Shown in pieces: positions 1 through 64,000 of a DNA stretch of 64,000 nt. The DNA comes from Flammeovirga sp. SJP92. Its GTDB lineage: Bacteria > Bacteroidota > Bacteroidia > Cytophagales > Flammeovirgaceae. Each line of letters opens with the position of its first letter. Positions within the stretch are counted from its first letter, which is position 1. The notes beneath the pieces are model-generated. The model was not told the origin of the DNA and searched no databases. It worked only from the letters and a program-made list of their open reading frames with translations. Made by a program: the position numbers and the translations under genes. The stretch covers positions 62,001-126,000 of the forward strand of contig NZ_LQAQ01000042.1 of assembly GCF_001583495.1 (NCBI RefSeq). The letters run 5' to 3'.

Positions 1-756
1 CAATTTGAATTTCCTTCTTTAAAAGATGTTGGGTTTTCAAGGTCTCCGATTAAGGTACTCGATTATAAAATTGATCATTTAGAACATTATGATATAGATA
101 GAGATATTCCTTCAATAAAGGGAACAAGTAATTTGTCAGTACATCTCCGATTTGGGACAGTAAGTATTCGTGAATTGGTACAGAAAGTACAAAATCATCC
201 CAGTTTCTTGTCGGAGTTGATTTGGAGAGAATTCTTTATGCAAATCCTTTTTCATTTTCCAGATGTGCTTAATGTTAGCTTCAAGAAAAAGTATGAACAT
301 ATTGAATGGAGAAATAATGAAGCTGAATTTGAAAAATGGAAAAATGGACAGACGGGGTATCCAATAGTTGATGCAGGGATGAGGGAACTGAATCAAACCG
401 GTTACATGCATAACAGAGTAAGAATGATTGTAGCAAGTTTTCTCTGCAAACACCTGTTGATTGATTGGAGATGGGGAGAGGCCTATTTTGCTAAAAAGTT
501 ATTAGATTTTGAATTATCGTCCAACAACGGAAATTGGCAATGGGCGGCAGGTACAGGTTGTGATGCAGCGCCTTACTTCAGAGTATTTAATCCTACTGCA
601 CAAACTAAAAAATTTGATCCTGACTTCAAATACATCAAAAAATGGGTTCCTGAATATAATGGATTTGGCTATCCACAACCTATGGTGGATCACAAAATGG
701 CAAGACAAAGAGCTTTGGATGTCTATAAGTATGGCTTAGCTTTGAGTGAGCAGTAA
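1..756 (+). CDS. Deoxyribodipyrimidine photolyase / cryptochrome family protein (3' part)
   Basis: The reading frame is open from base 1, so the gene starts upstream of the window and only the C-terminal 251 residues are visible. These cover the FAD-binding helical domain of the class I photolyase/cryptochrome family, with LIWREFF, WKNGQTGYPIVDAGMREL, the MHNRVRM segment and a GNWQWAAGTGCDAAPYFR stretch that closes the FAD pocket. In known members FADH- repairs cyclobutane pyrimidine dimers in light. The N-terminal antenna domain is outside the window, so CPD photolyase and cryptochrome-DASH type cannot be firmly separated. The W-x-W tail context and cytosolic character favour a repair enzyme. 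A hairpin terminator follows the stop codon. Confidence 0.9.
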   Translation, partial: QFEFPSLKDVGFSRSPIKVLDYKIDHLEHYDIDRDIPSIKGTSNLSVHLRFGTVSIRELVQKVQNHPSFLSELIWREFFMQILFHFPDVLNVSFKKKYEHIEWRNNEAEFEKWKNGQTGYPIVDAGMRELNQTGYMHNRVRMIVASFLCKHLLIDWRWGEAYFAKKLLDFELSSNNGNWQWAAGTGCDAAPYFRVFNPTAQTKKFDPDFKYIKKWVPEYNGFGYPQPMVDHKMARQRALDVYKYGLALSEQ

Positions 757-783
757 AAATCCAATTTGTAGGTTACAATAGCC

Positions 784-823
784 AACCACTCTACTAATAA
801 TACGGTGTAGAGTGGTTTTGTAT
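784..823 (+). terminator. Rho-independent terminator after photolyase
   Basis: An 11-bp perfect stem (784-794 with 807-817, arm AACCACTCTAC) is followed by a T-rich tail, 27 bp after the photolyase stop codon. Confidence 0.7.
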
Positions 824-915
824 TTATAATAGGTTCTTAAACATTTTTCTTTGCTCATAAAAATTTTTGTTCCAGTGTTTTATTCAATTGGTTTGATGAT
901 TTAGAATTTTGGGAA

Positions 916-950
916 TTAAAAAACTCCCTCATAAAAATGAGAGAGTTTTA
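916..950 (-). terminator. Rho-independent terminator after aceA (minus strand)
   Basis: A 13-bp stem with one mismatch (about 920-932 with 937-949). Read on the minus strand it ends in a run of six T, as expected of a terminator for the aceA transcript that stops at 1122. About 170 bp of untranslated sequence separate the two. I see no gene in the rest of 824-1121. Confidence 0.6.
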
Positions 951-1121
951 AGAATTTTAGGTAACCATATGTAAGTGTTCGGAGTACATGAGAATTACAA
1001 TATTTTAAAGCTGGTGACGAAACTATATTCTGTCAATAAGCCAATTATTACGTTTAAACCTAGTTTTAAAATTTAACTATTTTATTTGTCGCTAGCTCTC
1101 CAATGTCACAATTCAAATACT

Positions 1122-2396
1122 CTAAAATTGAGCAGTTTCTGTACTACCTTCCATTGCTGTTGTAGAAGCGGTACCAGCGGTCACCGTATTCTGAATAGCA
1201 TCGAAATAAGTAGTACCAACAAAAGTTTGATGTTTCACTGCTCTGAAGCCGTCTGTTTGTAAGCTAAACTCTTTTTCTTGTAGTTGAGAGTAACCGGCCA
1301 TTCCTCTCTCTTTATATGCTTTGGCCAATTCAAACATACTTGTGTTCAAGGCATGGAAGCCTGCCAATGTGATGAATTGGAATTTATAACCCATATCTGC
1401 AAGATTTTCTCTGAAAGTCTCCATTTCCTTTACGCTCAATTTTGAAGCCCAGTTGAAAGAAGGAGAACAGTTGTAGGCTAACATTTTCCCAGGGAATTTT
1501 GCATGAATAGCATCTGCAAACCTTTTCGCTTCCTCTAAGTCAGGAAGAGATGTTTCACACCATATCAAATCAGCGTATGGTGCATATGAAAGCCCTCTTG
1601 ATATGGCCTGATCGATTCCATGTTTAACTTCATAGAAACCTTCAGCAGTTCTTTCACCATGAATAAATTCACGGTCTCTTGGATCAATATCACTTGTCAG
1701 TAAATTTGCGGCATCTGCATCAGTTCTTGCAATAATGATAGTTGGTACACCACAAACATCTGAAGCTAGACGAGCGGCTACTAATTTATTAATCGCTTCT
1801 TGAGTAGGAACTAATACTTTGCCTCCCAAGTGACCACACTTTTTAGCAGAAGAAAGCTGATCCTCAAAATGTACTCCAGAGGCACCAGATTCAATCATCA
1901 TTTTCATTAATTCAAAGGCATTCAAGTTGCCTCCAAAACCAGCCTCAGCATCAGCTATGATTGGCACCATATAGTCCGTATCATCTTTACCCGCTACTGA
2001 CTGAATTTGATCTGCTCTTCTCAATGCATTGTTGATTCTTGCAACTACTTTAGGTACACTGTCGGCAGGGTATAATGATTGATCTGGGTACATTTGCCCA
2101 GCTAAATTAGCATCAGCGGCTACTTGCCAACCTGATAAATAAATAGCTTTTAAACCTGCTTCAACTTCCTGAATTGCTTGATTGCCTGTCAATGCACCCA
2201 AACCTGCCATAAAATGTTCTGTGTGTAATCCTTTCCAAAATTTCTCAGCCCCTTGACGTGCAAGAGAATGCTCCACAAAAACATTTCCTTGAAGTTTAAT
2301 TACTTCTTCAGCGGAATAAGGACGTTCAATGTTAGCCCATCTTGGATTTGTTGCCCAATCTTCTTTTAGTGCATTGATTCTTTCTTGCTTTGTCAT
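1122..2396 (-). CDS. aceA: Isocitrate lyase
   Basis: Isocitrate lyase splits isocitrate into glyoxylate and succinate, the first step of the glyoxylate shunt that permits growth on acetate or fatty acids. The 424-residue length fits the shorter bacterial form. The signature KKCGH (residues 185-189, catalytic Cys187) is followed by LGGKVLVPT; the Mg-binding region ADAEAGFGG lies at about 149-156 and the SPSFNW loop near 312. It is downstream of aceB on the same strand, with a 154-bp gap that holds a strong hairpin and may hold a separate promoter. A cytosolic enzyme with all key motifs intact. Confidence 0.97.
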
Positions 2397-2473
2397 TTTG
2401 TGTTAAATTTACTGTGTTGAAAATGTATAAATGTGTATGCATTGGACCCCCATCCAGCATTCACTTTCATTCG

Positions 2474-2502
2474 GGGCACTACAATCTGCAGTGCCCTTTT
2501 TT
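2474..2502 (+). terminator. Hairpin with T-run between aceA and aceB, terminator-like on the plus strand
   Basis: GGGCACT (2474-2480) pairs with AGTGCCC (2490-2496), followed by six T on the plus strand. The flanking genes run on the minus strand, where the hairpin has no T-run. It could therefore stop antisense transcription or act as an mRNA-stabilising intercistronic stem between aceB and aceA. Function is inference. Confidence 0.5.
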
Positions 2503-2550
2503 ATAAATAATGTATTGGTTATTGGTATTTCTGTAAGAAGATGCTCTTCT

Positions 2551-4152
2551 TTATATTTGTTGATAAGCTGGTAACGTTAAGAATTCAACGAACTCATCTG
2601 TTGTTACTAATTCATCAAAAATATTCTTAGCTTCTTGGTATTTACCTTTATTGAAGTAGTCTTCACCTACGTATTCCTTGATGCTATCCATAATCTCAGG
2701 AAGCAAATTTCTATAGAGTTCTGTGGTGATTAATGTGCCATCTTCCATGGTAGCTTTATGTTTGATCCATTGCCAAACTTGAGTTCTAGAAATTTCGGCA
2801 GTAGCAGCATCTTCCATTAAGTTATATATAGGTACTGCACCTTGACCATCAAGCCATCTAGCAATATATTGAATCCCTACGTCGATGTTGTTTTTCAATC
2901 CCTCCATAGTAATATCACCTTCAGGTACTTTCAATAAATCTTCAGCAGTGATTGTTTTATGTGAAATAGGCTTTTTAAGATTGTTAGGACCTCCCATATA
3001 TCTATCAAAAACGTCTTTTGCAGTCTGAACCAAACCAGGGTGAGCCACCCAGGTACCATCATGACCCGCCATTGCTTCACGCGTCTTGTCTTTTGCAACT
3101 TTTTCAATTGCTCTTTGATTGGCTTTCTCATCTTCCTTAATTGGAATTTGAGCCGCCATTCCACCCATTGCAAAAGCTCCTCTCTTGTGACAAGTCTGAA
3201 TAAGAAGTTCATAATACGATTTCATGAAATGAACTTTCATCGTTACCTGAGCTCGATTTGGTAACATGTAGTTCGGGTCATTTCTGAATTTTTTGATGTA
3301 AGAGAAAATATAATCCCATCTTCCGCAATTCAATCCCGCTGAATGATCTTTTAAGGCATATAAAATTTCATCCATCTCAAAAGCGGCCAAAATAGTCTCA
3401 ATCAAAACCGTAGCTTTAACACTACCTTGTGGCACATCCATATAATCTTGAGCGAAAACAAAGATGTCATTCCATAGTCTTGCCTCTAAATGACTTTCTA
3501 TTTTTGGAAGATAAAAATAAGGAGCGCTTCCTTTTGCTAGCAAAGCTTTTGCATTATGAAAGAAGTAAAGACCAAAGTCTATCAATCCCCCAGAAGCAGG
3601 CTGACCATTGATGATAATGTGTTTTTCAATCAAATGCCATCCTCTCGGACGCACCATCAACGTTGCGATTTTCTCATTTAGCTGATATTTTTTTCCTGTT
3701 TTTGGGTGAGTGTAGTTGATTGTACCTCTTACAGCATCTCTTAAATTGATCTGACCATTGATGTTGTTTTCCCAAGTAGGTGAGTTCGCGTCTTCAAAGT
3801 CCGACATGAATACATTAGCTCCACTATTTAGGGCATTAATAATCATTTTTCGATCTACAGGGCCAGTGATTTCTACTCGACGATCTTTCAAGTCATCCTT
3901 TACCTCAGCAACAGTCCATTCGCTGTTACGGATATAAGCCGTTTCTGCCAAAAAGTTAGGTCGTTTGCCCTCATCAATCATTTGTTGTTTCTTGATTCGA
4001 GCTTCCAAAAGAGCAATTCTTCTCTTGTTGAATTTCTCATGTAAACGGACTACAAACTCTAAAGCCTCTGGAGTTAGGATCTCTTCGAATTGTTTAGAAA
4101 TTAAACCTTTAATCTCTAAATTTTCAAGCTGTGTTATTGGTTGTGCTCTCAT
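2551..4152 (-). CDS. aceB: Malate synthase A
   Basis: Condenses glyoxylate with acetyl-CoA to malate, completing the glyoxylate shunt with the neighbouring isocitrate lyase. The 533-residue length is typical of the A isoform. Recognisable family blocks are FMSDFEDANSPTW (about 114-126), VRPRGWHL, the acetyl-CoA region NCGRWDYIFSYIKKF, and MGGMAAQIPIK. The ATG at 4152 lies about 28 bp downstream of the transcription start predicted from a TATCTTTG -7 element. The promoter is overlapped by GCGAA/TTCGC inverted repeats, which suggests repression or activation tied to carbon source. The gene order aceB-aceA gives a classic two-gene unit. Confidence 0.97.
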   Translation of the reverse strand: MRAQPITQLENLEIKGLISKQFEEILTPEALEFVVRLHEKFNKRRIALLEARIKKQQMIDEGKRPNFLAETAYIRNSEWTVAEVKDDLKDRRVEITGPVDRKMIINALNSGANVFMSDFEDANSPTWENNINGQINLRDAVRGTINYTHPKTGKKYQLNEKIATLMVRPRGWHLIEKHIIINGQPASGGLIDFGLYFFHNAKALLAKGSAPYFYLPKIESHLEARLWNDIFVFAQDYMDVPQGSVKATVLIETILAAFEMDEILYALKDHSAGLNCGRWDYIFSYIKKFRNDPNYMLPNRAQVTMKVHFMKSYYELLIQTCHKRGAFAMGGMAAQIPIKEDEKANQRAIEKVAKDKTREAMAGHDGTWVAHPGLVQTAKDVFDRYMGGPNNLKKPISHKTITAEDLLKVPEGDITMEGLKNNIDVGIQYIARWLDGQGAVPIYNLMEDAATAEISRTQVWQWIKHKATMEDGTLITTELYRNLLPEIMDSIKEYVGEDYFNKGKYQEAKNIFDELVTTDEFVEFLTLPAYQQI

Positions 4153-4186
4153 AGTATTTAAAGTTTTGTCTGGGTGAATGATGTCT

Positions 4187-4194
4187 CAAAGATA
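4187..4194 (-). promoter_or_regulatory. Predicted -7 element of the aceB promoter
   Basis: On the minus strand the sequence reads TATCTTTG, an exact match to the Bacteroidota TAnnTTTG -7 consensus, 35 bp before the aceB ATG. The region 19-20 bp upstream is T-rich but has no clear TTG. Confidence 0.6.
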
Positions 4195-4199
4195 TAAAA

Positions 4200-4231
4200 A
4201 GCGAATTGAATAAAAAAAGCGAAAATTCGCT
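4200..4231 (-). promoter_or_regulatory. Operator-like repeats overlapping the aceB promoter
   Basis: A half site AGCGAATT (4200-4207) lies between the -7 and -33 positions. The near-palindrome AGCGAA-AA-TTCGCT (4218-4231) lies at and just upstream of -33. The same motif recurs as a perfect palindrome at 4337-4352. Placement over the promoter suggests a regulator of the glyoxylate shunt. XRE-family short-chain fatty acyl regulators (RamB/ScfR type) are a candidate by analogy only. Confidence 0.55.
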
Positions 4232-4336
4232 AGTGAATAATCATTCAAAAATAAAATATATAAATAAAAAAATATGTATGTTATATTTTAAGTGAAATAA
4301 ACTATTATAATTATTAATATATTTAGTTAAAAAAAA

Positions 4337-4352
4337 TTGCGAAATTTCGCAA
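4337..4352. promoter_or_regulatory. Perfect 16-bp palindrome, distal copy of the aceB operator motif
   Basis: TTGCGAAATTTCGCAA is perfectly self-complementary and shares the GCGAA/TTCGC core with the sites at 4200-4231. It lies about 190 bp upstream of the aceB start. The rest of 4232-4601 is AT-rich with no gene I can support. Confidence 0.55.
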
Positions 4353-4601
4353 AAAAAATAATTTTTTATTTAAAACAAAACTTAAGTCATCTTTTAGGCT
4401 TTGAATTAACATATTTGGTTGAATAGTTTTTGAAGTGAAAAAAATAATGTATTTTTATAATAGGCTCCTTGAAGTTGACAATTATATGAAGTGTCACGTT
4501 GGTTTAAAACTGTAACATAAAGCAGTCTAAAACTAAATCTTCTTTTGTCTTGTTTTAATTTATACATACTGATATTCACTGAACTTGAAAAAAGCATGCA
4601 T

Positions 4602-5252
4602 ATGAAATTTATAAAAGCACTAACCTATTTACTTTTTTTTATACTACCATTATCTGTCTCAGCTCAAGATTTTCCATCCGAATACTGGCATCAAGGTGAG
4701 GTGGATTTGACGAACGGAAATTCGATGAGAGGAAGAATTAAATATTCATTAGAAGAAGGAGTTGAATCAATTCAAGTGATTGTCAATGGTGTTATTAAAT
4801 CATATGGTGCCCAAAATGTGCAGTCGTTTGAGATTATGGATGCCATGACTAAAAGACAGAGAGTATTTTTCTCTTTACCCTTTAAAAAATCAAAAGGATA
4901 TGTTAAGAATCATTTTTTTGAACTGATAGAAGAAGGGGAGCCTTATATTTTATTCGCAAGGGAAAGAATTGCTGAAGTATCAGAGACATCGTATGATCCT
5001 TATTGGGGAAGTAATTTTAATACCCGTAGAAGGGTGTTAGTTCATGATTTCTATTTAATGGATATGTTTGCTGATATCAGGCAAGTAGATATGAGGAAGG
5101 AAGAAACTATGCTGGCTTATTTTGGAAAGTATAAAGACAAAGTAAAGGCATTCATTAATATTAATAAGTTGGATTATAAAGACCGAGAAGATTTTCTTCA
5201 GATTGTCAGGTATTATGATTCGCTAGTAGAAGAAAAAGAAATTTCAAATTAA
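4602..5252 (+). CDS. Secreted hypothetical protein
   Basis: A 216-residue protein with a clear Sec signal peptide (MKFIKALTYLLFFILPLSVSAQ, cleavage after SAQ). The ATG at 4602 is preferred because it begins the signal peptide directly; an ATG two codons earlier (4596) is possible. The mature part starts with a beta-rich domain built around a GEVDLTNGNSMRGRIKY stretch and SYGAQNVQSFEI. It resembles in layout the N-terminus of the barrel protein at 32109 (a G..N...+.IK pattern, then SFE/EFS and a later FEL..GE). No catalytic motif is seen. It is probably periplasmic or surface-associated; function unknown. A hairpin terminator follows. Confidence 0.75.
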   Translation: MKFIKALTYLLFFILPLSVSAQDFPSEYWHQGEVDLTNGNSMRGRIKYSLEEGVESIQVIVNGVIKSYGAQNVQSFEIMDAMTKRQRVFFSLPFKKSKGYVKNHFFELIEEGEPYILFARERIAEVSETSYDPYWGSNFNTRRRVLVHDFYLMDMFADIRQVDMRKEETMLAYFGKYKDKVKAFININKLDYKDREDFLQIVRYYDSLVEEKEISN

Positions 5253-5263
5253 AAAACTAAATT

Positions 5264-5292
5264 AGGGCTGTTAAATCAATAGCCCTTTTTTA
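5264..5292 (+). terminator. Rho-independent terminator
   Basis: AGGGCT (5264-5269) pairs with AGCCCT (5281-5286) and is followed by T residues, 11 bp after the stop of the secreted hypothetical gene. Confidence 0.6.
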
Positions 5293-5341
5293 AGCATCTA
5301 TCGTGAAAGATGAGATGCTTTTATTAAAACAAAAAAAACTT

Positions 5342-6112
5342 ATGAAACCTTTAATTCTGATTTCTAATGATGATGGAATAACATCAAAAGGAATTAAATT
5401 TTTAGCAGATATAATGCGTGAACTAGGGGAAGTGGTGATTGTTGCTCCAGACAGTCCTCAGTCAGGTCAAGGTCACGCCATTACAATTGAAGATCCATTA
5501 AGATATCATAAATCAGACTTGTTCAGCGATTGGGGTATTGAAGCCTACCAATGTTCTGGGACTCCAGCCGACTGTATAAAGTTGGCTAAAAATCATATTC
5601 TGCCTAAAAAACCAGATTTGGTAGTTAGTGGAGTGAATCACGGTAGTAATACTTCAGTAAGTGTTTTGTATTCAGGTACAATGTCGGCAGCCTTAGAAGG
5701 AACAATAGAAGGATTGTCTAGCGTAGGCTTTAGTGTTTGTGATTATAGCTATGATGCAGAGTTTGAACATACTAGAGAATGGGTGAAGAAAGTAGCATTG
5801 TCTGTACTTGAAAACGGTTTACCACAAGGTACGGCCTTAAATGTCAATTTTCCAAAATACAATGGAGAACCTATTAAAGGTATGAAAGTAGGAAGACAGG
5901 CAAAAGGAAGATGGCATGAGCAGTTTGATGAAAGGGTGAACCCTAGTGGAAGAAAGTACCTTTGGTTGACCGGTAAGTTTGTTAACCCTGATACTTCTGA
6001 GGAAACGGATGAATTTGCAATTGAAAATAATTACGGAAGTATTGTTCCTACAAAAATAGATTTAACAGATTATAATTACCTTTCCAGTCTGAAAGAAACC
6101 TGGGAGGATTAA
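5342..6112 (+). CDS. surE: 5'-nucleotidase SurE
   Basis: SurE is a metal-dependent nucleotidase that dephosphorylates nucleoside monophosphates and is linked to stationary-phase survival. The N-terminal LILISNDDG carries the metal-binding Asp pair, and VVSGVNHGSN and YSGTMSAALEG are the further family signatures. Starting at ATG 5342 gives 256 residues, the usual family length. The upstream in-frame ATG at 5303 adds 13 lysine-rich residues and lies almost directly behind the preceding terminator, so it is less likely. The gene stands alone; the next feature is the tRNA array. Confidence 0.95.
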   Translation: MKPLILISNDDGITSKGIKFLADIMRELGEVVIVAPDSPQSGQGHAITIEDPLRYHKSDLFSDWGIEAYQCSGTPADCIKLAKNHILPKKPDLVVSGVNHGSNTSVSVLYSGTMSAALEGTIEGLSSVGFSVCDYSYDAEFEHTREWVKKVALSVLENGLPQGTALNVNFPKYNGEPIKGMKVGRQAKGRWHEQFDERVNPSGRKYLWLTGKFVNPDTSEETDEFAIENNYGSIVPTKIDLTDYNYLSSLKETWED

Positions 6113-6447
6113 TTATTAGAAATAAGAGAGGGGCAGAGGGAGAAAAGTCAGTACTGATTTTAGTAATATTATTTTCTTTTCGCTCTACAAAGGGGCTGAT
6201 TTAGTAAAAAACTGATAGGTTAATCTTGAAGTAATACACTAAAAATGCCTGTACATTTATTGTTTGTCCCTCTTTTATTTGGCTCTATTGTAAGTTTACA
6301 TTTATTATTTCAAGAATTTCTACCTATGATTCAAGGGATTAATAAAAGATTTTCTTTTTAGGGTATTTACTGTTTGTTTTCTATAAATTAACCTTGCATA
6401 TTTGCATCGCTTTAAACGAAAAGCATGTACGAAATATAGAATGAACC
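6113..6447. other. Intergenic region before the tRNA-Leu array
   Basis: About 335 bp without a supportable gene. The only recognisable element is the promoter candidate at 6373-6404 near its 3' end. Confidence 0.6.
6373..6404 (+). promoter_or_regulatory. Candidate promoter of the tRNA-Leu array
   Basis: TTTG at 6373-6376 is followed after 20 bp by CATATTTG (6397-6404), one mismatch from the TAnnTTTG consensus. Transcription would start around 6411, about 37 bp before the first tRNA. Confidence 0.4.
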
Positions 6448-6530
6448 GCCTAGGTGGTGGAATTGGTAGACACGCTAGACTCAAAATCTTGTGAGCTTTG
6501 CTCGTGTGGGTTCGAGTCCCACCCTAGGTA
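6448..6530 (+). tRNA. tRNA-Leu (CAA), copy 1
   Basis: An 83-nt class II tRNA. Acceptor stem GCCTAGG pairs with CCTAGGT (first pair G-T), D-loop GGAATTGGTAGA, anticodon loop CTCAAAA (anticodon CAA, reads UUG), variable arm stem GAGC/GCTC, T-arm GTGGG-TTCGAGT-CCCAC. No CCA is encoded. The anticodon stem has a T-T mismatch at pair 28-42, shared by all four copies. Confidence 0.95.
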
Positions 6531-6554
6531 CTACGTTCATTTTTTTATATTTTC

Positions 6555-6637
6555 GCTTGAGTGGTGGAATTGGTAGACACGCTAGACTCAAAATCTTGTG
6601 AGCTTTGCTCGTGTGGGTTCGAGTCCCACCTCAAGTA
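6555..6637 (+). tRNA. tRNA-Leu (CAA), copy 2
   Basis: The body is identical to copy 1, but the acceptor stem is GCTTGAG paired with CTCAAGT. Both sides of the stem have changed together, so pairing is kept. It lies 24 bp after copy 1. Confidence 0.95.
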
Positions 6638-6673
6638 CATTTTGTCCATATTGAAGAAATTAAAAAACAATTT

Positions 6674-6756
6674 GCCTAGGTGGTGGAATTGGTAGACACG
6701 CTAGACTCAAAATCTTGTGAGCTTTGCTCGTGTGGGTTCGAGTCCCACCCTAGGTA
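6674..6756 (+). tRNA. tRNA-Leu (CAA), copy 3
   Basis: Identical to copy 1 over the whole 83 nt, including acceptor stem GCCTAGG/CCTAGGT. The bases just after the 3' end (CTACG) are also shared with copy 1, which suggests recent duplication. Confidence 0.95.
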
Positions 6757-6778
6757 CTACGATTGTTTTTTTATTTCC

Positions 6779-6861
6779 GCCTGGGTGGTGGAATTGGTAG
6801 ACACGCTAGACTCAAAATCTTGTGAGCTTTGCTCGTGTGGGTTCGAGTCCCACCCCAGGTA
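6779..6861 (+). tRNA. tRNA-Leu (CAA), copy 4
   Basis: Same body as the other copies, with acceptor stem GCCTGGG paired with CCCAGGT, again a paired substitution. It is the last gene of the array; a terminator begins 10 bp later. Confidence 0.95.
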
Positions 6862-6870
6862 CTAACAAGA

Positions 6871-6900
6871 AGCATTGGTAGAAATATCAATGCTTTTTTT
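6871..6900 (+). terminator. Terminator of the tRNA array
   Basis: AGCATTG (6871-6877) pairs with CAATGCT (6888-6894), running into eight T. Confidence 0.75.
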
Positions 6901-7270
6901 GTGTTTGAATTTTATAGGCTAACGGTTTTTTACCCCTTTAATTTTTTGGAGTATTTCTATACTTATAGTAAGAGTGTACAAGTACATGTGTTTTCATTTT
7001 ACAAAATTCTTGATTTTAATCTCCCATGTTTTTCTTGTCCTTTTTGGGGTAATGATGGTTTTGTAGGACAGTTAATTGTCAATTTTTTGAAATAAAATCA
7101 GATTATATTCGTACATTTTGGTAAATCGTGTTGTCTAGGATTAGTGAAGAATACTTAAAATATTTGGATTGATTAAATATTAATTCCTTGTATTAGGAAT
7201 AGTTAACAAGTCTATTTAGACCCCTTTAACAAAAGTTGAAAAATAGTTAAAATTAAACGTAAAAAAGTCC

Positions 7271-7278
7271 TATATTTG
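7271..7278 (+). promoter_or_regulatory. Predicted -7 element of the lipoprotein gene
   Basis: TATATTTG is an exact TAnnTTTG match. It predicts transcription from about 7285, which makes the ATG at 7290 nearly leaderless and favours the ATG at 7305. Apart from this, 6901-7304 shows no feature I can support. Confidence 0.5.
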
Positions 7279-7304
7279 TAACACGATAAATGAATAGAGA
7301 TTAC

Positions 7305-7712
7305 ATGTCAATAAAAAATTTCATATACGGATTATTTTTACTGCTACTATTTAGTAGTTGTGACGAGGAAGCGATTGAAGAATCGCTTGCTGAAGACGTA
7401 TTGTATATGAAAAAATATGAGTTGACTTATTCTCAGCCACTCAAGTTGGATACATTTAGTGCAGAGTTATCCGGAGATGACCTAAATTCTTCTATCCTTC
7501 ACTTTAAAATTGTCCGTTTCGATGGAATGCTTTTATATGAAGAGTATGTAGATGGTGAAAATGTGATAGGGGATGATAAAGATCTGGATAGTTTAGATAT
7601 TGATACAAGAAACAAACTAGTACACAGTAGAGTTGATAATTTTTTACAGGATAAAGCAGAAGTGATTATTCTACTTGAAAAATTAAGACCTAAGGTGAAA
7701 GCTAAGATTTAA
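7305..7712 (+). CDS. Small lipoprotein of unknown function
   Basis: A 135-residue protein whose N-terminus is a type II signal peptide with lipobox LFSSC, followed by an acidic stretch (DEEAIEESLAED). It is therefore probably lipid-anchored at the envelope. Two starts are possible: ATG 7290 (five more residues) and ATG 7305. The second suits the predicted promoter and places the hydrophobic segment closer to the N-terminus. The mature region is mixed alpha/beta and rich in Asp, Glu, Leu and Lys, with no domain I recognise. It has its own promoter and terminator, so it is a single-gene unit. Function unknown. Confidence 0.7.
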   Translation: MSIKNFIYGLFLLLLFSSCDEEAIEESLAEDVLYMKKYELTYSQPLKLDTFSAELSGDDLNSSILHFKIVRFDGMLLYEEYVDGENVIGDDKDLDSLDIDTRNKLVHSRVDNFLQDKAEVIILLEKLRPKVKAKI

Positions 7713-7730
7713 AAAAAAGTATGGATTATA

Positions 7731-7768
7731 AAAAAACCTTCTCAATTCAATTGAGAAGGTTTTTTTTA
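7731..7768. terminator. Bidirectional terminator between lipoprotein gene and hisD
   Basis: A long perfect stem (about 7731-7745 with 7751-7765, core ACCTTCTCAA) is flanked by A-runs and T-runs on both sides. It can serve the plus-strand lipoprotein gene and the minus-strand hisD, which stops at 7786. Confidence 0.8.
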
Positions 7769-7785
7769 TTTATAAATGAAATGTC

Positions 7786-9066
7786 TTAGCATTCTTTTAA
7801 TCTTACTGTAATGGCATTTTTATGAGCATCTAATTCTTCTGCAGCGGCCATTCTTTCAACATGTGGTCCAAGTGTTTTCAAACCTTCTTTGTCAATCTTT
7901 TGGAAAGTGATTTTTCTGTAATAACTATCTAAAGATACACCAGAATAGTTTTTTGCGTAACCATAAGTTGGTAAAGTGTGGTTGGTGCCAGAAGCATAAT
8001 CTCCTGCAGATTCAGGAGTGTAATGCCCCACAAACACAGAACCTGCGTTGATAATCTTCTCTGCAACCTCTTCAGCATTGCTCAGAGATAAGATCAAGTG
8101 TTCTGCAGCATATTCATTGACAAGATCCAAAGCAGTAGCTTCGTCTTCAATCAAGAAGCTTCTGCTGTTGTTTAATGCTTTTCTAGCAATTTCTTGACGA
8201 GGTAAAACTGCTAATTGTTTCTCTAATTCCTCTTCCGTCTTACGGATTGTCTCTTCAGACGAAGAAACTAAAATTACTTGGCTGTCTGTACCATGTTCTG
8301 CTTGAGATAATAAATCAGCAGCAATAAATGAAGGATGTGCTGTGTCATCAGCCCAAACCAATACTTCAGATGGGCCAGCAGGCATATCAATAGCAATACC
8401 CTCTTTAGTGGCTAACTGCTTAGCGGCGGTAACATATTGGTTACCAGGTCCAAATATTTTTGAGACTTTTGGGATACTTTCAGTACCGTAAGTCATGGCA
8501 GCAATAGCTTGAGCACCACCTACTTTAAATACTTTGGTCAATCCAATTTTCTTTGCAGCATATAATATGGCAGGGTGGATTTTTCCTTCAGAGTTTGGAG
8601 GTGTGCATAAGAATACCTCCTCACAGCCAGCGATAAGTGCTGGAGCACCAATCATAATTACTGTAGAAAATAAAGGAGCAGTACCACCTGGGATGTAAAG
8701 ACCTACTTTTTGAATGGGAACGCTTTTTCTCCAGCATTGGATCCCTTTCATAGTCTCTACTTTCAAAGTTTCTGTTTTTTGGGCAGCATGAAACTTTGTG
8801 ATGTTTTCAATGGCGATTGAAATAGATTCTTTTAGTTCTGGAGCAACTAGTTTTTCGGCTTCTTCAAATTCTTCATTACTTACTAAAAAAGAATCAATAT
8901 CTGCTCTGTCAAATTGTAAAGAAAAAGCACGTAAAGCAGCATCACCTTCATTTTGTACAGCTTTTAAGATAGGCTGTACTTGTTTTTCAATTTCCTCAAT
9001 GCTCATTGCGGGTCTTAATAGTAACTCAGACCAGCTTTCTCTTGAGGGGTTTTTATATAATTTCAT
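7786..9066 (-). CDS. hisD: Histidinol dehydrogenase
   Basis: Catalyses the last two steps of histidine biosynthesis, oxidising L-histidinol to L-histidine with two NAD+. The 426-residue length is typical. Visible signatures are YIPGGTAPLFSTVIM (about 125-139), the GPGNQYVTAAK nucleotide-binding segment, and the zinc/substrate loop LLSQAEHGTDSQ. The C-terminal TNHTLPTYGYAKNYSG is also characteristic. It is second in a hisG-hisD unit, 89 bp downstream of hisG, so it is probably co-transcribed. The other his genes are not in this window. Confidence 0.97.
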   Translation of the reverse strand: MKLYKNPSRESWSELLLRPAMSIEEIEKQVQPILKAVQNEGDAALRAFSLQFDRADIDSFLVSNEEFEEAEKLVAPELKESISIAIENITKFHAAQKTETLKVETMKGIQCWRKSVPIQKVGLYIPGGTAPLFSTVIMIGAPALIAGCEEVFLCTPPNSEGKIHPAILYAAKKIGLTKVFKVGGAQAIAAMTYGTESIPKVSKIFGPGNQYVTAAKQLATKEGIAIDMPAGPSEVLVWADDTAHPSFIAADLLSQAEHGTDSQVILVSSSEETIRKTEEELEKQLAVLPRQEIARKALNNSRSFLIEDEATALDLVNEYAAEHLILSLSNAEEVAEKIINAGSVFVGHYTPESAGDYASGTNHTLPTYGYAKNYSGVSLDSYYRKITFQKIDKEGLKTLGPHVERMAAAEELDAHKNAITVRLKEC

Positions 9067-9155
9067 ATTTCGTCTTCATTTAGAAGAGAAGTATGATAGA
9101 ATAAAAAGAAGTTATGATGAGCAGGTTTAGCCCATCATAACTTCAAAACTAATTT

Positions 9156-10013
9156 TTATAAAATCATCTTCTCGATTGGAACAACAAGAATACCTTCAGC
9201 ACCAGCAGCTTTCAGTTCTTCAATTTTTGACCAGAAATCATCTTCTGCAATCACTGTGTGAACAGAAACGAAATCTTCATCTGCCAAAGGAAGGATAGAA
9301 GGGCTACGCATTCCAGGTAATAAATTTAAGATCGTGTCCAAGTTTTCTTTTGGAGCGTTCAAAAGAATGTATTTGTTGTTGTCAGCTGTTTGTAAAGCAT
9401 TAATTCTAAACATCAACTGATCAATAATTTCTTTTTTCTCTTCAGAAAGACCAGGAGTGGCAATTAATAATGCTTCCGACTTGAAGATGCTTTCTACTTC
9501 TTTCAAGTTGTTTTGCATTAACGTACTACCTGTACTTACTAAATCACAGATAGCGTCAGCCAAACCAATATTTGGAGCGATCTCCACAGACCCTGAGATC
9601 TCATGAATATCACAGTTTACACCTTTTTCAGTTAAGAAATCTCCTAAGATTTTTGGGTAAGAAGTAGCGATACTTTTACCGTCTAAATCTTGAATATCAT
9701 TGTATTCTTGTTCTTTAGGTATAGCGATTGAAAGTCGACATTTTGAAAACCCAAGATGATGGATAGTGTCAACGTTTTTGTCTTTTTCAACAGCCTCGTT
9801 GGCACCGACAATGCCAAGGTCAGCTACGCCATCTTGGACGTATCCTGGAATGTCATCGTCTCTTAGGAATAAAAATTCTAGAGGGAAATTACTCGCTTCC
9901 GCTTTTAAAGCTCCCTTCATTCTAGGAATTTTGATTCCGCATTGACGGATTAAGTTAAGTGACCCATCACTCAACCTTCCTGACTTTTGGATTGCAATCT
10001 TAAGTTTTTGCAT
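9156..10013 (-). CDS. hisG: ATP phosphoribosyltransferase, long form
   Basis: Catalyses the committed step of histidine synthesis, joining ATP and PRPP. At 285 residues it is the long, HisZ-independent form: the catalytic bilobed domain starts IAIQKSGRLSDGSL, has GVADLGIVGANE and the PRPP-binding DLVSTGSTLMQNNL segment, and the last about 75 residues form the ACT-like regulatory domain (LLPGMRSPSILPL, then VVPIEKMIL) that binds histidine as feedback inhibitor. It heads the operon and is preceded by a structured leader of about 110 nt. Confidence 0.97.
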   Translation of the reverse strand: MQKLKIAIQKSGRLSDGSLNLIRQCGIKIPRMKGALKAEASNFPLEFLFLRDDDIPGYVQDGVADLGIVGANEAVEKDKNVDTIHHLGFSKCRLSIAIPKEQEYNDIQDLDGKSIATSYPKILGDFLTEKGVNCDIHEISGSVEIAPNIGLADAICDLVSTGSTLMQNNLKEVESIFKSEALLIATPGLSEEKKEIIDQLMFRINALQTADNNKYILLNAPKENLDTILNLLPGMRSPSILPLADEDFVSVHTVIAEDDFWSKIEELKAAGAEGILVVPIEKMIL

Positions 10014-10124
10014 AATCTTTTAAATTGTGTCTTACACTTTTAGTGTTTACACACGAAGTGTTAAATGTTCATTTAGTTTTATAATGAAGTGGATAATCCC
10101 ACACTTCACTCTAATATTAAATTT
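10014..10124 (-). promoter_or_regulatory. Structured 5' leader of hisGD
   Basis: Between the predicted start (about 10124) and the hisG ATG the minus-strand RNA can form a hairpin GAAGTG/CACTTC (10107-10102 with 10091-10086). The same GAAGTGT segment (10107-10101) can instead pair with ACACTTC at 10061-10055, which itself can fold with GTGT just downstream; a further ACACT/AGTGT stem sits near 10030-10046. Mutually exclusive pairings suggest attenuation or translational control. No histidine-rich leader peptide or T-box motif is visible. Confidence 0.4.
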
Positions 10125-10129
10125 TATAT

Positions 10130-10137
10130 CAAAGCTA
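10130..10137 (-). promoter_or_regulatory. Predicted -7 element for hisG
   Basis: On the minus strand TAGCTTTG matches TAnnTTTG exactly. No good TTG lies 19-20 bp upstream. The remainder of 10138-10438 is AT-rich with no gene seen. Confidence 0.45.
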
Positions 10138-10438
10138 CTTATTTTTTTACAAAATCATATTAAAAAAATCTATTAATCGACATATTTATAAAAAATTAAT
10201 GTATAGTTTGATAATTGTTGATTTAACCGATTGATAATAAGAGCTTGTGTGAACTATCAACGAACCGCGAAGATAATAGCATTATATTTAAGATGCATGA
10301 TTCAAGTAGGATAATGCATTAAACTTCACTCTTTAATTTCACAAAATAGCCTTTTTTGGCCCTATTTTTATGTTTTATAAAGTATTCTGCATAAATGAAT
10401 ACTTATAAAACTTTTAATAAACTATTATAATATTCATT

Positions 10439-10469
10439 TTTGTTTAAATTAATAGTAAAATCTATTTTG
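10439..10469 (+). promoter_or_regulatory. Candidate promoter of the TPR-ExbB/ExbD operon
   Basis: TTTG (10439-10442), a 20-bp spacer, then TATTTTG (10463-10469), close to the Bacteroidota consensus. It lies 60 bp before the ATG chosen for the TPR gene. Confidence 0.4.
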
Positions 10470-10528
10470 TATCCACTCCATTGAATTACAAAAAAAAGAT
10501 AAACCCTAAAAATATATTTTTTAAAGCA

Positions 10529-13500
10529 ATGATCAATTGTCTAAAAAAGAGCTTCAGGATTCTAATTTTATTACTGTCAACCTTTTCATTTGTACCTTCA
10601 ATGGCACAAGAGTCATTATATTTTTCTGATGAGGTTAAACTGTTTAATAAAGGAATTGTTTTATTTAATGAGAACAATTTTTCTGCAGCTAGAAGGTATC
10701 TTTCTCGTTTTCAACAAAAACATTGTGGTGAAGATGAAAAATGTATCGAAACAGCCTATTATATAGCAGTTTGTAATCTTGAATTACAACACCCTGATGC
10801 TGAAAGACAGATCGTTGACTTTGTCAATCAATACCCTGTTCACCCTTTTTCTAATAAAGCTTACAAGGTGTTGGGAGGATATTATTTTGAAAAAGGTGAA
10901 TATGCCAAAGCATTAGAAGCTTTTAATAAGGATCCACTATTTGATTTCTTTGATGATGATGATGTTCGAGTAGCTTATCAGGCCGCTTATTCAAATTTTG
11001 ACCAAGGGAATATTGATGAAGCTAATAAACTTTTTCAGATCATAAAAAGAGGAACTCATGCTTATGCTTTAAAAGCGAGTTATTATGCCGGATATATAGA
11101 GTTTGATAAAGGAGAATTTGAAGCAGCAATTGCTGATCTTGAAAAGTCAACAACAGATCCTTCTATTAGAACTCATGCCTATGCTTTGTTGCCAATTGCT
11201 TATTATAAAACAGGGCAAGAGAATAAAATGCTAGAAATGGTCAATGAGGCCAAAGAATCAGGTATTCATCTGCCACCAGATGCATTTTTATTTACTGGTA
11301 AAGTGTATTATAAGAAGCACAATTATGATAAGGCCCTTTTTTATTTTGATGCTTATATGTCTGAAGTTCCAATTCAAGCTATCGATAGAGTGACAGCTTA
11401 TCAGATCGGTTTCTCTAAATTTAAGATGAAACTTTATCATGAAGCCATTCAACCTTTATCAATAGCAGCCGACGAGAAGGACGAGTTAGCACAAGTAGCG
11501 TCTTATGATCTTGGGGTAACTTCCTTGTCGATAGGAGAAAAGGATAAGGCCCTTTTGGCTTTTGAACAATCAAGATATTTAACTTTTAATAAAGAGTTGC
11601 AAGAACTAGCGGCTTATAATTATATCAAAGTTCTTTTTGATGTGGGGTTGTATACTCAAGTACCTGACGCTTGTGACTTCTTTGTGGCCTATTTTCCAAA
11701 TTCAGGAAAAAAAGACGAGATAGATCATTTGCTTCAGGTGGCTTATGTAAACTCAGGTGATTACACAAAAGCACTTGAGATGTTTGATAAAATGTCTTAT
11801 GTCAATGTAGATACAAGACGTGCATATCAAGAGGCTGCTTTTAATAAGTCAGTGGAAAATGCAAATGATGATGATTGGAGGGGAGCAATTAATTACTTAC
11901 TGAAATCACAACGTTTTCCAATTAATGAAGACTTATTGAATGCCTCCAATTATTGGTTGGGAGAGGCATATTCTTTCTTAGAAGTTTATGACTCCGCTGT
12001 TCTATCCTATAATAAAGTTCCTGTAAGCTCTCAGTTTTACGTACCTAGTTTATTTGGTAAAGGTTATGCAAATTATGCTGATGAAGAATATGAGTTAGCC
12101 ATCAATGATTTAACGGATTATATCAATAAGGGAAGAAATATTGAGTCGAGAGAGAAAATAGGTGAAGCGATGTTGAGAAGAGCAGATTGTTATTTCGGAC
12201 TTCAAAATTATAAAGTGGCCATCCGTTCTTATAATATGGCCATTTCTTCTGGGGTGGATGAATTGGATTATGTCAACTATCAAATGGCTCAGAATTATAA
12301 AGCATTAGGGCAACTGGATAATGCCATTCGTTTGTATCAAAAAGTAGGAAATGATTATAAGAGTTCTACTTTTGCCCCATTAGCTTATTATCAAATTGGT
12401 TTGGTGTATGCGGAAGAAGATCGAAATGCAGAAGCAATCAAGAGTTTCACACAAATCATCAATAGATACAAAAACACTGCGGTTTACATTCCTAGTTTGG
12501 CAAAGCGAGCTTTATGTTTTCAATTAGAAGGTGAGATGTCTTCGTCAGAAAGGGATTATAAAGAAGTGATTGACACAGATCCTACTTCACAATATGCGGA
12601 AGCCTCAATTACAGCATTGCAAGATATCAATTCTAGTGGGTATGCGGTAAGTGAAATCAGTAACTATCAAACGAAATTCAAAGAGGCCAATCCGGAAAGT
12701 ACAGCAACACTAAGAGGTGATTATGAATTGGCTATTCAGCCTTACCAAAATAAAGATTACGATCAGGCCATCATCACTTTACAGCAGTTTATTGATAATT
12801 CACCTTACTCTCAATATACTGATGATGCGGCTTTTGCATTGGGTGTAGCTTATAAATTCAAGAATGAAAAAGAAAAAGCAATTACAGCTTTTCAGATTGT
12901 TCAGAAAATGCCGACCAAAGAAAAAGCTTTAAGATATATTGGAGAGTTGCAGTTGCAGACTGAGAAATTTGATGACGCAATTGTGACATTTGTGGAACTA
13001 GAAAAAATAGCCACTAGAAAATCTACTTCATGGGCTGTATATGTTGGTTTGATGAAAGCTAATTATGAAGTGAAAGATTATGGAGCTACTAGAGCTTATG
13101 CAGATAAAATCATTGAGAATAATGTAAAAAGAAGTCTTTTGGAGGCTGAATTATACATTGCGAAAGTACATCTGCAAGAAGGTAAATTGAATGAAGCGTT
13201 GACATTGTTTGATGAAGTAGCTCAAAAAGCAAGCTCAAAAATTGGTGCTGAGGCTCAATATTTTGTGGGATATACTTTAAGAGCCAAAGCCTTGAAAAAC
13301 GAGACTTCAAAAGAGGTTTTAAAAACAGGGATTGATCAAAGTACAACGGCATTGATTGATGTTCAGAAAAGATTTGCAAGTTACACAGATTGGACCAGTA
13401 AAGCTTATTTGTTGATAGCTGAAAATTATATCAGTTTAGAAGATTTTTATCAAGCAAAAGCAACACTAGAATCCATTTATAATTTTACTTCTTCTTCAGT

Positions 13501-13582
13501 GGACAAAGAGTTTGCAAAGAGAAGAATTGCAGAATTGGAAGAATTGAAAGAGAATGCAAGTAACCAACAACCGTCCAACTAA
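10529..13582 (+). CDS. Large periplasmic TPR-repeat protein
   Basis: A protein of 1017 residues with a signal peptide (hydrophobic core RILILLLSTFSF, cleavage near SMAQ) and then tetratricopeptide repeats over nearly its whole length, such as GEYAKALEAFNKDP, ALKASYYAGYIEFDKGEFEA and YQIGLVYAEEDRNAEAIKSF. TPR solenoids are protein-binding scaffolds. The frame is open from a TTG at 10481, but ATG 10529 places the signal peptide correctly. It heads a tight run with an outer-membrane barrel, an HU/SPOR protein and ExbB/ExbD/TonB. A role as an envelope scaffold or CpoB-like partner of an energised complex is inferred from context. Confidence 0.85.
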   Translation: MINCLKKSFRILILLLSTFSFVPSMAQESLYFSDEVKLFNKGIVLFNENNFSAARRYLSRFQQKHCGEDEKCIETAYYIAVCNLELQHPDAERQIVDFVNQYPVHPFSNKAYKVLGGYYFEKGEYAKALEAFNKDPLFDFFDDDDVRVAYQAAYSNFDQGNIDEANKLFQIIKRGTHAYALKASYYAGYIEFDKGEFEAAIADLEKSTTDPSIRTHAYALLPIAYYKTGQENKMLEMVNEAKESGIHLPPDAFLFTGKVYYKKHNYDKALFYFDAYMSEVPIQAIDRVTAYQIGFSKFKMKLYHEAIQPLSIAADEKDELAQVASYDLGVTSLSIGEKDKALLAFEQSRYLTFNKELQELAAYNYIKVLFDVGLYTQVPDACDFFVAYFPNSGKKDEIDHLLQVAYVNSGDYTKALEMFDKMSYVNVDTRRAYQEAAFNKSVENANDDDWRGAINYLLKSQRFPINEDLLNASNYWLGEAYSFLEVYDSAVLSYNKVPVSSQFYVPSLFGKGYANYADEEYELAINDLTDYINKGRNIESREKIGEAMLRRADCYFGLQNYKVAIRSYNMAISSGVDELDYVNYQMAQNYKALGQLDNAIRLYQKVGNDYKSSTFAPLAYYQIGLVYAEEDRNAEAIKSFTQIINRYKNTAVYIPSLAKRALCFQLEGEMSSSERDYKEVIDTDPTSQYAEASITALQDINSSGYAVSEISNYQTKFKEANPESTATLRGDYELAIQPYQNKDYDQAIITLQQFIDNSPYSQYTDDAAFALGVAYKFKNEKEKAITAFQIVQKMPTKEKALRYIGELQLQTEKFDDAIVTFVELEKIATRKSTSWAVYVGLMKANYEVKDYGATRAYADKIIENNVKRSLLEAELYIAKVHLQEGKLNEALTLFDEVAQKASSKIGAEAQYFVGYTLRAKALKNETSKEVLKTGIDQSTTALIDVQKRFASYTDWTSKAYLLIAENYISLEDFYQAKATLESIYNFTSSSVDKEFAKRRIAELEELKENASNQQPSN

Positions 13583-13586
13583 GAAA

Positions 13587-15284
13587 ATGAAGAACTTTAA
13601 TAGATATATAATTTTCGCTTTTTGTCTCCTGATTGGTACTCCTCTGATGGCCCAAAACAATGATAACTCCAATCTTGATAATGCTGAGGTTGTGATTGAG
13701 AAAAACTCAAGCTATGAACTGCAGACCATGGGCAGGGAATACGATAAAATCCAAAGAATTGAAAAGAAAGTAAAACCTTCACCTCAAAATTATGAGTTGG
13801 AATTAATTGGGATGAACTTGAATGATTCATTACCTAAGCAATTGCCAGCCGTAATTGATGATCATGAAGAAAAGAAATATTACAGCAAATACATCAGAGT
13901 AGGGTATGGTAATTTTATTACTCCTTACATTGAAGGTGGTTTGAATAGTAATCGTAATCCTGATTTTGATTATGGAGTAAACTTTTTACATCGTTCTTCA
14001 CAAGAGGGCAGTGTTTCTAGGAAACTTTCTGCGGGAAGCCATAATGCGGTTGATGGTTTCGGTAAGTATTTTTCAGATTATGGTACGTCTTCTTTTTCAG
14101 TTGGTTATGATAGAGTAGGGACCCATTTTTATGGTGCTGAAGGAGATGAAACACAGATTAGTCAAGATAGTATCAAACAAATCATTAATAATATTAGCTT
14201 AAAAGTTGGCCATGAAATGCCATCTTATCTTACAGGAAATAGCTATTCGCTAAAAGGAGATTTATTCTTTGATTATACTTCTGATAAATTTGATGCTAAT
14301 GAATTGGAAATTGGAGTTGATATTCATGGTGAGTATGAGTTATTGAATGACGCTAAAATTCATTTAAACCTTATTGGTGCATTCAATCAATATAAAAATC
14401 AGTCAACCACAGATCAGGCTATTGAATTAAACAGAAGCTGGATGAAATTTGGAGGTGTTTACGAGGCTAATTTTGATGAGTGGTATATTAAAGCGGGAGC
14501 AAAAATAGCTTACAGTGCTGATACCATTTCTTATGATAAAAACTTTTATTTCTATCCTGATGTTTTTGTAGAATATACGATTTCAGAAGATGAATTGGCC
14601 GCATTTTTAGAAATCAAGGGTGATTTAAATCTTGTTGATTATAAATCGTTGACCAATGAAAACCCATGGGTGAGTAATGATTTAACTTTGTTGCATGAAA
14701 ACCGATTAATTGATGTGAGATTAGGTGCTGATGCCATTGTAGGTGGAGATGTTGGGATAAGAGGCAGTATAGGATATGCTGTAGTCCAAAATATGGGATT
14801 TTTCATCAATGATCCTACAGATGTTTCAAGGTTCTTAATGGCTTATGCGACAGAGGGAAATACAGGTGTTTTCAATGTGAATGTTGCAGGGTCTTGGACC
14901 CAGCGTGAATGGATGGTTACAGCATCTACAAACTGGAATATGTATTCGATCAGTGATGATTTGATCTCGGATCCTTATCATAAACCTCTTGCCGTTAACA
15001 ATGTTTCTGTAGCCTATAAGTATCTTTCAAACTGGACTTTTAAAGCAGATATTTATAATAAGATTGGTTTGAAGGCCTTGGAGGTAGATGCTCAGACTGC
15101 TGAACAGAAAACAATTTCACTCCCAATGATCTTTGATTTAAACCTATCTGCTCAGTATAATATCAATGAAAATTTGGATGCTTTTGTATTGGTTAATAAT
15201 CTTTTTGCTCAAACTTATGAGAATTATTACCGATACAATGTGAAAGGATTCCAATTGATGGCAGGTGTAGGTTACCGTTTTTAG
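13587..15284 (+). CDS. Outer-membrane beta-barrel protein
   Basis: A 565-residue protein with a signal peptide (FAFCLLIGTPLMAQ) and a long series of alternating amphipathic strands ending in GVGYRF; the terminal Phe is typical of BamA-assembled barrels. A periplasmic N-terminal segment of about 90 residues precedes the barrel, but there is no recognisable TonB-receptor plug, so it is not a standard TonB-dependent transporter, although its last strands (LNLSAQYNINENLDAFVLVN) resemble that superfamily. The ATG at 13587 is chosen for the signal peptide; it follows the TPR stop by 4 bp, indicating co-translation. It is probably the outer-membrane client of the ExbB/ExbD system downstream. Confidence 0.8.
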   Translation: MKNFNRYIIFAFCLLIGTPLMAQNNDNSNLDNAEVVIEKNSSYELQTMGREYDKIQRIEKKVKPSPQNYELELIGMNLNDSLPKQLPAVIDDHEEKKYYSKYIRVGYGNFITPYIEGGLNSNRNPDFDYGVNFLHRSSQEGSVSRKLSAGSHNAVDGFGKYFSDYGTSSFSVGYDRVGTHFYGAEGDETQISQDSIKQIINNISLKVGHEMPSYLTGNSYSLKGDLFFDYTSDKFDANELEIGVDIHGEYELLNDAKIHLNLIGAFNQYKNQSTTDQAIELNRSWMKFGGVYEANFDEWYIKAGAKIAYSADTISYDKNFYFYPDVFVEYTISEDELAAFLEIKGDLNLVDYKSLTNENPWVSNDLTLLHENRLIDVRLGADAIVGGDVGIRGSIGYAVVQNMGFFINDPTDVSRFLMAYATEGNTGVFNVNVAGSWTQREWMVTASTNWNMYSISDDLISDPYHKPLAVNNVSVAYKYLSNWTFKADIYNKIGLKALEVDAQTAEQKTISLPMIFDLNLSAQYNINENLDAFVLVNNLFAQTYENYYRYNVKGFQLMAGVGYRF

Positions 15285-15442
15285 TCTTATAAAGGTTTAA
15301 TTTCAGTCGTTTTTTATGGTTTTTATTCCCTAAATGGCTAAATTATCAATCGAATTACAAAATTAATACAATAAACTCTATTACTTTATACCAACATGTG
15401 AGTGATTCTACTGAGTAATAGTGTTGTAAAGAAAATTGTTGC

Positions 15443-16420
15443 ATGATTGCTGATGCTATTAAAAATGCTCTCCTTGATTGGGGTGTTGTAGTTGTTCCAG
15501 ATCTAGGTACATTTTGGTCTGAGGAAAGTGGTGCGGAAGTTTCTCCTTCAGGAAATATCATAAAACCTCCACATGTTACCATCTCCTTTTCAAAATCTGA
15601 GGATGATGTTGAGATGTACTCATTGGTGGTATATATCTCCAAAACGGAAGATTTGGATGAAGATGAAGTAGCGATTCAGGTGAGTATGTTTGTGGCTAAT
15701 CTTCAGCAAAGATTGGAAGATGGTGAGACGGCGCCGATTGGAGATCTTGGGTATTTTATTCAGGATGATAGTGAAGAGATAATTTTCCGTCAGAGAAATG
15801 AAAGTAATATCACACCAGAAAGTTTTGGTTTACCTAAAATCACGGCAACTCCTTTGATGGAAGATGAGATTGAAGAAGAGGAGGAAGAATACAATCAGTA
15901 TGAAGAGGAACCACCGGCCAAAAGACCTATTTGGTTGTTTATTGCAATACCAGTAATTATTATTCTGACTGCTGGAGGATATTATTTCCTGAAACCATCT
16001 TCAGAAACTCCTCAAGAAGAAATCACGCAAGAAGAGGTGATTGAAGTAGAAGGTACAAATGAAGGAGAGGTTGTAAAAGAAACAACAGTAACGGAAGAAG
16101 AGACGGGGGAAAGTACAACGACAACTGTAGAAGAAACCGTAGTGGAAGAAGCTGAAATAGTTGTTGAAGAGGAAAAACCTCAGTCAGTTGCTTCAAGAAA
16201 TGGTAATTATCATATTGTTATCTCTTCTTTTGGTGATAAGGCCAAAGCTGAATTGGCAGTGTCACAGGCTGAAAAGAAAGGTTTTGAGCATGTAGGAATT
16301 ATAGTATCCAAAGGAAAATATAGAGTAGCCTTGAAAGGATTTAATTCTCATCAAGATGCAAAAGAAGAACTGCCTCATGCACAGTCTAAGTTTAAAGGTG
16401 CATGGATTTGGAGAAATTAA
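15443..16420 (+). CDS. HU-CCDC81 and SPOR domain membrane protein
   Basis: A 325-residue protein with four parts: an N-terminal tandem HU/CCDC81-like domain (about 1-130, starting MIADAIKNALLDWGVVVVPD with LGTF), an acidic linker, one transmembrane helix (about 159-181, IWLFIAIPVIIILTAGGYYF), a Glu/Thr-rich periplasmic spacer, and a C-terminal SPOR domain (about 252-325, NYHIVISSFGDKAKAE). SPOR domains bind denuded glycan strands at division sites. The cytosolic HU-like half may link to nucleoid or cytoskeleton. This architecture is common in Bacteroidota and commonly sits beside ExbB/ExbD genes. It probably helps position the complex in the cell wall. Confidence 0.88.
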   Translation: MIADAIKNALLDWGVVVVPDLGTFWSEESGAEVSPSGNIIKPPHVTISFSKSEDDVEMYSLVVYISKTEDLDEDEVAIQVSMFVANLQQRLEDGETAPIGDLGYFIQDDSEEIIFRQRNESNITPESFGLPKITATPLMEDEIEEEEEEYNQYEEEPPAKRPIWLFIAIPVIIILTAGGYYFLKPSSETPQEEITQEEVIEVEGTNEGEVVKETTVTEEETGESTTTTVEETVVEEAEIVVEEEKPQSVASRNGNYHIVISSFGDKAKAELAVSQAEKKGFEHVGIIVSKGKYRVALKGFNSHQDAKEELPHAQSKFKGAWIWRN

Positions 16421-16478
16421 TTTCCAAATCATTTTCATTATCCATATTTATGTCGAAATAAAACACTAACAATAAATC

Positions 16479-17165
16479 ATGAATTTTTTATCGATTTTAC
16501 AAGGCACAGAAATGCCCGAACAAGGAATGCAAGGTACATTTGAAGAGAGTGTATCATTGTTTCAACTTCTAGAAAAAGGAGGAATTACTATGGTTATCCT
16601 TGGGGTATTATTTATTCTTGCCATGTATATTTTAGCGAATAGAGTACTAACGATTCGAAAGGCCAAAAAAGATCCAACTTTATTACTTGATAAAGTAAAA
16701 GCACAAGTTTTGAAAGGAGATATTGAAGCCGCTAAAAAATATTGTGCTAGAGATACTACTCCAATGGGAAAAATGTTGGAGACAGGTTTAAAACATATTT
16801 CTTCTAATCTGAATACAATTGAGAAAAGTATTGAGAACGTAGCGAAGATTGAATTATATAAGTTAGAAAAAAATGTGGGTATGGTAGGTATGATTTCAGG
16901 TGCGGCACCAATGATTGGTTTCTTTGGTACTGTAATCGGTATGATCAACGCCTTTATTGCCATTTCACAAGAAGAAGGGTCAGTAAGTCCTAAGTTGCTA
17001 TCATCTGGTATTTATGAAGCTATGATTACAACGGCAGGTGGTTTGGCAGTAGGTATTTTTGCTTATGTTTCTTACAACTATTTAGTACGTCAAATAGAAG
17101 ATGTTGTACATAAAATGGAAGTGGTGACGATTGATTTTATTGAACTATTACAATCACCAAACTAG
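16479..17165 (+). CDS. exbB: MotA/TolQ/ExbB family proton channel protein
   Basis: A 228-residue inner-membrane protein with three transmembrane segments: one near residues 35-58, and a pair in the C-terminal half (ISGAAPMIGFFGTVIGMINA and the TTAGGLAVGIFAYVSYNY region). The conserved MotA/TolQ/ExbB core G-x-x-GTVIGM is present. ExbB forms the pentameric stator that, with ExbD, converts proton motive force into movement of a TonB-type protein. The gene is 6 bp upstream of exbD, so the two are translationally linked. It could equally be called tolQ; the neighbouring TonB-like gene favours ExbB. Confidence 0.92.
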   Translation: MNFLSILQGTEMPEQGMQGTFEESVSLFQLLEKGGITMVILGVLFILAMYILANRVLTIRKAKKDPTLLLDKVKAQVLKGDIEAAKKYCARDTTPMGKMLETGLKHISSNLNTIEKSIENVAKIELYKLEKNVGMVGMISGAAPMIGFFGTVIGMINAFIAISQEEGSVSPKLLSSGIYEAMITTAGGLAVGIFAYVSYNYLVRQIEDVVHKMEVVTIDFIELLQSPN

Positions 17166-17171
17166 AGGACT

Positions 17172-17579
17172 ATGGGATTAAAACCTGAAAATAAAATCGA
17201 CCCTACTTTCAACATGTCCTCTATGACTGACATGATCTTTTTATTGTTAGTCTTTTTTATGTTGACCTCTAACTTTGTAACTCCTTCCGGCTTACCAATT
17301 GCTGTACCAAGTAGTAAAGCATCAAAAAAAGTAATGCCTAAAGTGTATGTGAGTATTACAAAAGATCTGCATTATTATGTGAATGAGGTAGAAGTACCTC
17401 TTTCTTTTCTAGAAGATGAATTGAAGGCAGTTTTGCCTGCAAAACAAGAAGGTGTTGTTGTTTTAACGGTAGATAAAGATGTACCTGTGCAACATCTTGT
17501 AAACGTAGCAGGTATTGCAACGGCACTTAAAGCTAAAGTATCCATCGCCACTACACCGACTTCTTCGGTAGGAAAATAG
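17172..17579 (+). CDS. exbD: ExbD/TolR family biopolymer transport protein
   Basis: A 135-residue protein with one N-terminal transmembrane helix containing the proton-carrying Asp (MSSMTDMIFLLLVFFMLT) and a periplasmic domain ending near TALKAKVSIAT. It partners ExbB in the stator complex. A short cytosolic N-terminus (GLKPENKIDPTFN) is as expected. It sits 7 bp before the TonB-like gene. Confidence 0.92.
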   Translation: MGLKPENKIDPTFNMSSMTDMIFLLLVFFMLTSNFVTPSGLPIAVPSSKASKKVMPKVYVSITKDLHYYVNEVEVPLSFLEDELKAVLPAKQEGVVVLTVDKDVPVQHLVNVAGIATALKAKVSIATTPTSSVGK

Positions 17580-17586
17580 TTTTGCC

Positions 17587-18543
17587 ATGAAGAAAACGGA
17601 ACAAGAAAAAAAGCAGGAACGCAAGAATAGAAACCTATCACTATTGATAACATTAATATCTGTAGTGATTTTAGGTGTCTTTGCTTGGTTTACTGTGGTT
17701 TGGTCTCCACCAGATCCTCCTATTCCTCAATACGGTATAGAAGTGAATTTCGGTTTGGATGATGCAGGAAGTGGAGATGTTCAATCAAAAGCTCCTTCAA
17801 CTGAAGAGAGCGAGTCGATTGAAGAACCAAAACCGACTCCAGAAACAGAGACAGTGGAACAACCCGTGGAGGAAGTGGTAGAAGAAGTTGTTGAGGAGCC
17901 AATTCCGGCTGAAACAACACCAGAACCTACTCCAGTGGAAGAAGTTGATCCTACACCACCTGCTGTAACGGATGCACCAGTGGAAGAAAGTGTGGAAACA
18001 ACAAAAGAAACCATTCAACCGAAGGAAGAAAAGGTGGAGGAGAAAGCTCCTGTTGAAGAGAAAAAAGTGGTTCCAGAAAAAAAGGAAGTTCCCAAAATCA
18101 ATACTCCAGTCACGGGAACATTATTGAAAAAGCCTGAAGGAGGAGATGGAAATTCATCAACTCCCAAAGAAAATAATAATGGAAATGTAGAAGGAGCAAA
18201 AGGTGATCAAGGGAGTAAGAAAGGTACTCTAAACGCAGATGCACTTTTAGAATCTGCTGGTGGTGCTGGAGGAACTGCATTAGATATGCCAGGTTGGAAC
18301 TGGATTGATCCTCCTGAAGTAGATGATAGCTCCAGAGAAACCGGTAAGATTATTTTTGAGATTCAGATAGATGATTTTGGCGAAGTTATTTCTGTAAAGA
18401 CAATTTACAGGTCAGTCACAAAACAGGTAGTAGATCAGTACAGAGAAGCCGTGGCTGAACTAACATTTGAACCAACTGATGCAGATACTAATATCCAAAG
18501 TATCACAACAGGTAGAATTACATTTATTATTCGATCGAAATAA
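17587..18543 (+). CDS. TonB/TolA-like energy transducer
   Basis: A 318-residue protein with a lysine-rich cytosolic start, one transmembrane helix (about 18-38, LLITLISVVILGVFAWFTVV), a long Pro/Glu/Val-rich periplasm-spanning region (about 60-190), a Gly/Asn-rich stretch, and a C-terminal TonB-like domain (about 255-318, GKIIFEIQIDDFGEVISV with TFEPTDADTN). TonB-like proteins carry the force from ExbB/ExbD to outer-membrane partners. Here that partner may be the barrel or TPR protein of the same operon. The S-x-x-H motif of classical TonB is not evident in the helix, so a TolA-like role is possible. It is the last gene of the operon, followed by a terminator. Confidence 0.85.
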   Translation: MKKTEQEKKQERKNRNLSLLITLISVVILGVFAWFTVVWSPPDPPIPQYGIEVNFGLDDAGSGDVQSKAPSTEESESIEEPKPTPETETVEQPVEEVVEEVVEEPIPAETTPEPTPVEEVDPTPPAVTDAPVEESVETTKETIQPKEEKVEEKAPVEEKKVVPEKKEVPKINTPVTGTLLKKPEGGDGNSSTPKENNNGNVEGAKGDQGSKKGTLNADALLESAGGAGGTALDMPGWNWIDPPEVDDSSRETGKIIFEIQIDDFGEVISVKTIYRSVTKQVVDQYREAVAELTFEPTDADTNIQSITTGRITFIIRSK

Positions 18544-18571
18544 TATTCGCAATAAAAATTTTATTATTTAT

Positions 18572-18612
18572 ACCCCGAAAATTTCTTTAAAGGTTTTTTC
18601 GGGGTTTTCTTT
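18572..18612 (+). terminator. Terminator of the TPR-ExbB/ExbD-TonB operon
   Basis: ACCCCGAAAA (18572-18581) pairs with TTTTCGGGGT (18596-18605), with a T-rich tail. Confidence 0.8.
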
Positions 18613-18640
18613 TCAAAGATGAGTTTCAATATTCATTACT

Positions 18641-19267
18641 ATGATTTTTTATTTAATCGTCTTTCTTGTATTCTTCTTTAGTATAGCCTTTTGGATTTAT
18701 AAAATTATTCAACACTATAGAAGAAGAAATACGATGTCGTTCATTATAAACATCTCTTTATTCTTCTCATTGGTGGTTGTTATTTTATGGAACCTTAGAT
18801 TATTCCCTCTATCAAAGAACTTCTATATAAAAGATAAGGCTGAACTTCTAACTGGTAAAGAATTTTGGAGTTGGAAGGTGTTTTCTTATGATGAATTTGG
18901 AGTCAGAGGAGAAGGTTACACTATTGATATTTATGAATTTGATTGGGAAACCGCGATGTATTTTGAAGATCCTGATCAACAATTTTTTACTAATTTCCCG
19001 AAGGAGCTCGAGTATAGAGGGAACTGGAATAGACATAAATGGTATAGAACACCTGTTATAAATTCAGAAGTTCAATTTCTAAAACATTCTTTAGGTCATG
19101 GACGAAGTTTTGATGAAGAAATGATGAAATATATCTCTTTTGTAAGGAACTTAGCACAGTCAGAAGGATCATATTATGCTTTCAATCATCTTGGAGATTT
19201 GAATGTTGACTTTTTTCTATTATCTCCAAAAGAGAAAGTAATAGTTTTGATCAATCATAATATGTAG
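18641..19267 (+). CDS. Hypothetical membrane protein with two N-terminal helices
   Basis: A 208-residue protein with two transmembrane segments (about 2-22 and 34-52) separated by a basic loop (YRRRN), then a soluble domain of about 150 residues rich in aromatic residues (GKEFWSWKVFSYDEFG and RGNWNRHKWYRTP). The soluble part should face one side of the membrane behind residue 52. I recognise no family. It lies just after an operon terminator and 29 bp before a GNAT gene on the same strand, so the two may be co-transcribed. Confidence 0.7.
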   Translation: MIFYLIVFLVFFFSIAFWIYKIIQHYRRRNTMSFIINISLFFSLVVVILWNLRLFPLSKNFYIKDKAELLTGKEFWSWKVFSYDEFGVRGEGYTIDIYEFDWETAMYFEDPDQQFFTNFPKELEYRGNWNRHKWYRTPVINSEVQFLKHSLGHGRSFDEEMMKYISFVRNLAQSEGSYYAFNHLGDLNVDFFLLSPKEKVIVLINHNM

Positions 19268-19296
19268 TATTTTTTTAAACTGAAACCATTAATTCA

Positions 19297-19722
19297 ATGA
19301 AAATTGAGGTCACTTCAAACCCTAAAGCTGAAGATTTAAAAACGATAAGTGAGGGTATTCAAAGTTATAATCAAGAATATATTTCGAATGAGGTTGTATT
19401 TGAACAAGATACTAAGTTTGCTGTTTTTGTAAAAGATAATCAAGGCAATGTTTTAGGAGGTATTCGAGCGTGTGCATTTTGGAATTACTGTATAATAGAG
19501 TTATTGTGGATCTCAAAAGAGGCTAGAGGAATGGGAGTAGGAAGCCAATTGATTTCATCAGCGGAACGGTATGCAATTGAAAATGGCTTTGAATATATGA
19601 GAACGGAGACTTTGAGCTTTCAAGCACGGCCTTTTTATGAACAGCAAGGTTATAAAGTGTACGGTGAATTAGCTGATTACCCTAAAGGACATACAACTTA
19701 TTGTTTAGTAAAGAAGCTTTAA
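19297..19722 (+). CDS. GNAT family N-acetyltransferase
   Basis: A 141-residue, one-domain acetyltransferase. The acetyl-CoA binding motif A is seen in ELLWISKEARGMGVGSQLI (R-G-M-G-V-G pyrophosphate loop), with beta strands VLGGIRACAFWNYC before it and a motif B region RPFYEQQGYKVYGEL after it. The substrate is unknown. The fold is close to small GNATs that acetylate amino groups of metabolites. Length and motifs are complete. It may form a unit with the membrane protein just upstream. Confidence 0.9.
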   Translation: MKIEVTSNPKAEDLKTISEGIQSYNQEYISNEVVFEQDTKFAVFVKDNQGNVLGGIRACAFWNYCIIELLWISKEARGMGVGSQLISSAERYAIENGFEYMRTETLSFQARPFYEQQGYKVYGELADYPKGHTTYCLVKKL

Positions 19723-19740
19723 ATGAAAATTTGCTGTATA

Positions 19741-19775
19741 AAAAAATCCCTCTTAGTCTAAAAGTCTAAGAGGGA
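19741..19775 (-). terminator. Terminator of the GH86-GH2 operon
   Basis: TCCCTCTTAG (19747-19756) pairs with CTAAGAGGGA (19766-19775). On the minus strand the stem runs into six T. It sits 83 bp beyond the GH2 stop codon and may also end the GNAT transcript on the other strand. Confidence 0.75.
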
Positions 19776-19857
19776 AACACATTTTTATGAAATGAAATAT
19801 TATTACTATTATCGTATTAAATTGGATGAAGATAAAAGTCATCCAATGTTATGTCTT

Positions 19858-22770
19858 TTATAATTCTTTTGCGTGAGCATTTGATTTTACTTGTCTTAAT
19901 TCAAAACCATTTAATACTACAGGAACATCCTGAGCGTGGTTTTGCAAGGTCAATCTCACATCTCCTTTGCCATCTGAGTAAATCAAGAATTTCGCTTTAG
20001 CAGGATAGAGGTTGCCTAATTTTGTACCGCTTGTAGGTTCAATAGCATGAACAACGGTTCTCTTTCCCTTGCTATCATCCGCAACAATTTGGTAAGTGTT
20101 TAATTTCTTCTCCAAAATTGCAGTTCCTTTCAACTTCGCTAAGACTTTGATAGAGTGGTGGTAGGTTACAATTTCATAAGTTCCTTTTGGTAAGCTTTTG
20201 AAAGTGACATCCAATTGATCATCACCTTTTACTTTTACAGCATCCATAGCTAAGTAAGGTTGATTCCCCAATAAGCCAAATGCAGTATTCCATTCTAACT
20301 TTCCTTTTTTAGCACTAACAGTTACTTCTGCTTTATAATCCTCTAAAGTGTAAGAAGATTTTGAAGTACCGTCCCAACGGTTCCAACCGAATTGTAATAG
20401 TTGGTCATCAGCACCCATATCTACTTTTACAATTGGATAATTAAATGCGTCTTTGATTTTTTGTTGACGGATATCTTTGTTGTAAGCTATTGTTTTACCT
20501 TCAATAACAGAAGACTTTAAACCTTTCGCCTTGGCTGTGATTTTGAAAGTGCCTTCTTGTAATGTAGACCTTAAAACAATAGAAGCAGTACCCCAATAAG
20601 CCTTATTTGGATTGGCACCTATTTCGGCATCACCAACCAAAATTCCTTCACCTTCGATCTTAAACGAAACCATAGATTCATTGTTCACGACATGGTTTCC
20701 ATCTTTATCCAAAATATAAGCTCTTACCATCCTCATGTCAGAACCACTCGCAAGGATAGGAGCATTTTGTTCCTCAATTTCTAATTTCAGTTGATAAGCC
20801 TTTCCATATTTGTTTAATGTATAATCAACTACTTCAACACCTCTGATAAATCCTTTTGCCTTTAAATCTCCTTTTTCTTCATTTAAAATAAATGTATAAG
20901 AAGGAGAATTACAGTGGCTTCTATTAGGATCATCATCTGGTTTTTGCTTGGCTACCAATTTTCTATCGTTATAAAGTTCAACTTCATCACAGTTACTGAA
21001 CACCACCACTTTGTTGTCTCGACTAGCTCTCTCATCTCCGATGTAGACCATTGGAGTTGTTGTCATTTCTGACTTATACCAGAAGTTTACAGGGTTAGGA
21101 ACTCTATAGAATGAGAAAGGTCTTCTTGGTTGCATTCCCCAATCTTTTTGGAATGAAAAATAATCATGTGCTGTCCAAACTGCTACGCCAAATCGATTGG
21201 CAGAAGCTTTGGATTTAGAAACTTCAAATTGATTTTTTAATGCATCATAAGAAGAACCATGCTCACATAAGAAAGAAAAATCATTTTCAGTAACAGGCAT
21301 ATTTTGATAATCCATTGGAGTATAGATGTCACAAATACCCGAATGCACAGGTCCCGTCCAAGGGGCACCATTTGAACCTGTCATTCTTGTAGGATCTTCT
21401 TCCTTACAAGCATAGTGTAATCTTTCTACTGGACCTCTATGATTCAGACCACCGCTCCACATCAAAATTGAAGGATTATTTCTGTGGTTGCGAATCATGA
21501 TTCGAGTAGCTTCTTCAAGGTTGTCAAACCATTCACCTTCAACAAAATGAATCCATGATGGAGCTTCTTCAATCAATAAAATACCTAATTCATCACAAGC
21601 TTCAACAAATGAGTTGTCATGAGGATAGTGTGCCAAACGGACCACGTTATAACCTGTTTCTTTTAATTGTTCAGCATCTTTTCGGTGTAAACTGTTAGCT
21701 ACCGCATCACCTACAAATGGATATTGCTGGTGCTTATTCACTCCAATTAGTTCTACAGGCTCACCATTTAATAGAAAACCTTTTCCATCTATAAAATCAA
21801 ACCTTCTTATCCCTAATGGGTTCTCTACCATATCCATCAATTGATTGTCTTGATATACTAAAGTCTGTACTCTGTATAAATATGGATCATCAATAGACCA
21901 TAAATGAAGATTTTCAGTGATACCAGTAGTTTGCTGGAACGTATGATCACTATTAGGACCAACCTGATGTTGATCAATTGCTTTTGCAATTACATATCCA
22001 TCTTTATCAATAATTCTTTGTTCAACTTTAGCTGAAACAGCTGTATTTTGTTCGTTTCTGACAGTAGATCTAATATTAACAGTAGCATTATTTTTTGATA
22101 CTGTTGGAGTTGTAATAAAGATTCCCGCATATTTATCTTCCCAGTTGAATGTGATATTCAAAGGATTTTTGACTACTAGATAAACATCTCTATAAAGTCC
22201 ACTGAATAGGATGTAGTCCCTACGATCACCATCAGGTGGAATATTCGGATTTAATCTATTATCTACACTTAATACAATTGTATTCGGTTTTCCATCTTTA
22301 TGAACAAAATCAGTAACATCAAAATGGAATGGTGTAAAACCACTTACCATATCCTCACCAACATATTTGCCATTTACCCAAAGTTTAGTGTGTTGGTGAG
22401 CCCCTTCAAACTCCAAAAATATTTTTTGACTTGGATTAGCCTCAATTTTCAATTGCTTTCTATACCACCCAATATAACGGTGGAAAGTTTCTTGAAAAGA
22501 AGAATCAGTACAATTGTCTAACTCATTAGAAGAGAGTTTCATACTATGAGGTACGTTGACTACTTCCCAATTTGAATCGTCAAATGAAGTAGAAGAGACC
22601 ACTTTCTCATCTTTTTCACCTCGGTAAAAAGACCATTGTTCATTGATGTCCAACTTTACTCTGGCTTGTTGAAGCTCAATAGTTGTTTGTGCAAAAAGGT
22701 TAGAACAGAAAAGAATGCTACCAAGAAGTAGCATTCCTCTGAACAACCCTAAGGGGTTGAATGTTTTCAT
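19858..22770 (-). CDS. Glycoside hydrolase family 2 protein (beta-galactosidase-like)
   Basis: A 970-residue secreted enzyme. A signal peptide ends near residue 28 (SNLFAQ); then come the GH2 sugar-binding jelly roll (about 40-205, with GWYRKQL and LWVNGKYVG), the Ig-like domain (about 206-325), the TIM barrel (about 326-600) and C-terminal beta domains. The barrel keeps the nucleophile segment FLCEHG (Glu503), but the acid/base segment, normally MWSLGNE, reads MWSGGLNH (Asn443-His444), so the usual glutamate is not seen. Next to a GH86 enzyme it probably acts on agar or porphyran oligosaccharides as an exo-beta-galactosidase. The start is 1 bp after the GH86 stop. No T9SS tail is seen. Confidence 0.9.
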   Translation of the reverse strand: MKTFNPLGLFRGMLLLGSILFCSNLFAQTTIELQQARVKLDINEQWSFYRGEKDEKVVSSTSFDDSNWEVVNVPHSMKLSSNELDNCTDSSFQETFHRYIGWYRKQLKIEANPSQKIFLEFEGAHQHTKLWVNGKYVGEDMVSGFTPFHFDVTDFVHKDGKPNTIVLSVDNRLNPNIPPDGDRRDYILFSGLYRDVYLVVKNPLNITFNWEDKYAGIFITTPTVSKNNATVNIRSTVRNEQNTAVSAKVEQRIIDKDGYVIAKAIDQHQVGPNSDHTFQQTTGITENLHLWSIDDPYLYRVQTLVYQDNQLMDMVENPLGIRRFDFIDGKGFLLNGEPVELIGVNKHQQYPFVGDAVANSLHRKDAEQLKETGYNVVRLAHYPHDNSFVEACDELGILLIEEAPSWIHFVEGEWFDNLEEATRIMIRNHRNNPSILMWSGGLNHRGPVERLHYACKEEDPTRMTGSNGAPWTGPVHSGICDIYTPMDYQNMPVTENDFSFLCEHGSSYDALKNQFEVSKSKASANRFGVAVWTAHDYFSFQKDWGMQPRRPFSFYRVPNPVNFWYKSEMTTTPMVYIGDERASRDNKVVVFSNCDEVELYNDRKLVAKQKPDDDPNRSHCNSPSYTFILNEEKGDLKAKGFIRGVEVVDYTLNKYGKAYQLKLEIEEQNAPILASGSDMRMVRAYILDKDGNHVVNNESMVSFKIEGEGILVGDAEIGANPNKAYWGTASIVLRSTLQEGTFKITAKAKGLKSSVIEGKTIAYNKDIRQQKIKDAFNYPIVKVDMGADDQLLQFGWNRWDGTSKSSYTLEDYKAEVTVSAKKGKLEWNTAFGLLGNQPYLAMDAVKVKGDDQLDVTFKSLPKGTYEIVTYHHSIKVLAKLKGTAILEKKLNTYQIVADDSKGKRTVVHAIEPTSGTKLGNLYPAKAKFLIYSDGKGDVRLTLQNHAQDVPVVLNGFELRQVKSNAHAKEL

Positions 22771-22771
22771 C

Positions 22772-25672
22772 TTATTGTATTAGAATTTTCTTAATGAAGT
22801 TTTCTTTTTCACCATAAACCCTAATTAGATAAATCCCCTTAGAGTACTGGTTTGTTAGTTTGAAGTTTACTTGAGTATGAGGGATTGGATAGTCAAATTG
22901 ATCGTAAATCTTTCCATTTGTGTCTAATACCTCAATTTTATAAATCTTGCTGTTTCCTTTGATACTCATCAATTGTTGGCTTTGAGTAGGATTAGGGAAA
23001 ACAGTAATATTTTCTTCTGTGGTTAATTCGTCTCCAATTGAAAGCACTGGGTCAAATTCAAAGTCTGTCATCACTGCTTCAGCCAATGACATGCCATTCA
23101 AACTGTTTGATTTGACAACTTTTGCTACTACTTCTACTTGATCATAGTTCAAAGGTTCAGCAAAAATATTCATATCTACACTGATATTTGATGAACCTTT
23201 TTCAACGCTAACTTTGGATTGACCAAGTAAAAATGCATCACCCCAAAGCTCAATAATAATGTCTCTATCTTCAGATGCAGTGTACTCAATTTCAAAAGTA
23301 TTGACTTCTCCCATTTTGATTTCCGTGTTTGAAGATGTGAAATCAATTGCATCAGAAAGAGTTTGAGCGTTGCTCAGTTCAATAAAATCAATTATTGCTG
23401 TTCCTATTACTGAGAAAATTTGAATAGGGTATTTCCCAGCTGAAAGCTCTACTGTAGTTTCAAAATTGGTTTTATCAGTAGTATTGATAGTAATAACTTT
23501 GCCTAAAACTTCATTGTGTGACATCAATGCGACCTTAGCATTTTCCGAAGTTGTTTTTCCTGATACTGATAGGGTATAAGTGGCATTTTCTGGAACATCT
23601 ATACTGTAGGAAGTCCATTCACCTTCTTCAAGAAGAATTTCAAAGTTTTCAGTATTTTTTTGGATATTCACTCCTTCAGATAAACGGTATTGTTTTGAAT
23701 TATTGATACCATCTAACGAATTGTAACCGATACCTTGTCCACCAATATCAAAGTCTTCGGCTTCAATTTTTTGTGGTAACTCATAACGACTTCCATTGAA
23801 TGGGAATCTGTTGCCAAAATTATGAATACTATTGACAGATAATACCACAGAGCTTACAGCACCGCCTTCATCACTAAAACTCAATTCTACTGAATTGTTA
23901 GCTTTCAGTAATTTGTAAGGTACAGGGACTTCAATAACTCCAAAGAAATCCTCTCTGTCTGCTTGGTCGTAACCTTTCCAGTTTGATAAACTGTTTAGTG
24001 TTACACCATTAATTTTTACTCTAGGCTTTTTAGACATGTCATGCTTTCTACCAATGGCCATTCTCAATCTTGCTTCACCCTCCATCGAAAGATCAGTAAC
24101 ACCGTTAAATGCGAATGTCATTTTGTTGTTGGCCTTAATATCCTGCATGTATGTTTTAGAGTAATACTCTTTTCTTATAGCTTTTTTGCTGAATGTTACC
24201 TCACGGTCAAGCGTATATGTTAATACTATTGTTTCATGTGGCTCAATACTGATACTAGAAGGTACTTCAGTAAGGTCTTCATCTTTATAAATAGGATCTT
24301 CATTTTGATAGATCTTTAAGCTTCTCTTATTGACTTTTTGGAAATCGCCCATTGAAGAAACAAACTGTAAAGCAACATCCTGATTTTTAGTGTCAATATT
24401 ATTCAAACAGATATATGCGGTCTTTCCATCCACAAAAGCTTGAACAAAAATATCTGGATTAGAGGAAGAACAACGGACACGTTTTCCTTTTACATTGTCC
24501 CAAAGATGGAAGAAATCTTTCTTTGCAGTTAATAAAAACTCAGTAGGTTCTCCATTGACGATTGACGACTTTACAGGACGCCATAAGTCCGCTCCATAAG
24601 GTTCAAAATCAGCACCCCAATGCCATGGAGATTTACCAGTAATAAATGGAATAGAGATCATTAAACGATCTTCTCTGTCCATTAAACCAAAAATAATATG
24701 ATTGATAGAGCGAACAGTCTGAATACTTTCTACATCAGTATAGGTATCACCATATCCGCTTGAAATGCCACCATATTCAGTAATTGCGTGGGGCTTCACG
24801 GAGTCCCATTTGATATAACTATAAGTCTCAATCAAGTCAAGAATTGCATCTGCATTACTGCCTGACCGTTCTGTGTCCTGTCCTGTGACATTAATGCCGT
24901 CATAAAGGTGAGTAGAAAAACCAGCCATATAATCACCTGCTACATCCATAAACATTTTCATTCTAGACTCCCAATGTTCAAAATCCCAAAGTTCCATTGA
25001 TGGCCAAGCGGAAGAATAACCTATGACTTTTGTTTCTAAACCTTGCTCTTGGAAAGACTTGCCTATTTCTTTAAAATATTCTGCTGTTTTACGTCTTACA
25101 TCTGCTTCAGAATACTTACCATTTTCAGTATATTCATCAGCGTGTACAAAAGGTTCGTTTACTGGTTCGTAATAATAAGGACGTGTTGCGTCTTCGTAAA
25201 AATGTTGGAAATATTGTGCTGCAAACTTTCCAGCTTCCTCAGTATCCATTTCCATACGGATCATTGACACAGGGTGGTCCGTCACTACAAGTTGACGTGA
25301 GATATGTTTGTAATGATCTTGTTCTTTAGCATATTTTACGTTGTTTGCACCCTCTTTTTCTACCGTTGAAGCACCAGGGAAAACGCCATTTGTGTTGATA
25401 TAGTTACTATATCTACCAAATGCCCCCCAAAATGAACGCCCCTGAGTAACCTCCCAATTCTTGAGTAATTCCATGTCATCATCCGTATGATCCTTGTTGG
25501 GTATCATGTGTAGATTAAAGAATTTTTTTCGATCTAATTCAGATACATCTTCTAAGTAACGTTGTGTTTGAAAGTCAATTGAGATTGCAGTTTGAGCCGA
25601 TGTTTCCTGAGCTAATACAAGTACAGAAAAGCATGCTAAAACTTTGCATATAGGTTTGTAAAATATTTTCAT
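22772..25672 (-). CDS. GH86 beta-agarase / beta-porphyranase with CBM6-like and T9SS domains
   Basis: A 966-residue secreted endo-hydrolase of agar-type galactans. Order: signal peptide (to about residue 26), GH86 catalytic barrel (about 30-400) with acid/base YYEPVNEP (Glu173) and nucleophile HAITEYGG (Glu299), a beta-sandwich region (400-620), a CBM6-like module (634-768, starting KIEAEDFDIGGQG with GEWTSYSIDV), an Ig-like spacer, and a type IX secretion C-terminal domain (888-966, VFPNPT start, GIYLIRV). Family members cut beta-1,4 bonds in agarose or porphyran; the specificity cannot be decided here. It is first in a two-gene unit with GH2. The T9SS tail predicts surface attachment or release. 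Confidence 0.93.
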   Translation of the reverse strand: MKIFYKPICKVLACFSVLVLAQETSAQTAISIDFQTQRYLEDVSELDRKKFFNLHMIPNKDHTDDDMELLKNWEVTQGRSFWGAFGRYSNYINTNGVFPGASTVEKEGANNVKYAKEQDHYKHISRQLVVTDHPVSMIRMEMDTEEAGKFAAQYFQHFYEDATRPYYYEPVNEPFVHADEYTENGKYSEADVRRKTAEYFKEIGKSFQEQGLETKVIGYSSAWPSMELWDFEHWESRMKMFMDVAGDYMAGFSTHLYDGINVTGQDTERSGSNADAILDLIETYSYIKWDSVKPHAITEYGGISSGYGDTYTDVESIQTVRSINHIIFGLMDREDRLMISIPFITGKSPWHWGADFEPYGADLWRPVKSSIVNGEPTEFLLTAKKDFFHLWDNVKGKRVRCSSSNPDIFVQAFVDGKTAYICLNNIDTKNQDVALQFVSSMGDFQKVNKRSLKIYQNEDPIYKDEDLTEVPSSISIEPHETIVLTYTLDREVTFSKKAIRKEYYSKTYMQDIKANNKMTFAFNGVTDLSMEGEARLRMAIGRKHDMSKKPRVKINGVTLNSLSNWKGYDQADREDFFGVIEVPVPYKLLKANNSVELSFSDEGGAVSSVVLSVNSIHNFGNRFPFNGSRYELPQKIEAEDFDIGGQGIGYNSLDGINNSKQYRLSEGVNIQKNTENFEILLEEGEWTSYSIDVPENATYTLSVSGKTTSENAKVALMSHNEVLGKVITINTTDKTNFETTVELSAGKYPIQIFSVIGTAIIDFIELSNAQTLSDAIDFTSSNTEIKMGEVNTFEIEYTASEDRDIIIELWGDAFLLGQSKVSVEKGSSNISVDMNIFAEPLNYDQVEVVAKVVKSNSLNGMSLAEAVMTDFEFDPVLSIGDELTTEENITVFPNPTQSQQLMSIKGNSKIYKIEVLDTNGKIYDQFDYPIPHTQVNFKLTNQYSKGIYLIRVYGEKENFIKKILIQ

Positions 25673-25704
25673 CTTAGATTGCTAATTAGTAATAATTCAT
25701 AATC

Positions 25705-25712
25705 CAAATATA
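25705..25712 (-). promoter_or_regulatory. Predicted -7 element of the GH86-GH2 operon
   Basis: On the minus strand TATATTTG matches TAnnTTTG exactly, 33 bp before the GH86 ATG. No clear TTG is seen at -33, which is compatible with dependence on an activator. The rest of 25713-26072 shows no gene. Confidence 0.5.
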
Positions 25713-26072
25713 CAGTATGATGCAGGGGAGGTATGGGTATAATTTTGATGAAAATAAGGGGGTAATTATTGAAGTTAGTGCCTTGGGTTGTATAAAAACA
25801 AAGATTTTTTTCCAAAGAGCCCTGTTTGAATCAGTGTTAGCTAAATATGAATTATAAGAGTTGGGACGTAGTTGTAGATGAATAGACAGTAAATATTTCG
25901 TTTCAATTCGTTTTTCACTTTTTGAAGAAATCTTTTTTATTTAAATTATAATATGCTTCGCTTTTCAAATCATTTAAAAAGTTTTTTCTTTAAGAGTATA
26001 TTTTAAAAATACTCTAACCCAAAGAATAGCAATTCAAGTTTAATTTCTCACATCCTATTTGCTATTGAAGAA

Positions 26073-26570
26073 ATGAAAAATATTAAAAACATATCACCCA
26101 CTACTTTTTTTAGTCTAGTTCTTATTTTGTTTGGAACAAATATGCTTTACAATAATTTGACTGAAATTCGTTTCCTTGAAAATTACAGTATTATTGAAAT
26201 CAGTCAAGATCAAGCCTCCGTTCAATTGACCTCCTCTTTTTCTTTTGATGCTAATTATGGAATCAACAAGGTTAACTTGGGGTATTTAGGAGTAGTGATT
26301 TCGATTTTATATCTATCATCAGGCCTTTTTCTTTATTTCTTAAAGGAATCTTCTTTTAATTCTGTGAAAGTAATATTGATCATAAGTATCCTCTTTTCAA
26401 CCTTCAAGACTTTTTTCAATTTACAAGAGGCCTCCGACCTTTTATTTTATTCCTTAATTTCAAAGAATATAGCAAGTATACTTATTGATATGATGTTGCT
26501 TGTGTTTTTTATCATTGAGGTTTTGAAAGAGGAAAAAACAAATGATTTAGGAGGAATTATTGGTTTTTAG
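26073..26570 (+). CDS. Hypothetical integral membrane protein
   Basis: A 165-residue protein with about four hydrophobic segments (near 9-25, 71-90, 95-112 and 130-150) and a charged C-terminal tail (EEKTNDLGG). The section between helices 1 and 2 (about 26-68) is hydrophilic and probably periplasmic. No family is recognised. It is divergent from the GH86-GH2 operon with a 400-bp gap and has no same-strand neighbour, so context gives no functional hint. Confidence 0.65.
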   Translation: MKNIKNISPTTFFSLVLILFGTNMLYNNLTEIRFLENYSIIEISQDQASVQLTSSFSFDANYGINKVNLGYLGVVISILYLSSGLFLYFLKESSFNSVKVILIISILFSTFKTFFNLQEASDLLFYSLISKNIASILIDMMLLVFFIIEVLKEEKTNDLGGIIGF

Positions 26571-26725
26571 TTGAAAGATTGTTTGTTGAAAAAGTATAGG
26601 ATCATTGATGGTTTAATGGAATCAAAAAATTCTTAATTTAGCCTAACGCATACAGATACCAAGTTTAATGAAACTGATACATACCTTAAAAAAATCAGTT
26701 TAAGGAATTAATAAAAATAGAGTAA

Positions 26726-26747
26726 GGGCAGGCTCATGTGCCTACCC
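26726..26747 (-). terminator. Weak terminator after the M1 peptidase
   Basis: GGGCAGGC pairs with GCCTACCC (one mismatch) around a 6-nt loop, 20 bp beyond the stop at 26767. The T-run on the minus strand is poor and interrupted. Confidence 0.4.
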
Positions 26748-26766
26748 AAGAATGTCAATACAGAGG

Positions 26767-29250
26767 TTATTCTGCTGTTGTTTGTCTCCTCAATACAGGG
26801 TCCAAATTCTGTAAAACTTTGTTCTTCAGTTTTACATCAATATTATTTTTCTCTAAATAACTATTCACCCAATCAATAGCTTGTTGTTCTTTTCTTTTAG
26901 CAATAGAACTTTTTAGATAATTGTATGGGAAGAAAATATCTCCTGTTTTCTGAACTTCAGGCAACAGTCCAAGAGTAGGACGAATGTATTTTAATGAGGT
27001 TTCAGCATTCAATGGATGATTCAATAAACTTAGCGCCGCTTCAACCCAAGGTTCATTTGCTCTGTTTTTCGCTTCTTTTAAACCTTCAAAAAAGGCATCT
27101 TTTTCAATTTCATCATTGCTTGTTGCAGGAGCAATATAAGCTAGGTAATCTTTATAATAAGTAGAACTTAGAAGTTTATTAACCTTGTTTAATGATGCTT
27201 CCGATTGATGATGCTTCTCAAGTCTCAATTTCATGAATAGACTGATTCTTTCTCTATCATTGAGACGAGGAGTTGTATTTTTGGTAGTCAGAAAGGTATT
27301 CAAATAAGGCAATTGATTTGGTTGATGCTCAAAAAGTTTAATCACATTAAAATAGAAAGCTTGTAATGCCTTGTTTTCTGTTTTTTCAATTTGATTTTGA
27401 AGGAAATGGAAATAGGCTTCGCTTATATTTATCCTTTCTTGAGCTGTGATATAATACCAATACAGTTCATTAAACTGCCCTGATAACTGCTTTTTCAAAA
27501 GTAAATTTTCTTCCAAAATCATTCTTTCCCAAATGAAATTGATATACCCATCGAGGTAGAGATTATCATTTAAGAAATTCTCCCATAGCGTACTATAAGC
27601 AATAGCTTTTTCAGTTTCAGAATACTTTTTAATGTTACTTTTGATCTCATTGATCAGGCCAATGCTTAGTTCAAAATAACCATAATTTTTACCGCTTTGA
27701 TCTAGTGGGAAACTACCTTGAGGGAGCTCAACAGTGATGTTTTCTTTATCTAACAAAACATCTTTTCCATCCAATAATATCTTCTGAGATTTTTTATAAT
27801 CTTTTGTAATAATAGAAAGCTGATTGTCTCTTTTTTCAAGTTTATAATGAGGCATTCCTTCATTTTTAACCCAAAGATTAGCCCAGTCTTTTAAATCCAC
27901 ATTAGAAGTAGTGGAGATAACTTCAATTAAATCGTCAAAAGTAGCGTTTCCATAAGCGTACTTTTTAAGGTAAATCTGTAAAGATTTTTTCAAATTATCT
28001 TCACCTACTAGTAATTCAATTTGAGCCATCACAACAGGAGCCTTACAATAAATGATGGCACCATAAAGAGTACCAGCTAAGTTTAAATTTTCAAGTTGTT
28101 GTTGAACAGGGTGATTGCCGGCAGTTCTGTCAACTTCATAAGCTCTATATTGATGGGAAAGGAAAAACTGTAAGTCATGATTGATCTCAGGATATGAAGG
28201 TGTGATTGCTTTGGCGGCAATAAAGTTGGCAAATACTTCTTTTAGCCAAACATCATCAAACCATTTCATGGTCACCAAATCACCGAACCACATGTGGGCC
28301 ACCTCATGAGCAATTAATTGAGCACGGCGAAGTTTTTCTGAAGGCCCTGCATTTTCATCAAGTATTAGAGAAGAAGCTCTATATTGAATGGCCCCAACAT
28401 GTTCCATTCCCCCATATTGGAAAGGAGGGATCAATGCAAAATCGAGTTTGTTAAAAGGTAATGGTATGGAAGTGTAATCTTCTAGCCATTGTACAGATTG
28501 GGCATGTAAATCAAAAATCTGATCCTGATTCGCATTGATTTTATCCTCTTCTTCTAAATGAAGCATAGCATATTTTCTGCCATTCACCTTTTTTTCAATT
28601 CTCTTGAATTCTCCTGCAACAAAAGAAAATAAATAAGTGGAGATTGGTTTTGTTTGCCCAAAAGTAATGACTTTTCTACGATCTTCAGTTTGTTTTGAAG
28701 TACCGTATTCACCAGCAATGGCATCCCACTGATCCGGCATATCTAAGCTCAAAATGTATTTTGCCTTAATATCTGGTTGATCAAAACATGGAAATAACGT
28801 TCTAGCCCTGTCTGGAACTAGAAGCGTATACATATATTTCTCTTTTCTATTTAAAGATTGGTCACCAGCAATGAAATGGAATGAGATACTATTTTCTCCC
28901 TTTTTTAAGTGATCCGTTGGGATAATAATATGTTCTTGTTTGTAATAATGTTCAGAAGGCTGATTATTAACAATCAAGTTGCTGATTCGAGTAGAATCTG
29001 TTCTAAAATCTAGAACAATGGGAGTGTTTTTATCTTTTATATCAAACCTTAGATGTAAAGTGGATTGGATTCTTTTTTTGGATGAAGCAGGAAGTACGAG
29101 ATGCAAATCGTACTCTACATTATTGATATTGTTGAAACGCTGTTGTGCTAGTTGTTGTGAGACTCCTGTTTTTAAAGGTATATCTTCTGGAGATTGACAT
29201 GCATTTAACATCGATAATAAGCCTAGAATAATAATGTAGAGTTTCTTCAT
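26767..29250 (-). CDS. M1 family aminopeptidase lipoprotein
   Basis: An 827-residue zinc metallopeptidase that removes N-terminal residues from peptides. The exopeptidase motif GGMEH is at 280-284 and the zinc site HEVAH at 315-319, with the third ligand Glu338 in WLKEVF, the usual 18 residues after the second histidine. The N-terminal beta domain (about 40-215) and helical C-terminal domain are as in the family. The signal sequence ends in the lipobox LNAC (Cys18), so it is lipid-anchored, probably facing the periplasm, where it may recycle peptides. It is 13 bp downstream of a barrel protein gene, presumably in one transcript. Confidence 0.93.
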   Translation of the reverse strand: MKKLYIIILGLLSMLNACQSPEDIPLKTGVSQQLAQQRFNNINNVEYDLHLVLPASSKKRIQSTLHLRFDIKDKNTPIVLDFRTDSTRISNLIVNNQPSEHYYKQEHIIIPTDHLKKGENSISFHFIAGDQSLNRKEKYMYTLLVPDRARTLFPCFDQPDIKAKYILSLDMPDQWDAIAGEYGTSKQTEDRRKVITFGQTKPISTYLFSFVAGEFKRIEKKVNGRKYAMLHLEEEDKINANQDQIFDLHAQSVQWLEDYTSIPLPFNKLDFALIPPFQYGGMEHVGAIQYRASSLILDENAGPSEKLRRAQLIAHEVAHMWFGDLVTMKWFDDVWLKEVFANFIAAKAITPSYPEINHDLQFFLSHQYRAYEVDRTAGNHPVQQQLENLNLAGTLYGAIIYCKAPVVMAQIELLVGEDNLKKSLQIYLKKYAYGNATFDDLIEVISTTSNVDLKDWANLWVKNEGMPHYKLEKRDNQLSIITKDYKKSQKILLDGKDVLLDKENITVELPQGSFPLDQSGKNYGYFELSIGLINEIKSNIKKYSETEKAIAYSTLWENFLNDNLYLDGYINFIWERMILEENLLLKKQLSGQFNELYWYYITAQERINISEAYFHFLQNQIEKTENKALQAFYFNVIKLFEHQPNQLPYLNTFLTTKNTTPRLNDRERISLFMKLRLEKHHQSEASLNKVNKLLSSTYYKDYLAYIAPATSNDEIEKDAFFEGLKEAKNRANEPWVEAALSLLNHPLNAETSLKYIRPTLGLLPEVQKTGDIFFPYNYLKSSIAKRKEQQAIDWVNSYLEKNNIDVKLKNKVLQNLDPVLRRQTTAE

Positions 29251-29263
29251 CTGAATATTTTAT

Positions 29264-29863
29264 TTAAAAAATAATTCCAAAGTTGAAAGATACGTTATTA
29301 TAATTAAGTCTTTCAATCTCATTTTGCATATAATTATACTTTAGGCTAATAAAAATGCTTACTGCAGAGAAAACTTCTGTAGAAATGCCTGCTTCAGGAG
29401 CAATACCCATACGCCAGTCTGTCTTTTCTCTTGTCATCACATTGCCTGGGAAATCTCTAGTGCTGATTACAAGACCATGTGATTGACGGTACATACCCAA
29501 CCCAATTCCGATGTAAGGCCTTAAATATTTACTTTTCAGAAAGTAATAATTAATATGTGCTAAAACGGGCATTGATTTAACATTTGTCATCTGCTGATTG
29601 TTAACACCATAAAGCACAGGAACCTCGATAATTTCTTTATCTTTTGAGATATGATAGCCTACAGAGAGACCTGTAGAAATAGGAAGTTTTTTGAAATGAT
29701 ATTGCCATTCCAATTGAAATCCATTCAATCCAAGGTACCTTAAATCACTTACACCTTGAGAACTGCTGTAAGACAAAAGGAATTTATTTTCTTGAGCAAT
29801 AGCTCTGTTAGCAAAAACAGATAATAGGCCCAGAGATAGTAGAATTAAGAATTTACGGTTCAT
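29264..29863 (-). CDS. Small outer-membrane beta-barrel protein
   Basis: A 199-residue protein with a signal peptide (LLSLGLLSVFANRAIAQ) and about eight amphipathic strands, such as LRPYIGIGLGMYRQ and GIAPEAGISTEVF, ending in FNFGIIF with a terminal Phe typical of outer-membrane barrels. It fits the small OmpW/Opa-like barrel superfamily common in Bacteroidota; its cargo is unknown. It is first in a two-gene unit with the M1 peptidase, so a role in peptide uptake or handling is possible but only inferred from position. Confidence 0.75.
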   Translation of the reverse strand: MNRKFLILLSLGLLSVFANRAIAQENKFLLSYSSSQGVSDLRYLGLNGFQLEWQYHFKKLPISTGLSVGYHISKDKEIIEVPVLYGVNNQQMTNVKSMPVLAHINYYFLKSKYLRPYIGIGLGMYRQSHGLVISTRDFPGNVMTREKTDWRMGIAPEAGISTEVFSAVSIFISLKYNYMQNEIERLNYNNVSFNFGIIF

Positions 29864-30084
29864 ATTTAAAAATTAGGCTTATTTAAGTATCAGTAAATAG
29901 TTTTGACAAAGGTAAAATAAATAATCCTAAAACAATAAATTATCTTAAAATAATGCTATTTAATTTTATTCAGAATTTTATTTCTGATTTTTTGTCACAA
30001 AACTTAAGCGAAGCTTGTTTAGGTATTTGTCAAATGAATCAAATTGAATTCATTACTTAAATATTTATATTTTTATACACACAC

Positions 30085-31884
30085 ATGACAAAAGAGACAG
30101 TACATTTAGTACATAAAATTCGCCAACAAGCTTCAAAGTATAAAGAAAGAGATGCTGTAAGATTTCGTGTAGCAGATCAGATTTGGGAAAGTATCTCATG
30201 GAATGATTTTTCAGAAGAAATAGATAAAATTTCATTAAGTCTTTTGTCATCAGGTGTAGGTGTTCAGGAAAAAGTAGGTATTTACGCTCAAAACATGCCT
30301 AACTGGACAATTGCAGATTTTGCATCTCAACAAATTAGAGCGGTAAGTGTATCTATCTACGCTACAAGTACATCAAAACAGGCAGCATACATTGTAAATG
30401 ATGCTCAGATTAAAGTACTTTTTGTTGGAGATCAAGAACAATACGACAATGCGGCTGAAATTGCTGAAGAGTGTCCATCATTAGAGTGGATCGTAGCGAT
30501 GAAGCCAAGTATTCATAGAAGAGGACATAAATTGGGTATCCTTTGGGATGATTTCATTGAAAAAGGTGAAAAATCTCAAGAAGCTGAATTATTAAAAAGA
30601 GTAGAGGATGCTTCATTGACAGATTTGATGACCTTGATTTACACTTCAGGTACTACTGGAGAACCAAAAGGTGTAATGATGGATTATCATAATTTCGGAA
30701 AGCAGTTTGATGCACACGATGAGTTCATTGAATTTACAGATAAAGACATCAACTTAAGTTTCCTTCCGTTATCTCACGTTTTCGAGAGAGCATGGTCAAC
30801 TTATGTTTTATATAAAGGTGGAGTAAACAACTATTTGGAAGATACTAAGCTGATCAAAGAGGCATTAGTGGAAGTAAAACCAAATGTAATGTGTGCTGTA
30901 CCTCGTTTCTACGAGAAAATCTACTCTACAATTCATGAAAAAGTAGCTAAAGCAGCACCTTCAAGACAGAAGTTGTTCCACTGGGCTATTGGTGTGGGTA
31001 AAGCAGTATTCCATCACAAACTAAAAAATGAAACGCCATCGGGCTTCTTGAAATTCCAACATAAGATCGCCAACAAATTGGTGTTCAGTAAATTCCAGAA
31101 ATTGATGGGTGGCAACATTAAGTTTATGCCTGCAGGTGGTGCTAAACTTGATCCGGAAATTGGTGAGTTCTTCCATGCTATTGGTATTCCAGTAGTATTG
31201 GGTTATGGTCTTACTGAGACTGCTGCTACTGTAACTGCGTGGTACATTGACCGTGCTTTCAACCCGAATACAATTGGTACAAAAATGCCAAATGTTGATG
31301 TGAAGATTGGTGAGAACGACGAGATATTAGTAAAAGGTGATGTAGTGATGAAAGGTTATTACAACAAACCCGAAGAAACTGCTAAAGTATTTACAGAAGA
31401 CGGTTATTTCAAAACGGGTGATGCCGGTAAATTTGATGAAGATGGCAACTTGATGATCACTGATAGAATCAAAGAGTTGATGAAAACTTCAAATGGTAAG
31501 TACATTGCTCCTCAAGTTGTAGAAGGTAAGATTGGTAAAGATCACTTTGTGGAGCAGATTGCAGTGATTGCTGATGGCAAAAACTTCGTTTCAGCTTTGA
31601 TCGTTCCTACGTATGAAAACTTAAAAGAATACGCTCAGGAAAATGGCATCTCATATGGTTCAGTAGAAGAATTGGTGAATCATCATGATATTCAGAAGTT
31701 GATTGAGAAGAGAGTGGAGGCACAGCAACATGATTTGGCTCCATTTGAAAAAGTAAAACGTTTCACGCTTCTTTCTCAAGAATTCTCTCAAGATAAAGGG
31801 GAAATGACTCCTACGTTGAAATTAAAGAGAAAGACAATCAACGAAAACTATAAAAACGAAATTGCTGCGATGTACACAAAATAA
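30085..31884 (+). CDS. Long-chain acyl-CoA synthetase (AMP-forming)
   Basis: A 599-residue AMP-forming ligase that activates long-chain fatty acids as acyl-CoA, for beta-oxidation or lipid synthesis. The ATP-binding P-loop LIYTSGTTGEPKGVMM lies near 184-202, the adenine motif GYGLTETAA near 374, and YFKTGDAGKFDEDGN with TDRIKELMKTSNGKYIAP carries the hinge and adenylate-binding region; the catalytic Lys lies in the C-terminal TPTLKLKRK. Length and motif order match FadD/Faa1-type enzymes of Bacteroidota. It stands alone, with its own terminator. Acetyl-CoA from fatty-acid breakdown would feed the glyoxylate shunt encoded at the left of the window. Confidence 0.93.
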   Translation: MTKETVHLVHKIRQQASKYKERDAVRFRVADQIWESISWNDFSEEIDKISLSLLSSGVGVQEKVGIYAQNMPNWTIADFASQQIRAVSVSIYATSTSKQAAYIVNDAQIKVLFVGDQEQYDNAAEIAEECPSLEWIVAMKPSIHRRGHKLGILWDDFIEKGEKSQEAELLKRVEDASLTDLMTLIYTSGTTGEPKGVMMDYHNFGKQFDAHDEFIEFTDKDINLSFLPLSHVFERAWSTYVLYKGGVNNYLEDTKLIKEALVEVKPNVMCAVPRFYEKIYSTIHEKVAKAAPSRQKLFHWAIGVGKAVFHHKLKNETPSGFLKFQHKIANKLVFSKFQKLMGGNIKFMPAGGAKLDPEIGEFFHAIGIPVVLGYGLTETAATVTAWYIDRAFNPNTIGTKMPNVDVKIGENDEILVKGDVVMKGYYNKPEETAKVFTEDGYFKTGDAGKFDEDGNLMITDRIKELMKTSNGKYIAPQVVEGKIGKDHFVEQIAVIADGKNFVSALIVPTYENLKEYAQENGISYGSVEELVNHHDIQKLIEKRVEAQQHDLAPFEKVKRFTLLSQEFSQDKGEMTPTLKLKRKTINENYKNEIAAMYTK

Positions 31885-31906
31885 TTCGCAACTGATTTCA
31901 GTATTA

Positions 31907-31944
31907 AGCCACTATCTATTTTTTTTAGGTAGTGGCCTTTTTTT
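31907..31944 (+). terminator. Terminator of the acyl-CoA synthetase gene
   Basis: GCCACTATCT (31908-31917) pairs with AGGTAGTGGC (31927-31936), one T-G pair, followed by seven T. Confidence 0.8.
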
Positions 31945-32108
31945 CTCATAGTATCCGCACCATCTGATTAAACAATCTATTCAATTATCAATTGAAACTT
32001 ATAGCATTGTATTGTTATGACTAAAGTATTGTAAGAAACCTTTTTATATTATGTAATATATTATATATTTACAATACTTTTTTAGGTAACTATTGCTACT
32101 TTATTCTT

Positions 32109-33323
32109 ATGAAATTATTTAAACTTATTTTTTTATTAGTGTTGATCACTAACTCTACACTTTTTGCTCAGATTGAATTTGAATCTGGATATTATATTAC
32201 AAATATTAATGATACAGTAAGGTGTCAAATCAAGAATAAGGATTGGATAAATACCCCTCAAAAAATCACTGTATTAAAAGGAAATGAGGAAGCTGTAATT
32301 GATGATTGTATTGAATTTTCAGTTGCAGGAAGATTTTTTAAAAAATATAAGGTCTCTTTAGCTATAAATGCAGGGAGTAGACCTAAAGTTTCTGATTCGA
32401 GAGAACCTGATTTTGTTGAAAAAGATCTTTTTTTAGAAAAATTATATAACGGTGAAATATCGCTTTTAAAATATAGAAATGGTACTTCTAATTTATTTTT
32501 TATAAAGCATTCAAATTCAGATACTTTAGAGCAATTGATCTATAAAAAATACAGAAGTGGACCAGAAAGAATAATTGAAAATAAACTTTATCAAGAGCAA
32601 TTAAAATCTATAATACCAACAGCTAACATATATGATATTATTAATTTGGAATATTCAGAATCTGATATTATTTCAGTTTTAGTTAAATATTTTGGGAAAA
32701 ATAAATTAAAACCTGAAGCTGATACTTCAAAAAATAATAATGGAAATCTTCATCTATCAATTAAAATAGGTTTAAATATAAGAAGTGCATCAATTGTTAA
32801 TAGGGGGCTTTTTTTAGATAAAAAGTATGAAACAACAAATACAATTCTTGTGGGTGTGGAATTGGAATGGACAATGAATTTTAATAAGGGTAAATTTAGA
32901 CTTTTTCTTGATCCTTACTATTCATATTATGATGCAAATCATACAGATAATTATTATTTAAATAAATATTTCCCATCAATTAATAACAGAGAATCTATCA
33001 TTAAATATCATTCAATAGATATTCCTATAGGAGTTAGGTACTATTCTTTTATGAAAAAGGATAAAGCTCAGCAAATATTTTTTGCTTTAGGAGTTGTACC
33101 CACTGTGACTATAGAAGGTTATATGCAGTTGGATAAGAATGATGAAAAAACAAAGTATGAATTAAGCCCTTTATTTAATTATATGATAGGCGTCGGTTAT
33201 GTTTATAACAAATTTAGTTTTGAATTTAGATATAATACAGACAGAAATCTATTTACTACAAATGAAGATTTTGTATCTGAGTTTAACGGAGTATCTTTTA
33301 ATTTAGGTTATAAGTTATTTTAA
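32109..33323 (+). CDS. Secreted protein with C-terminal outer-membrane barrel
   Basis: A 404-residue protein with a signal peptide (LIFLLVLITNSTLFAQ). The N-terminal part (about 21-195) is a beta-rich domain that resembles the separate secreted protein at 4602 (shared pattern of a Gly-Tyr/Trp strand, an IK segment, a C/S-FE-type strand and LEKLYNGEISLL). The C-terminal half (about 210-404) has barrel strands (RLFLDPYYSYY, GVRYYSF, FSFEFRY) and ends SFNLGYKLF. The gene is strikingly AT-rich next to its neighbours. This is a probable outer-membrane protein of a Bacteroidota-specific type; function unknown. Confidence 0.72.
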   Translation: MKLFKLIFLLVLITNSTLFAQIEFESGYYITNINDTVRCQIKNKDWINTPQKITVLKGNEEAVIDDCIEFSVAGRFFKKYKVSLAINAGSRPKVSDSREPDFVEKDLFLEKLYNGEISLLKYRNGTSNLFFIKHSNSDTLEQLIYKKYRSGPERIIENKLYQEQLKSIIPTANIYDIINLEYSESDIISVLVKYFGKNKLKPEADTSKNNNGNLHLSIKIGLNIRSASIVNRGLFLDKKYETTNTILVGVELEWTMNFNKGKFRLFLDPYYSYYDANHTDNYYLNKYFPSINNRESIIKYHSIDIPIGVRYYSFMKKDKAQQIFFALGVVPTVTIEGYMQLDKNDEKTKYELSPLFNYMIGVGYVYNKFSFEFRYNTDRNLFTTNEDFVSEFNGVSFNLGYKLF

Positions 33324-33468
33324 ATGAAATACTGTTTGTATGATTGACATTTTCAAAATGTTGATTCCAATAAAGAATTAGTATTTGAAAAGCTCAATTT
33401 TACAAACAGTAAGACTATCTATTTTAGTAATGTCATTTAATTGTTAGATCATAATAATACTATATTTA

Positions 33469-35406
33469 TCAAGGCCTTTTAATCCCCAACTTCTTCATTC
33501 TAGCTTCTAATGTTGTTCTATTAATATCTAAAATTTTGGCAGCACCACGATCTCCGCTGATTCTCCAATTCGTCATTTTCAATACCTTAAAAATATGTTT
33601 TCTCTCGTTCTCAGATAAGGTCAAGACTTCATTTTTTTCCTCTTCTACATTGTTCGTTTTCAATCCTTTAATTTCCAACTTCGAACTATTAGAAATGATG
33701 ACAGCTCTTTCAATTACATTTTGAAGTTCACGAACGTTGCCCGGCCATTGGTAATTTTTCAATTTATTCATTGTTCCGATTGTAATCGATCGAATGTTTT
33801 TACTAAACCTCTCGTTGTATTTTTTCAAAAAGTGCCTAGCCAATAAAGGTACATCCTCCAATCTTTCTTTCAGTGGTGGAACATGAATAGGGAAAACATT
33901 CACACGATAAAATAAATCTTCTCTAAACTTTTTGTCCTTTACAGCCTTTTCGAGATTGACATTGGTTGCTGCTATTATTCGAACATCAATTTTTATAGTT
34001 TCAGTACCGCCAATTCGTTCAATCTCACCCTCTTGTAATACTCTTAATAGCTTTACTTGAAGGTCAAGAGAGATTTCTCCAAATTCATCCAAAAACAGTG
34101 TGCCACCATCAGCCATCTCAAAGCGTCCAATTTTTCTAGCAACAGCACCAGTAAATGCACCTTTTTCATGCCCGAATAATTCACTTTCAATTAAGTTAGC
34201 AGGCAAAGCAGTACAATTGACTTTAATCAAAGGTTTATCTTTTCGAGTACTATGATTATGAAGAGCTCTAGCAATCAGTTCTTTACCTGTACCGGATTCT
34301 CCTAAGATCAATACGGTGGCATTTGTAGGAGCTACTTGTTCAATTTTAGCAAGAACATTTTCTTTAAAAACATCACTTTCACTAATTAATTCCTCAAAAT
34401 TATTGTTGAGTTTGATTTCTTCCTGCAAGAATTGATTTTCCTCTTCTAGGTTATCTTTTAATTCTTTGACTTCTTTTAATGCTCTTGTTAGTTCAAGATT
34501 TGTCTTTTTAAGCGCCTTTTCCGTTTCTCTTCTATGCGTTATATCTTTAAAAGTAACTACAGCGCCAATCAACTCATTATTATTGTCAAAAAGTGGCGTG
34601 CTTACATATTCTACAGGAAATGAAGATCCATCTTTACGCCAAAAAACTTCATCATCACTATGGTGAACTTTACCATCTTTAAAAGAGGCATAAATATTAC
34701 AGTCATGTTTGTGGTAATGAGAGCCGTCAGGTTTTGTATGATGAATTAAATCATGTTGAGAAACATTGATCATTTCCTCCAGTGAGTAACCGACCAATTT
34801 CACAGCGGCTTCGTTGGCAAAAGTAGTTCTTCCTTGTGTATCAAGTCCATAGATCCCTTCACCGGCAGATTGAAGAATAGACTCATGATGTCTTTGCAAA
34901 TCACGGAGTTGTTCTAAGAGTGCTTTTTTTTCTTCTGAAGTAGAAACATGATCTTTATTCTGAGTGCTTTCACCGGTATTGATTTCACCAATTACTTGTA
35001 AAGCTTCATTTAGTTGTTCTCTTAATTGAATGATCTCTGTTATTTCATGACACTTTGTAAAACAGATAATTCCATTGCCAATGTTTACTCCAGTAAAACT
35101 TATTTCAACATCCAGATAACGATCATTTTTATCTATAATCGTTGTCTCAAAACTTGTTGTTTTATTTTCTTTTAACTCACTCCATATCTTTTTCCATTCA
35201 CGTTTAGAAAGGTTTTCATCAATATCGAGAATAGATATTTTACCTAAGTCATTTTCACAGTAACCACATTTTTCATGGAAAGAATCATTGCATTTATCGA
35301 TGTGTCCATCTTCAGTCAACCAAAATATTAGATCTGAAGAAGAGTTTAATGCTATCTCGGACCATTTCTCATCCCAGACTACTTTTTCTAGCATTTTAGA
35401 AGTCAT
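33469..35406 (-). CDS. PAS-PAS sigma-54-dependent transcriptional activator
   Basis: A 645-residue enhancer-binding protein when started at ATG 35406; the longer frame to 35481 begins inside a palindromic operator and adds 25 unlikely residues. Order: PAS1 (10-125), coiled coil, PAS2 (172-292), coiled coil (295-335), AAA+ (340-575) with Walker A GESGTGKE (369-376), the sigma-54 contact loop GAFTGA (416-421) and Walker [12 protein letters not shown], then a Fis-type helix-turn-helix at the C-terminus ([20 protein letters not shown]). There is no receiver domain. PAS1 has Cys39, 47, 50, 115 and 119, and PAS2 has an [15 protein letters not shown] cluster, suggesting redox, metal or ligand sensing. 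It probably controls the adjacent redox genes. Confidence 0.9.
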
Positions 35407-35464
35407 TAAATAAAATTGAATAAATGTAAATATAGTTATAGATTTTTGAATTACTTTATGTTTT

Positions 35465-35480
35465 TGCCAAAATAATGGCA
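35465..35480. promoter_or_regulatory. Palindrome TGCCA-N6-TGGCA, copy 1
   Basis: TGCCA (35465-35469) and TGGCA (35476-35480) around AAATAA. It lies 60 bp upstream of the activator start and 345 bp upstream of the divergent Rieske-GltS gene. Same core, spacing and right-hand flank (TTTA) as the copy at 41486. The rest of 35481-35824 has no gene, and I found no -24/-12 GG-N10-GC promoter. Confidence 0.6.
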
Positions 35481-35824
35481 TTTATGAACTTTTAGGTTTC
35501 TGTTTTAATGGATTTCATGTGGATTGGTTCTATTCTATGTTATAGGATTGGTGAAATTCTATTCTTCATAGAAAGTTATTTTAAGTAATTACATCAATTA
35601 TTCAACTGAAATTTATTATTTTAATAATTAGAAATTTCTCATTTTAAATATATAAGTACTAGGACAAAAGAAATGGAATGCTTTGAATGAAGAGGGAAGA
35701 ATGAAGAATTATGCTTCTTGTTATGGTTTAAAAACCACCTAATAACCATTTTACGAACCATAATTCTACATTCTTCATTAAAAAAGTTTACTAACTTTTT
35801 CCAGTACTTAAAATACCCACGCTA

Positions 35825-37429
35825 ATGAAAAAAGTAAAACTAGTAGAAGTAGCTCAACTCTCTGAAAAAACACCTGAAGCATTTCAAGTAAACGGTTTGG
35901 ATCTTGTCGTTATAAAATACGATAACAATGTCTCTGTATTGTATGGAAGGTGTCTGCATAGGGGAGCATTAATGGCCGATGGATCTATAGTTGGTCATAA
36001 TTTAATCTGCGGATTGCACGGCTGGGACTACAGATATGATACTGGAGTGAGTGAGTATAATAATGAGGAAGCTTTACATAAATTCACCGAAATTATTGAA
36101 GACGGTATATTGTATGTTGATGAAGAGGAAATTGATGCTTATTTAACGGTGTATCCTCAACCCTTCAACAGAGATGAATATTTAGGTCAATATGCAGATA
36201 CACATCCAGAGGATACTGAACCATACACAGGTTATATTCGGCAATTGGCAAAAGAGGGGTTAAGTAAAATTGGTAAGCATGGACCGTCTTCTTCTATGGG
36301 AGTGGACCGTAATACCTTGCCAAAATGGGAACAAATTCAGTTTCTTCCGGCCCAGCTCTCAAAACGCCCATTATTAGATGGGGAAGAAGTCACTACTACA
36401 ACTGTGATCGGAAAAAAAGCGAAAAAACCGCTTGTCCTTGATATACCTGTTTTTGTTTCAGATATGAGTTTTGGGGCACTATCAAAAGAAGCTAAAATTG
36501 CTTTGTCAATGGGAGCAGAAAAGGCAGGTACAGGAATTTGTAGTGGAGAGGGCGGTATGTTGCCAGGTGAACAAGCTGAAAATTCTAAATATTTTTATGA
36601 ATTAGCTTCGGGTAAGTTTGGTTTTTCTTGGGAGAAAGTGAAAAAAGCACAGGCGTTTCATTTTAAGGCAGGGCAAGGGGCAAAGACAGGGACAGGAGGA
36701 CACTTGCCAGGAAGTAAAGTAACGGAAGAAATCGCTAAAGTAAGAGGGTTAGAAAAAGGACAGTCGGCTATTTCCCCTGCTGCATTTCCTGATTTTAAAT
36801 CCGTAGATGACTTTAAACAATTCGCTGAAGAAGTAAGAGAAAAAACAGGTGGAATTCCTGTAGGTTTTAAAATGGCAGCATCAAGAATTGAAGAAGATAT
36901 TGATTTTGCCTTAGCAGTGGGAGTGGATTATATTATCCTTGATGGTAGAGGAGGAGGAACTGGCTCTGCACCCAATATTCTGAAAGACAATATCAATGTA
37001 CCTACAATACCGGCATTGGCAAGAGCACGCAGACATTTGGATAAAGTAGGTGCAAATGACGTCACTTTAATAATTACAGGTGGTTTGAGAGTAGCAGATG
37101 ATTTTGTGAAAGCATTAATGTTGGGAGCCGATGCCATCGCCATCTCAAATTCAGCAATGCAAGCCATCGGTTGTTTAGGCATGAGAGCTTGTTCTACCAA
37201 TAACTGTCCAGTAGGTATTGCAACTCAAAAAGATCATTTGAGACAAAGAATAAATATTATTAAGTCAGCCAATCAACTTTCCAATTTCTTTGAAGCTTCT
37301 ACAGATCTTATGAAAGTAGTAGCAAGAGCCTGTGGTCATAATGATTTTAAGGGTTTTAATTTCTCAGATTTATCCACTTTAGATTATAAAATACACCAAC
37401 TGACTAATATTAGGTTTGCGGGGTATTAA
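35825..37429 (+). CDS. Rieske domain fused to a glutamate-synthase-like FMN oxidoreductase
   Basis: A 534-residue fusion. Residues 1-105 form a Rieske [2Fe-2S] domain with ligands Cys43-x-His45 and Cys62-x-x-His65 (RCLHRG, CGLHGW). Residues about 130-520 are the FMN-binding, [3Fe-4S] synthase domain of the glutamate synthase family (FVSDMSFGALS, KAGQGAKTGTGGHLPGSKV, LDGRGGGTG), with the cluster cysteines Cys450, Cys456 and Cys461 in the family C-x5-C-x4-C spacing. There is no glutaminase domain, so this is a GltB-like oxidoreductase using another electron or ammonia source, with the Rieske cluster as likely electron relay. It is followed 17 bp later by DUF427. Substrate unknown. Confidence 0.88.
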   Translation: MKKVKLVEVAQLSEKTPEAFQVNGLDLVVIKYDNNVSVLYGRCLHRGALMADGSIVGHNLICGLHGWDYRYDTGVSEYNNEEALHKFTEIIEDGILYVDEEEIDAYLTVYPQPFNRDEYLGQYADTHPEDTEPYTGYIRQLAKEGLSKIGKHGPSSSMGVDRNTLPKWEQIQFLPAQLSKRPLLDGEEVTTTTVIGKKAKKPLVLDIPVFVSDMSFGALSKEAKIALSMGAEKAGTGICSGEGGMLPGEQAENSKYFYELASGKFGFSWEKVKKAQAFHFKAGQGAKTGTGGHLPGSKVTEEIAKVRGLEKGQSAISPAAFPDFKSVDDFKQFAEEVREKTGGIPVGFKMAASRIEEDIDFALAVGVDYIILDGRGGGTGSAPNILKDNINVPTIPALARARRHLDKVGANDVTLIITGGLRVADDFVKALMLGADAIAISNSAMQAIGCLGMRACSTNNCPVGIATQKDHLRQRINIIKSANQLSNFFEASTDLMKVVARACGHNDFKGFNFSDLSTLDYKIHQLTNIRFAGY

Positions 37430-37446
37430 GAGGTAAAATTAAGTCT

Positions 37447-37725
37447 ATGAAAGTAGTATATCAAGAAGTATTGATTGCAGAAAGTGATCAAACTGTTGAA
37501 GACTGCGGTGTAATTTATTTCCCTCCTTCATCTGTGAAATTTGAATACCTTGTGGAATCTGATTTTAGAAGCTCTTGTTTATTCAAAAATACTGCAACTT
37601 ATTATCATATTAAGGTAGGAGAGCATGAGTTTAAAAATGCTGTTTGGAGTTATAAAGATCCTGATCCTGAGGTAGAGAAAATCAAAGGGTGTTTGGCATT
37701 TGCTGATGAGTTGTTGAAGTCATAA
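37447..37725 (+). CDS. DUF427 family protein
   Basis: A 92-residue single-domain protein with DUF427 hallmarks: KVVYQEVLIAESDQTV at the start, a YFPPSSV strand, TYYHIKV, then AVWSYKDPDPEVEKIKGCLAF. DUF427 proteins are small beta-tent folds of uncertain biochemistry. The gene is 17 bp behind the Rieske-GltS gene, so they should share a transcript. The usual TCPWKG segment is replaced by SCLFKN, which differs from the broken paralogue at 43894-44175. It ends just before a 42-bp perfect palindrome. Confidence 0.85.
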   Translation: MKVVYQEVLIAESDQTVEDCGVIYFPPSSVKFEYLVESDFRSSCLFKNTATYYHIKVGEHEFKNAVWSYKDPDPEVEKIKGCLAFADELLKS

Positions 37726-37730
37726 ATAAC

Positions 37731-37772
37731 ATCATCATAAACCCATGAATTAATTCATGGGTTTATGATGAT
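37731..37772. terminator. 42-bp perfect palindrome between convergent genes
   Basis: The two 21-bp halves are exact reverse complements (centre GAATTAATTC), with no loop. It fills almost the entire gap between the DUF427 stop (37725) and the Rieske-ThDP stop (37777). A T-run is lacking on both sides, but as RNA each strand would form a strong hairpin, so a bidirectional terminator or mRNA-end protector is likely. Confidence 0.65.
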
Positions 37773-37776
37773 TAAA

Positions 37777-39720
37777 CTATATCAACTTCACATCAGCAGC
37801 AATTTCAAGCAATCCAGGACCTTGATGAGAAAATAATTTCTGATAGGCTTCCGTGAGTTTTTCTTTATTAGTTACCTTTATTCCTAAAGCACCACAACTT
37901 TTAGCATAAGCGGCAAAATCAGGGTTTACCAAATCAGTAGCCCATTTATCCCAACCGCCAGCTCTTTGTTCTTTAGAAATTTTACCTAACTCATTATTAT
38001 TAATGACAATCACTTTGATCGGCATATTGTACTTAACCAAAGTGGTGATTTCTGCAAGATATTGACACAATCCTCCATCTCCAGCAACAGCTATAATAGG
38101 TCTGTCATCACCAACCGCTGACCATGCCCCCATACTTGCTGGAAGTGCAAAACCAATGGAACCAAGATAACCCGACATCAGAAATGTGTGCTCTTGGGTT
38201 TCAAAATATCTCCCGAAAGAGTAAGCATTATTTCCCACATCCACGCACATAATGGCATTTTTAGGAGCAGTTTGAGTAAGCTGGGAAAAGATCTCTATGG
38301 AGCTAATTCCATGATGATTATCTTCCAATTTCCTTCTTTCTTTTTCAGCTCTCCAAATCGACCACCTTTCCGAAATTTCGTCTATTCTTGATATTTTATT
38401 CGATTTGAAATCATCTAAATTATCCAACAGTAATTCCATGGTTCTAGAAATTTCTCCATACACAGGAATATCAACAGAGTGGAACTTTGCCAAAGCAAGA
38501 GGATCAAAGTCGATCTGTATGGTTTTCAGTTTTGGAGTGATGCCCGTATGATTTGAAAAAGAAGCTCCAATGACAACCAATAAATCTGCTTCATTCATAA
38601 ACCAAGAAGCGATAGGAGTACCACTTCTACCTAAAACACCACAGCCCAATGGATGTTGATCTGAAATCTGACCTTTTCCTTTAAAAGTCGTCATCACCGG
38701 ACAAGATAACCCTTCCGCCAAAGTTGTGATTTTATCCATATCAAAACGAGCTCCATGACCGACGATAATAACAGGCCGTTTGGCTTCTTTGATAGTTTCA
38801 ATTGCTTCTTGCAGACTTTCTTCGGGAGGAGCGATTTTGAGAGAGGCAATTCTTCCTTTTGGAGAAGAAGCCTTTTGATTTCCGGCAGGAATAGTTTGTA
38901 CTTGATCCGGAAAGGTGAGGTGGGAAACATCTCTGTTTAAAAGAGCATGTTTGATGGCAAGCGTCATTAATTCAGAATGCTTACTTTGGGATTCTACTCT
39001 TTGGTTAAAATCAGCAACATTTTGAAAAGCTCTGACTAAATCCACTTCTTGAAAATTTCCTGTACCTACTACTTGAGTGGCCACTTGACCAGATAAAGCT
39101 AATAAAGGTGCTCGATCTACTTTAGCATCCCACATTCCTGTAAACATATTGGTACTGCCAGGACCTGCTATTCCAAAACAAGCCGCAGGTTTACCCGTCA
39201 GTTTTCCATATGCTGAAGCGGCAAATGCGGCAGCCCCTTCGTGCCTCACTCCAAAGAATTTTAGTTGCCCACTGTCTTCCAATCGATGAAAAGCATCAGC
39301 CAATCCCAAATTAGAATGACCAACTATTCCAAACACTCTATCAACACCCCAATTCACCATAGTTTCAGCCATAATATCAGTGACAGTGGTTTCATGAGGA
39401 GCTTCTTCTTCTACTTCCACATAAACAGCATCATTTTCAATTTTGGTTTTAAAAGAAGCAAGACCATCATCAAATCCATCAGAGTCACCACCGCAAGGAC
39501 TGAAATCCCAGCCATGCCAAGGACATCTTAATTTTCCATTTTCGATTGAACCTTCTCCAAGCGGTCCACCTTGATGAGGGCATTTATTGGTGATTGCATT
39601 AAATTTCCCCTCAAAATGTGTAAGACATAATTGTTGATGTCCTGCATCAACTGTCATTACTCTATTTTCATTCAGTTGAGAAGTGTGGTCTAAAACTTTA
39701 TACCATTTTTTTTGAGCCAT
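37777..39720 (-). CDS. Rieske domain fused to a ThDP-dependent pyruvate oxidase-like enzyme
   Basis: A 647-residue fusion when started at ATG 39720; the frame is open to 39786, but the extra 22 residues do not look like protein. Residues 1-105 form a Rieske domain (CPHQGG with Cys47/His49, RCPWHGW with Cys66/His69). The rest is a complete thiamine-diphosphate enzyme of the acetolactate synthase/pyruvate oxidase family: catalytic Glu161 in RHEGAAAFAASAYGK, a central domain (about 300-440), and the ThDP/Mg motif GDGG (547-550) to NN (574-575). A quinone- or FAD-linked 2-oxoacid oxidase using the Rieske cluster to pass electrons is the simplest reading. The substrate is not known. Confidence 0.88.
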   Translation of the reverse strand: MAQKKWYKVLDHTSQLNENRVMTVDAGHQQLCLTHFEGKFNAITNKCPHQGGPLGEGSIENGKLRCPWHGWDFSPCGGDSDGFDDGLASFKTKIENDAVYVEVEEEAPHETTVTDIMAETMVNWGVDRVFGIVGHSNLGLADAFHRLEDSGQLKFFGVRHEGAAAFAASAYGKLTGKPAACFGIAGPGSTNMFTGMWDAKVDRAPLLALSGQVATQVVGTGNFQEVDLVRAFQNVADFNQRVESQSKHSELMTLAIKHALLNRDVSHLTFPDQVQTIPAGNQKASSPKGRIASLKIAPPEESLQEAIETIKEAKRPVIIVGHGARFDMDKITTLAEGLSCPVMTTFKGKGQISDQHPLGCGVLGRSGTPIASWFMNEADLLVVIGASFSNHTGITPKLKTIQIDFDPLALAKFHSVDIPVYGEISRTMELLLDNLDDFKSNKISRIDEISERWSIWRAEKERRKLEDNHHGISSIEIFSQLTQTAPKNAIMCVDVGNNAYSFGRYFETQEHTFLMSGYLGSIGFALPASMGAWSAVGDDRPIIAVAGDGGLCQYLAEITTLVKYNMPIKVIVINNNELGKISKEQRAGGWDKWATDLVNPDFAAYAKSCGALGIKVTNKEKLTEAYQKLFSHQGPGLLEIAADVKLI

Positions 39721-39803
39721 GTGAAATAAGAAGTTAAGTGGGTGATGAAGTAAAGCACTAAGGCATGTGATTTTACACATGCCCAAGTCCTCGTTATAAT
39801 TTA

Positions 39804-40115
39804 CTACTTTATTTCTTTTTCTTCATGTCTTAACAGACATATAGGACAAGTTAAACTGTCTTTTTCTCTGATAAGTTGAATACCATCAAGGTTATTGACC
39901 ATAAATTCTTTAATGAAAGAATAATTCTCCTTATGATTATTGACATTGATCTGTTTATCTTCTCTTAATTCTCTAAACTTATTATCATACTCTTGTTTCC
40001 CCCAGCAGTTTGGACATAATCCTTCCGGTACTTGACCTTCTGTTTCTGATTTTGGCTTACTAAAGAAATTGATTAATGAATTGATAATGCTGTTGTTTTC
40101 AATGATATTTTTCAT
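39804..40115 (-). CDS. Small CxxC (zinc-ribbon-like) protein
   Basis: A 103-residue protein with two CxxC pairs, CPNCWG near residues 34-39 and CPICL near 90-94, separated by a helical region (NYSFIKEFMVNNLDGIQL). The arrangement suggests one four-cysteine metal site, zinc or Fe-S. Similar CPNCWGxQEY proteins are, as I recall, conserved hypotheticals in Bacteroidota. It lies 83 bp upstream of the Rieske-ThDP gene and downstream of the aldo/keto reductase on the same strand, within the putative redox regulon. A chaperone or electron-carrier role is speculative. Confidence 0.75.
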   Translation of the reverse strand: MKNIIENNSIINSLINFFSKPKSETEGQVPEGLCPNCWGKQEYDNKFRELREDKQINVNNHKENYSFIKEFMVNNLDGIQLIREKDSLTCPICLLRHEEKEIK

Positions 40116-40332
40116 GATAGATAGATTTTTTATTGATGAGAGGTTAAATTTGATTAGAAGTACCTGGAAAGAAGAAAACGGATATTTTATCTTATCTTTT
40201 TTATTCTACTCTTCGTTAGATTTTCATCAAGTAGCTTTAGCTATGCTCTTCAAATCTGCCTTGATTAGAATAAAAAATATTTACCTAAAATTATCCCTTC
40301 CCCTCTTTCCATGTACTTTATGAGGGATTAGA

Positions 40333-41277
40333 TTAATTCCATCCCAATTTTTTTCTTTCGTTCCAGTATTCTTCAGGGGAAACATAAAATGAAGTAAGAA
40401 ACTCCAATTCTCCTTTTTCCAGTTCAAATGACTCAGCTTTCAAATTGTCAGTAATATGTTGTTGTTCAGAAGCACCACTTAATACTTTGAAAGGCTTCAG
40501 ACAATCAATTACGAATCGCAAAGCAATCGCATCAACACCTACATTATATTTCTTAGCGAGATATTCCATTGCTTTATAAAGCGCTGCGTAATGCGGGTAA
40601 TTTTCATTTCTGAATAAACGACCATTGGCTAACGCCTCTTTGACTATAATTCTTTTATCTTTTAAAAGCTCTTGAATTTCAATGACACTTTGATCAAGAA
40701 TATTGAAAGTTACTTGGAAAGCGTCAAAAAGCTGTTTTCCATTACGTTCAATTTCTAAAGCACTTTTAATAATTTGTGTCTGATTTTCACCACTTGAAGT
40801 CAAACCAATTTTTAGATTATATTCTTCTTTCAATTCTCCTAATCGGTCTAAAACTTCTGTATTATTGAAAATTCCTGATTCAAACGTTGCAGAGTGAATT
40901 TGATAAGTAGTTAATCTGGGAAGCAACTTTTGCGTAAAGTCCCATTGTTCATTTAATTTACTTAAGCTATGCTCTTTTACTTCATGTGTTTTAGCATTAG
41001 GATCAAAATGTGCCGTATAAGTGTACCCCCATTTTGAAGCAATTTCAATATCTGAATATCCTTTTAAAGCAGACCATTCCAACACTAATTTTTCAGCTAA
41101 TCCATAACCTGGAGCAGTATCGAAATATCTGATGCCTTGGTCATACGCCTCTTGTAAAACATTCATGCCTTTTGCCTTAAACTCTTCAAGTGAAGTATTG
41201 TCTACATTTTCTTGTCTTACATTAATGTACTGAGGACGTCCGATGGCTGCTGTACCTAAACCGATGAAATTTTTCAT
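40333..41277 (-). CDS. Aldo/keto reductase
   Basis: A 314-residue NAD(P)H-dependent oxidoreductase of the aldo/keto reductase superfamily. The catalytic tetrad is visible: Asp and Tyr in YFDTAPGYGLAE, Lys in EIASKWGYTY and His in TYQIHSATF. KIGLTSSGENQ and the C-terminal VLSGASEQQHI cofactor segment follow. It probably reduces aldehydes or ketones; the closest functional type (galactose dehydrogenase-like or general detoxification) cannot be told. It is the first gene of a minus-strand unit whose upstream region carries palindrome copy 2 at 41486, 209 bp before the start. A 217-bp gap separates it from the CxxC gene. Confidence 0.92.
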   Translation of the reverse strand: MKNFIGLGTAAIGRPQYINVRQENVDNTSLEEFKAKGMNVLQEAYDQGIRYFDTAPGYGLAEKLVLEWSALKGYSDIEIASKWGYTYTAHFDPNAKTHEVKEHSLSKLNEQWDFTQKLLPRLTTYQIHSATFESGIFNNTEVLDRLGELKEEYNLKIGLTSSGENQTQIIKSALEIERNGKQLFDAFQVTFNILDQSVIEIQELLKDKRIIVKEALANGRLFRNENYPHYAALYKAMEYLAKKYNVGVDAIALRFVIDCLKPFKVLSGASEQQHITDNLKAESFELEKGELEFLTSFYVSPEEYWNERKKLGWN

Positions 41278-41485
41278 ATTGATAAATTGAGAGATAAAAT
41301 AATTGTAATTAATAAACTCATTAAGAACACTTTACATAAGAGTAACTGTGCAAGTAACGTTCGATATGTTTATTTCAATCAAAATGCCATAAATGGTTAA
41401 ATGGTTGATAATTAAGTTGTTAAGGTTGTAATTTCAATGATGTGATGATATCTCTCAATAAAAAACTGACAGTATTTAATAGAAT

Positions 41486-41501
41486 TGCCAAAATGTTGGC
41501 A
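41486..41501. promoter_or_regulatory. Palindrome TGCCA-N6-TGGCA, copy 2
   Basis: TGCCA (41486-41490) and TGGCA (41497-41501) around AAATGT, followed by TTTAC. It lies upstream of the aldo/keto reductase unit. Confidence 0.6.
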
Positions 41502-41620
41502 TTTACATGATATTTTAATGAGTTGTGGTATTACACGATGTTATTTCGTGCCTTTAAATCTTCAAAAAAGATGAAAAAAAGTGCATTTTCCTTAAATAAT
41601 TTATGATTTAGAAGAAATTC

Positions 41621-41920
41621 GAGTGTTTTGTAGCCACGTAGCCCGCTACGTGAAGTCCGAAAGAGGTAGAGTATCCCAATTTTTTTTTCTTGGAGATTGA
41701 TTCCTCCTTAATTTTCAAATTTCTGTATTTAGAAGTCAGAGACTTCTTATGATCTTTCAAGCACAAATGACGCTGTCGCTTAACATTTGCGCTAGGTAGA
41801 AAGTGTTTTGTAGCCACGTAGCCTTCTACGTGAATTCCGAGATAAGTAGAATACCTTATTTTCAATTAAAATTAATTATTCTGACAATAGCATAGCAGGC
41901 TACGCTTCTACAATGGATCA
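41621..41920. repeat. Cluster of palindromic (REP/MITE-like) repeats
   Basis: Two direct copies of a roughly 40-bp unit beginning GTGTTTTGTAGCCACGTAGC lie at 41622-41661 and 41802-41841, exactly 180 bp apart. Each holds a CACGTAG/CTACGTG hairpin. A third, inverted and diverged copy (GTAGAAGCGTAGCCTGCTA on the minus strand) is at about 41890-41915, so the outer copies face each other. Between them are a perfect hairpin AGAAGTC-AGA-GACTTCT (41731-41747) and a GCACAAATG/CATTTGCGC stem (41761-41792). No transposase is present. An 85-residue minus-strand reading frame across it is a translation of the repeats. The flanks 41278-41485 and 41502-41620 hold no gene. Confidence 0.7.
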
Positions 41921-41970
41921 AACTTCTTCATTTACTACCTATGCAGGAGGGTGGAAAAAAGTAGATAAAC

Positions 41971-41995
41971 AAAAAGAGGTCACCGAAGTGACCTC
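41971..41995 (-). terminator. Terminator of the disulfide reductase unit
   Basis: GAGGTCAC (41976-41983) and GTGACCTC (41988-41995) flank a CGAA loop (TTCG on the transcribed strand), followed on the minus strand by five T. It is a textbook rho-independent terminator, 35 bp beyond the stop at 42030. Confidence 0.9.
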
Positions 41996-42029
41996 CTAAG
42001 AGTCTCTGATATTATCATTTCTAAGCTCT

Positions 42030-43388
42030 TTAAAACATATATTTAATATCAGAGGAGTAGCTTGGGTAGGCAAAAACAATAGTTTTTAACTCCTCAACCG
42101 TCATACCTTGATTAATTGCCATTGTAATCACATTGATCTGTTCTTCAGCACCAGGTCCAATCAAGTGGGCACCTAGAATTTTTCTAGTTTTTTTGTCCAC
42201 AATTGTCTTGAACCCTGAGTATTTTTCATTTACTCTCACTGAAGAATACCATTGAGAAGTTGCTTTATACTTCACCTCAACATCGATTCCTTTGGTTTTA
42301 GCTTCCTCTTCAGAAATACCTACAGCAGCTATAGGTGGTAGGGTATACACTACACTCGGGATGGCAGGGTAGATCGTTTTGTGTAGGTCTTTTCCTGCAA
42401 TTAAGTTTTGACCTACAGTTTTAGCCTCTATTCCTGCTACCGGAGTTAAATTTGGTTTTCCGGTATCTGCACAATCCCCTGCAGCAAATACTTTCGGGTT
42501 AGAAATGCTTCTTTGGTATTCATTTACTTTCACACCTTTTTTAGAATATTCTACATCGATTGCTTCTAAATTCAAATCTAGAATATTGGCACCTCTTCCT
42601 GCTCCATGTACAATCAGGTCACATTCCAATTGCTGTATACCTGAAGGGGTTTGATAAGTGATGATATAATGTTCACCAACTTTCTTAATTTTTTGAATAG
42701 TACTATTCATCTCAATTAGAATCCCCATTTCTTGACTTTTTTGCACTTGCATATTCACCAAGTCAGGATCAAAGTGATTCAATACTCTGTTACCTCTCTG
42801 TAAAATTGTCACTTCACTTGCTCCACCTCGTTTTGAAATCTGAGCAAATTCAAAGGAAATAAATCCTCCACCAATAAAGAGGATTCTTTTGGGAACTTCC
42901 ACCAGATCTAGAAAATCTGTACTTGTTTTGACATGCTCTTCACCATCTATTCCCAATTTTGAAGGACTTGCTCCAGTAGCAATATGGAAATACTCACTAT
43001 GTAATTTTTGATCACCAACTTGCAGGCTTCCATCATCAATAAACCTGGCTTTTCCATGAAACTCTACAATACCCATTCTTTCCAATGATTGCTCAACTCT
43101 ATCAGGCATCGGTTCAATAAAGGAATTTTTGAAGGCACTCATTTTTTTCCAATCAATTGCTGCATCTTTCACCACAAATCCTTTTTCACTCATTCTTTCA
43201 ACAGCATCTATCCCTTCACTTACAGCCAAAAACATTTTCTTAGGGTCACAACCTCTAAGCATACAAGTGCCTCCAAATTTTAATTCTTCTACAATCCCTA
43301 CTTTCCATCCTTCTAAAGCACATGCTCTCGCTACACTTGTACCTGCTGAACCAGCACCAATAACAATTAGATCAAATTTATTTTCCAT
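42030..43388 (-). CDS. Glutathione-reductase-like FAD-dependent disulfide oxidoreductase
   Basis: A 452-residue pyridine nucleotide-disulfide oxidoreductase. FAD-binding LIVIGAGSAGTSVARACA (8-25) is followed by the redox-active pair in GGTCMLRGCDPKK (Cys42, Cys47), the NAD(P)-binding ILFIGGGFISFEFAQ, the second FAD motif VFAAGDCADTG, and the dimer interface domain. The family's active-site His-Pro near the C-terminus is replaced by Tyr-Pro (FAYPSYSSD, Tyr441), so thiol protonation must differ from glutathione reductase. It is the last gene of a unit with thioredoxin 100 bp upstream, so low-molecular-weight thiol or persulfide chemistry is likely. Substrate unknown. Confidence 0.9.
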   Translation of the reverse strand: MENKFDLIVIGAGSAGTSVARACALEGWKVGIVEELKFGGTCMLRGCDPKKMFLAVSEGIDAVERMSEKGFVVKDAAIDWKKMSAFKNSFIEPMPDRVEQSLERMGIVEFHGKARFIDDGSLQVGDQKLHSEYFHIATGASPSKLGIDGEEHVKTSTDFLDLVEVPKRILFIGGGFISFEFAQISKRGGASEVTILQRGNRVLNHFDPDLVNMQVQKSQEMGILIEMNSTIQKIKKVGEHYIITYQTPSGIQQLECDLIVHGAGRGANILDLNLEAIDVEYSKKGVKVNEYQRSISNPKVFAAGDCADTGKPNLTPVAGIEAKTVGQNLIAGKDLHKTIYPAIPSVVYTLPPIAAVGISEEEAKTKGIDVEVKYKATSQWYSSVRVNEKYSGFKTIVDKKTRKILGAHLIGPGAEEQINVITMAINQGMTVEELKTIVFAYPSYSSDIKYMF

Positions 43389-43488
43389 GAGTATTTTTAA
43401 GATTGATAAGAGAGGTAGGTTGAAATTTCGTGCACCATAGTAAAAAGTTTTGGTGCACGAAATACCCTATTAATGATTTATGAAAGAT

Positions 43489-43848
43489 TTATTTTATACC
43501 AAATTCTGCTTCAAAAGCTTTTTTAAAGTCATTTTTCTGAAGGGCACCTTTTTGCATTTTTGGTACATCCTCCATTGGTATGAACAATAGAGAAGGAATA
43601 CTTCTAATTCCGAACATAGAGGATAACTCTTGTTCAATTTCCGTATTGACCTTATAGATATCTACCTTTCCATCATATTCTTCCGCTAATTCATCAAGGA
43701 TAGGAGCAACCATTTTACATGGTCCACACCAATCTGCATAGAAGTCAATTAATGCGGGTTTATCACCTTTATAATTCCAATCTTCATTATTTGTATAATC
43801 GAATATTTTATCTTTGAATTCCTCTAAGCTTAAATTTTTAACTGCCAT
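43489..43848 (-). CDS. trxA: Thioredoxin
   Basis: A 119-residue thioredoxin with active site WCGPCK (near 40-45), the preceding IDFYADWCGP strand and the cis-proline loop IRSIPSLLFI. It is cytosolic, with no signal peptide. It reduces protein disulfides; here it lies between a DUF427 pseudogene (45 bp upstream) and a glutathione-reductase-like gene on the same strand, so the two may form a thiol-redox pair within the putative stress regulon. Confidence 0.93.
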   Translation of the reverse strand: MAVKNLSLEEFKDKIFDYTNNEDWNYKGDKPALIDFYADWCGPCKMVAPILDELAEEYDGKVDIYKVNTEIEQELSSMFGIRSIPSLLFIPMEDVPKMQKGALQKNDFKKAFEAEFGIK

Positions 43849-43893
43849 AATTGTATAATTTATTGTGTTACTAGATGTATTAATTAAAACTGA

Positions 43894-44175
43894 TTATTTG
43901 ATTTCTACCCCTTTCCAGAAAGCAACATGATCCTTGATTTCACTTGCCATCTCGCTAGGTCTTTTATAAGTCCAAGCTGCTTTTGCATTGGTATCTCCAT
44001 TTACATTAATGTTGTAATAAGAAGCGACACCTTTCCACGGACAAGTTGACTTCGCATCAGTATCTTCAAAGTATTCTTTATTTAAAGAAGATGGTGGGAA
44101 ATATTGGTTTCCTTCGATTTCAATTGTTTGATCGCTTTCCGCTTAAACTACACCGTTCCAAATTGCCTTTTTCAT
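43894..44175 (-). pseudogene. DUF427 family protein interrupted by a nonsense codon
   Basis: Read from ATG 44175 the frame gives MKKAIWNGVV, then TAA at codon 11 (44143-44145), then an intact DUF427 domain (AESDQTIEIEGNQYFPPSS, TCPWKGVASYYNI, AFWKGVEIK) to the normal stop at 43894. A Leu or Ile is expected at codon 11, so a single-base change such as TTA to TAA explains it. There is no frameshift, and no alternative ATG lies before the conserved core. It sits in the same unit as a secreted isochorismatase gene with two further stops. It is either a recent pseudogene, sequence error or, less likely, a read-through gene. Confidence 0.8.
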
Positions 44176-44247
44176 GATTTTATATTTTTAATATTTGAGA
44201 GATTGTATTTTGATTTTTTTGGATATAAGAATCCTGTTTTTGTTTAG

Positions 44248-44394
44248 TTATTGATGAATATAATTCACCTTTTCAGTAGCATTATTTTTTTGACTTGTTT
44301 TTTGTTCATCTTGATGCTTATAGTAGAAAGCAATCAACGTCATAAAAATACCTGCGGCTACTAATTTTAGAATTGGACTTTTGATACAACACAT
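44248..44394 (-). CDS. 48-residue single-helix membrane peptide
   Basis: A short open frame with ATG at 44394: a CC pair near the start (MCCIKSPILK), one transmembrane helix (LVAAGIFMTLIAFYY) and a polar tail rich in Lys, Gln and Asn. It fits in the gap between DUF547 and the DUF427 pseudogene, on the operon strand, and nothing else in that gap looks coding. Small membrane proteins are common in such units, but homology is unknown. Confidence 0.45.
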   Translation of the reverse strand: MCCIKSPILKLVAAGIFMTLIAFYYKHQDEQKTSQKNNATEKVNYIHQ

Positions 44395-44444
44395 AATTGA
44401 AATTTTTTGATTAATAATAAATTGTTTTCACTCTTTCATTTGAT

Positions 44445-45158
44445 TTAAGCGACTTGATTAGTTTGAAAGAAATTTCCGAGTTTTTCCTCCCATGAGTAAG
44501 GATTAAATTTTACTCTAAAGCCATCTATGTCTATCATTAGTGTCTCTGATATGATTTTCCTTACATTATTGATCCCTCCAAAGTCTCCCATAAACCATAA
44601 GAACAGGCGAGTTACATTGACCGTTTTTTTGTCATTATCAAATGAAGTTTCAGCTTCTAGGAAGGAAACCATCGCCATTTGAAGTTGATTGTCGATGTCA
44701 ATCGGATCATAAAACAGGATAGGAGGGCAACTTGCAGCACCGCAGTTTAATGCAAAGTGAATACGGTAATCTACAGATACTACTGCCAAACTTTTGAGGA
44801 CCTTTGAAGGGAACAATTGAGGAAGATAACCCAAACCATATTTATATTTGAACCTTCTCAAAATTCCATGCTCTACGTCATCTAAACTAAATTCGTGTCC
44901 AGCGATCATAAATAATTTGATCGAATAGATAAGACTTTTTTCATGTCTGAAATTTCTTGCAAGGATTTGATAGAAAGCATTATAAATGTTGATCCAGAAT
45001 GCCTTCTTTCTATCGTCACTGTACAACTGTTTTTGTAATTCTGTTAGATCAATATGTTTTAAAGCAAACTCAAGTGTAAAAGTAGGCTTGTTTAATTTTA
45101 CAGCGCGAAGTAGATCTTCAGATAATTTTATAGCGTCGATTTTTTGAGAAAGGTACAT
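44445..45158 (-). CDS. DUF547 family protein
   Basis: A 237-residue protein with the DUF547 core: KAFWINIYNAFYQIL, HEFSLDDVEHGILR, and the signature HFALNCGAASCPPI with two cysteines, followed by FYDPIDIDNQLQ. DUF547 domains are papain-like in sequence (Cys/His), but activity is unproven. No signal peptide is seen. It lies within the minus-strand redox unit, 44 bp after the isochorismatase pseudogene, and unlike its two broken neighbours the frame is complete. Confidence 0.88.
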   Translation of the reverse strand: MYLSQKIDAIKLSEDLLRAVKLNKPTFTLEFALKHIDLTELQKQLYSDDRKKAFWINIYNAFYQILARNFRHEKSLIYSIKLFMIAGHEFSLDDVEHGILRRFKYKYGLGYLPQLFPSKVLKSLAVVSVDYRIHFALNCGAASCPPILFYDPIDIDNQLQMAMVSFLEAETSFDNDKKTVNVTRLFLWFMGDFGGINNVRKIISETLMIDIDGFRVKFNPYSWEEKLGNFFQTNQVA

Positions 45159-45202
45159 AATATTTGAATAGATTTAATGATGAATAATGGAGAGTGCAGT
45201 GA

Positions 45203-45943
45203 TTATTTTTTTGAGGCCTTTAATGTCTCCTCTAATTCTTTAGTAGAGTATACATGACTTGAAATCATTCTGAAATTAGTCTGTGCCGCAGCATTTCCAT
45301 CAAAACCAGGAACCTGTGCAGAGGCGGTAGCATCACCAATTACAGCTATCTCAAATCCGTCTTCAATCAGTTCACGCATATGAGATTCTACACATAAGTT
45401 CCCTGACATTCCACAAAGAATTACTTTATCGATTTTCTTTTTTCTCAACTGTAACGAAAGGTTGTTTTGTTCTGGTCAAAATATTTTATGAGGAGTGGCT
45501 ACAGTTACATAATCCTGCTCAATGTATTGCTTCTAACGATCTAACCAATCCGCTCCAGAACCTTCAAATCCTTCCACTTTTAACTGATCTTCTCTGTCAA
45601 ACATGTTTATGTGATGCATCAATTCTTCAAGTGCACCTTCAAACTTCCATGAGTGATCGTGTTCATAATAATAATGTGGCGATACAAACACTGGCAACCC
45701 ATATTCTTTGGCTAGTTGGAATATTTTATCAAGATTTTCTACTGTATTATTTTCAGTAACGCTTTTTCCAACGACATCCCAAGCAGCACCTTCAGGACTT
45801 AAGAAATCGTTTTGTGGATCAGTCATTACTATGGCAGTGTATTCGTCGATTTCAAAACCAGGATCTGGTAATTGAGCACTGATAGAAAAAACGATGAATA
45901 AATTACTTAACAAAAGAAGTGTAGTTTTGAATAGATTTTTCAT
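45203..45943 (-). pseudogene. Secreted isochorismatase-family hydrolase with two in-frame stops
   Basis: One continuous frame of 246 codons interrupted by TAG at 45533-45535 (codon 137, where family context LDR-Y-K suggests Tyr) and TGA at 45476-45478 (codon 156, where F-G-PE suggests Gly). Everything else is intact: signal peptide (ISAQ), catalytic Asp in VMTDPQNDFL, and the nucleophile Cys in ILCGMSGNLCVESH. Each stop is explained by one substitution, and there is no frameshift. Family members hydrolyse amides or vinyl ethers. It is the first gene of the unit headed by palindrome copy 3. Recent decay or sequencing error are the main explanations. Confidence 0.82.
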
Positions 45944-46634
45944 GATAAATTGTTGAGATTAAAGTGAAGGGTGTATGATACTACCCTATATTTTTTCTAT
46001 AGATTGAATATTTGATAACGATAAATTATATTTTTAACTACAAGTACAAAAGACACTCTGTTTTATAAACTCTTTATCTTGATAAGAAATAAATGAGTTG
46101 TCAATAACAGATGATTAAGTTAGATGTAGAGAATTCATAATTTTTAAATTAATGTTTGATGCCAATGGAAATACAAGAGGTGTGCCTTTGTTAGTTAAGT
46201 GTTTGATTATCAGTTACATGAAAGTTAAAATTATATAAAAATTGAGAGATATCACCAAAACAATGTCAAAATAGTATAATAATGCCAATATATTGGCAAT
46301 TACCGATCTTTAGACCATGAAGTTGCTCATAGAAGCACAAAAAGGGTCAGCTGTTGAAGTGGAAATCATCTATTCTTACTCAAAAAACAGCTAATATTAA
46401 CATTAGTTTGTAATTAAACTTCCTTTCCAATATAAAGACTTCATCCACTAGGTAATTTACTTAATCACGCCAATTAAGAATTACTCCAATATTTAAGAAA
46501 TGTCCATCTTCTACCTTTGTAATATCATAAAACGCTCTCAATCACAATCACTCTCTACCTAACAATCTATTCATAGTGAATGATACAATGTGAATTGAAG
46601 GTTTGAAAAATTTATAACCTTAAGAAAAAAGAAA
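45944..46634. other. Divergent intergenic region with palindrome copy 3
   Basis: About 690 bp between the isochorismatase pseudogene (minus) and the DUF1269-type gene (plus). It holds the palindrome at 46283-46298 and a possible -7 element TACCTTTG near 46515-46522 for the plus-strand gene. A 25-codon frame beginning about 46318 directly after the palindrome is too short to judge. No other gene is seen. Confidence 0.6.
46283..46298. promoter_or_regulatory. Palindrome TGCCA-N6-TGGCA, copy 3
   Basis: TGCCA (46283-46287) and TGGCA (46294-46298) around ATATAT, followed by ATTAC. It lies 340 bp upstream of the isochorismatase pseudogene and 337 bp upstream of the DUF1269-type gene. Confidence 0.6.
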
Positions 46635-47432
46635 ATGAACAAATTAGTAGTTTCTGTCTTTGACAATCAATCGAAAGCATTTGAAGGATTATCTGCAATT
46701 AAAGAATTAAATAATAACGGTGATATTACCCTTTATGCTGCTACAGTTATCAGTAAAAATGATGAAGGTGAAATAACAGTCAATGAAAAATCTGATCAAG
46801 GACCAATAGGAACGGGCGTTGGTATGTTGACTGGTGCATTTATTGGTATGTTTGGTGGTCCTGTAGGTATGGTAGCAGGTGCTATGGCAGGTTCTGTTGG
46901 TGGATTAATTTATGATTTTGATAAGGCAGGAGTAGATACTTCATTTATTGAAGAGGTCTCTGATGCTTTGGATAAAGGAAAAACGGCAGTGATTGCTGAT
47001 ATAGAAGAAGGTTGGAATGCCCCTTTGGATACCAAAATGCAAGAATTGGATGGAATGTTATTCCGAAGAAATAGAGCTGAAATAGAGGAAGAGCAATTTA
47101 ATAGAGAAGCGGAAGCTATTCAAGCAGAGTTAGCTGAATTAGAACATGAATTAAAAGAAGCTTCTGAGGAATCGAAGGAAAGCATTAAACAGCAAATCGA
47201 TAATGTGAAAAAGAAAGCAGTGGTACTGGAAGATGTCATAAATCAGAAAATCATTGATTTGAAAATTGAAACGGAAGCAAAATCTTCTGAATTGCAGCAA
47301 CAATTAGAAAAAGCAAGTGAGAAGAAACAGAAAAAAATAAATAAGCGTAAGGAAGATCTGGAGCTGAAATTCAATAAAAGTTTGAAAAAGCTTTCAGAGG
47401 CATCCAATAAGCTTACAGAACATATTTCATAG
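46635..47432 (+). CDS. DUF1269-like glycine-zipper protein with coiled-coil tail
   Basis: A 265-residue protein. The N-terminal 130 residues resemble DUF1269 stress proteins (KLVVSVFDNQSKAFEGL, TLYAATVISKND) and contain a glycine zipper (GTGVGMLTGAFIGMFGG and following AGAMAGSVGG) able to insert in or span a membrane. Residues about 135-265 are a long, highly charged Lys/Glu coiled coil. The pattern suggests a membrane-associated stress or mechanosensing protein; function is not established. It shares the palindrome-bearing upstream region with the redox unit, so it may belong to the same regulon. Confidence 0.8.
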   Translation: MNKLVVSVFDNQSKAFEGLSAIKELNNNGDITLYAATVISKNDEGEITVNEKSDQGPIGTGVGMLTGAFIGMFGGPVGMVAGAMAGSVGGLIYDFDKAGVDTSFIEEVSDALDKGKTAVIADIEEGWNAPLDTKMQELDGMLFRRNRAEIEEEQFNREAEAIQAELAELEHELKEASEESKESIKQQIDNVKKKAVVLEDVINQKIIDLKIETEAKSSELQQQLEKASEKKQKKINKRKEDLELKFNKSLKKLSEASNKLTEHIS

Positions 47433-47471
47433 TTAAAGTTTGGGTTTGTTAATTTAGTTATTAAAAGGTGA

Positions 47472-47505
47472 AAGCGTGCTGAATTTTGTTCAGCATGCTT
47501 TTTTC
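47472..47505 (+). terminator. Terminator after the DUF1269-like gene
   Basis: AAGCGTGCTGAA (47472-47483) pairs with TTCAGCATGCTT (47489-47500), one G-T pair, followed by T residues. Confidence 0.8.
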
Positions 47506-47623
47506 TTGTATTACATATTGCAGTGTAGAAATAAGATTTTATACATTTTTTAGGTTATTCAAAGACTGTTTATTTTTTTAGTGATATTAAAAATGAGTTT
47601 ATAAACGCTATTTCCTTCAACCT

Positions 47624-48592
47624 ATGAAAGCAGCTGTTACAACACGAGCAGGATCACCCAATACTATTATATTATTAGAAGTGCCAAAACCAAAAGTAAA
47701 AGAGGGTTGGGTCTTGATAAAAATAAAAGCATTTGGGCTAAACCGAGCCGAACTTTTTACACGAAGAGGAGATTCTCCCGGTGTAGATTATCCAAGAATA
47801 CAAGGAATAGAATGTGTGGGGATTCTGGAAGAGGACCCTAGTAATACGTTTCAAAAAGGAGATAAAGTAATGGCATTTATGGGTGGTATGGGACGTTTTT
47901 TTGATGGTTCCTATGCTGAATATACTATTGTGCCAAAAGAGAATGTATTTTCTTTTAAGAGTAATCTTGATTGGGAAACTTTGGGAGCGATTCCAGAAAT
48001 GTTTCAAACCGTTTCAGGTTCTTTACATCAGGCATTAGAAATTAAAAAAGGGGAAACATTATTGATCAGAGGTGGAACTTCTTCTATTGGTCTTTTAGCT
48101 TGTCAGTTGGCAAAAATGAATGGGCTTACCGTAATTTCAACTTCTAGAAATCCTGGACGGGAGGAATTTTTATTAGAAAATGGAGCAGATCATGTCATTA
48201 TTGATAGGGGACATATTGAAAATGATGTGAAAAGAATTATCCCTGAAGGTGTGGACAAAGTATTAGAACTTGTTGGTACCATCACTTTAAAAGATTCTTT
48301 GAAATGTATCCGTTCAAAAGGTACAGTTTGCATGACGGGTATTTTGGGTAATAAATGGGTATTGGAACATTTTATCCCTATGGGTGATATTCCTTCCTTA
48401 GGAAAACTGACGGCTTACATGGGAGAAGCAGAAAATATTACGGAAGAAATGTTACAGGAATTTATTGATGGTGTGGAAGCAGGTAAGATCAAGTTAAATA
48501 TTGACAGTACATATAAATTAGAAGAAGTGGCAAAGGCGCATGAGTATATGGAAAATAATCAAGCGAAAGGGAAGGTAGTGGTTGTAATTTAA
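47624..48592 (+). CDS. Zinc-independent alcohol dehydrogenase / quinone oxidoreductase family protein
   Basis: A 322-residue medium-chain dehydrogenase/reductase. The GroES-like N-terminal half has VLIKIKAFGLNRAEL, FTRRGDSPGVDYPRIQG and GIECVG; the Rossmann half has LLIRGGTSSIGLLACQLAKM and DKVLELVG. The zinc-ligand cysteines of alcohol dehydrogenases are absent, as in NADPH:quinone oxidoreductases and enoyl reductases. It probably reduces quinones or reactive enones with NADPH. The gene stands alone on the plus strand; it may be part of the same stress theme as its left neighbours, but no palindrome is present upstream. Confidence 0.92.
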   Translation: MKAAVTTRAGSPNTIILLEVPKPKVKEGWVLIKIKAFGLNRAELFTRRGDSPGVDYPRIQGIECVGILEEDPSNTFQKGDKVMAFMGGMGRFFDGSYAEYTIVPKENVFSFKSNLDWETLGAIPEMFQTVSGSLHQALEIKKGETLLIRGGTSSIGLLACQLAKMNGLTVISTSRNPGREEFLLENGADHVIIDRGHIENDVKRIIPEGVDKVLELVGTITLKDSLKCIRSKGTVCMTGILGNKWVLEHFIPMGDIPSLGKLTAYMGEAENITEEMLQEFIDGVEAGKIKLNIDSTYKLEEVAKAHEYMENNQAKGKVVVVI

Positions 48593-48885
48593 TTTCTGCT
48601 AGTTTTTCTAACAGTTATAACTCTAATTGTAAATAATCACAGATTATTCTTTTTCTGAGAATACCTTATTCTTCAAATTCATATAATAAAACAAAGATCA
48701 CCCTTTTCTAACTAAAACGTAATTAAATCTTAAAATACCTTTAGATTCTGATTCTAAACTTTAGAAATGTCAAAAATTACAATATTTTTGCTACGTTAAT
48801 TTTTTGAGTCGAATACAAACAAAATAGTATTTTGAATGGAAGAGAATTCGCTCAGATACATTCTTAATACGTCAAGATATACCGA

Positions 48886-49980
48886 ATGAAAGACATAATA
48901 ACTCAAGCAGGTTCCATAAGTTTAGAGTTGACCGATGAGTTGACGGATGACGTTGTCAAAATGTTGGATGACACATTATGGGGAACTGAAGGCGGAGTTA
49001 GATATACGCACACTGCAACGGAGGAGAACCTAAGATTCACAAAAAAAGCTTATTTCTTAAATCTTAGAAGAGGAGAGAACTTACTGAGTTCAATTACTTT
49101 AATTCATAAATCTACAAAATTTGAAGGAAAGGATGTGGAAACGTATCATATCCGTTATTTTGCTTTTGTGAGTTCTTTGCAGAGTACAAAACAAAACCCT
49201 AACAAGAAGAAAAAGAAAAACAGCTTCTTGGACCAACAACTAATTAATTTCTTCAATACTTATCAAATGCCTGAAAGCAAGGCGAATGGTACTCCACAGC
49301 TATTTCATGCGCAAGTAGAAAATGATAACCTTCGTTCTAAAATGTTTACGGAGAAAGTAGGCTTTAGAACTATTGGTAAAATGACGACGCTAACATTCAG
49401 CAGAATCAGCCCGTCACTTCATCCTTCGGTGAGAAGAGCTACTGAAGAAGAGCAGACAAAAGTGATGGAACTTGCAAATGATTTCTATAAAGATTATGCC
49501 TTTTATTCTTCTGAAAATATATGTCGAAATGACGATGTATTTGTGTTGGAGGAAAACGGAGAGATTCTAGTGAGTGCCCAAGCCTATAAAGGACATTGGA
49601 AATTCCAACACCTTCCAGGAGCAGAAGGTGTAGTAGCCAAATATATCTTACCTTATATTCCGTATGCCAATAGACTTTTCAATTTTAAAAATCATAGATT
49701 CATTACTTTTGAAGGGTTAAATTGGAAGAAGGGACATGAACATAGAGTACAAGATTTTATCGGTTCTGTATTAAAAGAATTAAATCAATATGTTTCCTTT
49801 TTGTGGATGGATCCAGAATCTGAACATTATAAATTAAGTAAGGAACATGTAGATTGGGGAGTGTTAGACCACTTGAATAGTGGATCAAAATCATCGATCA
49901 TTATTAGAACGGATCAAGAAGATGAGTATGATCGATATGCTTCACTCGATAAATTTATTTCTAATTTTTATATATTGTAA
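48886..49980 (+). CDS. Uncharacterised protein with possible GNAT-like folds
   Basis: A 364-residue cytosolic protein without signal or helix spans. The N-terminal half (about 20-175) shows a GNAT-like ending, HAQVENDNLRSKMFTEKVGF then RTIGKMTTLTF, the usual substrate/CoA-side strand of acyltransferases, but the pyrophosphate loop (Q/R-x-x-G-x-G/A) is not visible. A Lys-rich loop (NPNKKKKKN) interrupts it. The second half (about 185-364) repeats an ATEEE start and an RVQDFIGSVLKEL helix, hinting at a degenerate second domain. It is probably an inactive or divergent acetyltransferase-like protein; I cannot name a substrate. The 48593-48885 gap upstream shows no gene. A terminator follows. Confidence 0.65.
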   Translation: MKDIITQAGSISLELTDELTDDVVKMLDDTLWGTEGGVRYTHTATEENLRFTKKAYFLNLRRGENLLSSITLIHKSTKFEGKDVETYHIRYFAFVSSLQSTKQNPNKKKKKNSFLDQQLINFFNTYQMPESKANGTPQLFHAQVENDNLRSKMFTEKVGFRTIGKMTTLTFSRISPSLHPSVRRATEEEQTKVMELANDFYKDYAFYSSENICRNDDVFVLEENGEILVSAQAYKGHWKFQHLPGAEGVVAKYILPYIPYANRLFNFKNHRFITFEGLNWKKGHEHRVQDFIGSVLKELNQYVSFLWMDPESEHYKLSKEHVDWGVLDHLNSGSKSSIIIRTDQEDEYDRYASLDKFISNFYIL

Positions 49981-50008
49981 AACCAGATTAATCTCTGGTT
50001 TTTTTTTG
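49979..50008 (+). terminator. Rho-independent terminator
   Basis: AACCAGA (49981-49987) pairs with TCTGGTT (49994-50000), running into a long T stretch, directly after the stop codon at 49980. Confidence 0.8.
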
Positions 50009-50030
50009 ATCAAATAGAACTTCATTCTCC

Positions 50031-53000
50031 ATGAATTTTTCAATAGATAGATACAACGAATTCACTGAAAAGCTCGATAAATACCCTGAATCAAGCCAGC
50101 ATAAATACATTATTTTAATGATTAGTGCAGGTTTACAGGGATTGAACAAAACGAGGCTGAAAGAGTTTTTGAAAGCACTTTTACCTGAGCTTAAAACAGT
50201 ACAGCTGAACAAAGAAATTACCTCCGTTTTGGACGAACTATTGAAAGATGAGTTGATCTATCCTGTAGAAAATAGAGGAGTGACCTATTTTAGAGTAGAT
50301 TGTCCAGAATTTTATCTTTCTGTATTGGTAAAAGCCAAAGGATTTATGGATGATAGTGCCTTCAACAAGGCATTCAAAAATATAGTATTTGAACAGAAAA
50401 ACTATCCAACATTTTGGGGGACCATGAGCTTTAAGCCAGAATCTGTAATCAGAGATTTGGTAGTGCCAACTTCAAAATTAAATTATACGCTACTTATCAG
50501 TAACTTTTTTAATCCTGAGTTTTCAGATGAAGTTGATGGTTATTCTTCATCATTATGGTTCGGAATGTATTCATTATTTGCCTTTGGACATATAGAAGAT
50601 AATGTAAGTCCAAATCTTAGTGTTGAAATTTGGGATTTTCTTTATAAAGGGGCTTATACTGCTTTACTGGATGGTGATGTTGATGTGCATACTTTATCTA
50701 CTTTTGAAAAGTATACCTCTAAGATGTATAAGGATGAAGGAGTAATGAAAGCTTTGCTTTTGATCTGTCAGGGATATACAACTTCAGCATTAGAAACCAT
50801 TGAAAATGCTGATAATTTTGATAAGGCATTTGTGGAGTTGTATGTGGCTTTAGCATCCAAAGACAAGGAAAAAGTGCTTGAAAGAGTACTCAATTTTGCT
50901 GGGATTGAAAACATTAAAACGCACTTTAAGAAAAAATCTTCAAAATTTTGGAATGCATTAAGTAGTGACCAAGAATTAGTCTTAATGCTTTTAGTTTATC
51001 AAAAATACAAGCAACAATCCTTAAGTTTATTAAGAAACAGATACATCTACTTTGATAAAAAATCAAAAGAGGGTTTTCCTTCTGCATTTTATTCTATTCT
51101 ATTAGAGGCTGTAATTTATTTAAGTACCAATTCTTCAGTAGATGGGTTATTATCAGAGTATGAATTAGAGGAACATTTGCGTTATCATCTTCATGAGTCG
51201 TTAGTCAATGGGTACGGTCCCTTGACTATTACTTTTACCTATTGGATTTATGGGAAATTATTTGGTCAAAAAAATACGCTGGATGATTTGACGTATCATT
51301 ATTTACAGAATAAAACCATCGAATATCAAAAGGGTGGACATAAATGGTACGCCTCTTTATATGCTGATGCTTTAGGTGAAAATACATCAAGTGAAGAAGG
51401 GGTAGATTTAAGTTATTTGATTGATGAAGATTTATTCCGTTTTGAGGATACATTGAGTGAAAGTTCAGAGGAAGAGTGGGAATTGTTACTCCAAAAAATG
51501 GGTGCTATTGCAGAGGATTTTCAACTGATTGATAAAAAGGAAAATAAAGGAGTCAAAGAAGGTCGTTTGCTGTGGGTCGTTTCTGATCATCGATTGTATG
51601 TGCAACCTATGGAACAGACCAAGTTGAAGAATGGGAAGTGGAGTAAGCCTAAAAAAGTTTCTGATACTCGTTTGTTGAAGAAAGGGGTGAAAGGGATGTT
51701 GGAAATCGATCACGAAATTCTCGACAAAGCTATTCGTACTTATGGAAGAGGTTATATGGATTTCGATGTTTTAGAAGTGTGGAAACGTTTGGAAGGACAT
51801 CCTAATGTGGTCTTAGAATCTGATGATAATGTATCGGTTATCGTTGAAAAACGTCCTTTTGAGCTACAAATTGATGAAGCGGGCGAGCATTACCGCCTTT
51901 CTTTTGATAAAGATATTAATATTGACTTTCCATTAAAAAGAGAAACTCCAACGAGGGTGATCTATTATAATGTCGATAAAAAAATTAAGCATTGGGCAGA
52001 GAGTTTTCCTCAAGAAATCATTATTCCCAAAAAAGGGAAAAAACAATTAAAAGAAGCGATAACTGCTTTGGGGCAAACACTGAATATCCACTCGAATGTA
52101 GAAGATATCAGAGAAGAATTGCCAGAAGTGAAAGCAGACCAAACCATTTATGCATTACTCACGCCAAGAGGAAATAATATCCTTTTGGAACTCTATATGA
52201 AGCCTTTTAAAACCACTCCTCCTTATGTTACTCCAGCATCGGGCAAGCCTGTCTTGGTGGAAGAAGTGGATAGAGTACGTACTAGAGCTATCAGAAACCT
52301 AGAGGAAGAAAAAGCACTGTTAGAAAAATTCTATTACCAAAGACCTTTCTTGGATAACACCAACGATGGGCATCATGCATGGGAATTATCCGACAGGGAA
52401 GAAACCTTGAATGCTTTGCAGGAACTTCAGTTTGGCGATTTTAAGCCTGTGGTAGAATGGCCGAAAGGTGTTCGCTTTAAGCTCCTTTCAAAAGTGGGCG
52501 GTGAGAACATCACAATGAACATTCAATCCAAAAAACGTGATTGGTTTGCAGTGTCGGGTGAAGTGAAAGTGAATGAAGAAGTAATTGTTTCATTGGAATC
52601 ATTGCTGAAAGCATTTAAAAATGACCCGAACAGCAATTATGTAGAAATTGAGAAGGATCAGTTTATTGCATTGACAGATTCCCTTAGAAAACAATTGGCG
52701 ACACTGACAAGTGTTGCTGTGGAAGATAAATTAGATTTTAGAGTTCACCGATTATCTTCTTATGGAGCATTGAATGCACTGACAAATGAAGCTTTAGTAA
52801 GAAGTGACAAGTCATGGCAAACATTACAAGAGCAAATTAATACAGCTTCTGAAACTACTTATGTAGTACCAAATACTTTGCAAGCGACCTTAAGGGATTA
52901 TCAAGTGGAAGGTTATCAGTGGTTGTCTCAATTGGCGTCTTGGGGTGGAGGTGCTTGTTTGGCAGATGATATGGGATTGGGTAAAACCTTACAAGGTATT

Positions 53001-54296
53001 GCTTTGATGGTGGACAAGGCAAAAGATGGGCCTTCACTTGTGGTGGCTCCTTCTTCTGTAACTTTCAACTGGGTCAATGAAATCCGAAAATTTGCACCTA
53101 CATTAAAACCGCATTTGCTTTATAATACCAATAATAGAGAGATCTTATTAAAAGAGGCAGGGGCGTTTGATGTGATCATTTGCAGTTATGGATTGCTTCA
53201 ATCGACCTATAAACCAATCGTGAAAAAAGACTGGAATATAGTCTTATTGGATGAAGCACAGGCCATCAAAAATAAAACAACAAAACGATCTCAAGTAGCG
53301 ATGCAGTTGGAAGGTAAAATGAGAATTGTGACGACGGGTACACCTATCGAAAATAACCTTTCAGAATTATGGAACCTCTTCCAATTCATTAATCCTGGGT
53401 TATTAGGTTCATGGGAGTCTTTCAATAAAAACTTTGTTTTGAGAATTGATTCTGGAGATCAACATCATTCCAAATCAGCTAAAAAAGTATTGCGTAAGCT
53501 GATCACTCCATTTATTTTAAGGAGAAAGAAAAGTGAAGTATTGGATGAACTTCCATCAAAAACAGAATCAGTATTAAGCGTGAATTTATCTGAAGATGAA
53601 ATGACGCTTTATGAGGCACACAGAAGAACAGCCTTGGAGGAAATTGAAGGGGTATTGGAGAAAAATAAAGATCAGAATGTACAGCTTCAAGTACTTGCCG
53701 AATTGACGAAGTTACGTCAGTTATGTTGTCACCCAAGTTTGGTGGATCATGAATTCCAGCTGATGGGAAGTAAAATCAGTTTACTTTTAGAAACGCTTCA
53801 TGAATTAAAAGAAGGAGGGCACCGTGCTTTAATTTTCAGTCAGTTTGTTGGCTTCTTAAGTATCATAAGAAAGTATTTAGAAAGGGAAGGTATTTCTTAC
53901 CAATACCTTGATGGATCGACCACTTTAAAAAATAGAGAGAAAGGTATCAATGCTTTCCAATCTGGTGAGGGTGACGTATTCTTGATTTCACTAAAAGCAG
54001 GAGGAACAGGATTAAATTTAACAGCAGCCGATTACGTGATTCATATGGACCCTTGGTGGAACCCGGCTGTAGAAGATCAGGCCACTGACCGTGCACATAG
54101 AATGGGGCAGAAAAGACCCGTTACCGTTTACCGCTTAATTTGTAAAGATACATTGGAGGAAAGGATGATACAGTTGCACGCTGACAAACGTGAATTGGCT
54201 GATGATTTATTGAGTGGTACAAATCAAGCAACGAAACTGAATACCAGTGAATTGTTGAAGTTGTTACAGAAAAACGAGACAATATTAGAACCTTAA
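50031..54296 (+). CDS. SNF2-family DEAD/DEAH helicase
   Basis: A 1421-residue protein. The last about 460 residues form a complete SNF2 ATPase: motif I DDMGLGKTLQ (near 980), Ia VVAPSSVTFNWVNE, motif II LLDEAQAIKN (near 1073), motif III TGTPIENNLSELW, motif V LKAGGTGLNLTAADYVI and motif VI DRAHRMGQKRPV (near 1353). The 960-residue N-terminal part is all soluble and contains no recognised SWIM zinc finger. These enzymes translocate on double-stranded DNA and remodel protein-DNA complexes; HepA/RapA-type recycling of RNA polymerase is one known role. It stands alone, 31 bp after the previous terminator, with no methylase or nuclease partner, so a restriction-type defence role is not supported. 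Confidence 0.93.
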   Translation: MNFSIDRYNEFTEKLDKYPESSQHKYIILMISAGLQGLNKTRLKEFLKALLPELKTVQLNKEITSVLDELLKDELIYPVENRGVTYFRVDCPEFYLSVLVKAKGFMDDSAFNKAFKNIVFEQKNYPTFWGTMSFKPESVIRDLVVPTSKLNYTLLISNFFNPEFSDEVDGYSSSLWFGMYSLFAFGHIEDNVSPNLSVEIWDFLYKGAYTALLDGDVDVHTLSTFEKYTSKMYKDEGVMKALLLICQGYTTSALETIENADNFDKAFVELYVALASKDKEKVLERVLNFAGIENIKTHFKKKSSKFWNALSSDQELVLMLLVYQKYKQQSLSLLRNRYIYFDKKSKEGFPSAFYSILLEAVIYLSTNSSVDGLLSEYELEEHLRYHLHESLVNGYGPLTITFTYWIYGKLFGQKNTLDDLTYHYLQNKTIEYQKGGHKWYASLYADALGENTSSEEGVDLSYLIDEDLFRFEDTLSESSEEEWELLLQKMGAIAEDFQLIDKKENKGVKEGRLLWVVSDHRLYVQPMEQTKLKNGKWSKPKKVSDTRLLKKGVKGMLEIDHEILDKAIRTYGRGYMDFDVLEVWKRLEGHPNVVLESDDNVSVIVEKRPFELQIDEAGEHYRLSFDKDINIDFPLKRETPTRVIYYNVDKKIKHWAESFPQEIIIPKKGKKQLKEAITALGQTLNIHSNVEDIREELPEVKADQTIYALLTPRGNNILLELYMKPFKTTPPYVTPASGKPVLVEEVDRVRTRAIRNLEEEKALLEKFYYQRPFLDNTNDGHHAWELSDREETLNALQELQFGDFKPVVEWPKGVRFKLLSKVGGENITMNIQSKKRDWFAVSGEVKVNEEVIVSLESLLKAFKNDPNSNYVEIEKDQFIALTDSLRKQLATLTSVAVEDKLDFRVHRLSSYGALNALTNEALVRSDKSWQTLQEQINTASETTYVVPNTLQATLRDYQVEGYQWLSQLASWGGGACLADDMGLGKTLQGIALMVDKAKDGPSLVVAPSSVTFNWVNEIRKFAPTLKPHLLYNTNNREILLKEAGAFDVIICSYGLLQSTYKPIVKKDWNIVLLDEAQAIKNKTTKRSQVAMQLEGKMRIVTTGTPIENNLSELWNLFQFINPGLLGSWESFNKNFVLRIDSGDQHHSKSAKKVLRKLITPFILRRKKSEVLDELPSKTESVLSVNLSEDEMTLYEAHRRTALEEIEGVLEKNKDQNVQLQVLAELTKLRQLCCHPSLVDHEFQLMGSKISLLLETLHELKEGGHRALIFSQFVGFLSIIRKYLEREGISYQYLDGSTTLKNREKGINAFQSGEGDVFLISLKAGGTGLNLTAADYVIHMDPWWNPAVEDQATDRAHRMGQKRPVTVYRLICKDTLEERMIQLHADKRELADDLLSGTNQATKLNTSELLKLLQKNETILEP

Positions 54297-54459
54297 GAAA
54301 AATCAAAGAGAAATGGATGAAATCTATATTCAGTAAAATGATTTTTCTTAGTAATTTCTTGAATATAAAGTGTGTTTTTGAGGTATTTAAGAAACATTTA
54401 ATATCTTGTAAATACACTTTATTTTGAAGTCAAAATTAACTTAAAACACCCAAAACTAT

Positions 54460-55515
54460 ATGGTCACTATTGATAGAACCAAGCCAGTGATGATTACAGG
54501 TGCTACAGGTTATGTGGCAGGACGAATTGTTGAAAGACTATTGAAAAAAGGACTAACGGTACATGCCCCTGTAAGAAATCCTGATAATACAGAAAAACTC
54601 AAATATTTAAATGCTATTGCAGATCAAACAGATGGCGTAATAAAATTCTTTAAGTCAGATTTGCTGACTCCCGGTTCTTATGATGAAGCGATGGAAGGAT
54701 GTGAATTGGTCTATCACACAGCATCTCCCTTTGTAACTTCCGTCAATGATCCTAAAAAAGACTTGGTGGATCCAGCTTTAAAGGGAACTCAAAACGTATT
54801 AAATACTGTCAATAAGACGTATTCTGTGAAGCGTGTGGTGCTTACAAGTAGTTGTGTTGCTATTATTGGTGACGCAAAAGATTTGTTAGAAGTTCCTAAT
54901 CATATCGCAGATGAGAGCATTTGGAATTCTACTTCATCAGTCAATCATCAGCCTTATAATTATTCCAAAACTGTGGCAGAAAAGAAGGCTTGGAAAATGA
55001 ATAAAGAACAAGACCGTTGGGACATGGTGGTCATCAATCCTTCCTTTGTTCTTGGACCAGGTATTAACCCAACAAGTACTTCTGAGAGTTTTAATATTAT
55101 GAAACAATTAGGTGACGGCTCTATGAAGATGGGAGCACCGGGACTTCATATTGGAATTGTTGATGTCAGAGATTTGGCCATCGCTCATTATAATGCTGGT
55201 TTTATGCCTGAGGCAGAGGGCAGACATATCATTTCTAACGATAGCTACACTATTTTACAAATGGCTGATTTTCTGAGAGAAAAATATGGAAAAGCATTCC
55301 CTCTTCCTAAAAAACAGTTGCCAAAATGGTTGGTATGGCTAATTGGGCCAACACAAGGGATACCTCGGAAAATGGTTGCCAAAAATTTCGGCTATAAATG
55401 GTTAGTTGATAATACGAAAAGTAAAGAAAAACTAGGTATGAAATACCGTGATCCTAGTTTAACGCTAAATGACTTTTTTGGACAATTAGTAGATGCAGGT
55501 GTTTTTGCTAAATAA
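54460..55515 (+). CDS. NAD-dependent epimerase / dihydroflavonol reductase-like protein
   Basis: A 351-residue extended short-chain dehydrogenase. Nucleotide motif TGATGYVAGRIVERLLKKG (near 14-32), the DLLTPGSYDEAM and LVYHTASPFV segments, and the catalytic Tyr-x-x-x-Lys in YNYSKTVAEKKAW are present. It resembles dihydroflavonol-4-reductase/cinnamoyl-CoA reductase-like proteins of bacteria, which act on small carbonyl compounds. An extra basic C-terminal helix (PKKQLPKWLVWLIG) may touch the membrane. A single-gene unit with its own terminator. Confidence 0.9.
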   Translation: MVTIDRTKPVMITGATGYVAGRIVERLLKKGLTVHAPVRNPDNTEKLKYLNAIADQTDGVIKFFKSDLLTPGSYDEAMEGCELVYHTASPFVTSVNDPKKDLVDPALKGTQNVLNTVNKTYSVKRVVLTSSCVAIIGDAKDLLEVPNHIADESIWNSTSSVNHQPYNYSKTVAEKKAWKMNKEQDRWDMVVINPSFVLGPGINPTSTSESFNIMKQLGDGSMKMGAPGLHIGIVDVRDLAIAHYNAGFMPEAEGRHIISNDSYTILQMADFLREKYGKAFPLPKKQLPKWLVWLIGPTQGIPRKMVAKNFGYKWLVDNTKSKEKLGMKYRDPSLTLNDFFGQLVDAGVFAK

Positions 55516-55560
55516 GTTTAGTTAGTCTTCTAACACATTGTAAGATACATTAATTAACAA

Positions 55561-55601
55561 AAAATCACACATAACTGATATTCAGTATTGTGTGATTTTT
55601 T
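55561..55601 (+). terminator. Terminator after the epimerase gene
   Basis: AAAATCACACA (55561-55571) pairs with TGTGTGATTTT (55589-55599), with an inner CTGA/TCAG stem, ending in T residues. Confidence 0.75.
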
Positions 55602-55756
55602 ATTGATAAATATTACCAAAATATCACATTTTGGCGTGTTTGTTGTATTTAATAAAGTGCGAATACTTACTTTCATTATTCAATGCAAACTGTGATGATG
55701 AAAGTAACACTGAATACTCAAATCATATATTCTCTCTTCAATCTATTTCATCTTTC

Positions 55757-56344
55757 CTAAATTATTTTGTATTCCTGAATGTTGCTTGGAAAAGCATATC
55801 CAAATAGTTTTGTATAAAATTTAAAGTTGATATCGTACCCAAATACAAAATGTTCCTGCTTTACGGTAGAAATATCAAATTCTTCTCTTTTTATCAATGA
55901 AAAAGGTGTTGGACTGTCGTATGTGGTAACGGCAGATGGAATAAGGAAATTTTTATAGATACCTAACGACGTAATTTGGGCTATTGCTCCAGCAAAACCA
56001 TACCCTACAATCTGAATACTTTCAAAATCATTTATAGCTTCATCAATGTAGCGGTATAGATCGTTTTTAATACTCTGAAAACATTTTAAGTAGCCCAAGT
56101 GAATACCATTATGTTGCTTGAAATCAAGGCGGATCCTAGTCATTGAAACTAAGGAGTTTGTAGGATTGATTTCAATAAATAGAGTATTTTGTATGACATT
56201 GATTTTACAGTTAATGCCTTTCCCGAAGATTAAGTATTCATTTATATTTTTTATCATTGTATCAGCTCTATTGTGGTCATTTGGCGTATGTGTACTTGAT
56301 GGGTATATAATAGTAAGTTGTCTTCTTAGAAAAAGCTCATTCAA
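55757..56344 (-). CDS. Lipase-3-like protein lacking the catalytic serine
   Basis: A 195-residue protein; ATG 56257 (MIKNINEYL) may be the true start, giving 166 residues. The segment IQIVGYGFAGAIAQITSLG aligns with the nucleophile elbow of class 3 lipases (GHSLGGA), but the Ser is Gly. The later VTTYDSPTPF resembles the TFGSPR strand. The upstream flank (NDLYRYIDEAINDF) matches the helix that precedes the elbow. So the fold is probably an alpha/beta-hydrolase without normal activity. It is on the minus strand between plus-strand genes, lies in AT-rich DNA and has no partner, so it could be a recent arrival or a decaying gene. Confidence 0.5.
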   Translation of the reverse strand: MNELFLRRQLTIIYPSSTHTPNDHNRADTMIKNINEYLIFGKGINCKINVIQNTLFIEINPTNSLVSMTRIRLDFKQHNGIHLGYLKCFQSIKNDLYRYIDEAINDFESIQIVGYGFAGAIAQITSLGIYKNFLIPSAVTTYDSPTPFSLIKREEFDISTVKQEHFVFGYDINFKFYTKLFGYAFPSNIQEYKII

Positions 56345-56645
56345 TAGGGTGCACCTTTGCTTTATATGGTCGAATCCTAAAATAACGAAGTTAAAGTTCC
56401 TGCTGAAGAATTATCAAGCACTTACGAAGTATAGGACTTATATAAACTGGAATCGTCAGTGTAATTCTGATTATATAAATCTGGTACTTATTTATTTTAC
56501 AAAGTTATTTTAGGAATGTGTTATCAGCGTAAACTATAGAGCAATCTTTTTTTAAATAATAAGTGAATTTCTATCAAATTTTGTGTTTTGAATAACATTG
56601 AGTTTACTTTGCATTTTTATTGGGTAATTATTGGAAGAAAATAGA

Positions 56646-57335
56646 ATGAAGAATATTAAAGTAGTAGCCTTTGATGCAGATGATACCCTATGGGTCAACG
56701 AACCGTTTTTTAGAGTATTTGAAGAGGACTATTTTAAGTTGATGTCTCCTTACATGGAGCGAGAAGAGTTGAAGGAAAAGTTATTCCATTTGGTCATCAA
56801 AAACCTGCCAATGTATGGTTATGGGACTAGAGGGTTATCTTTATCAATGATTGAAGGAGCTAATTTGTTTTCTGAAGGGAAGGTCAAAGCTACTGAAATT
56901 GCACAAATTTTGGAATTCGGCAAACGAATGCTAAATAATCCAATTGAATTACTTGATGGTGTTATTGATACTTTGGAATATTTGAAAACAAAAGAGTACC
57001 GTTTAGTAGTGGCTACAAAAGGTGATCTTTTAGAACAAGAGAGGAAGATTGAAAAATCAGGCTTAGACAAATATTTTCATCATACAGAAATTGTTTCCGA
57101 AAAGAAAGAGGCTGGATACAACAAATTATTAAAACATTTGGATATTGAACCTGATGAATTTTTAATGTTAGGAAATTCACTGAAATCAGATATTGTTCCT
57201 GTTTTAAATATTGGCTCCCATGCATATCATATCCCATTCCATAGTACTTGGGAACATGAAATGGTAGATCATAAGGTAGAAGGAGAGAAGTTTAAAGAGT
57301 TAAAAAACATCCGAGAAGTGATGAATTATCTTTAA
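56646..57335 (+). CDS. HAD superfamily hydrolase
   Basis: A 229-residue phosphatase-type HAD protein. Motif I is FDADDTLW (Asp10 nucleophile, Asp12), motif II VVATKG, motif III Lys in SEKKEAGYNKLL, and motif IV MLGNSLKSDIVPV. A helical cap (about 20-90) fits the C1 type. The start is ATG 56646; the frame extends five codons further to a TTG. The substrate is unknown; small phosphorylated metabolites are usual. The upstream gap 56345-56645 has no gene I can support. Confidence 0.9.
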   Translation: MKNIKVVAFDADDTLWVNEPFFRVFEEDYFKLMSPYMEREELKEKLFHLVIKNLPMYGYGTRGLSLSMIEGANLFSEGKVKATEIAQILEFGKRMLNNPIELLDGVIDTLEYLKTKEYRLVVATKGDLLEQERKIEKSGLDKYFHHTEIVSEKKEAGYNKLLKHLDIEPDEFLMLGNSLKSDIVPVLNIGSHAYHIPFHSTWEHEMVDHKVEGEKFKELKNIREVMNYL

Positions 57336-57444
57336 TTCACTATCTTAATCAATAAGGAAAGCAATGTAATGCAAGATGGAAGAGGTTTTAATACTTCTTC
57401 TATCTAATTTTCGCAACTTTCCCTCAACTTACACTCAGTCCACT

Positions 57445-57642
57445 ATGATTAGAAAAATACTATTATTCCTTGTCGCCTGTTTTGAAACTTTCTTTATGTT
57501 GTTTTTTATCTGCAGTATGTTTGCAAGTAGTGCCTTTTACTATGCAATAAGAATCATTACATGGCCTTTTCGTTTCTTGCAAAACTTGTATAATAAAATT
57601 ACAGGAAAAAAAGCGAAGTCCATTTACAGATTGGAGCGTTGA
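57445..57642 (+). CDS. Small membrane protein
   Basis: About 65 residues if started at ATG 57445 (the frame is open to ATG 57376). One or two hydrophobic segments (IRKILLFLVACFETFFMLFF and CSMFASSAFYYAIRII) are followed by a basic tail (NKITGKKAKSIYRLER), giving positive-inside topology. No family recognised. It follows the HAD gene by 110 bp on the same strand. Confidence 0.45.
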   Translation: MIRKILLFLVACFETFFMLFFICSMFASSAFYYAIRIITWPFRFLQNLYNKITGKKAKSIYRLER

Positions 57643-57750
57643 AAATGTCTTCAAGTTTATATTGAAGTATGAAGCATTATCAAATTAAAAAGAGGTAAGT
57701 ACTAAGTCAAAAATAAATCATAGTTAATTCTAATTTATTTTTAGTGTTTT

Positions 57751-58197
57751 TTAATCTACCCTTTTTGCCCAAGCCAATGCTTTTCTTAGATCTTGAAAAT
57801 ACAAAGTAGAAAGCTGATCCGATTGGGCTTGACTTTCATCAAAGGTTTGTTCAATTGAGAGGTCTCTGATCAGATCACCGCTCAAACAAAAAGCAATTTT
57901 CTTTATCCCAGAATTCAAGTAACGCGGAATAATTTCCTGATCATGCCATTCTTGAATGTTCAAATTCATCACAAAATGATAGGCTCTTGTATCCACAACA
58001 AATGATTTTACATCATAAGTGGCACCATCAGTTTCGATTAAATTAGCAAACGAGGTGATGTGTTTTTTAAAGGACTGATCATCCATATCCCGACCACTAT
58101 CTTTCCAAATAATTAAATAGGTTTTTTCAATTCTATAAACTGACCAAAAAGTAGTAGTGAGGAGTTCAGTTTTAGAAATTTCTATACTGTTTTCCAT
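57751..58197 (-). CDS. STAS/SpoIIAA-like domain protein
   Basis: A 148-residue cytosolic protein with a SpoIIAA-like alpha/beta layout: TYLIIWKDSGRDMDDQSFKK, a VKSFVVDTRAYHF core strand, the helix LNIQEWHDQEIIPRYLNSGI, KKIAFCLSGD, and the closing YFQDLRKALAWAKR helix. This is a form I have seen in Bacteroidota, of unknown partner. It could serve as a regulatory binding domain. No neighbour on the same strand, so context gives no help. Confidence 0.7.
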   Translation of the reverse strand: MENSIEISKTELLTTTFWSVYRIEKTYLIIWKDSGRDMDDQSFKKHITSFANLIETDGATYDVKSFVVDTRAYHFVMNLNIQEWHDQEIIPRYLNSGIKKIAFCLSGDLIRDLSIEQTFDESQAQSDQLSTLYFQDLRKALAWAKRVD

Positions 58198-58943
58198 AGC
58201 ATTGTAATTTTTATGAATAGACTCAAAAGTCTATCATGGCGTAGTGTTTTTTAGAAAGTACCTCAGCAAAATTGTACCTTTGAATTATTTATGATAATGA
58301 AGAGCTAGTACTTAAAAGTTGATGAGATGAATAAATTCTTAAGTTACATTATAGAGAAATACGTTACTTAAAATCATCAATTTATGGGAGTATTCCAAAT
58401 TTAGTCTATCAATTAACAAGCCTTTTATTGATTATGAAACTGTATTCCATAAACCTTTCAATAACTACTACTTGATATAATTTTTATTCAATTTTCACTT
58501 CAAAAGGGAAATATAGATTTTTAATACCAAAAGAGTAATTATTGTAAAGTTTGCGATAATGTGATATAGGCCTTTAACCTCACAATACAATCCTTTTAGG
58601 TGTTCTTATTGTCTTGGATTTAATCTAAATAGAGTATAAATCTTTTAATGAGGAAATATATTCTGTATTTAGGTCTATTTTCTTTAAAATGTTCATTAAT
58701 ACTATTGCTACTAGATTTTTATTTTCGCATAATTGTAATCGTGTAGGAGCATGTTCAAAATCTACATTCTGGAAGTGAAAAATCTCATTTTTAGGTATTG
58801 AGAGCATGAATTTTCAACAAGAACTTTATTCTTCTGAAGATCAGCTTGATAATCAATTTACTAAAGGGTAATAGTCACTTCTAATCGGAGGTTTTTAACA
58901 AGCTCTTTGAGACATCATTTTTTAATACTTCCTTTTTATTACC
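58198..58943. other. AT-rich intergenic region, no clear gene
   Basis: About 745 bp. The longest frame is 60 codons on the minus strand (58625-58807, MLSIPKNEIFHFQN at the start). It has no support from neighbours or known motifs, so I treat it as a possible remnant. No terminator or repeat stands out. Confidence 0.5.
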
Positions 58944-59333
58944 ATGGCAAGATTTAAGTATATCTCAGAGTTCGAATTCAAAGCACCATTGCACAAGTTG
59001 TATCCCTATTTTATTACGCCGAACCTTTTGAAAGATTGGTTTGCCGATAAAGTGACTGAAAATGCTGAGCAGAAGATCATGTCATTTGTTTGGGGAAATG
59101 AAGAAAAAATTGGGAAAATTGCAGTGAGAAGACAAAATCAACATGTCAAATACGTTTTTGAAAAAGAAGAAGATCAAAAGTCAGCGTATTTGGATTTCAA
59201 ATTTGATTTTAGCGAATTGGCTCAATCCACATTTGTTACTGTAACAGATTATTCGGATATGGATGATATGGATGAATTGAAGGAGCTATGGGAAGAATTC
59301 TTCGGAAGATTACATGAGATAGTGGGCGGTTAA
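58944..59333 (+). CDS. START-like domain protein
   Basis: A 129-residue protein with the Bet v1/START-like layout: FKYISEFEFKAPLHKLYPYF (strand and helix), LLKDWFADKVTENA, a series of long antiparallel strands, and a C-terminal helix ELWEEFFGRLHEIVGG. It resembles the START-2/AHSA1-like proteins of Bacteroidota that bind small hydrophobic ligands or chaperone partners. It is 11 bp upstream of mgtE, opening a run START-mgtE-thiL-yebC on the same strand with gaps of 9-11 bp, so co-transcription is very likely. Confidence 0.8.
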   Translation: MARFKYISEFEFKAPLHKLYPYFITPNLLKDWFADKVTENAEQKIMSFVWGNEEKIGKIAVRRQNQHVKYVFEKEEDQKSAYLDFKFDFSELAQSTFVTVTDYSDMDDMDELKELWEEFFGRLHEIVGG

Positions 59334-59344
59334 AAATAAGTACA

Positions 59345-60691
59345 ATGTCATACGAGTACTCAGCGAAGTATATCAAACAGCTGTCTAGAGCTGTTGAGCA
59401 AAAAGAAGATGCGTATCTTGAAAAGGAATTTGAAGATATGCACGCGGCAGATATCTCTGCTGTTATGGAAGGGCTTTCAGCTGAAGATTGTAAGTACATT
59501 CTTGAATTGTTAGATCCTAATGTAGGGGCTGATGTGATCAGTGACCTTGAGGAAGATATTCGAAAAAACTTTATGGCTCTTTTTGAAGCCGGAGAGTTAT
59601 CAAAATATTTAGATCAGACGGATTCCGATGATGCGGCGGATATTTTAAATGAACTGCCCGTCAAGATGAGGGAAGAGGTGCTAGGCAGTATGCAGAATCA
59701 GGAAAAGGTGCTGTATATTGTGGATCTTTTGCACTATGAGGAAGATTGTGCTGGTGGTCTGATGGCAAAGGAATTGGTGAAGGTAAACATCAATTGGAAC
59801 GTACATCAATGTATTGAGGAAGTTCGCCGTCAGGCTAAGAAGGTAGATAAGGTTTATACTGTTTATGTAGTAGACGATCATGATATTCTATTGGGTAGAA
59901 TCTCTATGAAACGTCTATTGATAGCAGATGAAGAGGATAAAGTAGCGGATCTATATGAGCCTGAAATAGCCAAAGTACATTCTTATCAAGAGGATGAAGA
60001 GGTAGCAGAATTGATGCAACACTATGATTTGGAAGTGATACCAGTTGTCAATGTACAAGGTCGTTTGATTGGTAGAATTACGATTGACGACGTGGTCGAT
60101 GTGATTACGGAACAAGCGGAAAAGGATCAGCAAGCCATGTCAGGTCTTTCGGAAGATATTGAGGAGAGAGATAGTTTGTGGGCAATGGCAAGAGCTCGTT
60201 TGCCTTGGCTGATTGTTGGAATGTCTGGAGGATTATTAGGCGCTAATTTCTTAGGTGGCTTTGAAGACGAATTACGTTTAGTGCCCGCAATGGCCTTCTT
60301 TATTCCATTGATTACTGCAACAGGTGGTAATGTTGGAATTCAATCATCGACTATTGTTGTACAATCATTAGCTAGTGGAGGTTTTCAAGGGTCTGTTTTT
60401 GACCGATACTTTAGAGTGCTGATTGTCGCCATATTAAACGGTTTGACTCTTGCACTTTTAGTATATGCTTTCAATTTTCTTTTTATAGAGCATGCTTTGG
60501 CAGTTGTGGTTTCAGTAGCTTTGTTCAGCGTAATTATGATTGCCTCCTTTATGGGGACTATCACCCCAATAGTGTTGGATAAGTTTGGAATCAATCCCGC
60601 ACTTGCTTCCGGGCCTTTTATTACCACTTGTAATGATTTAATAGGCCTTGGAGTGTACTTTACAGTAGCAAAAATGCTTTTACATAGTTAA
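59345..60691 (+). CDS. mgtE: Magnesium transporter MgtE
   Basis: A 448-residue inner-membrane Mg2+ channel. An N-terminal helical superfamily domain (about 1-130), a pair of CBS domains (about 130-255, with VYTVYVVDDHDILLGRI and EVIPVVNVQGRLIGRI) that sense Mg2+, and a plug helix lead to the five-helix C-terminal pore (about 285-448), which includes TATGGNVGIQSS, the selectivity region, and the last segment PFITTCNDLIGLGVYF. All are standard. It regulates uptake through the cytosolic domains. Confidence 0.95.
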   Translation: MSYEYSAKYIKQLSRAVEQKEDAYLEKEFEDMHAADISAVMEGLSAEDCKYILELLDPNVGADVISDLEEDIRKNFMALFEAGELSKYLDQTDSDDAADILNELPVKMREEVLGSMQNQEKVLYIVDLLHYEEDCAGGLMAKELVKVNINWNVHQCIEEVRRQAKKVDKVYTVYVVDDHDILLGRISMKRLLIADEEDKVADLYEPEIAKVHSYQEDEEVAELMQHYDLEVIPVVNVQGRLIGRITIDDVVDVITEQAEKDQQAMSGLSEDIEERDSLWAMARARLPWLIVGMSGGLLGANFLGGFEDELRLVPAMAFFIPLITATGGNVGIQSSTIVVQSLASGGFQGSVFDRYFRVLIVAILNGLTLALLVYAFNFLFIEHALAVVVSVALFSVIMIASFMGTITPIVLDKFGINPALASGPFITTCNDLIGLGVYFTVAKMLLHS

Positions 60692-60700
60692 ATTTGCAAA

Positions 60701-61735
60701 ATGTCAGAAAATAAAAGAACAGAGATAGGTGAACTAGGAGAGTTTGCTTTAATCGATAAAATAACGGAAGGAGTAGAAATTCATCATAAAACAACTGTAA
60801 AAGGCATTGGTGATGATGCCGCAGTTTTTGATTATGGTGGAGATGAATATACTGTTTTATCAACGGACATTTTATTGGAAGGAATTCATTTCGATTTAAG
60901 TTTTATGCCTTTACAACACTTAGGGTATAAAGCAATTGCTGTCAATGTATCAGATGTTGCAGCAATGAATGCTATTCCAGAACAAGTAACAGTAAGTATT
61001 GCTATCACAAACCGTTTTTCAGTAGAGGCGGTTGATATGATTTACCAAGGGATTAAAGCAGCTTGTAAAAATTACAAAGTAGATTTAGTTGGAGGTGATA
61101 CTACCTCTTCTCGTCAAGGACTTTGTATTTCTGTTACTGCCGTTGGTAGAGTAAAGAAAGATAAAATTGCCTACAGAAGCGGAGCGAAAAAGGGTGATAT
61201 CCTTTGTGTTTCTGGTGATTTAGGTGGAGCATATATGGGACTTCAAGTACTTTTGAGAGAGAAAAAAGTTTTTGAAGCGAATCCTGAAATGCAACCGAAT
61301 TTAGAGAATTATCAATATATAGCAGGTAGACAATTAAGACCTGAGGCTAGAACAGATATTATTCATGAATTTAATGAGTTGGGAATCGTACCAACTTCCA
61401 TGATTGATATTTCTGATGGATTAGCCTCTGAGGTTTTACATATCTGTAAGGATTCAAAAGTTGGAGCTGTGGTTTATGAAGATAAATTGCCAGTAGATCA
61501 CCAAACGTTTGATGTATGTCATGAGTTCAAAATTCCTTCAAAAACACCAGCATTAAATGGTGGAGAAGATTATGAATTATTGTTTACGATCAAGCAGGAA
61601 GATTTCCCTAAGGTAGAAAAACACGCTAGTATATTCTTTATCGGATATATTGATGAAGCAGAGAATGGTGCACGTTTAGTGACGGAAGGACAGCAAACGC
61701 TTCCGCTGACAGCTCAAGGTTGGAAACATTTCTAG
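60701..61735 (+). CDS. thiL: Thiamine-monophosphate kinase
   Basis: A 344-residue enzyme that phosphorylates thiamine monophosphate to thiamine diphosphate with ATP. Key segments: KGIGDDAAVFDYG near the N-terminus, LLEGIHFDLSF, NVSDVAAMNAIP, VDLVGGDTTSS (Mg and ATP binding), DISDGLASEVLHI and LNGGEDYELLFTI. The product, ThDP, is the cofactor of the Rieske-fused ThDP enzyme at 37.8 kb, but the genes are far apart. It lies 9 bp after mgtE. Confidence 0.96.
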   Translation: MSENKRTEIGELGEFALIDKITEGVEIHHKTTVKGIGDDAAVFDYGGDEYTVLSTDILLEGIHFDLSFMPLQHLGYKAIAVNVSDVAAMNAIPEQVTVSIAITNRFSVEAVDMIYQGIKAACKNYKVDLVGGDTTSSRQGLCISVTAVGRVKKDKIAYRSGAKKGDILCVSGDLGGAYMGLQVLLREKKVFEANPEMQPNLENYQYIAGRQLRPEARTDIIHEFNELGIVPTSMIDISDGLASEVLHICKDSKVGAVVYEDKLPVDHQTFDVCHEFKIPSKTPALNGGEDYELLFTIKQEDFPKVEKHASIFFIGYIDEAENGARLVTEGQQTLPLTAQGWKHF

Positions 61736-61744
61736 AAATAATTT

Positions 61745-62488
61745 ATGGCAGGGCATAGTAAATGGGCCAATATAAAGCATAGAAAAGGAGCTCAAGACGC
61801 AAAGAGAAATAAACTTTTCACAAAATTAGGAAGGGAAATTACCGTTGCCGCTAAGGAAAGTGGTATCGATCCCGATATGAACCCTCGTTTACGTTTAGCT
61901 ATTCAGAACGCAAAAGGGGCAAATATGCCTAAGGATACCATCGAACGTGCCATCAAGAAAGTGGCTGGCGGTGAAGATGTAACTTATGAGGAATTAACTT
62001 ATGAAGGTTATTCTCCAGGTGGTATTGCTATCTATGTTGAATGTTCTACTGACAATACAAGGAGAACAGTACAGCAGGTGAAAAGCTACTTTGCAAAATT
62101 GGGTGGATCTCTAGCAAAAAATGGTTCGTTGGAATTTTTGTTTGACCGTAAAGGTGTTTTTGTTGTCAATAAAACAGAAGAACTTGATATTGAAGAGCTT
62201 GAGTTGGAGTTGATTGATGCTGGAGCAGAAGATTTTGAAGTAGAAGAAGAGTTTGTAACTATCTTCTCTCAAATGGAAGATTTTGGTGCAGTAAACAAAA
62301 AGCTAGAAGAGTTGGGTGTTGAAGTATCAAGTGCTAACCTTCAAAGAATTCCTCATGCTACCAAAGAAGTAGATGATGAAACGCTTGAAACTGTGATGAA
62401 ATTGATTGACAGATTGGAAGATGATGACGATGTTCAGAATGTATTCCATGATTTAGAGATCACAGATGCTCAAGCAGAGAAATTGTAA
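61745..62488 (+). CDS. yebC: YebC/PmpR family protein
   Basis: A 247-residue protein with the unmistakable start MAGHSKWANIKHRKGAQDAK, the RLAIQNAKGANMPKDTIERA block, the YEGYSPGGIAI strand and an acidic C-terminus. YebC proteins occur in nearly all bacteria and were first described as transcription regulators; more recent work links family members to translation (relief of ribosome stalling). It is the last gene of the START-mgtE-thiL-yebC run and is followed by a terminator 78 bp on. Confidence 0.96.
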   Translation: MAGHSKWANIKHRKGAQDAKRNKLFTKLGREITVAAKESGIDPDMNPRLRLAIQNAKGANMPKDTIERAIKKVAGGEDVTYEELTYEGYSPGGIAIYVECSTDNTRRTVQQVKSYFAKLGGSLAKNGSLEFLFDRKGVFVVNKTEELDIEELELELIDAGAEDFEVEEEFVTIFSQMEDFGAVNKKLEELGVEVSSANLQRIPHATKEVDDETLETVMKLIDRLEDDDDVQNVFHDLEITDAQAEKL

Positions 62489-62565
62489 TGTTTTTCAAAG
62501 TACTGATTTAGTTCATCTCTTAAACTAGAGAAAATATATTTTTGAGTTTTCCTCAAATTCTAGCG

Positions 62566-62595
62566 AAAGCCCATGACAAATGTTGTGGGCTTTTA
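62566..62595 (+). terminator. Terminator after yebC
   Basis: AAAGCCCA (62566-62573) pairs with TGGGCTTT (62586-62593) with a short T-rich tail. Confidence 0.65.
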
Positions 62596-63507
62596 TCGTT
62601 TTTAGCCTTGCTTAATTAGTGTTTTTTAAAAACAATTATTCTGTCTGAAAGTTATAACACTTGTGCTTACAAGAATTTGTTATTATGGTACATATTGTAG
62701 AAATCATGTAAATGAATAAATAATTATTGTAAGATGTTATAGGGTTCGTTAATTCGTGTATGTAACATTGTGTAATATGTATTATTTGTTCGTTAAAATG
62801 GGTTTTTTAAGGGTTTTAAGTTGCAGATAATGAGATTGATGTACTCTTTTTTGTTGATTGAATCGATTGATAAGTTCAACTTTTATTAAAAAATATTTAG
62901 AAATACTTTAATAATTCAAAAAAAAACAGGATTATTGTAATTACTAGAATTTAGAGAAAATAAAAAATTAAGTTTCAACAGTATAACTAATCTATGTAAT
63001 TTATGATTGGTTTTGATAAATTAACCCACTGTAATTATATACAATAACCAAGGAGTTTTTGGACTTCTACTATTTGAAAGATTTCTATTGACTGCTGAAA
63101 ACATCAATAGGTCTTCATTCTACATTAAGCTTTTGTGAGGAAGCTTTGTTTACTATGTTAATTAACCTATTTCTAAAATATTATGTGATGTATTTCTGTT
63201 TTCAAATTTAAATCAGGTATAAAAGAAGACATGTACATTTGTTCTGTGCAATTGTGTAAATTTCTGTTTATGATTCAACTCAATATTTAATGTTTGTCTT
63301 CTAAAGTACAGTATTCTTTACAACGAATAATCCCATTGAAAAATACTAATTATTATAGTTTCAAAATAAACCTTTAGGAGTGCTTTGAAAGCTTCATAAT
63401 ATACCAGCTATGGTTCTTTCCAACACTCTAACGACCACAAACATCTATCACAAAACTTATAATTTCAAAATGCTAGTTTTGTTTTGATAGTTCTACACTA
63501 AATAAAT
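62596..63507. other. Long AT-rich non-coding region before the LamG-type gene
   Basis: About 910 bp with no open frame worth calling. It is very AT-rich and contains no repeat, tRNA or convincing small RNA that I can recognise. It presumably contains the promoter for the secreted protein gene downstream. Confidence 0.55.
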
Positions 63508-64000
63508 ATGCGACAGATTACCATTCTCAATTACTGCTTTAAACACCCCAAAAGTGTTATACCTCTATTATTATTCTTGATAACAACCTTTGAAATCTAC
63601 GGCCAAAATGACATTCCAACAGATGGTTTAGAATTATGGTTAAAGGCAGATCAAATTACCGCCTCGGATTATACTGATATTGGAGGAGGAGTTTTAAGAT
63701 TAGATAAATGGGTTGATCAGTCCGGTAACGGCTATTATGTTAATAATGACAACAGCGAAAACGGCATTATCTACCAAACTGGACAAGTTAATTCATTGCC
63801 TGCTGTACTATTTCCTTCTACAGCTCATGAAGGACTTATTTTAAAAAATTCTTCTGATAACACTGTAGAATTGCTATTAGAGAATTATGAAGTTTTTATT
63901 GTGCTAAAAGCAAATGCAACTACAGGAAATGTAGGTTTTTACGCCGGAGGTAATGCAACAAGGTCTTTATATGGCAAATGGAACGGTGCACAATTTTACT
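63508..64000 (+). CDS. Secreted LamG/concanavalin-like domain protein (5' part)
   Basis: An open frame of 164 codons that runs off the window. The signal peptide (hydrophobic core VIPLLLFLITTFEIYGQ, cleavage near YGQ) is followed by DGLELWLKADQ and KWVDQSGNGYYV, which is the standard opening of LamG-like beta-sandwich modules in large Bacteroidota surface proteins, and later EVFIVLKANATTGNVGFY. Such proteins often carry a T9SS tail and take part in adhesion or polysaccharide binding, but that tail is outside the window. Confidence 0.75.
   Translation, partial: MRQITILNYCFKHPKSVIPLLLFLITTFEIYGQNDIPTDGLELWLKADQITASDYTDIGGGVLRLDKWVDQSGNGYYVNNDNSENGIIYQTGQVNSLPAVLFPSTAHEGLILKNSSDNTVELLLENYEVFIVLKANATTGNVGFYAGGNATRSLYGKWNGAQFY

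Follow-up and report, generated by a model that had tools for sequence, protein, structure and literature searches.

Two neighbouring genes of Flammeovirga sp. SJP92, encoding an isochorismatase-family hydrolase and a DUF427 (PF04248) protein, are very probably true pseudogenes that formed recently in one operon of a stress-type regulon that appears to be under sigma-54 control. Both lie in the 64,000-nucleotide stretch of DNA analysed here, referred to as the window, in which the original prediction had placed three different premature stop codons. All three were recovered on the minus strand. The DUF427 frame has TAA at codon 11 (44143-44145), and the isochorismatase frame has TAG at codon 137 (45533-45535) and TGA at codon 156 (45476-45478). 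A search of the genome similarly returned one TAA inside the DUF427 match and one TGA and one TAG inside the isochorismatase match. With the stops read as X, both frames matched their Pfam family across most of the domain and contained no frameshift. The DUF427 frame covered positions 2-92 of 93 at 102.9 bits, and the isochorismatase frame covered positions 1-153 of 175 at 91.7 bits, against a cut-off of 27 bits. The Asp of the DPQNDF motif and the Cys of GNLCVESH, which we take to be the active-site residues of the isochorismatase, are present as had been stated, and the DUF547 gene (237 aa) and the 48-aa ORF located between the two stopped genes are indeed open.

The proposal that each stop arose by one substitution held for only one of the two genes. 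In the isochorismatase, the codons of the nearest relative are a single change away from the stops. At codon 11 of DUF427, a single-substitution origin is not established because the two orthologues have Ile at this position and the seven paralogous copies have Leu: both orthologous codons are three changes from TAA, and two of the seven paralogous codons are one change and the other five are two changes away. The stops would truncate the isochorismatase to 136 of its 246 residues, ahead of the conserved Cys motif, and the DUF427 protein to 10 residues; the DUF427 frame has no further ATG until codon 76 of 93. A fourth stop, TAA at 46115-46117, is present nearby in an apparent remnant of the former first gene of the operon. 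Table 1 lists the features of the cluster; the operons are predicted from gene order and spacing.

Table 1 Genes, putative regulatory sites and gene remnants of the cluster, in positions of the window.
Feature	Position	Strand	Basis
PAS / sigma-54 activator, AAA domain and Fis-type HTH, open here	33469..35400	-	Pfam
One-mismatch palindrome between activator and divergent FMN gene	35465..35480	.	
Rieske and glutamate-synthase-like FMN protein, open	35825-37429	+	Family matches
Second DUF427 gene (DUF427b), open here	37447-37725	+	Family match
Aldo/keto reductase, 103-aa protein and Rieske-TPP (pyruvate-oxidase-like) enzyme, proposed second operon	37777..41277	-	Pfam, NCBIfam
Sigma-54-type promoter-like site TGGCATTTTGATTGA, 1 mismatch, 112 bp from palindrome	41375..41389	-	
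Palindrome TGCCAAAATGTTGGCA, proposed activator site of aldo/keto reductase operon	41486..41501	.	Motif search
FAD/NAD(P) disulphide oxidoreductase, open, same proposed operon as isochorismatase	42030..43388	-	Pfam, NCBIfam
Thioredoxin, open, same proposed operon as isochorismatase	43489..43848	-	Pfam
DUF427 pseudogene (DUF427a)	43894..44175	-	Pfam
48-aa ORF with hydrophobic stretch	44248..44394	-	ORF list
DUF547 protein, open, not accelerated on window lineage	44445..45158	-	Pfam, relative rates
Isochorismatase-family hydrolase pseudogene	45203..45943	-	Pfam; signal-like N-terminus judged by eye
Probable remnant of first gene of operon, 7 codons then TAA	46115..46138	-	Comparison with relatives
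Sigma-54-type -24/-12 promoter-like site AGGCACACCTCTTGT before isochorismatase operon, 1 mismatch, 111 bp from palindrome	46173..46187	-	
Palindrome TGCCAATATATTGGCA, proposed activator site of isochorismatase operon	46283..46298	.	Motif search

The isochorismatase frame resembles the PF00857 cysteine hydrolases in its Pfam score over the cut-off and in its DPQNDF and GNLCVE motifs, and differs from them in its signal-like N-terminus (judged by eye) and in being interrupted by stops. Unlike known NCBIfam members, it fell under the cut-off of all four models matched (best 40 versus 195 bits); its neighbours there include biuret hydrolase BiuH, RutB and nicotinamidase. The counterparts of the first gene are 152 aa long in Flammeovirga genome G001, 133 aa in G008 and 26 codons in F. 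aprica. In G001, a Pfam-assigned 431-aa DUF1254/DUF1214 protein is encoded after DUF547, and the 48-aa ORF is 36% identical to it over 42 aa (pairwise E 9e-8), which hints that this ORF is possibly an N-terminal remnant of such a gene. A paralogue of DUF427a, 71% identical, is open elsewhere in the SJP92 genome (G000:C20).

We compared the stopped genes with their relatives. Open orthologues of the isochorismatase are present in F. aprica G002, G001, G008 and G005. Identity across these four other Flammeovirga genomes was 96, 87, 80 and 72%. The nearest of these, Flammeovirga aprica ATCC 23126 (G002), is a 460-contig draft with an estimated contamination of 7%. DUF427a orthologues are open in G001 and G008. 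Codons 137 and 156 of the isochorismatase encode Tyr and Gly in all 13 other aligned rows, and no compared relative had a stop at any of the three positions.

Counting missense changes on each side of the comparison between the window and G001, with G008 as outgroup, revealed a faster window lineage only in the two stopped genes. The isochorismatase had 14 changes on the window side and 7 on the G001 side, and DUF427a had 9 and 2; these single-gene tests were weak (p 0.095 and p 0.033). Pooled, the two genes had 23 versus 9 changes, compared to 92 versus 101 summed over six open genes of the cluster (aldo/keto reductase, FAD oxidoreductase, thioredoxin, 103-aa protein, DUF547 and activator), a contrast with a Fisher p of 0.009. 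Since the other operon members and the activator are open and unaccelerated, the operon is probably still in use, with individual members lost.

Relaxed selection is also indicated by the missense changes found only in the window copy of the isochorismatase, at residues 53, 72, 161 and 199. All four fell in otherwise invariant columns, compared to 38 of 210 private changes in the other 12 rows (p 0.0013; the distant rhizobial row L050 excluded). The outcome of this test depends on the choice of rows, with p ranging from 0.0008 to 0.088: it was 4/4 versus 38/107 with the Flammeovirga rows alone (p 0.019), 5/12 versus 29/161 without L049, L050 and F. aprica (p 0.061), and 2/3 versus 45/253 with L050 included (p 0.088). 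An initial count over 9 of the 13 other rows had given 4/4 versus 11/129 (p 0.0001), and we relied on the all-row count instead. On the F. aprica side, the isochorismatase carries three missense changes, in columns where the commonest residue occurs in 5, 3 and 10 of 12 rows.

The loss of the isochorismatase appears to be recent because, even with two stops, the gene retains a dN/dS of 0.058 relative to F. aprica. This ratio indicates that strong constraint persisted until a short time ago. Six non-synonymous changes accumulated since the loss would amount to approximately 0.010 neutral changes per site, on a branch of approximately 0.10. By this estimate, roughly nine tenths of the branch leading from the split with F. 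aprica had elapsed before the gene was lost.

The original prediction had offered three readings: very recent decay of part of the operon, an assembly or consensus error, and read-through. The relaxed selection in the two stopped genes, their open relatives and the damage that the cluster has also suffered in F. aprica, described below, favour the first. If the sequence were in error, the organism would have sense codons at the three positions. The source genome is a draft (8,491,641 bases in 123 contigs), and random errors would hit invariant sites just as the four isochorismatase missense changes do. However, random substitutions here generate 14-19 missense changes per nonsense change, and errors creating three stops predict approximately 40 missense errors alongside, which the region lacks: with F. 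aprica and G001 used to polarise the changes, the window lineage has four missense changes in the isochorismatase, two in DUF547 and, in the FMN gene, two in 534 codons. Furthermore, the stops lie mid-contig (C42, at ~107 kb of 193 kb), and the available text of the genome report gives 215-fold Illumina coverage for SJP92 (PMC5267422). We therefore regard an error as very unlikely. Functional read-through or recoding, in which full-length proteins are still made, is harder still to credit. Both frames are otherwise open to their ends and retain family residues, as this reading would have it, but the three stop codons are all different, none occurs at these positions in any compared relative, and missense changes at sites invariant elsewhere are unexpected of a working protein. 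In addition, no suppressor or selenocysteine tRNA was found. None of the ARAGORN-called tRNAs in 30 loci, nor any in the four-tRNA array of the window, has a stop-reading anticodon, and no tRNA-Sec scored above the family cut-off in the genome. A first look yielded 91 tRNA matches in the genome with 150 of 756 candidates scored, and included a family match on C99 with no ARAGORN call, such that a diverged suppressor could be missed.

A different question is whether inactivation was selected, beyond being merely tolerated. The same cluster is damaged in three genomes (the window, F. aprica and G008) at different places, and the two stops in the isochorismatase stand beside only four missense changes, a slight excess of nonsense over neutral drift (p 0.03-0.05). 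Both observations speak for adaptive loss. However, if one stop is taken as given, as the inactivating event, the second is unremarkable (p 0.23-0.29), and in F. aprica the absent block and the loss of a promoter element resemble ordinary relaxed selection. Selected loss is thus unlikely in our judgement. The stops are an ordinary instance of gene decay, and their main value is for annotation. They are like other nonsense pseudogenes of free-living bacteria in being isolated stops in recognisable genes that have open relatives and are under relaxed selection. They are unlike the usual cases only in their concentration in one cluster that is damaged in sister species too.

As a rough background, we scanned 584 kb of the SJP92 genome for in-frame stops with coding potential on both sides. 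The scan, which needs 30 codons on each side and misses the three stops reported here, returned 14 rows. As read, one is a clear further nonsense case, a Pfam-supported amylase-like C-terminus (G000:C61:189263-189265), and the others reflect shadow frames or normal junctions between genes. The available text on this genome lists 127 pseudogenes among 6519 genes, in 8.53 Mb and 123 contigs with 93 tRNAs (PMC5267422). If that rate of 127/6519 applies, the probability of at least 2 pseudogenes among the 12 genes of the cluster is 0.022.

The surroundings of the stops are modestly interesting and are the part worth following. The cluster encodes an activator resembling the FhlA / NifA / NorR type, with PAS domains, a sigma-54 AAA domain and a Fis-type HTH. 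Its ORF runs on to 35481, and homology to relatives starts near 35400. Unlike FhlA, NifA and NorR, it fell under the cut-off of every NCBIfam regulator model and passed only a general PAS-domain model, among the 25 of 41 matches listed. A palindrome, TGCCAA-N4-TTGGCA, precedes three units of the cluster and is exact at 41486 and 46283 and has one mismatch at 35465. It was spotted by eye at 46283 and searched for afterwards. The 8.49 Mb SJP92 genome contains two exact copies, both in the cluster, compared to none for the reversed control; with up to one mismatch, there are 37 places versus 10 for the control. Outside the cluster, exact copies occur twice in G001 and once each in G002, G006 and G007, the last two yet lacking an activator orthologue. 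G005 also lacks an activator orthologue, and there is no palindrome at its locus. We propose that the palindrome serves as the binding site of the activator.

A -24/-12 promoter-like site with 0 or 1 mismatch lies 91-112 bp from 2/3 palindromes in the window, 2/2 in G001 (L035), 1/1 in G008 (L036) and 0/2 in F. aprica. The fraction of random window positions with such a promoter (≤1 mismatch) was 0.0035. The promoter pattern was chosen after inspection: the sites were recognised once the palindrome had been seen and distant loci compared, and a search of the window with the sigma-54 consensus (≤1 mismatch) was at chance level, with 2 sites found versus 2.01 expected. A consensus fixed beforehand matched 10/10 in L040 and L044 and 9/10 in L048. 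No promoter with 0 or 1 mismatch accompanies the palindrome at 35465 in the window; there is one before the FMN gene of G001. Outside the cluster, 0/17 palindromes had a promoter of 0 or 1 mismatch on either strand; the 17 comprised the 5 exact copies from other genomes and, from SJP92, 12 of 34 places with one mismatch. The isochorismatase operon of G001 has a promoter-like site and no palindrome within one mismatch.

The palindrome recurred together with the activator and the isochorismatase in distant Bacteroidota. Among loci fetched by their isochorismatase, it was present with at most one mismatch in 5/5 loci with the activator nearby (L039, L040, L044, L047 and L048) and in 0/6 examined isochorismatase loci without it (L041, L042, L043, L045, L049 and L050). 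It was also absent from L046, L051 and L052, whose activator status falls outside this comparison. All 8 palindromes at the five activator-bearing loci have a -24/-12 site at 91-112 bp, 7 with no mismatches and 1 with one; in L040 and L044 a further gene lies between this promoter and the isochorismatase. This arrangement, with a palindrome 91-112 bp upstream of a -24/-12-like promoter, is like that of sigma-54 enhancer-binding systems. Among 395 Bacteroidota genomes, the exact composite of palindrome and promoter had a single match, in front of an isochorismatase orthologue. Over the 1100 bases compared, that genome is identical to L048, so the match speaks for specificity rather than independent recurrence. 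The exact composite is absent from SJP92, where the sites in the window carry a mismatch. Of the five genomes of this set that bear an orthologue, the palindrome was found in that of the window, G148 and G160 (whose motif sequences are the same as those of L039), and none was present in the fetched flanks of G050 and G164.

Activator-bearing loci also encode DUF1348 (L039), carboxymuconolactone decarboxylase (L044), alpha/beta hydrolase (L040) and DoxX (L047) families. OsmC was Pfam-checked only in L041, a locus where no activator was found. Judged by gene family, the operon of the window may have a stress role, and the same kind of evidence suggests that the regulon answers redox or electrophile-type stress. 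Collectively, we are inclined to think that these loci represent a conserved, apparently undescribed sigma-54 regulon of marine Bacteroidota. In this model, a PAS activator would bind TGCCAA-N4-TTGGCA approximately 91-112 bp upstream of -24/-12 promoters and drive a detoxification-type set of genes, with a signal-bearing isochorismatase-family hydrolase as its anchor. Within Flammeovirga, the regulon would have been dismantled piecemeal and independently, via targets in one species and via activator and promoter in another. Among the open-access titles and abstracts listed, we found none describing the palindrome or a regulon with isochorismatase-centred targets. A 2025 survey of sigma-54 mentions Bacteroidota, and isochorismatase and Flammeovirga are absent from its main text in the version available (PMC12316311). 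For a sigma-54 regulon in Bacteroidota, the cluster thereby supplies a candidate activator gene, a list of targets and a short motif open to testing.

The window and its sister Flammeovirga genomes provide a small natural series of regulon loss, with single targets lost in one lineage and activator and promoter in another. An activator orthologue was found in 4/9 Flammeovirga genomes (E up to 1e-150). That of F. aprica carries TAG149, TGA627 and a 1-nt deletion, and its DUF427b has TAG at codon 6. The F. aprica contig has no counterpart of window positions 40152-44168 (about 4 kb), and the GG of the -24 element has been lost from its isochorismatase promoter; its isochorismatase and DUF547 remain open. 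Stops at codon 18 of the F. aprica TPP enzyme, and at codons 27-29 of the G001 and G008 activators, were left out of the count, as they precede the probable start codons. No internal stops were seen in the cluster genes compared in G001. The DUF547 orthologue of G008 has TAG at codon 148. The second chromosomes of Flammeovirga are under more relaxed selection, according to the available text of PMC8653839, and this may apply to the cluster because in G008 it sits on a contig of 2.24 Mb.

In F. aprica (G002), the gene for the PAS/sigma-54 activator of the proposed regulon carries two stops as well as a 1-nt deletion and is itself broken. The isochorismatase promoter there no longer has the GG of its -24 element. 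In G008, another Flammeovirga genome, the DUF547 frame is continuous except for a TAG. Within the window's own genome (G000), an amylase-like C-terminal domain is continuous apart from a single TAA, and this gene is likely another nonsense pseudogene.

Coordinates of damaged genes and of the repeat-bearing ORF
Feature	Location	Strand	Remark
Broken activator and damaged isochorismatase promoter	F. aprica, L034 1270-1400 and 8039-10037		
DUF547 gene	G008, L036 12437-13126		TAG at codon 148
TAA in amylase-like C-terminal domain	L116 9263-9265 = G000:C61:189263-189265	minus	
85-aa ORF	window 41608-41865		holds both repeats
Direct-repeat pair	window 41622-41682 and 41802-41862		61 nt each; inside 85-aa ORF

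The 85-aa ORF, which had no match in Pfam, is flanked by the aldo/keto reductase palindrome (a proposed activator site) on one side and the FAD oxidoreductase gene on the other. Its direct repeats are 82% alike with a spacing of 180 bp.

The tRNA survey revealed tandem genes of the same anticodon on contigs C93 and C112 of G000 (7 tRNA-Phe, 9 tRNA-Lys and 9 tRNA-Met; L067, L083 and L120), and the window itself carries an array of four same-anticodon tRNA-Leu genes (6448-6862). One ARAGORN-called tRNA has the anticodon ATT (L134 88-164, G000:C18), and a 123-nt tRNA-family match (L135, G000:C99 171476-171598) lacks an ARAGORN call.
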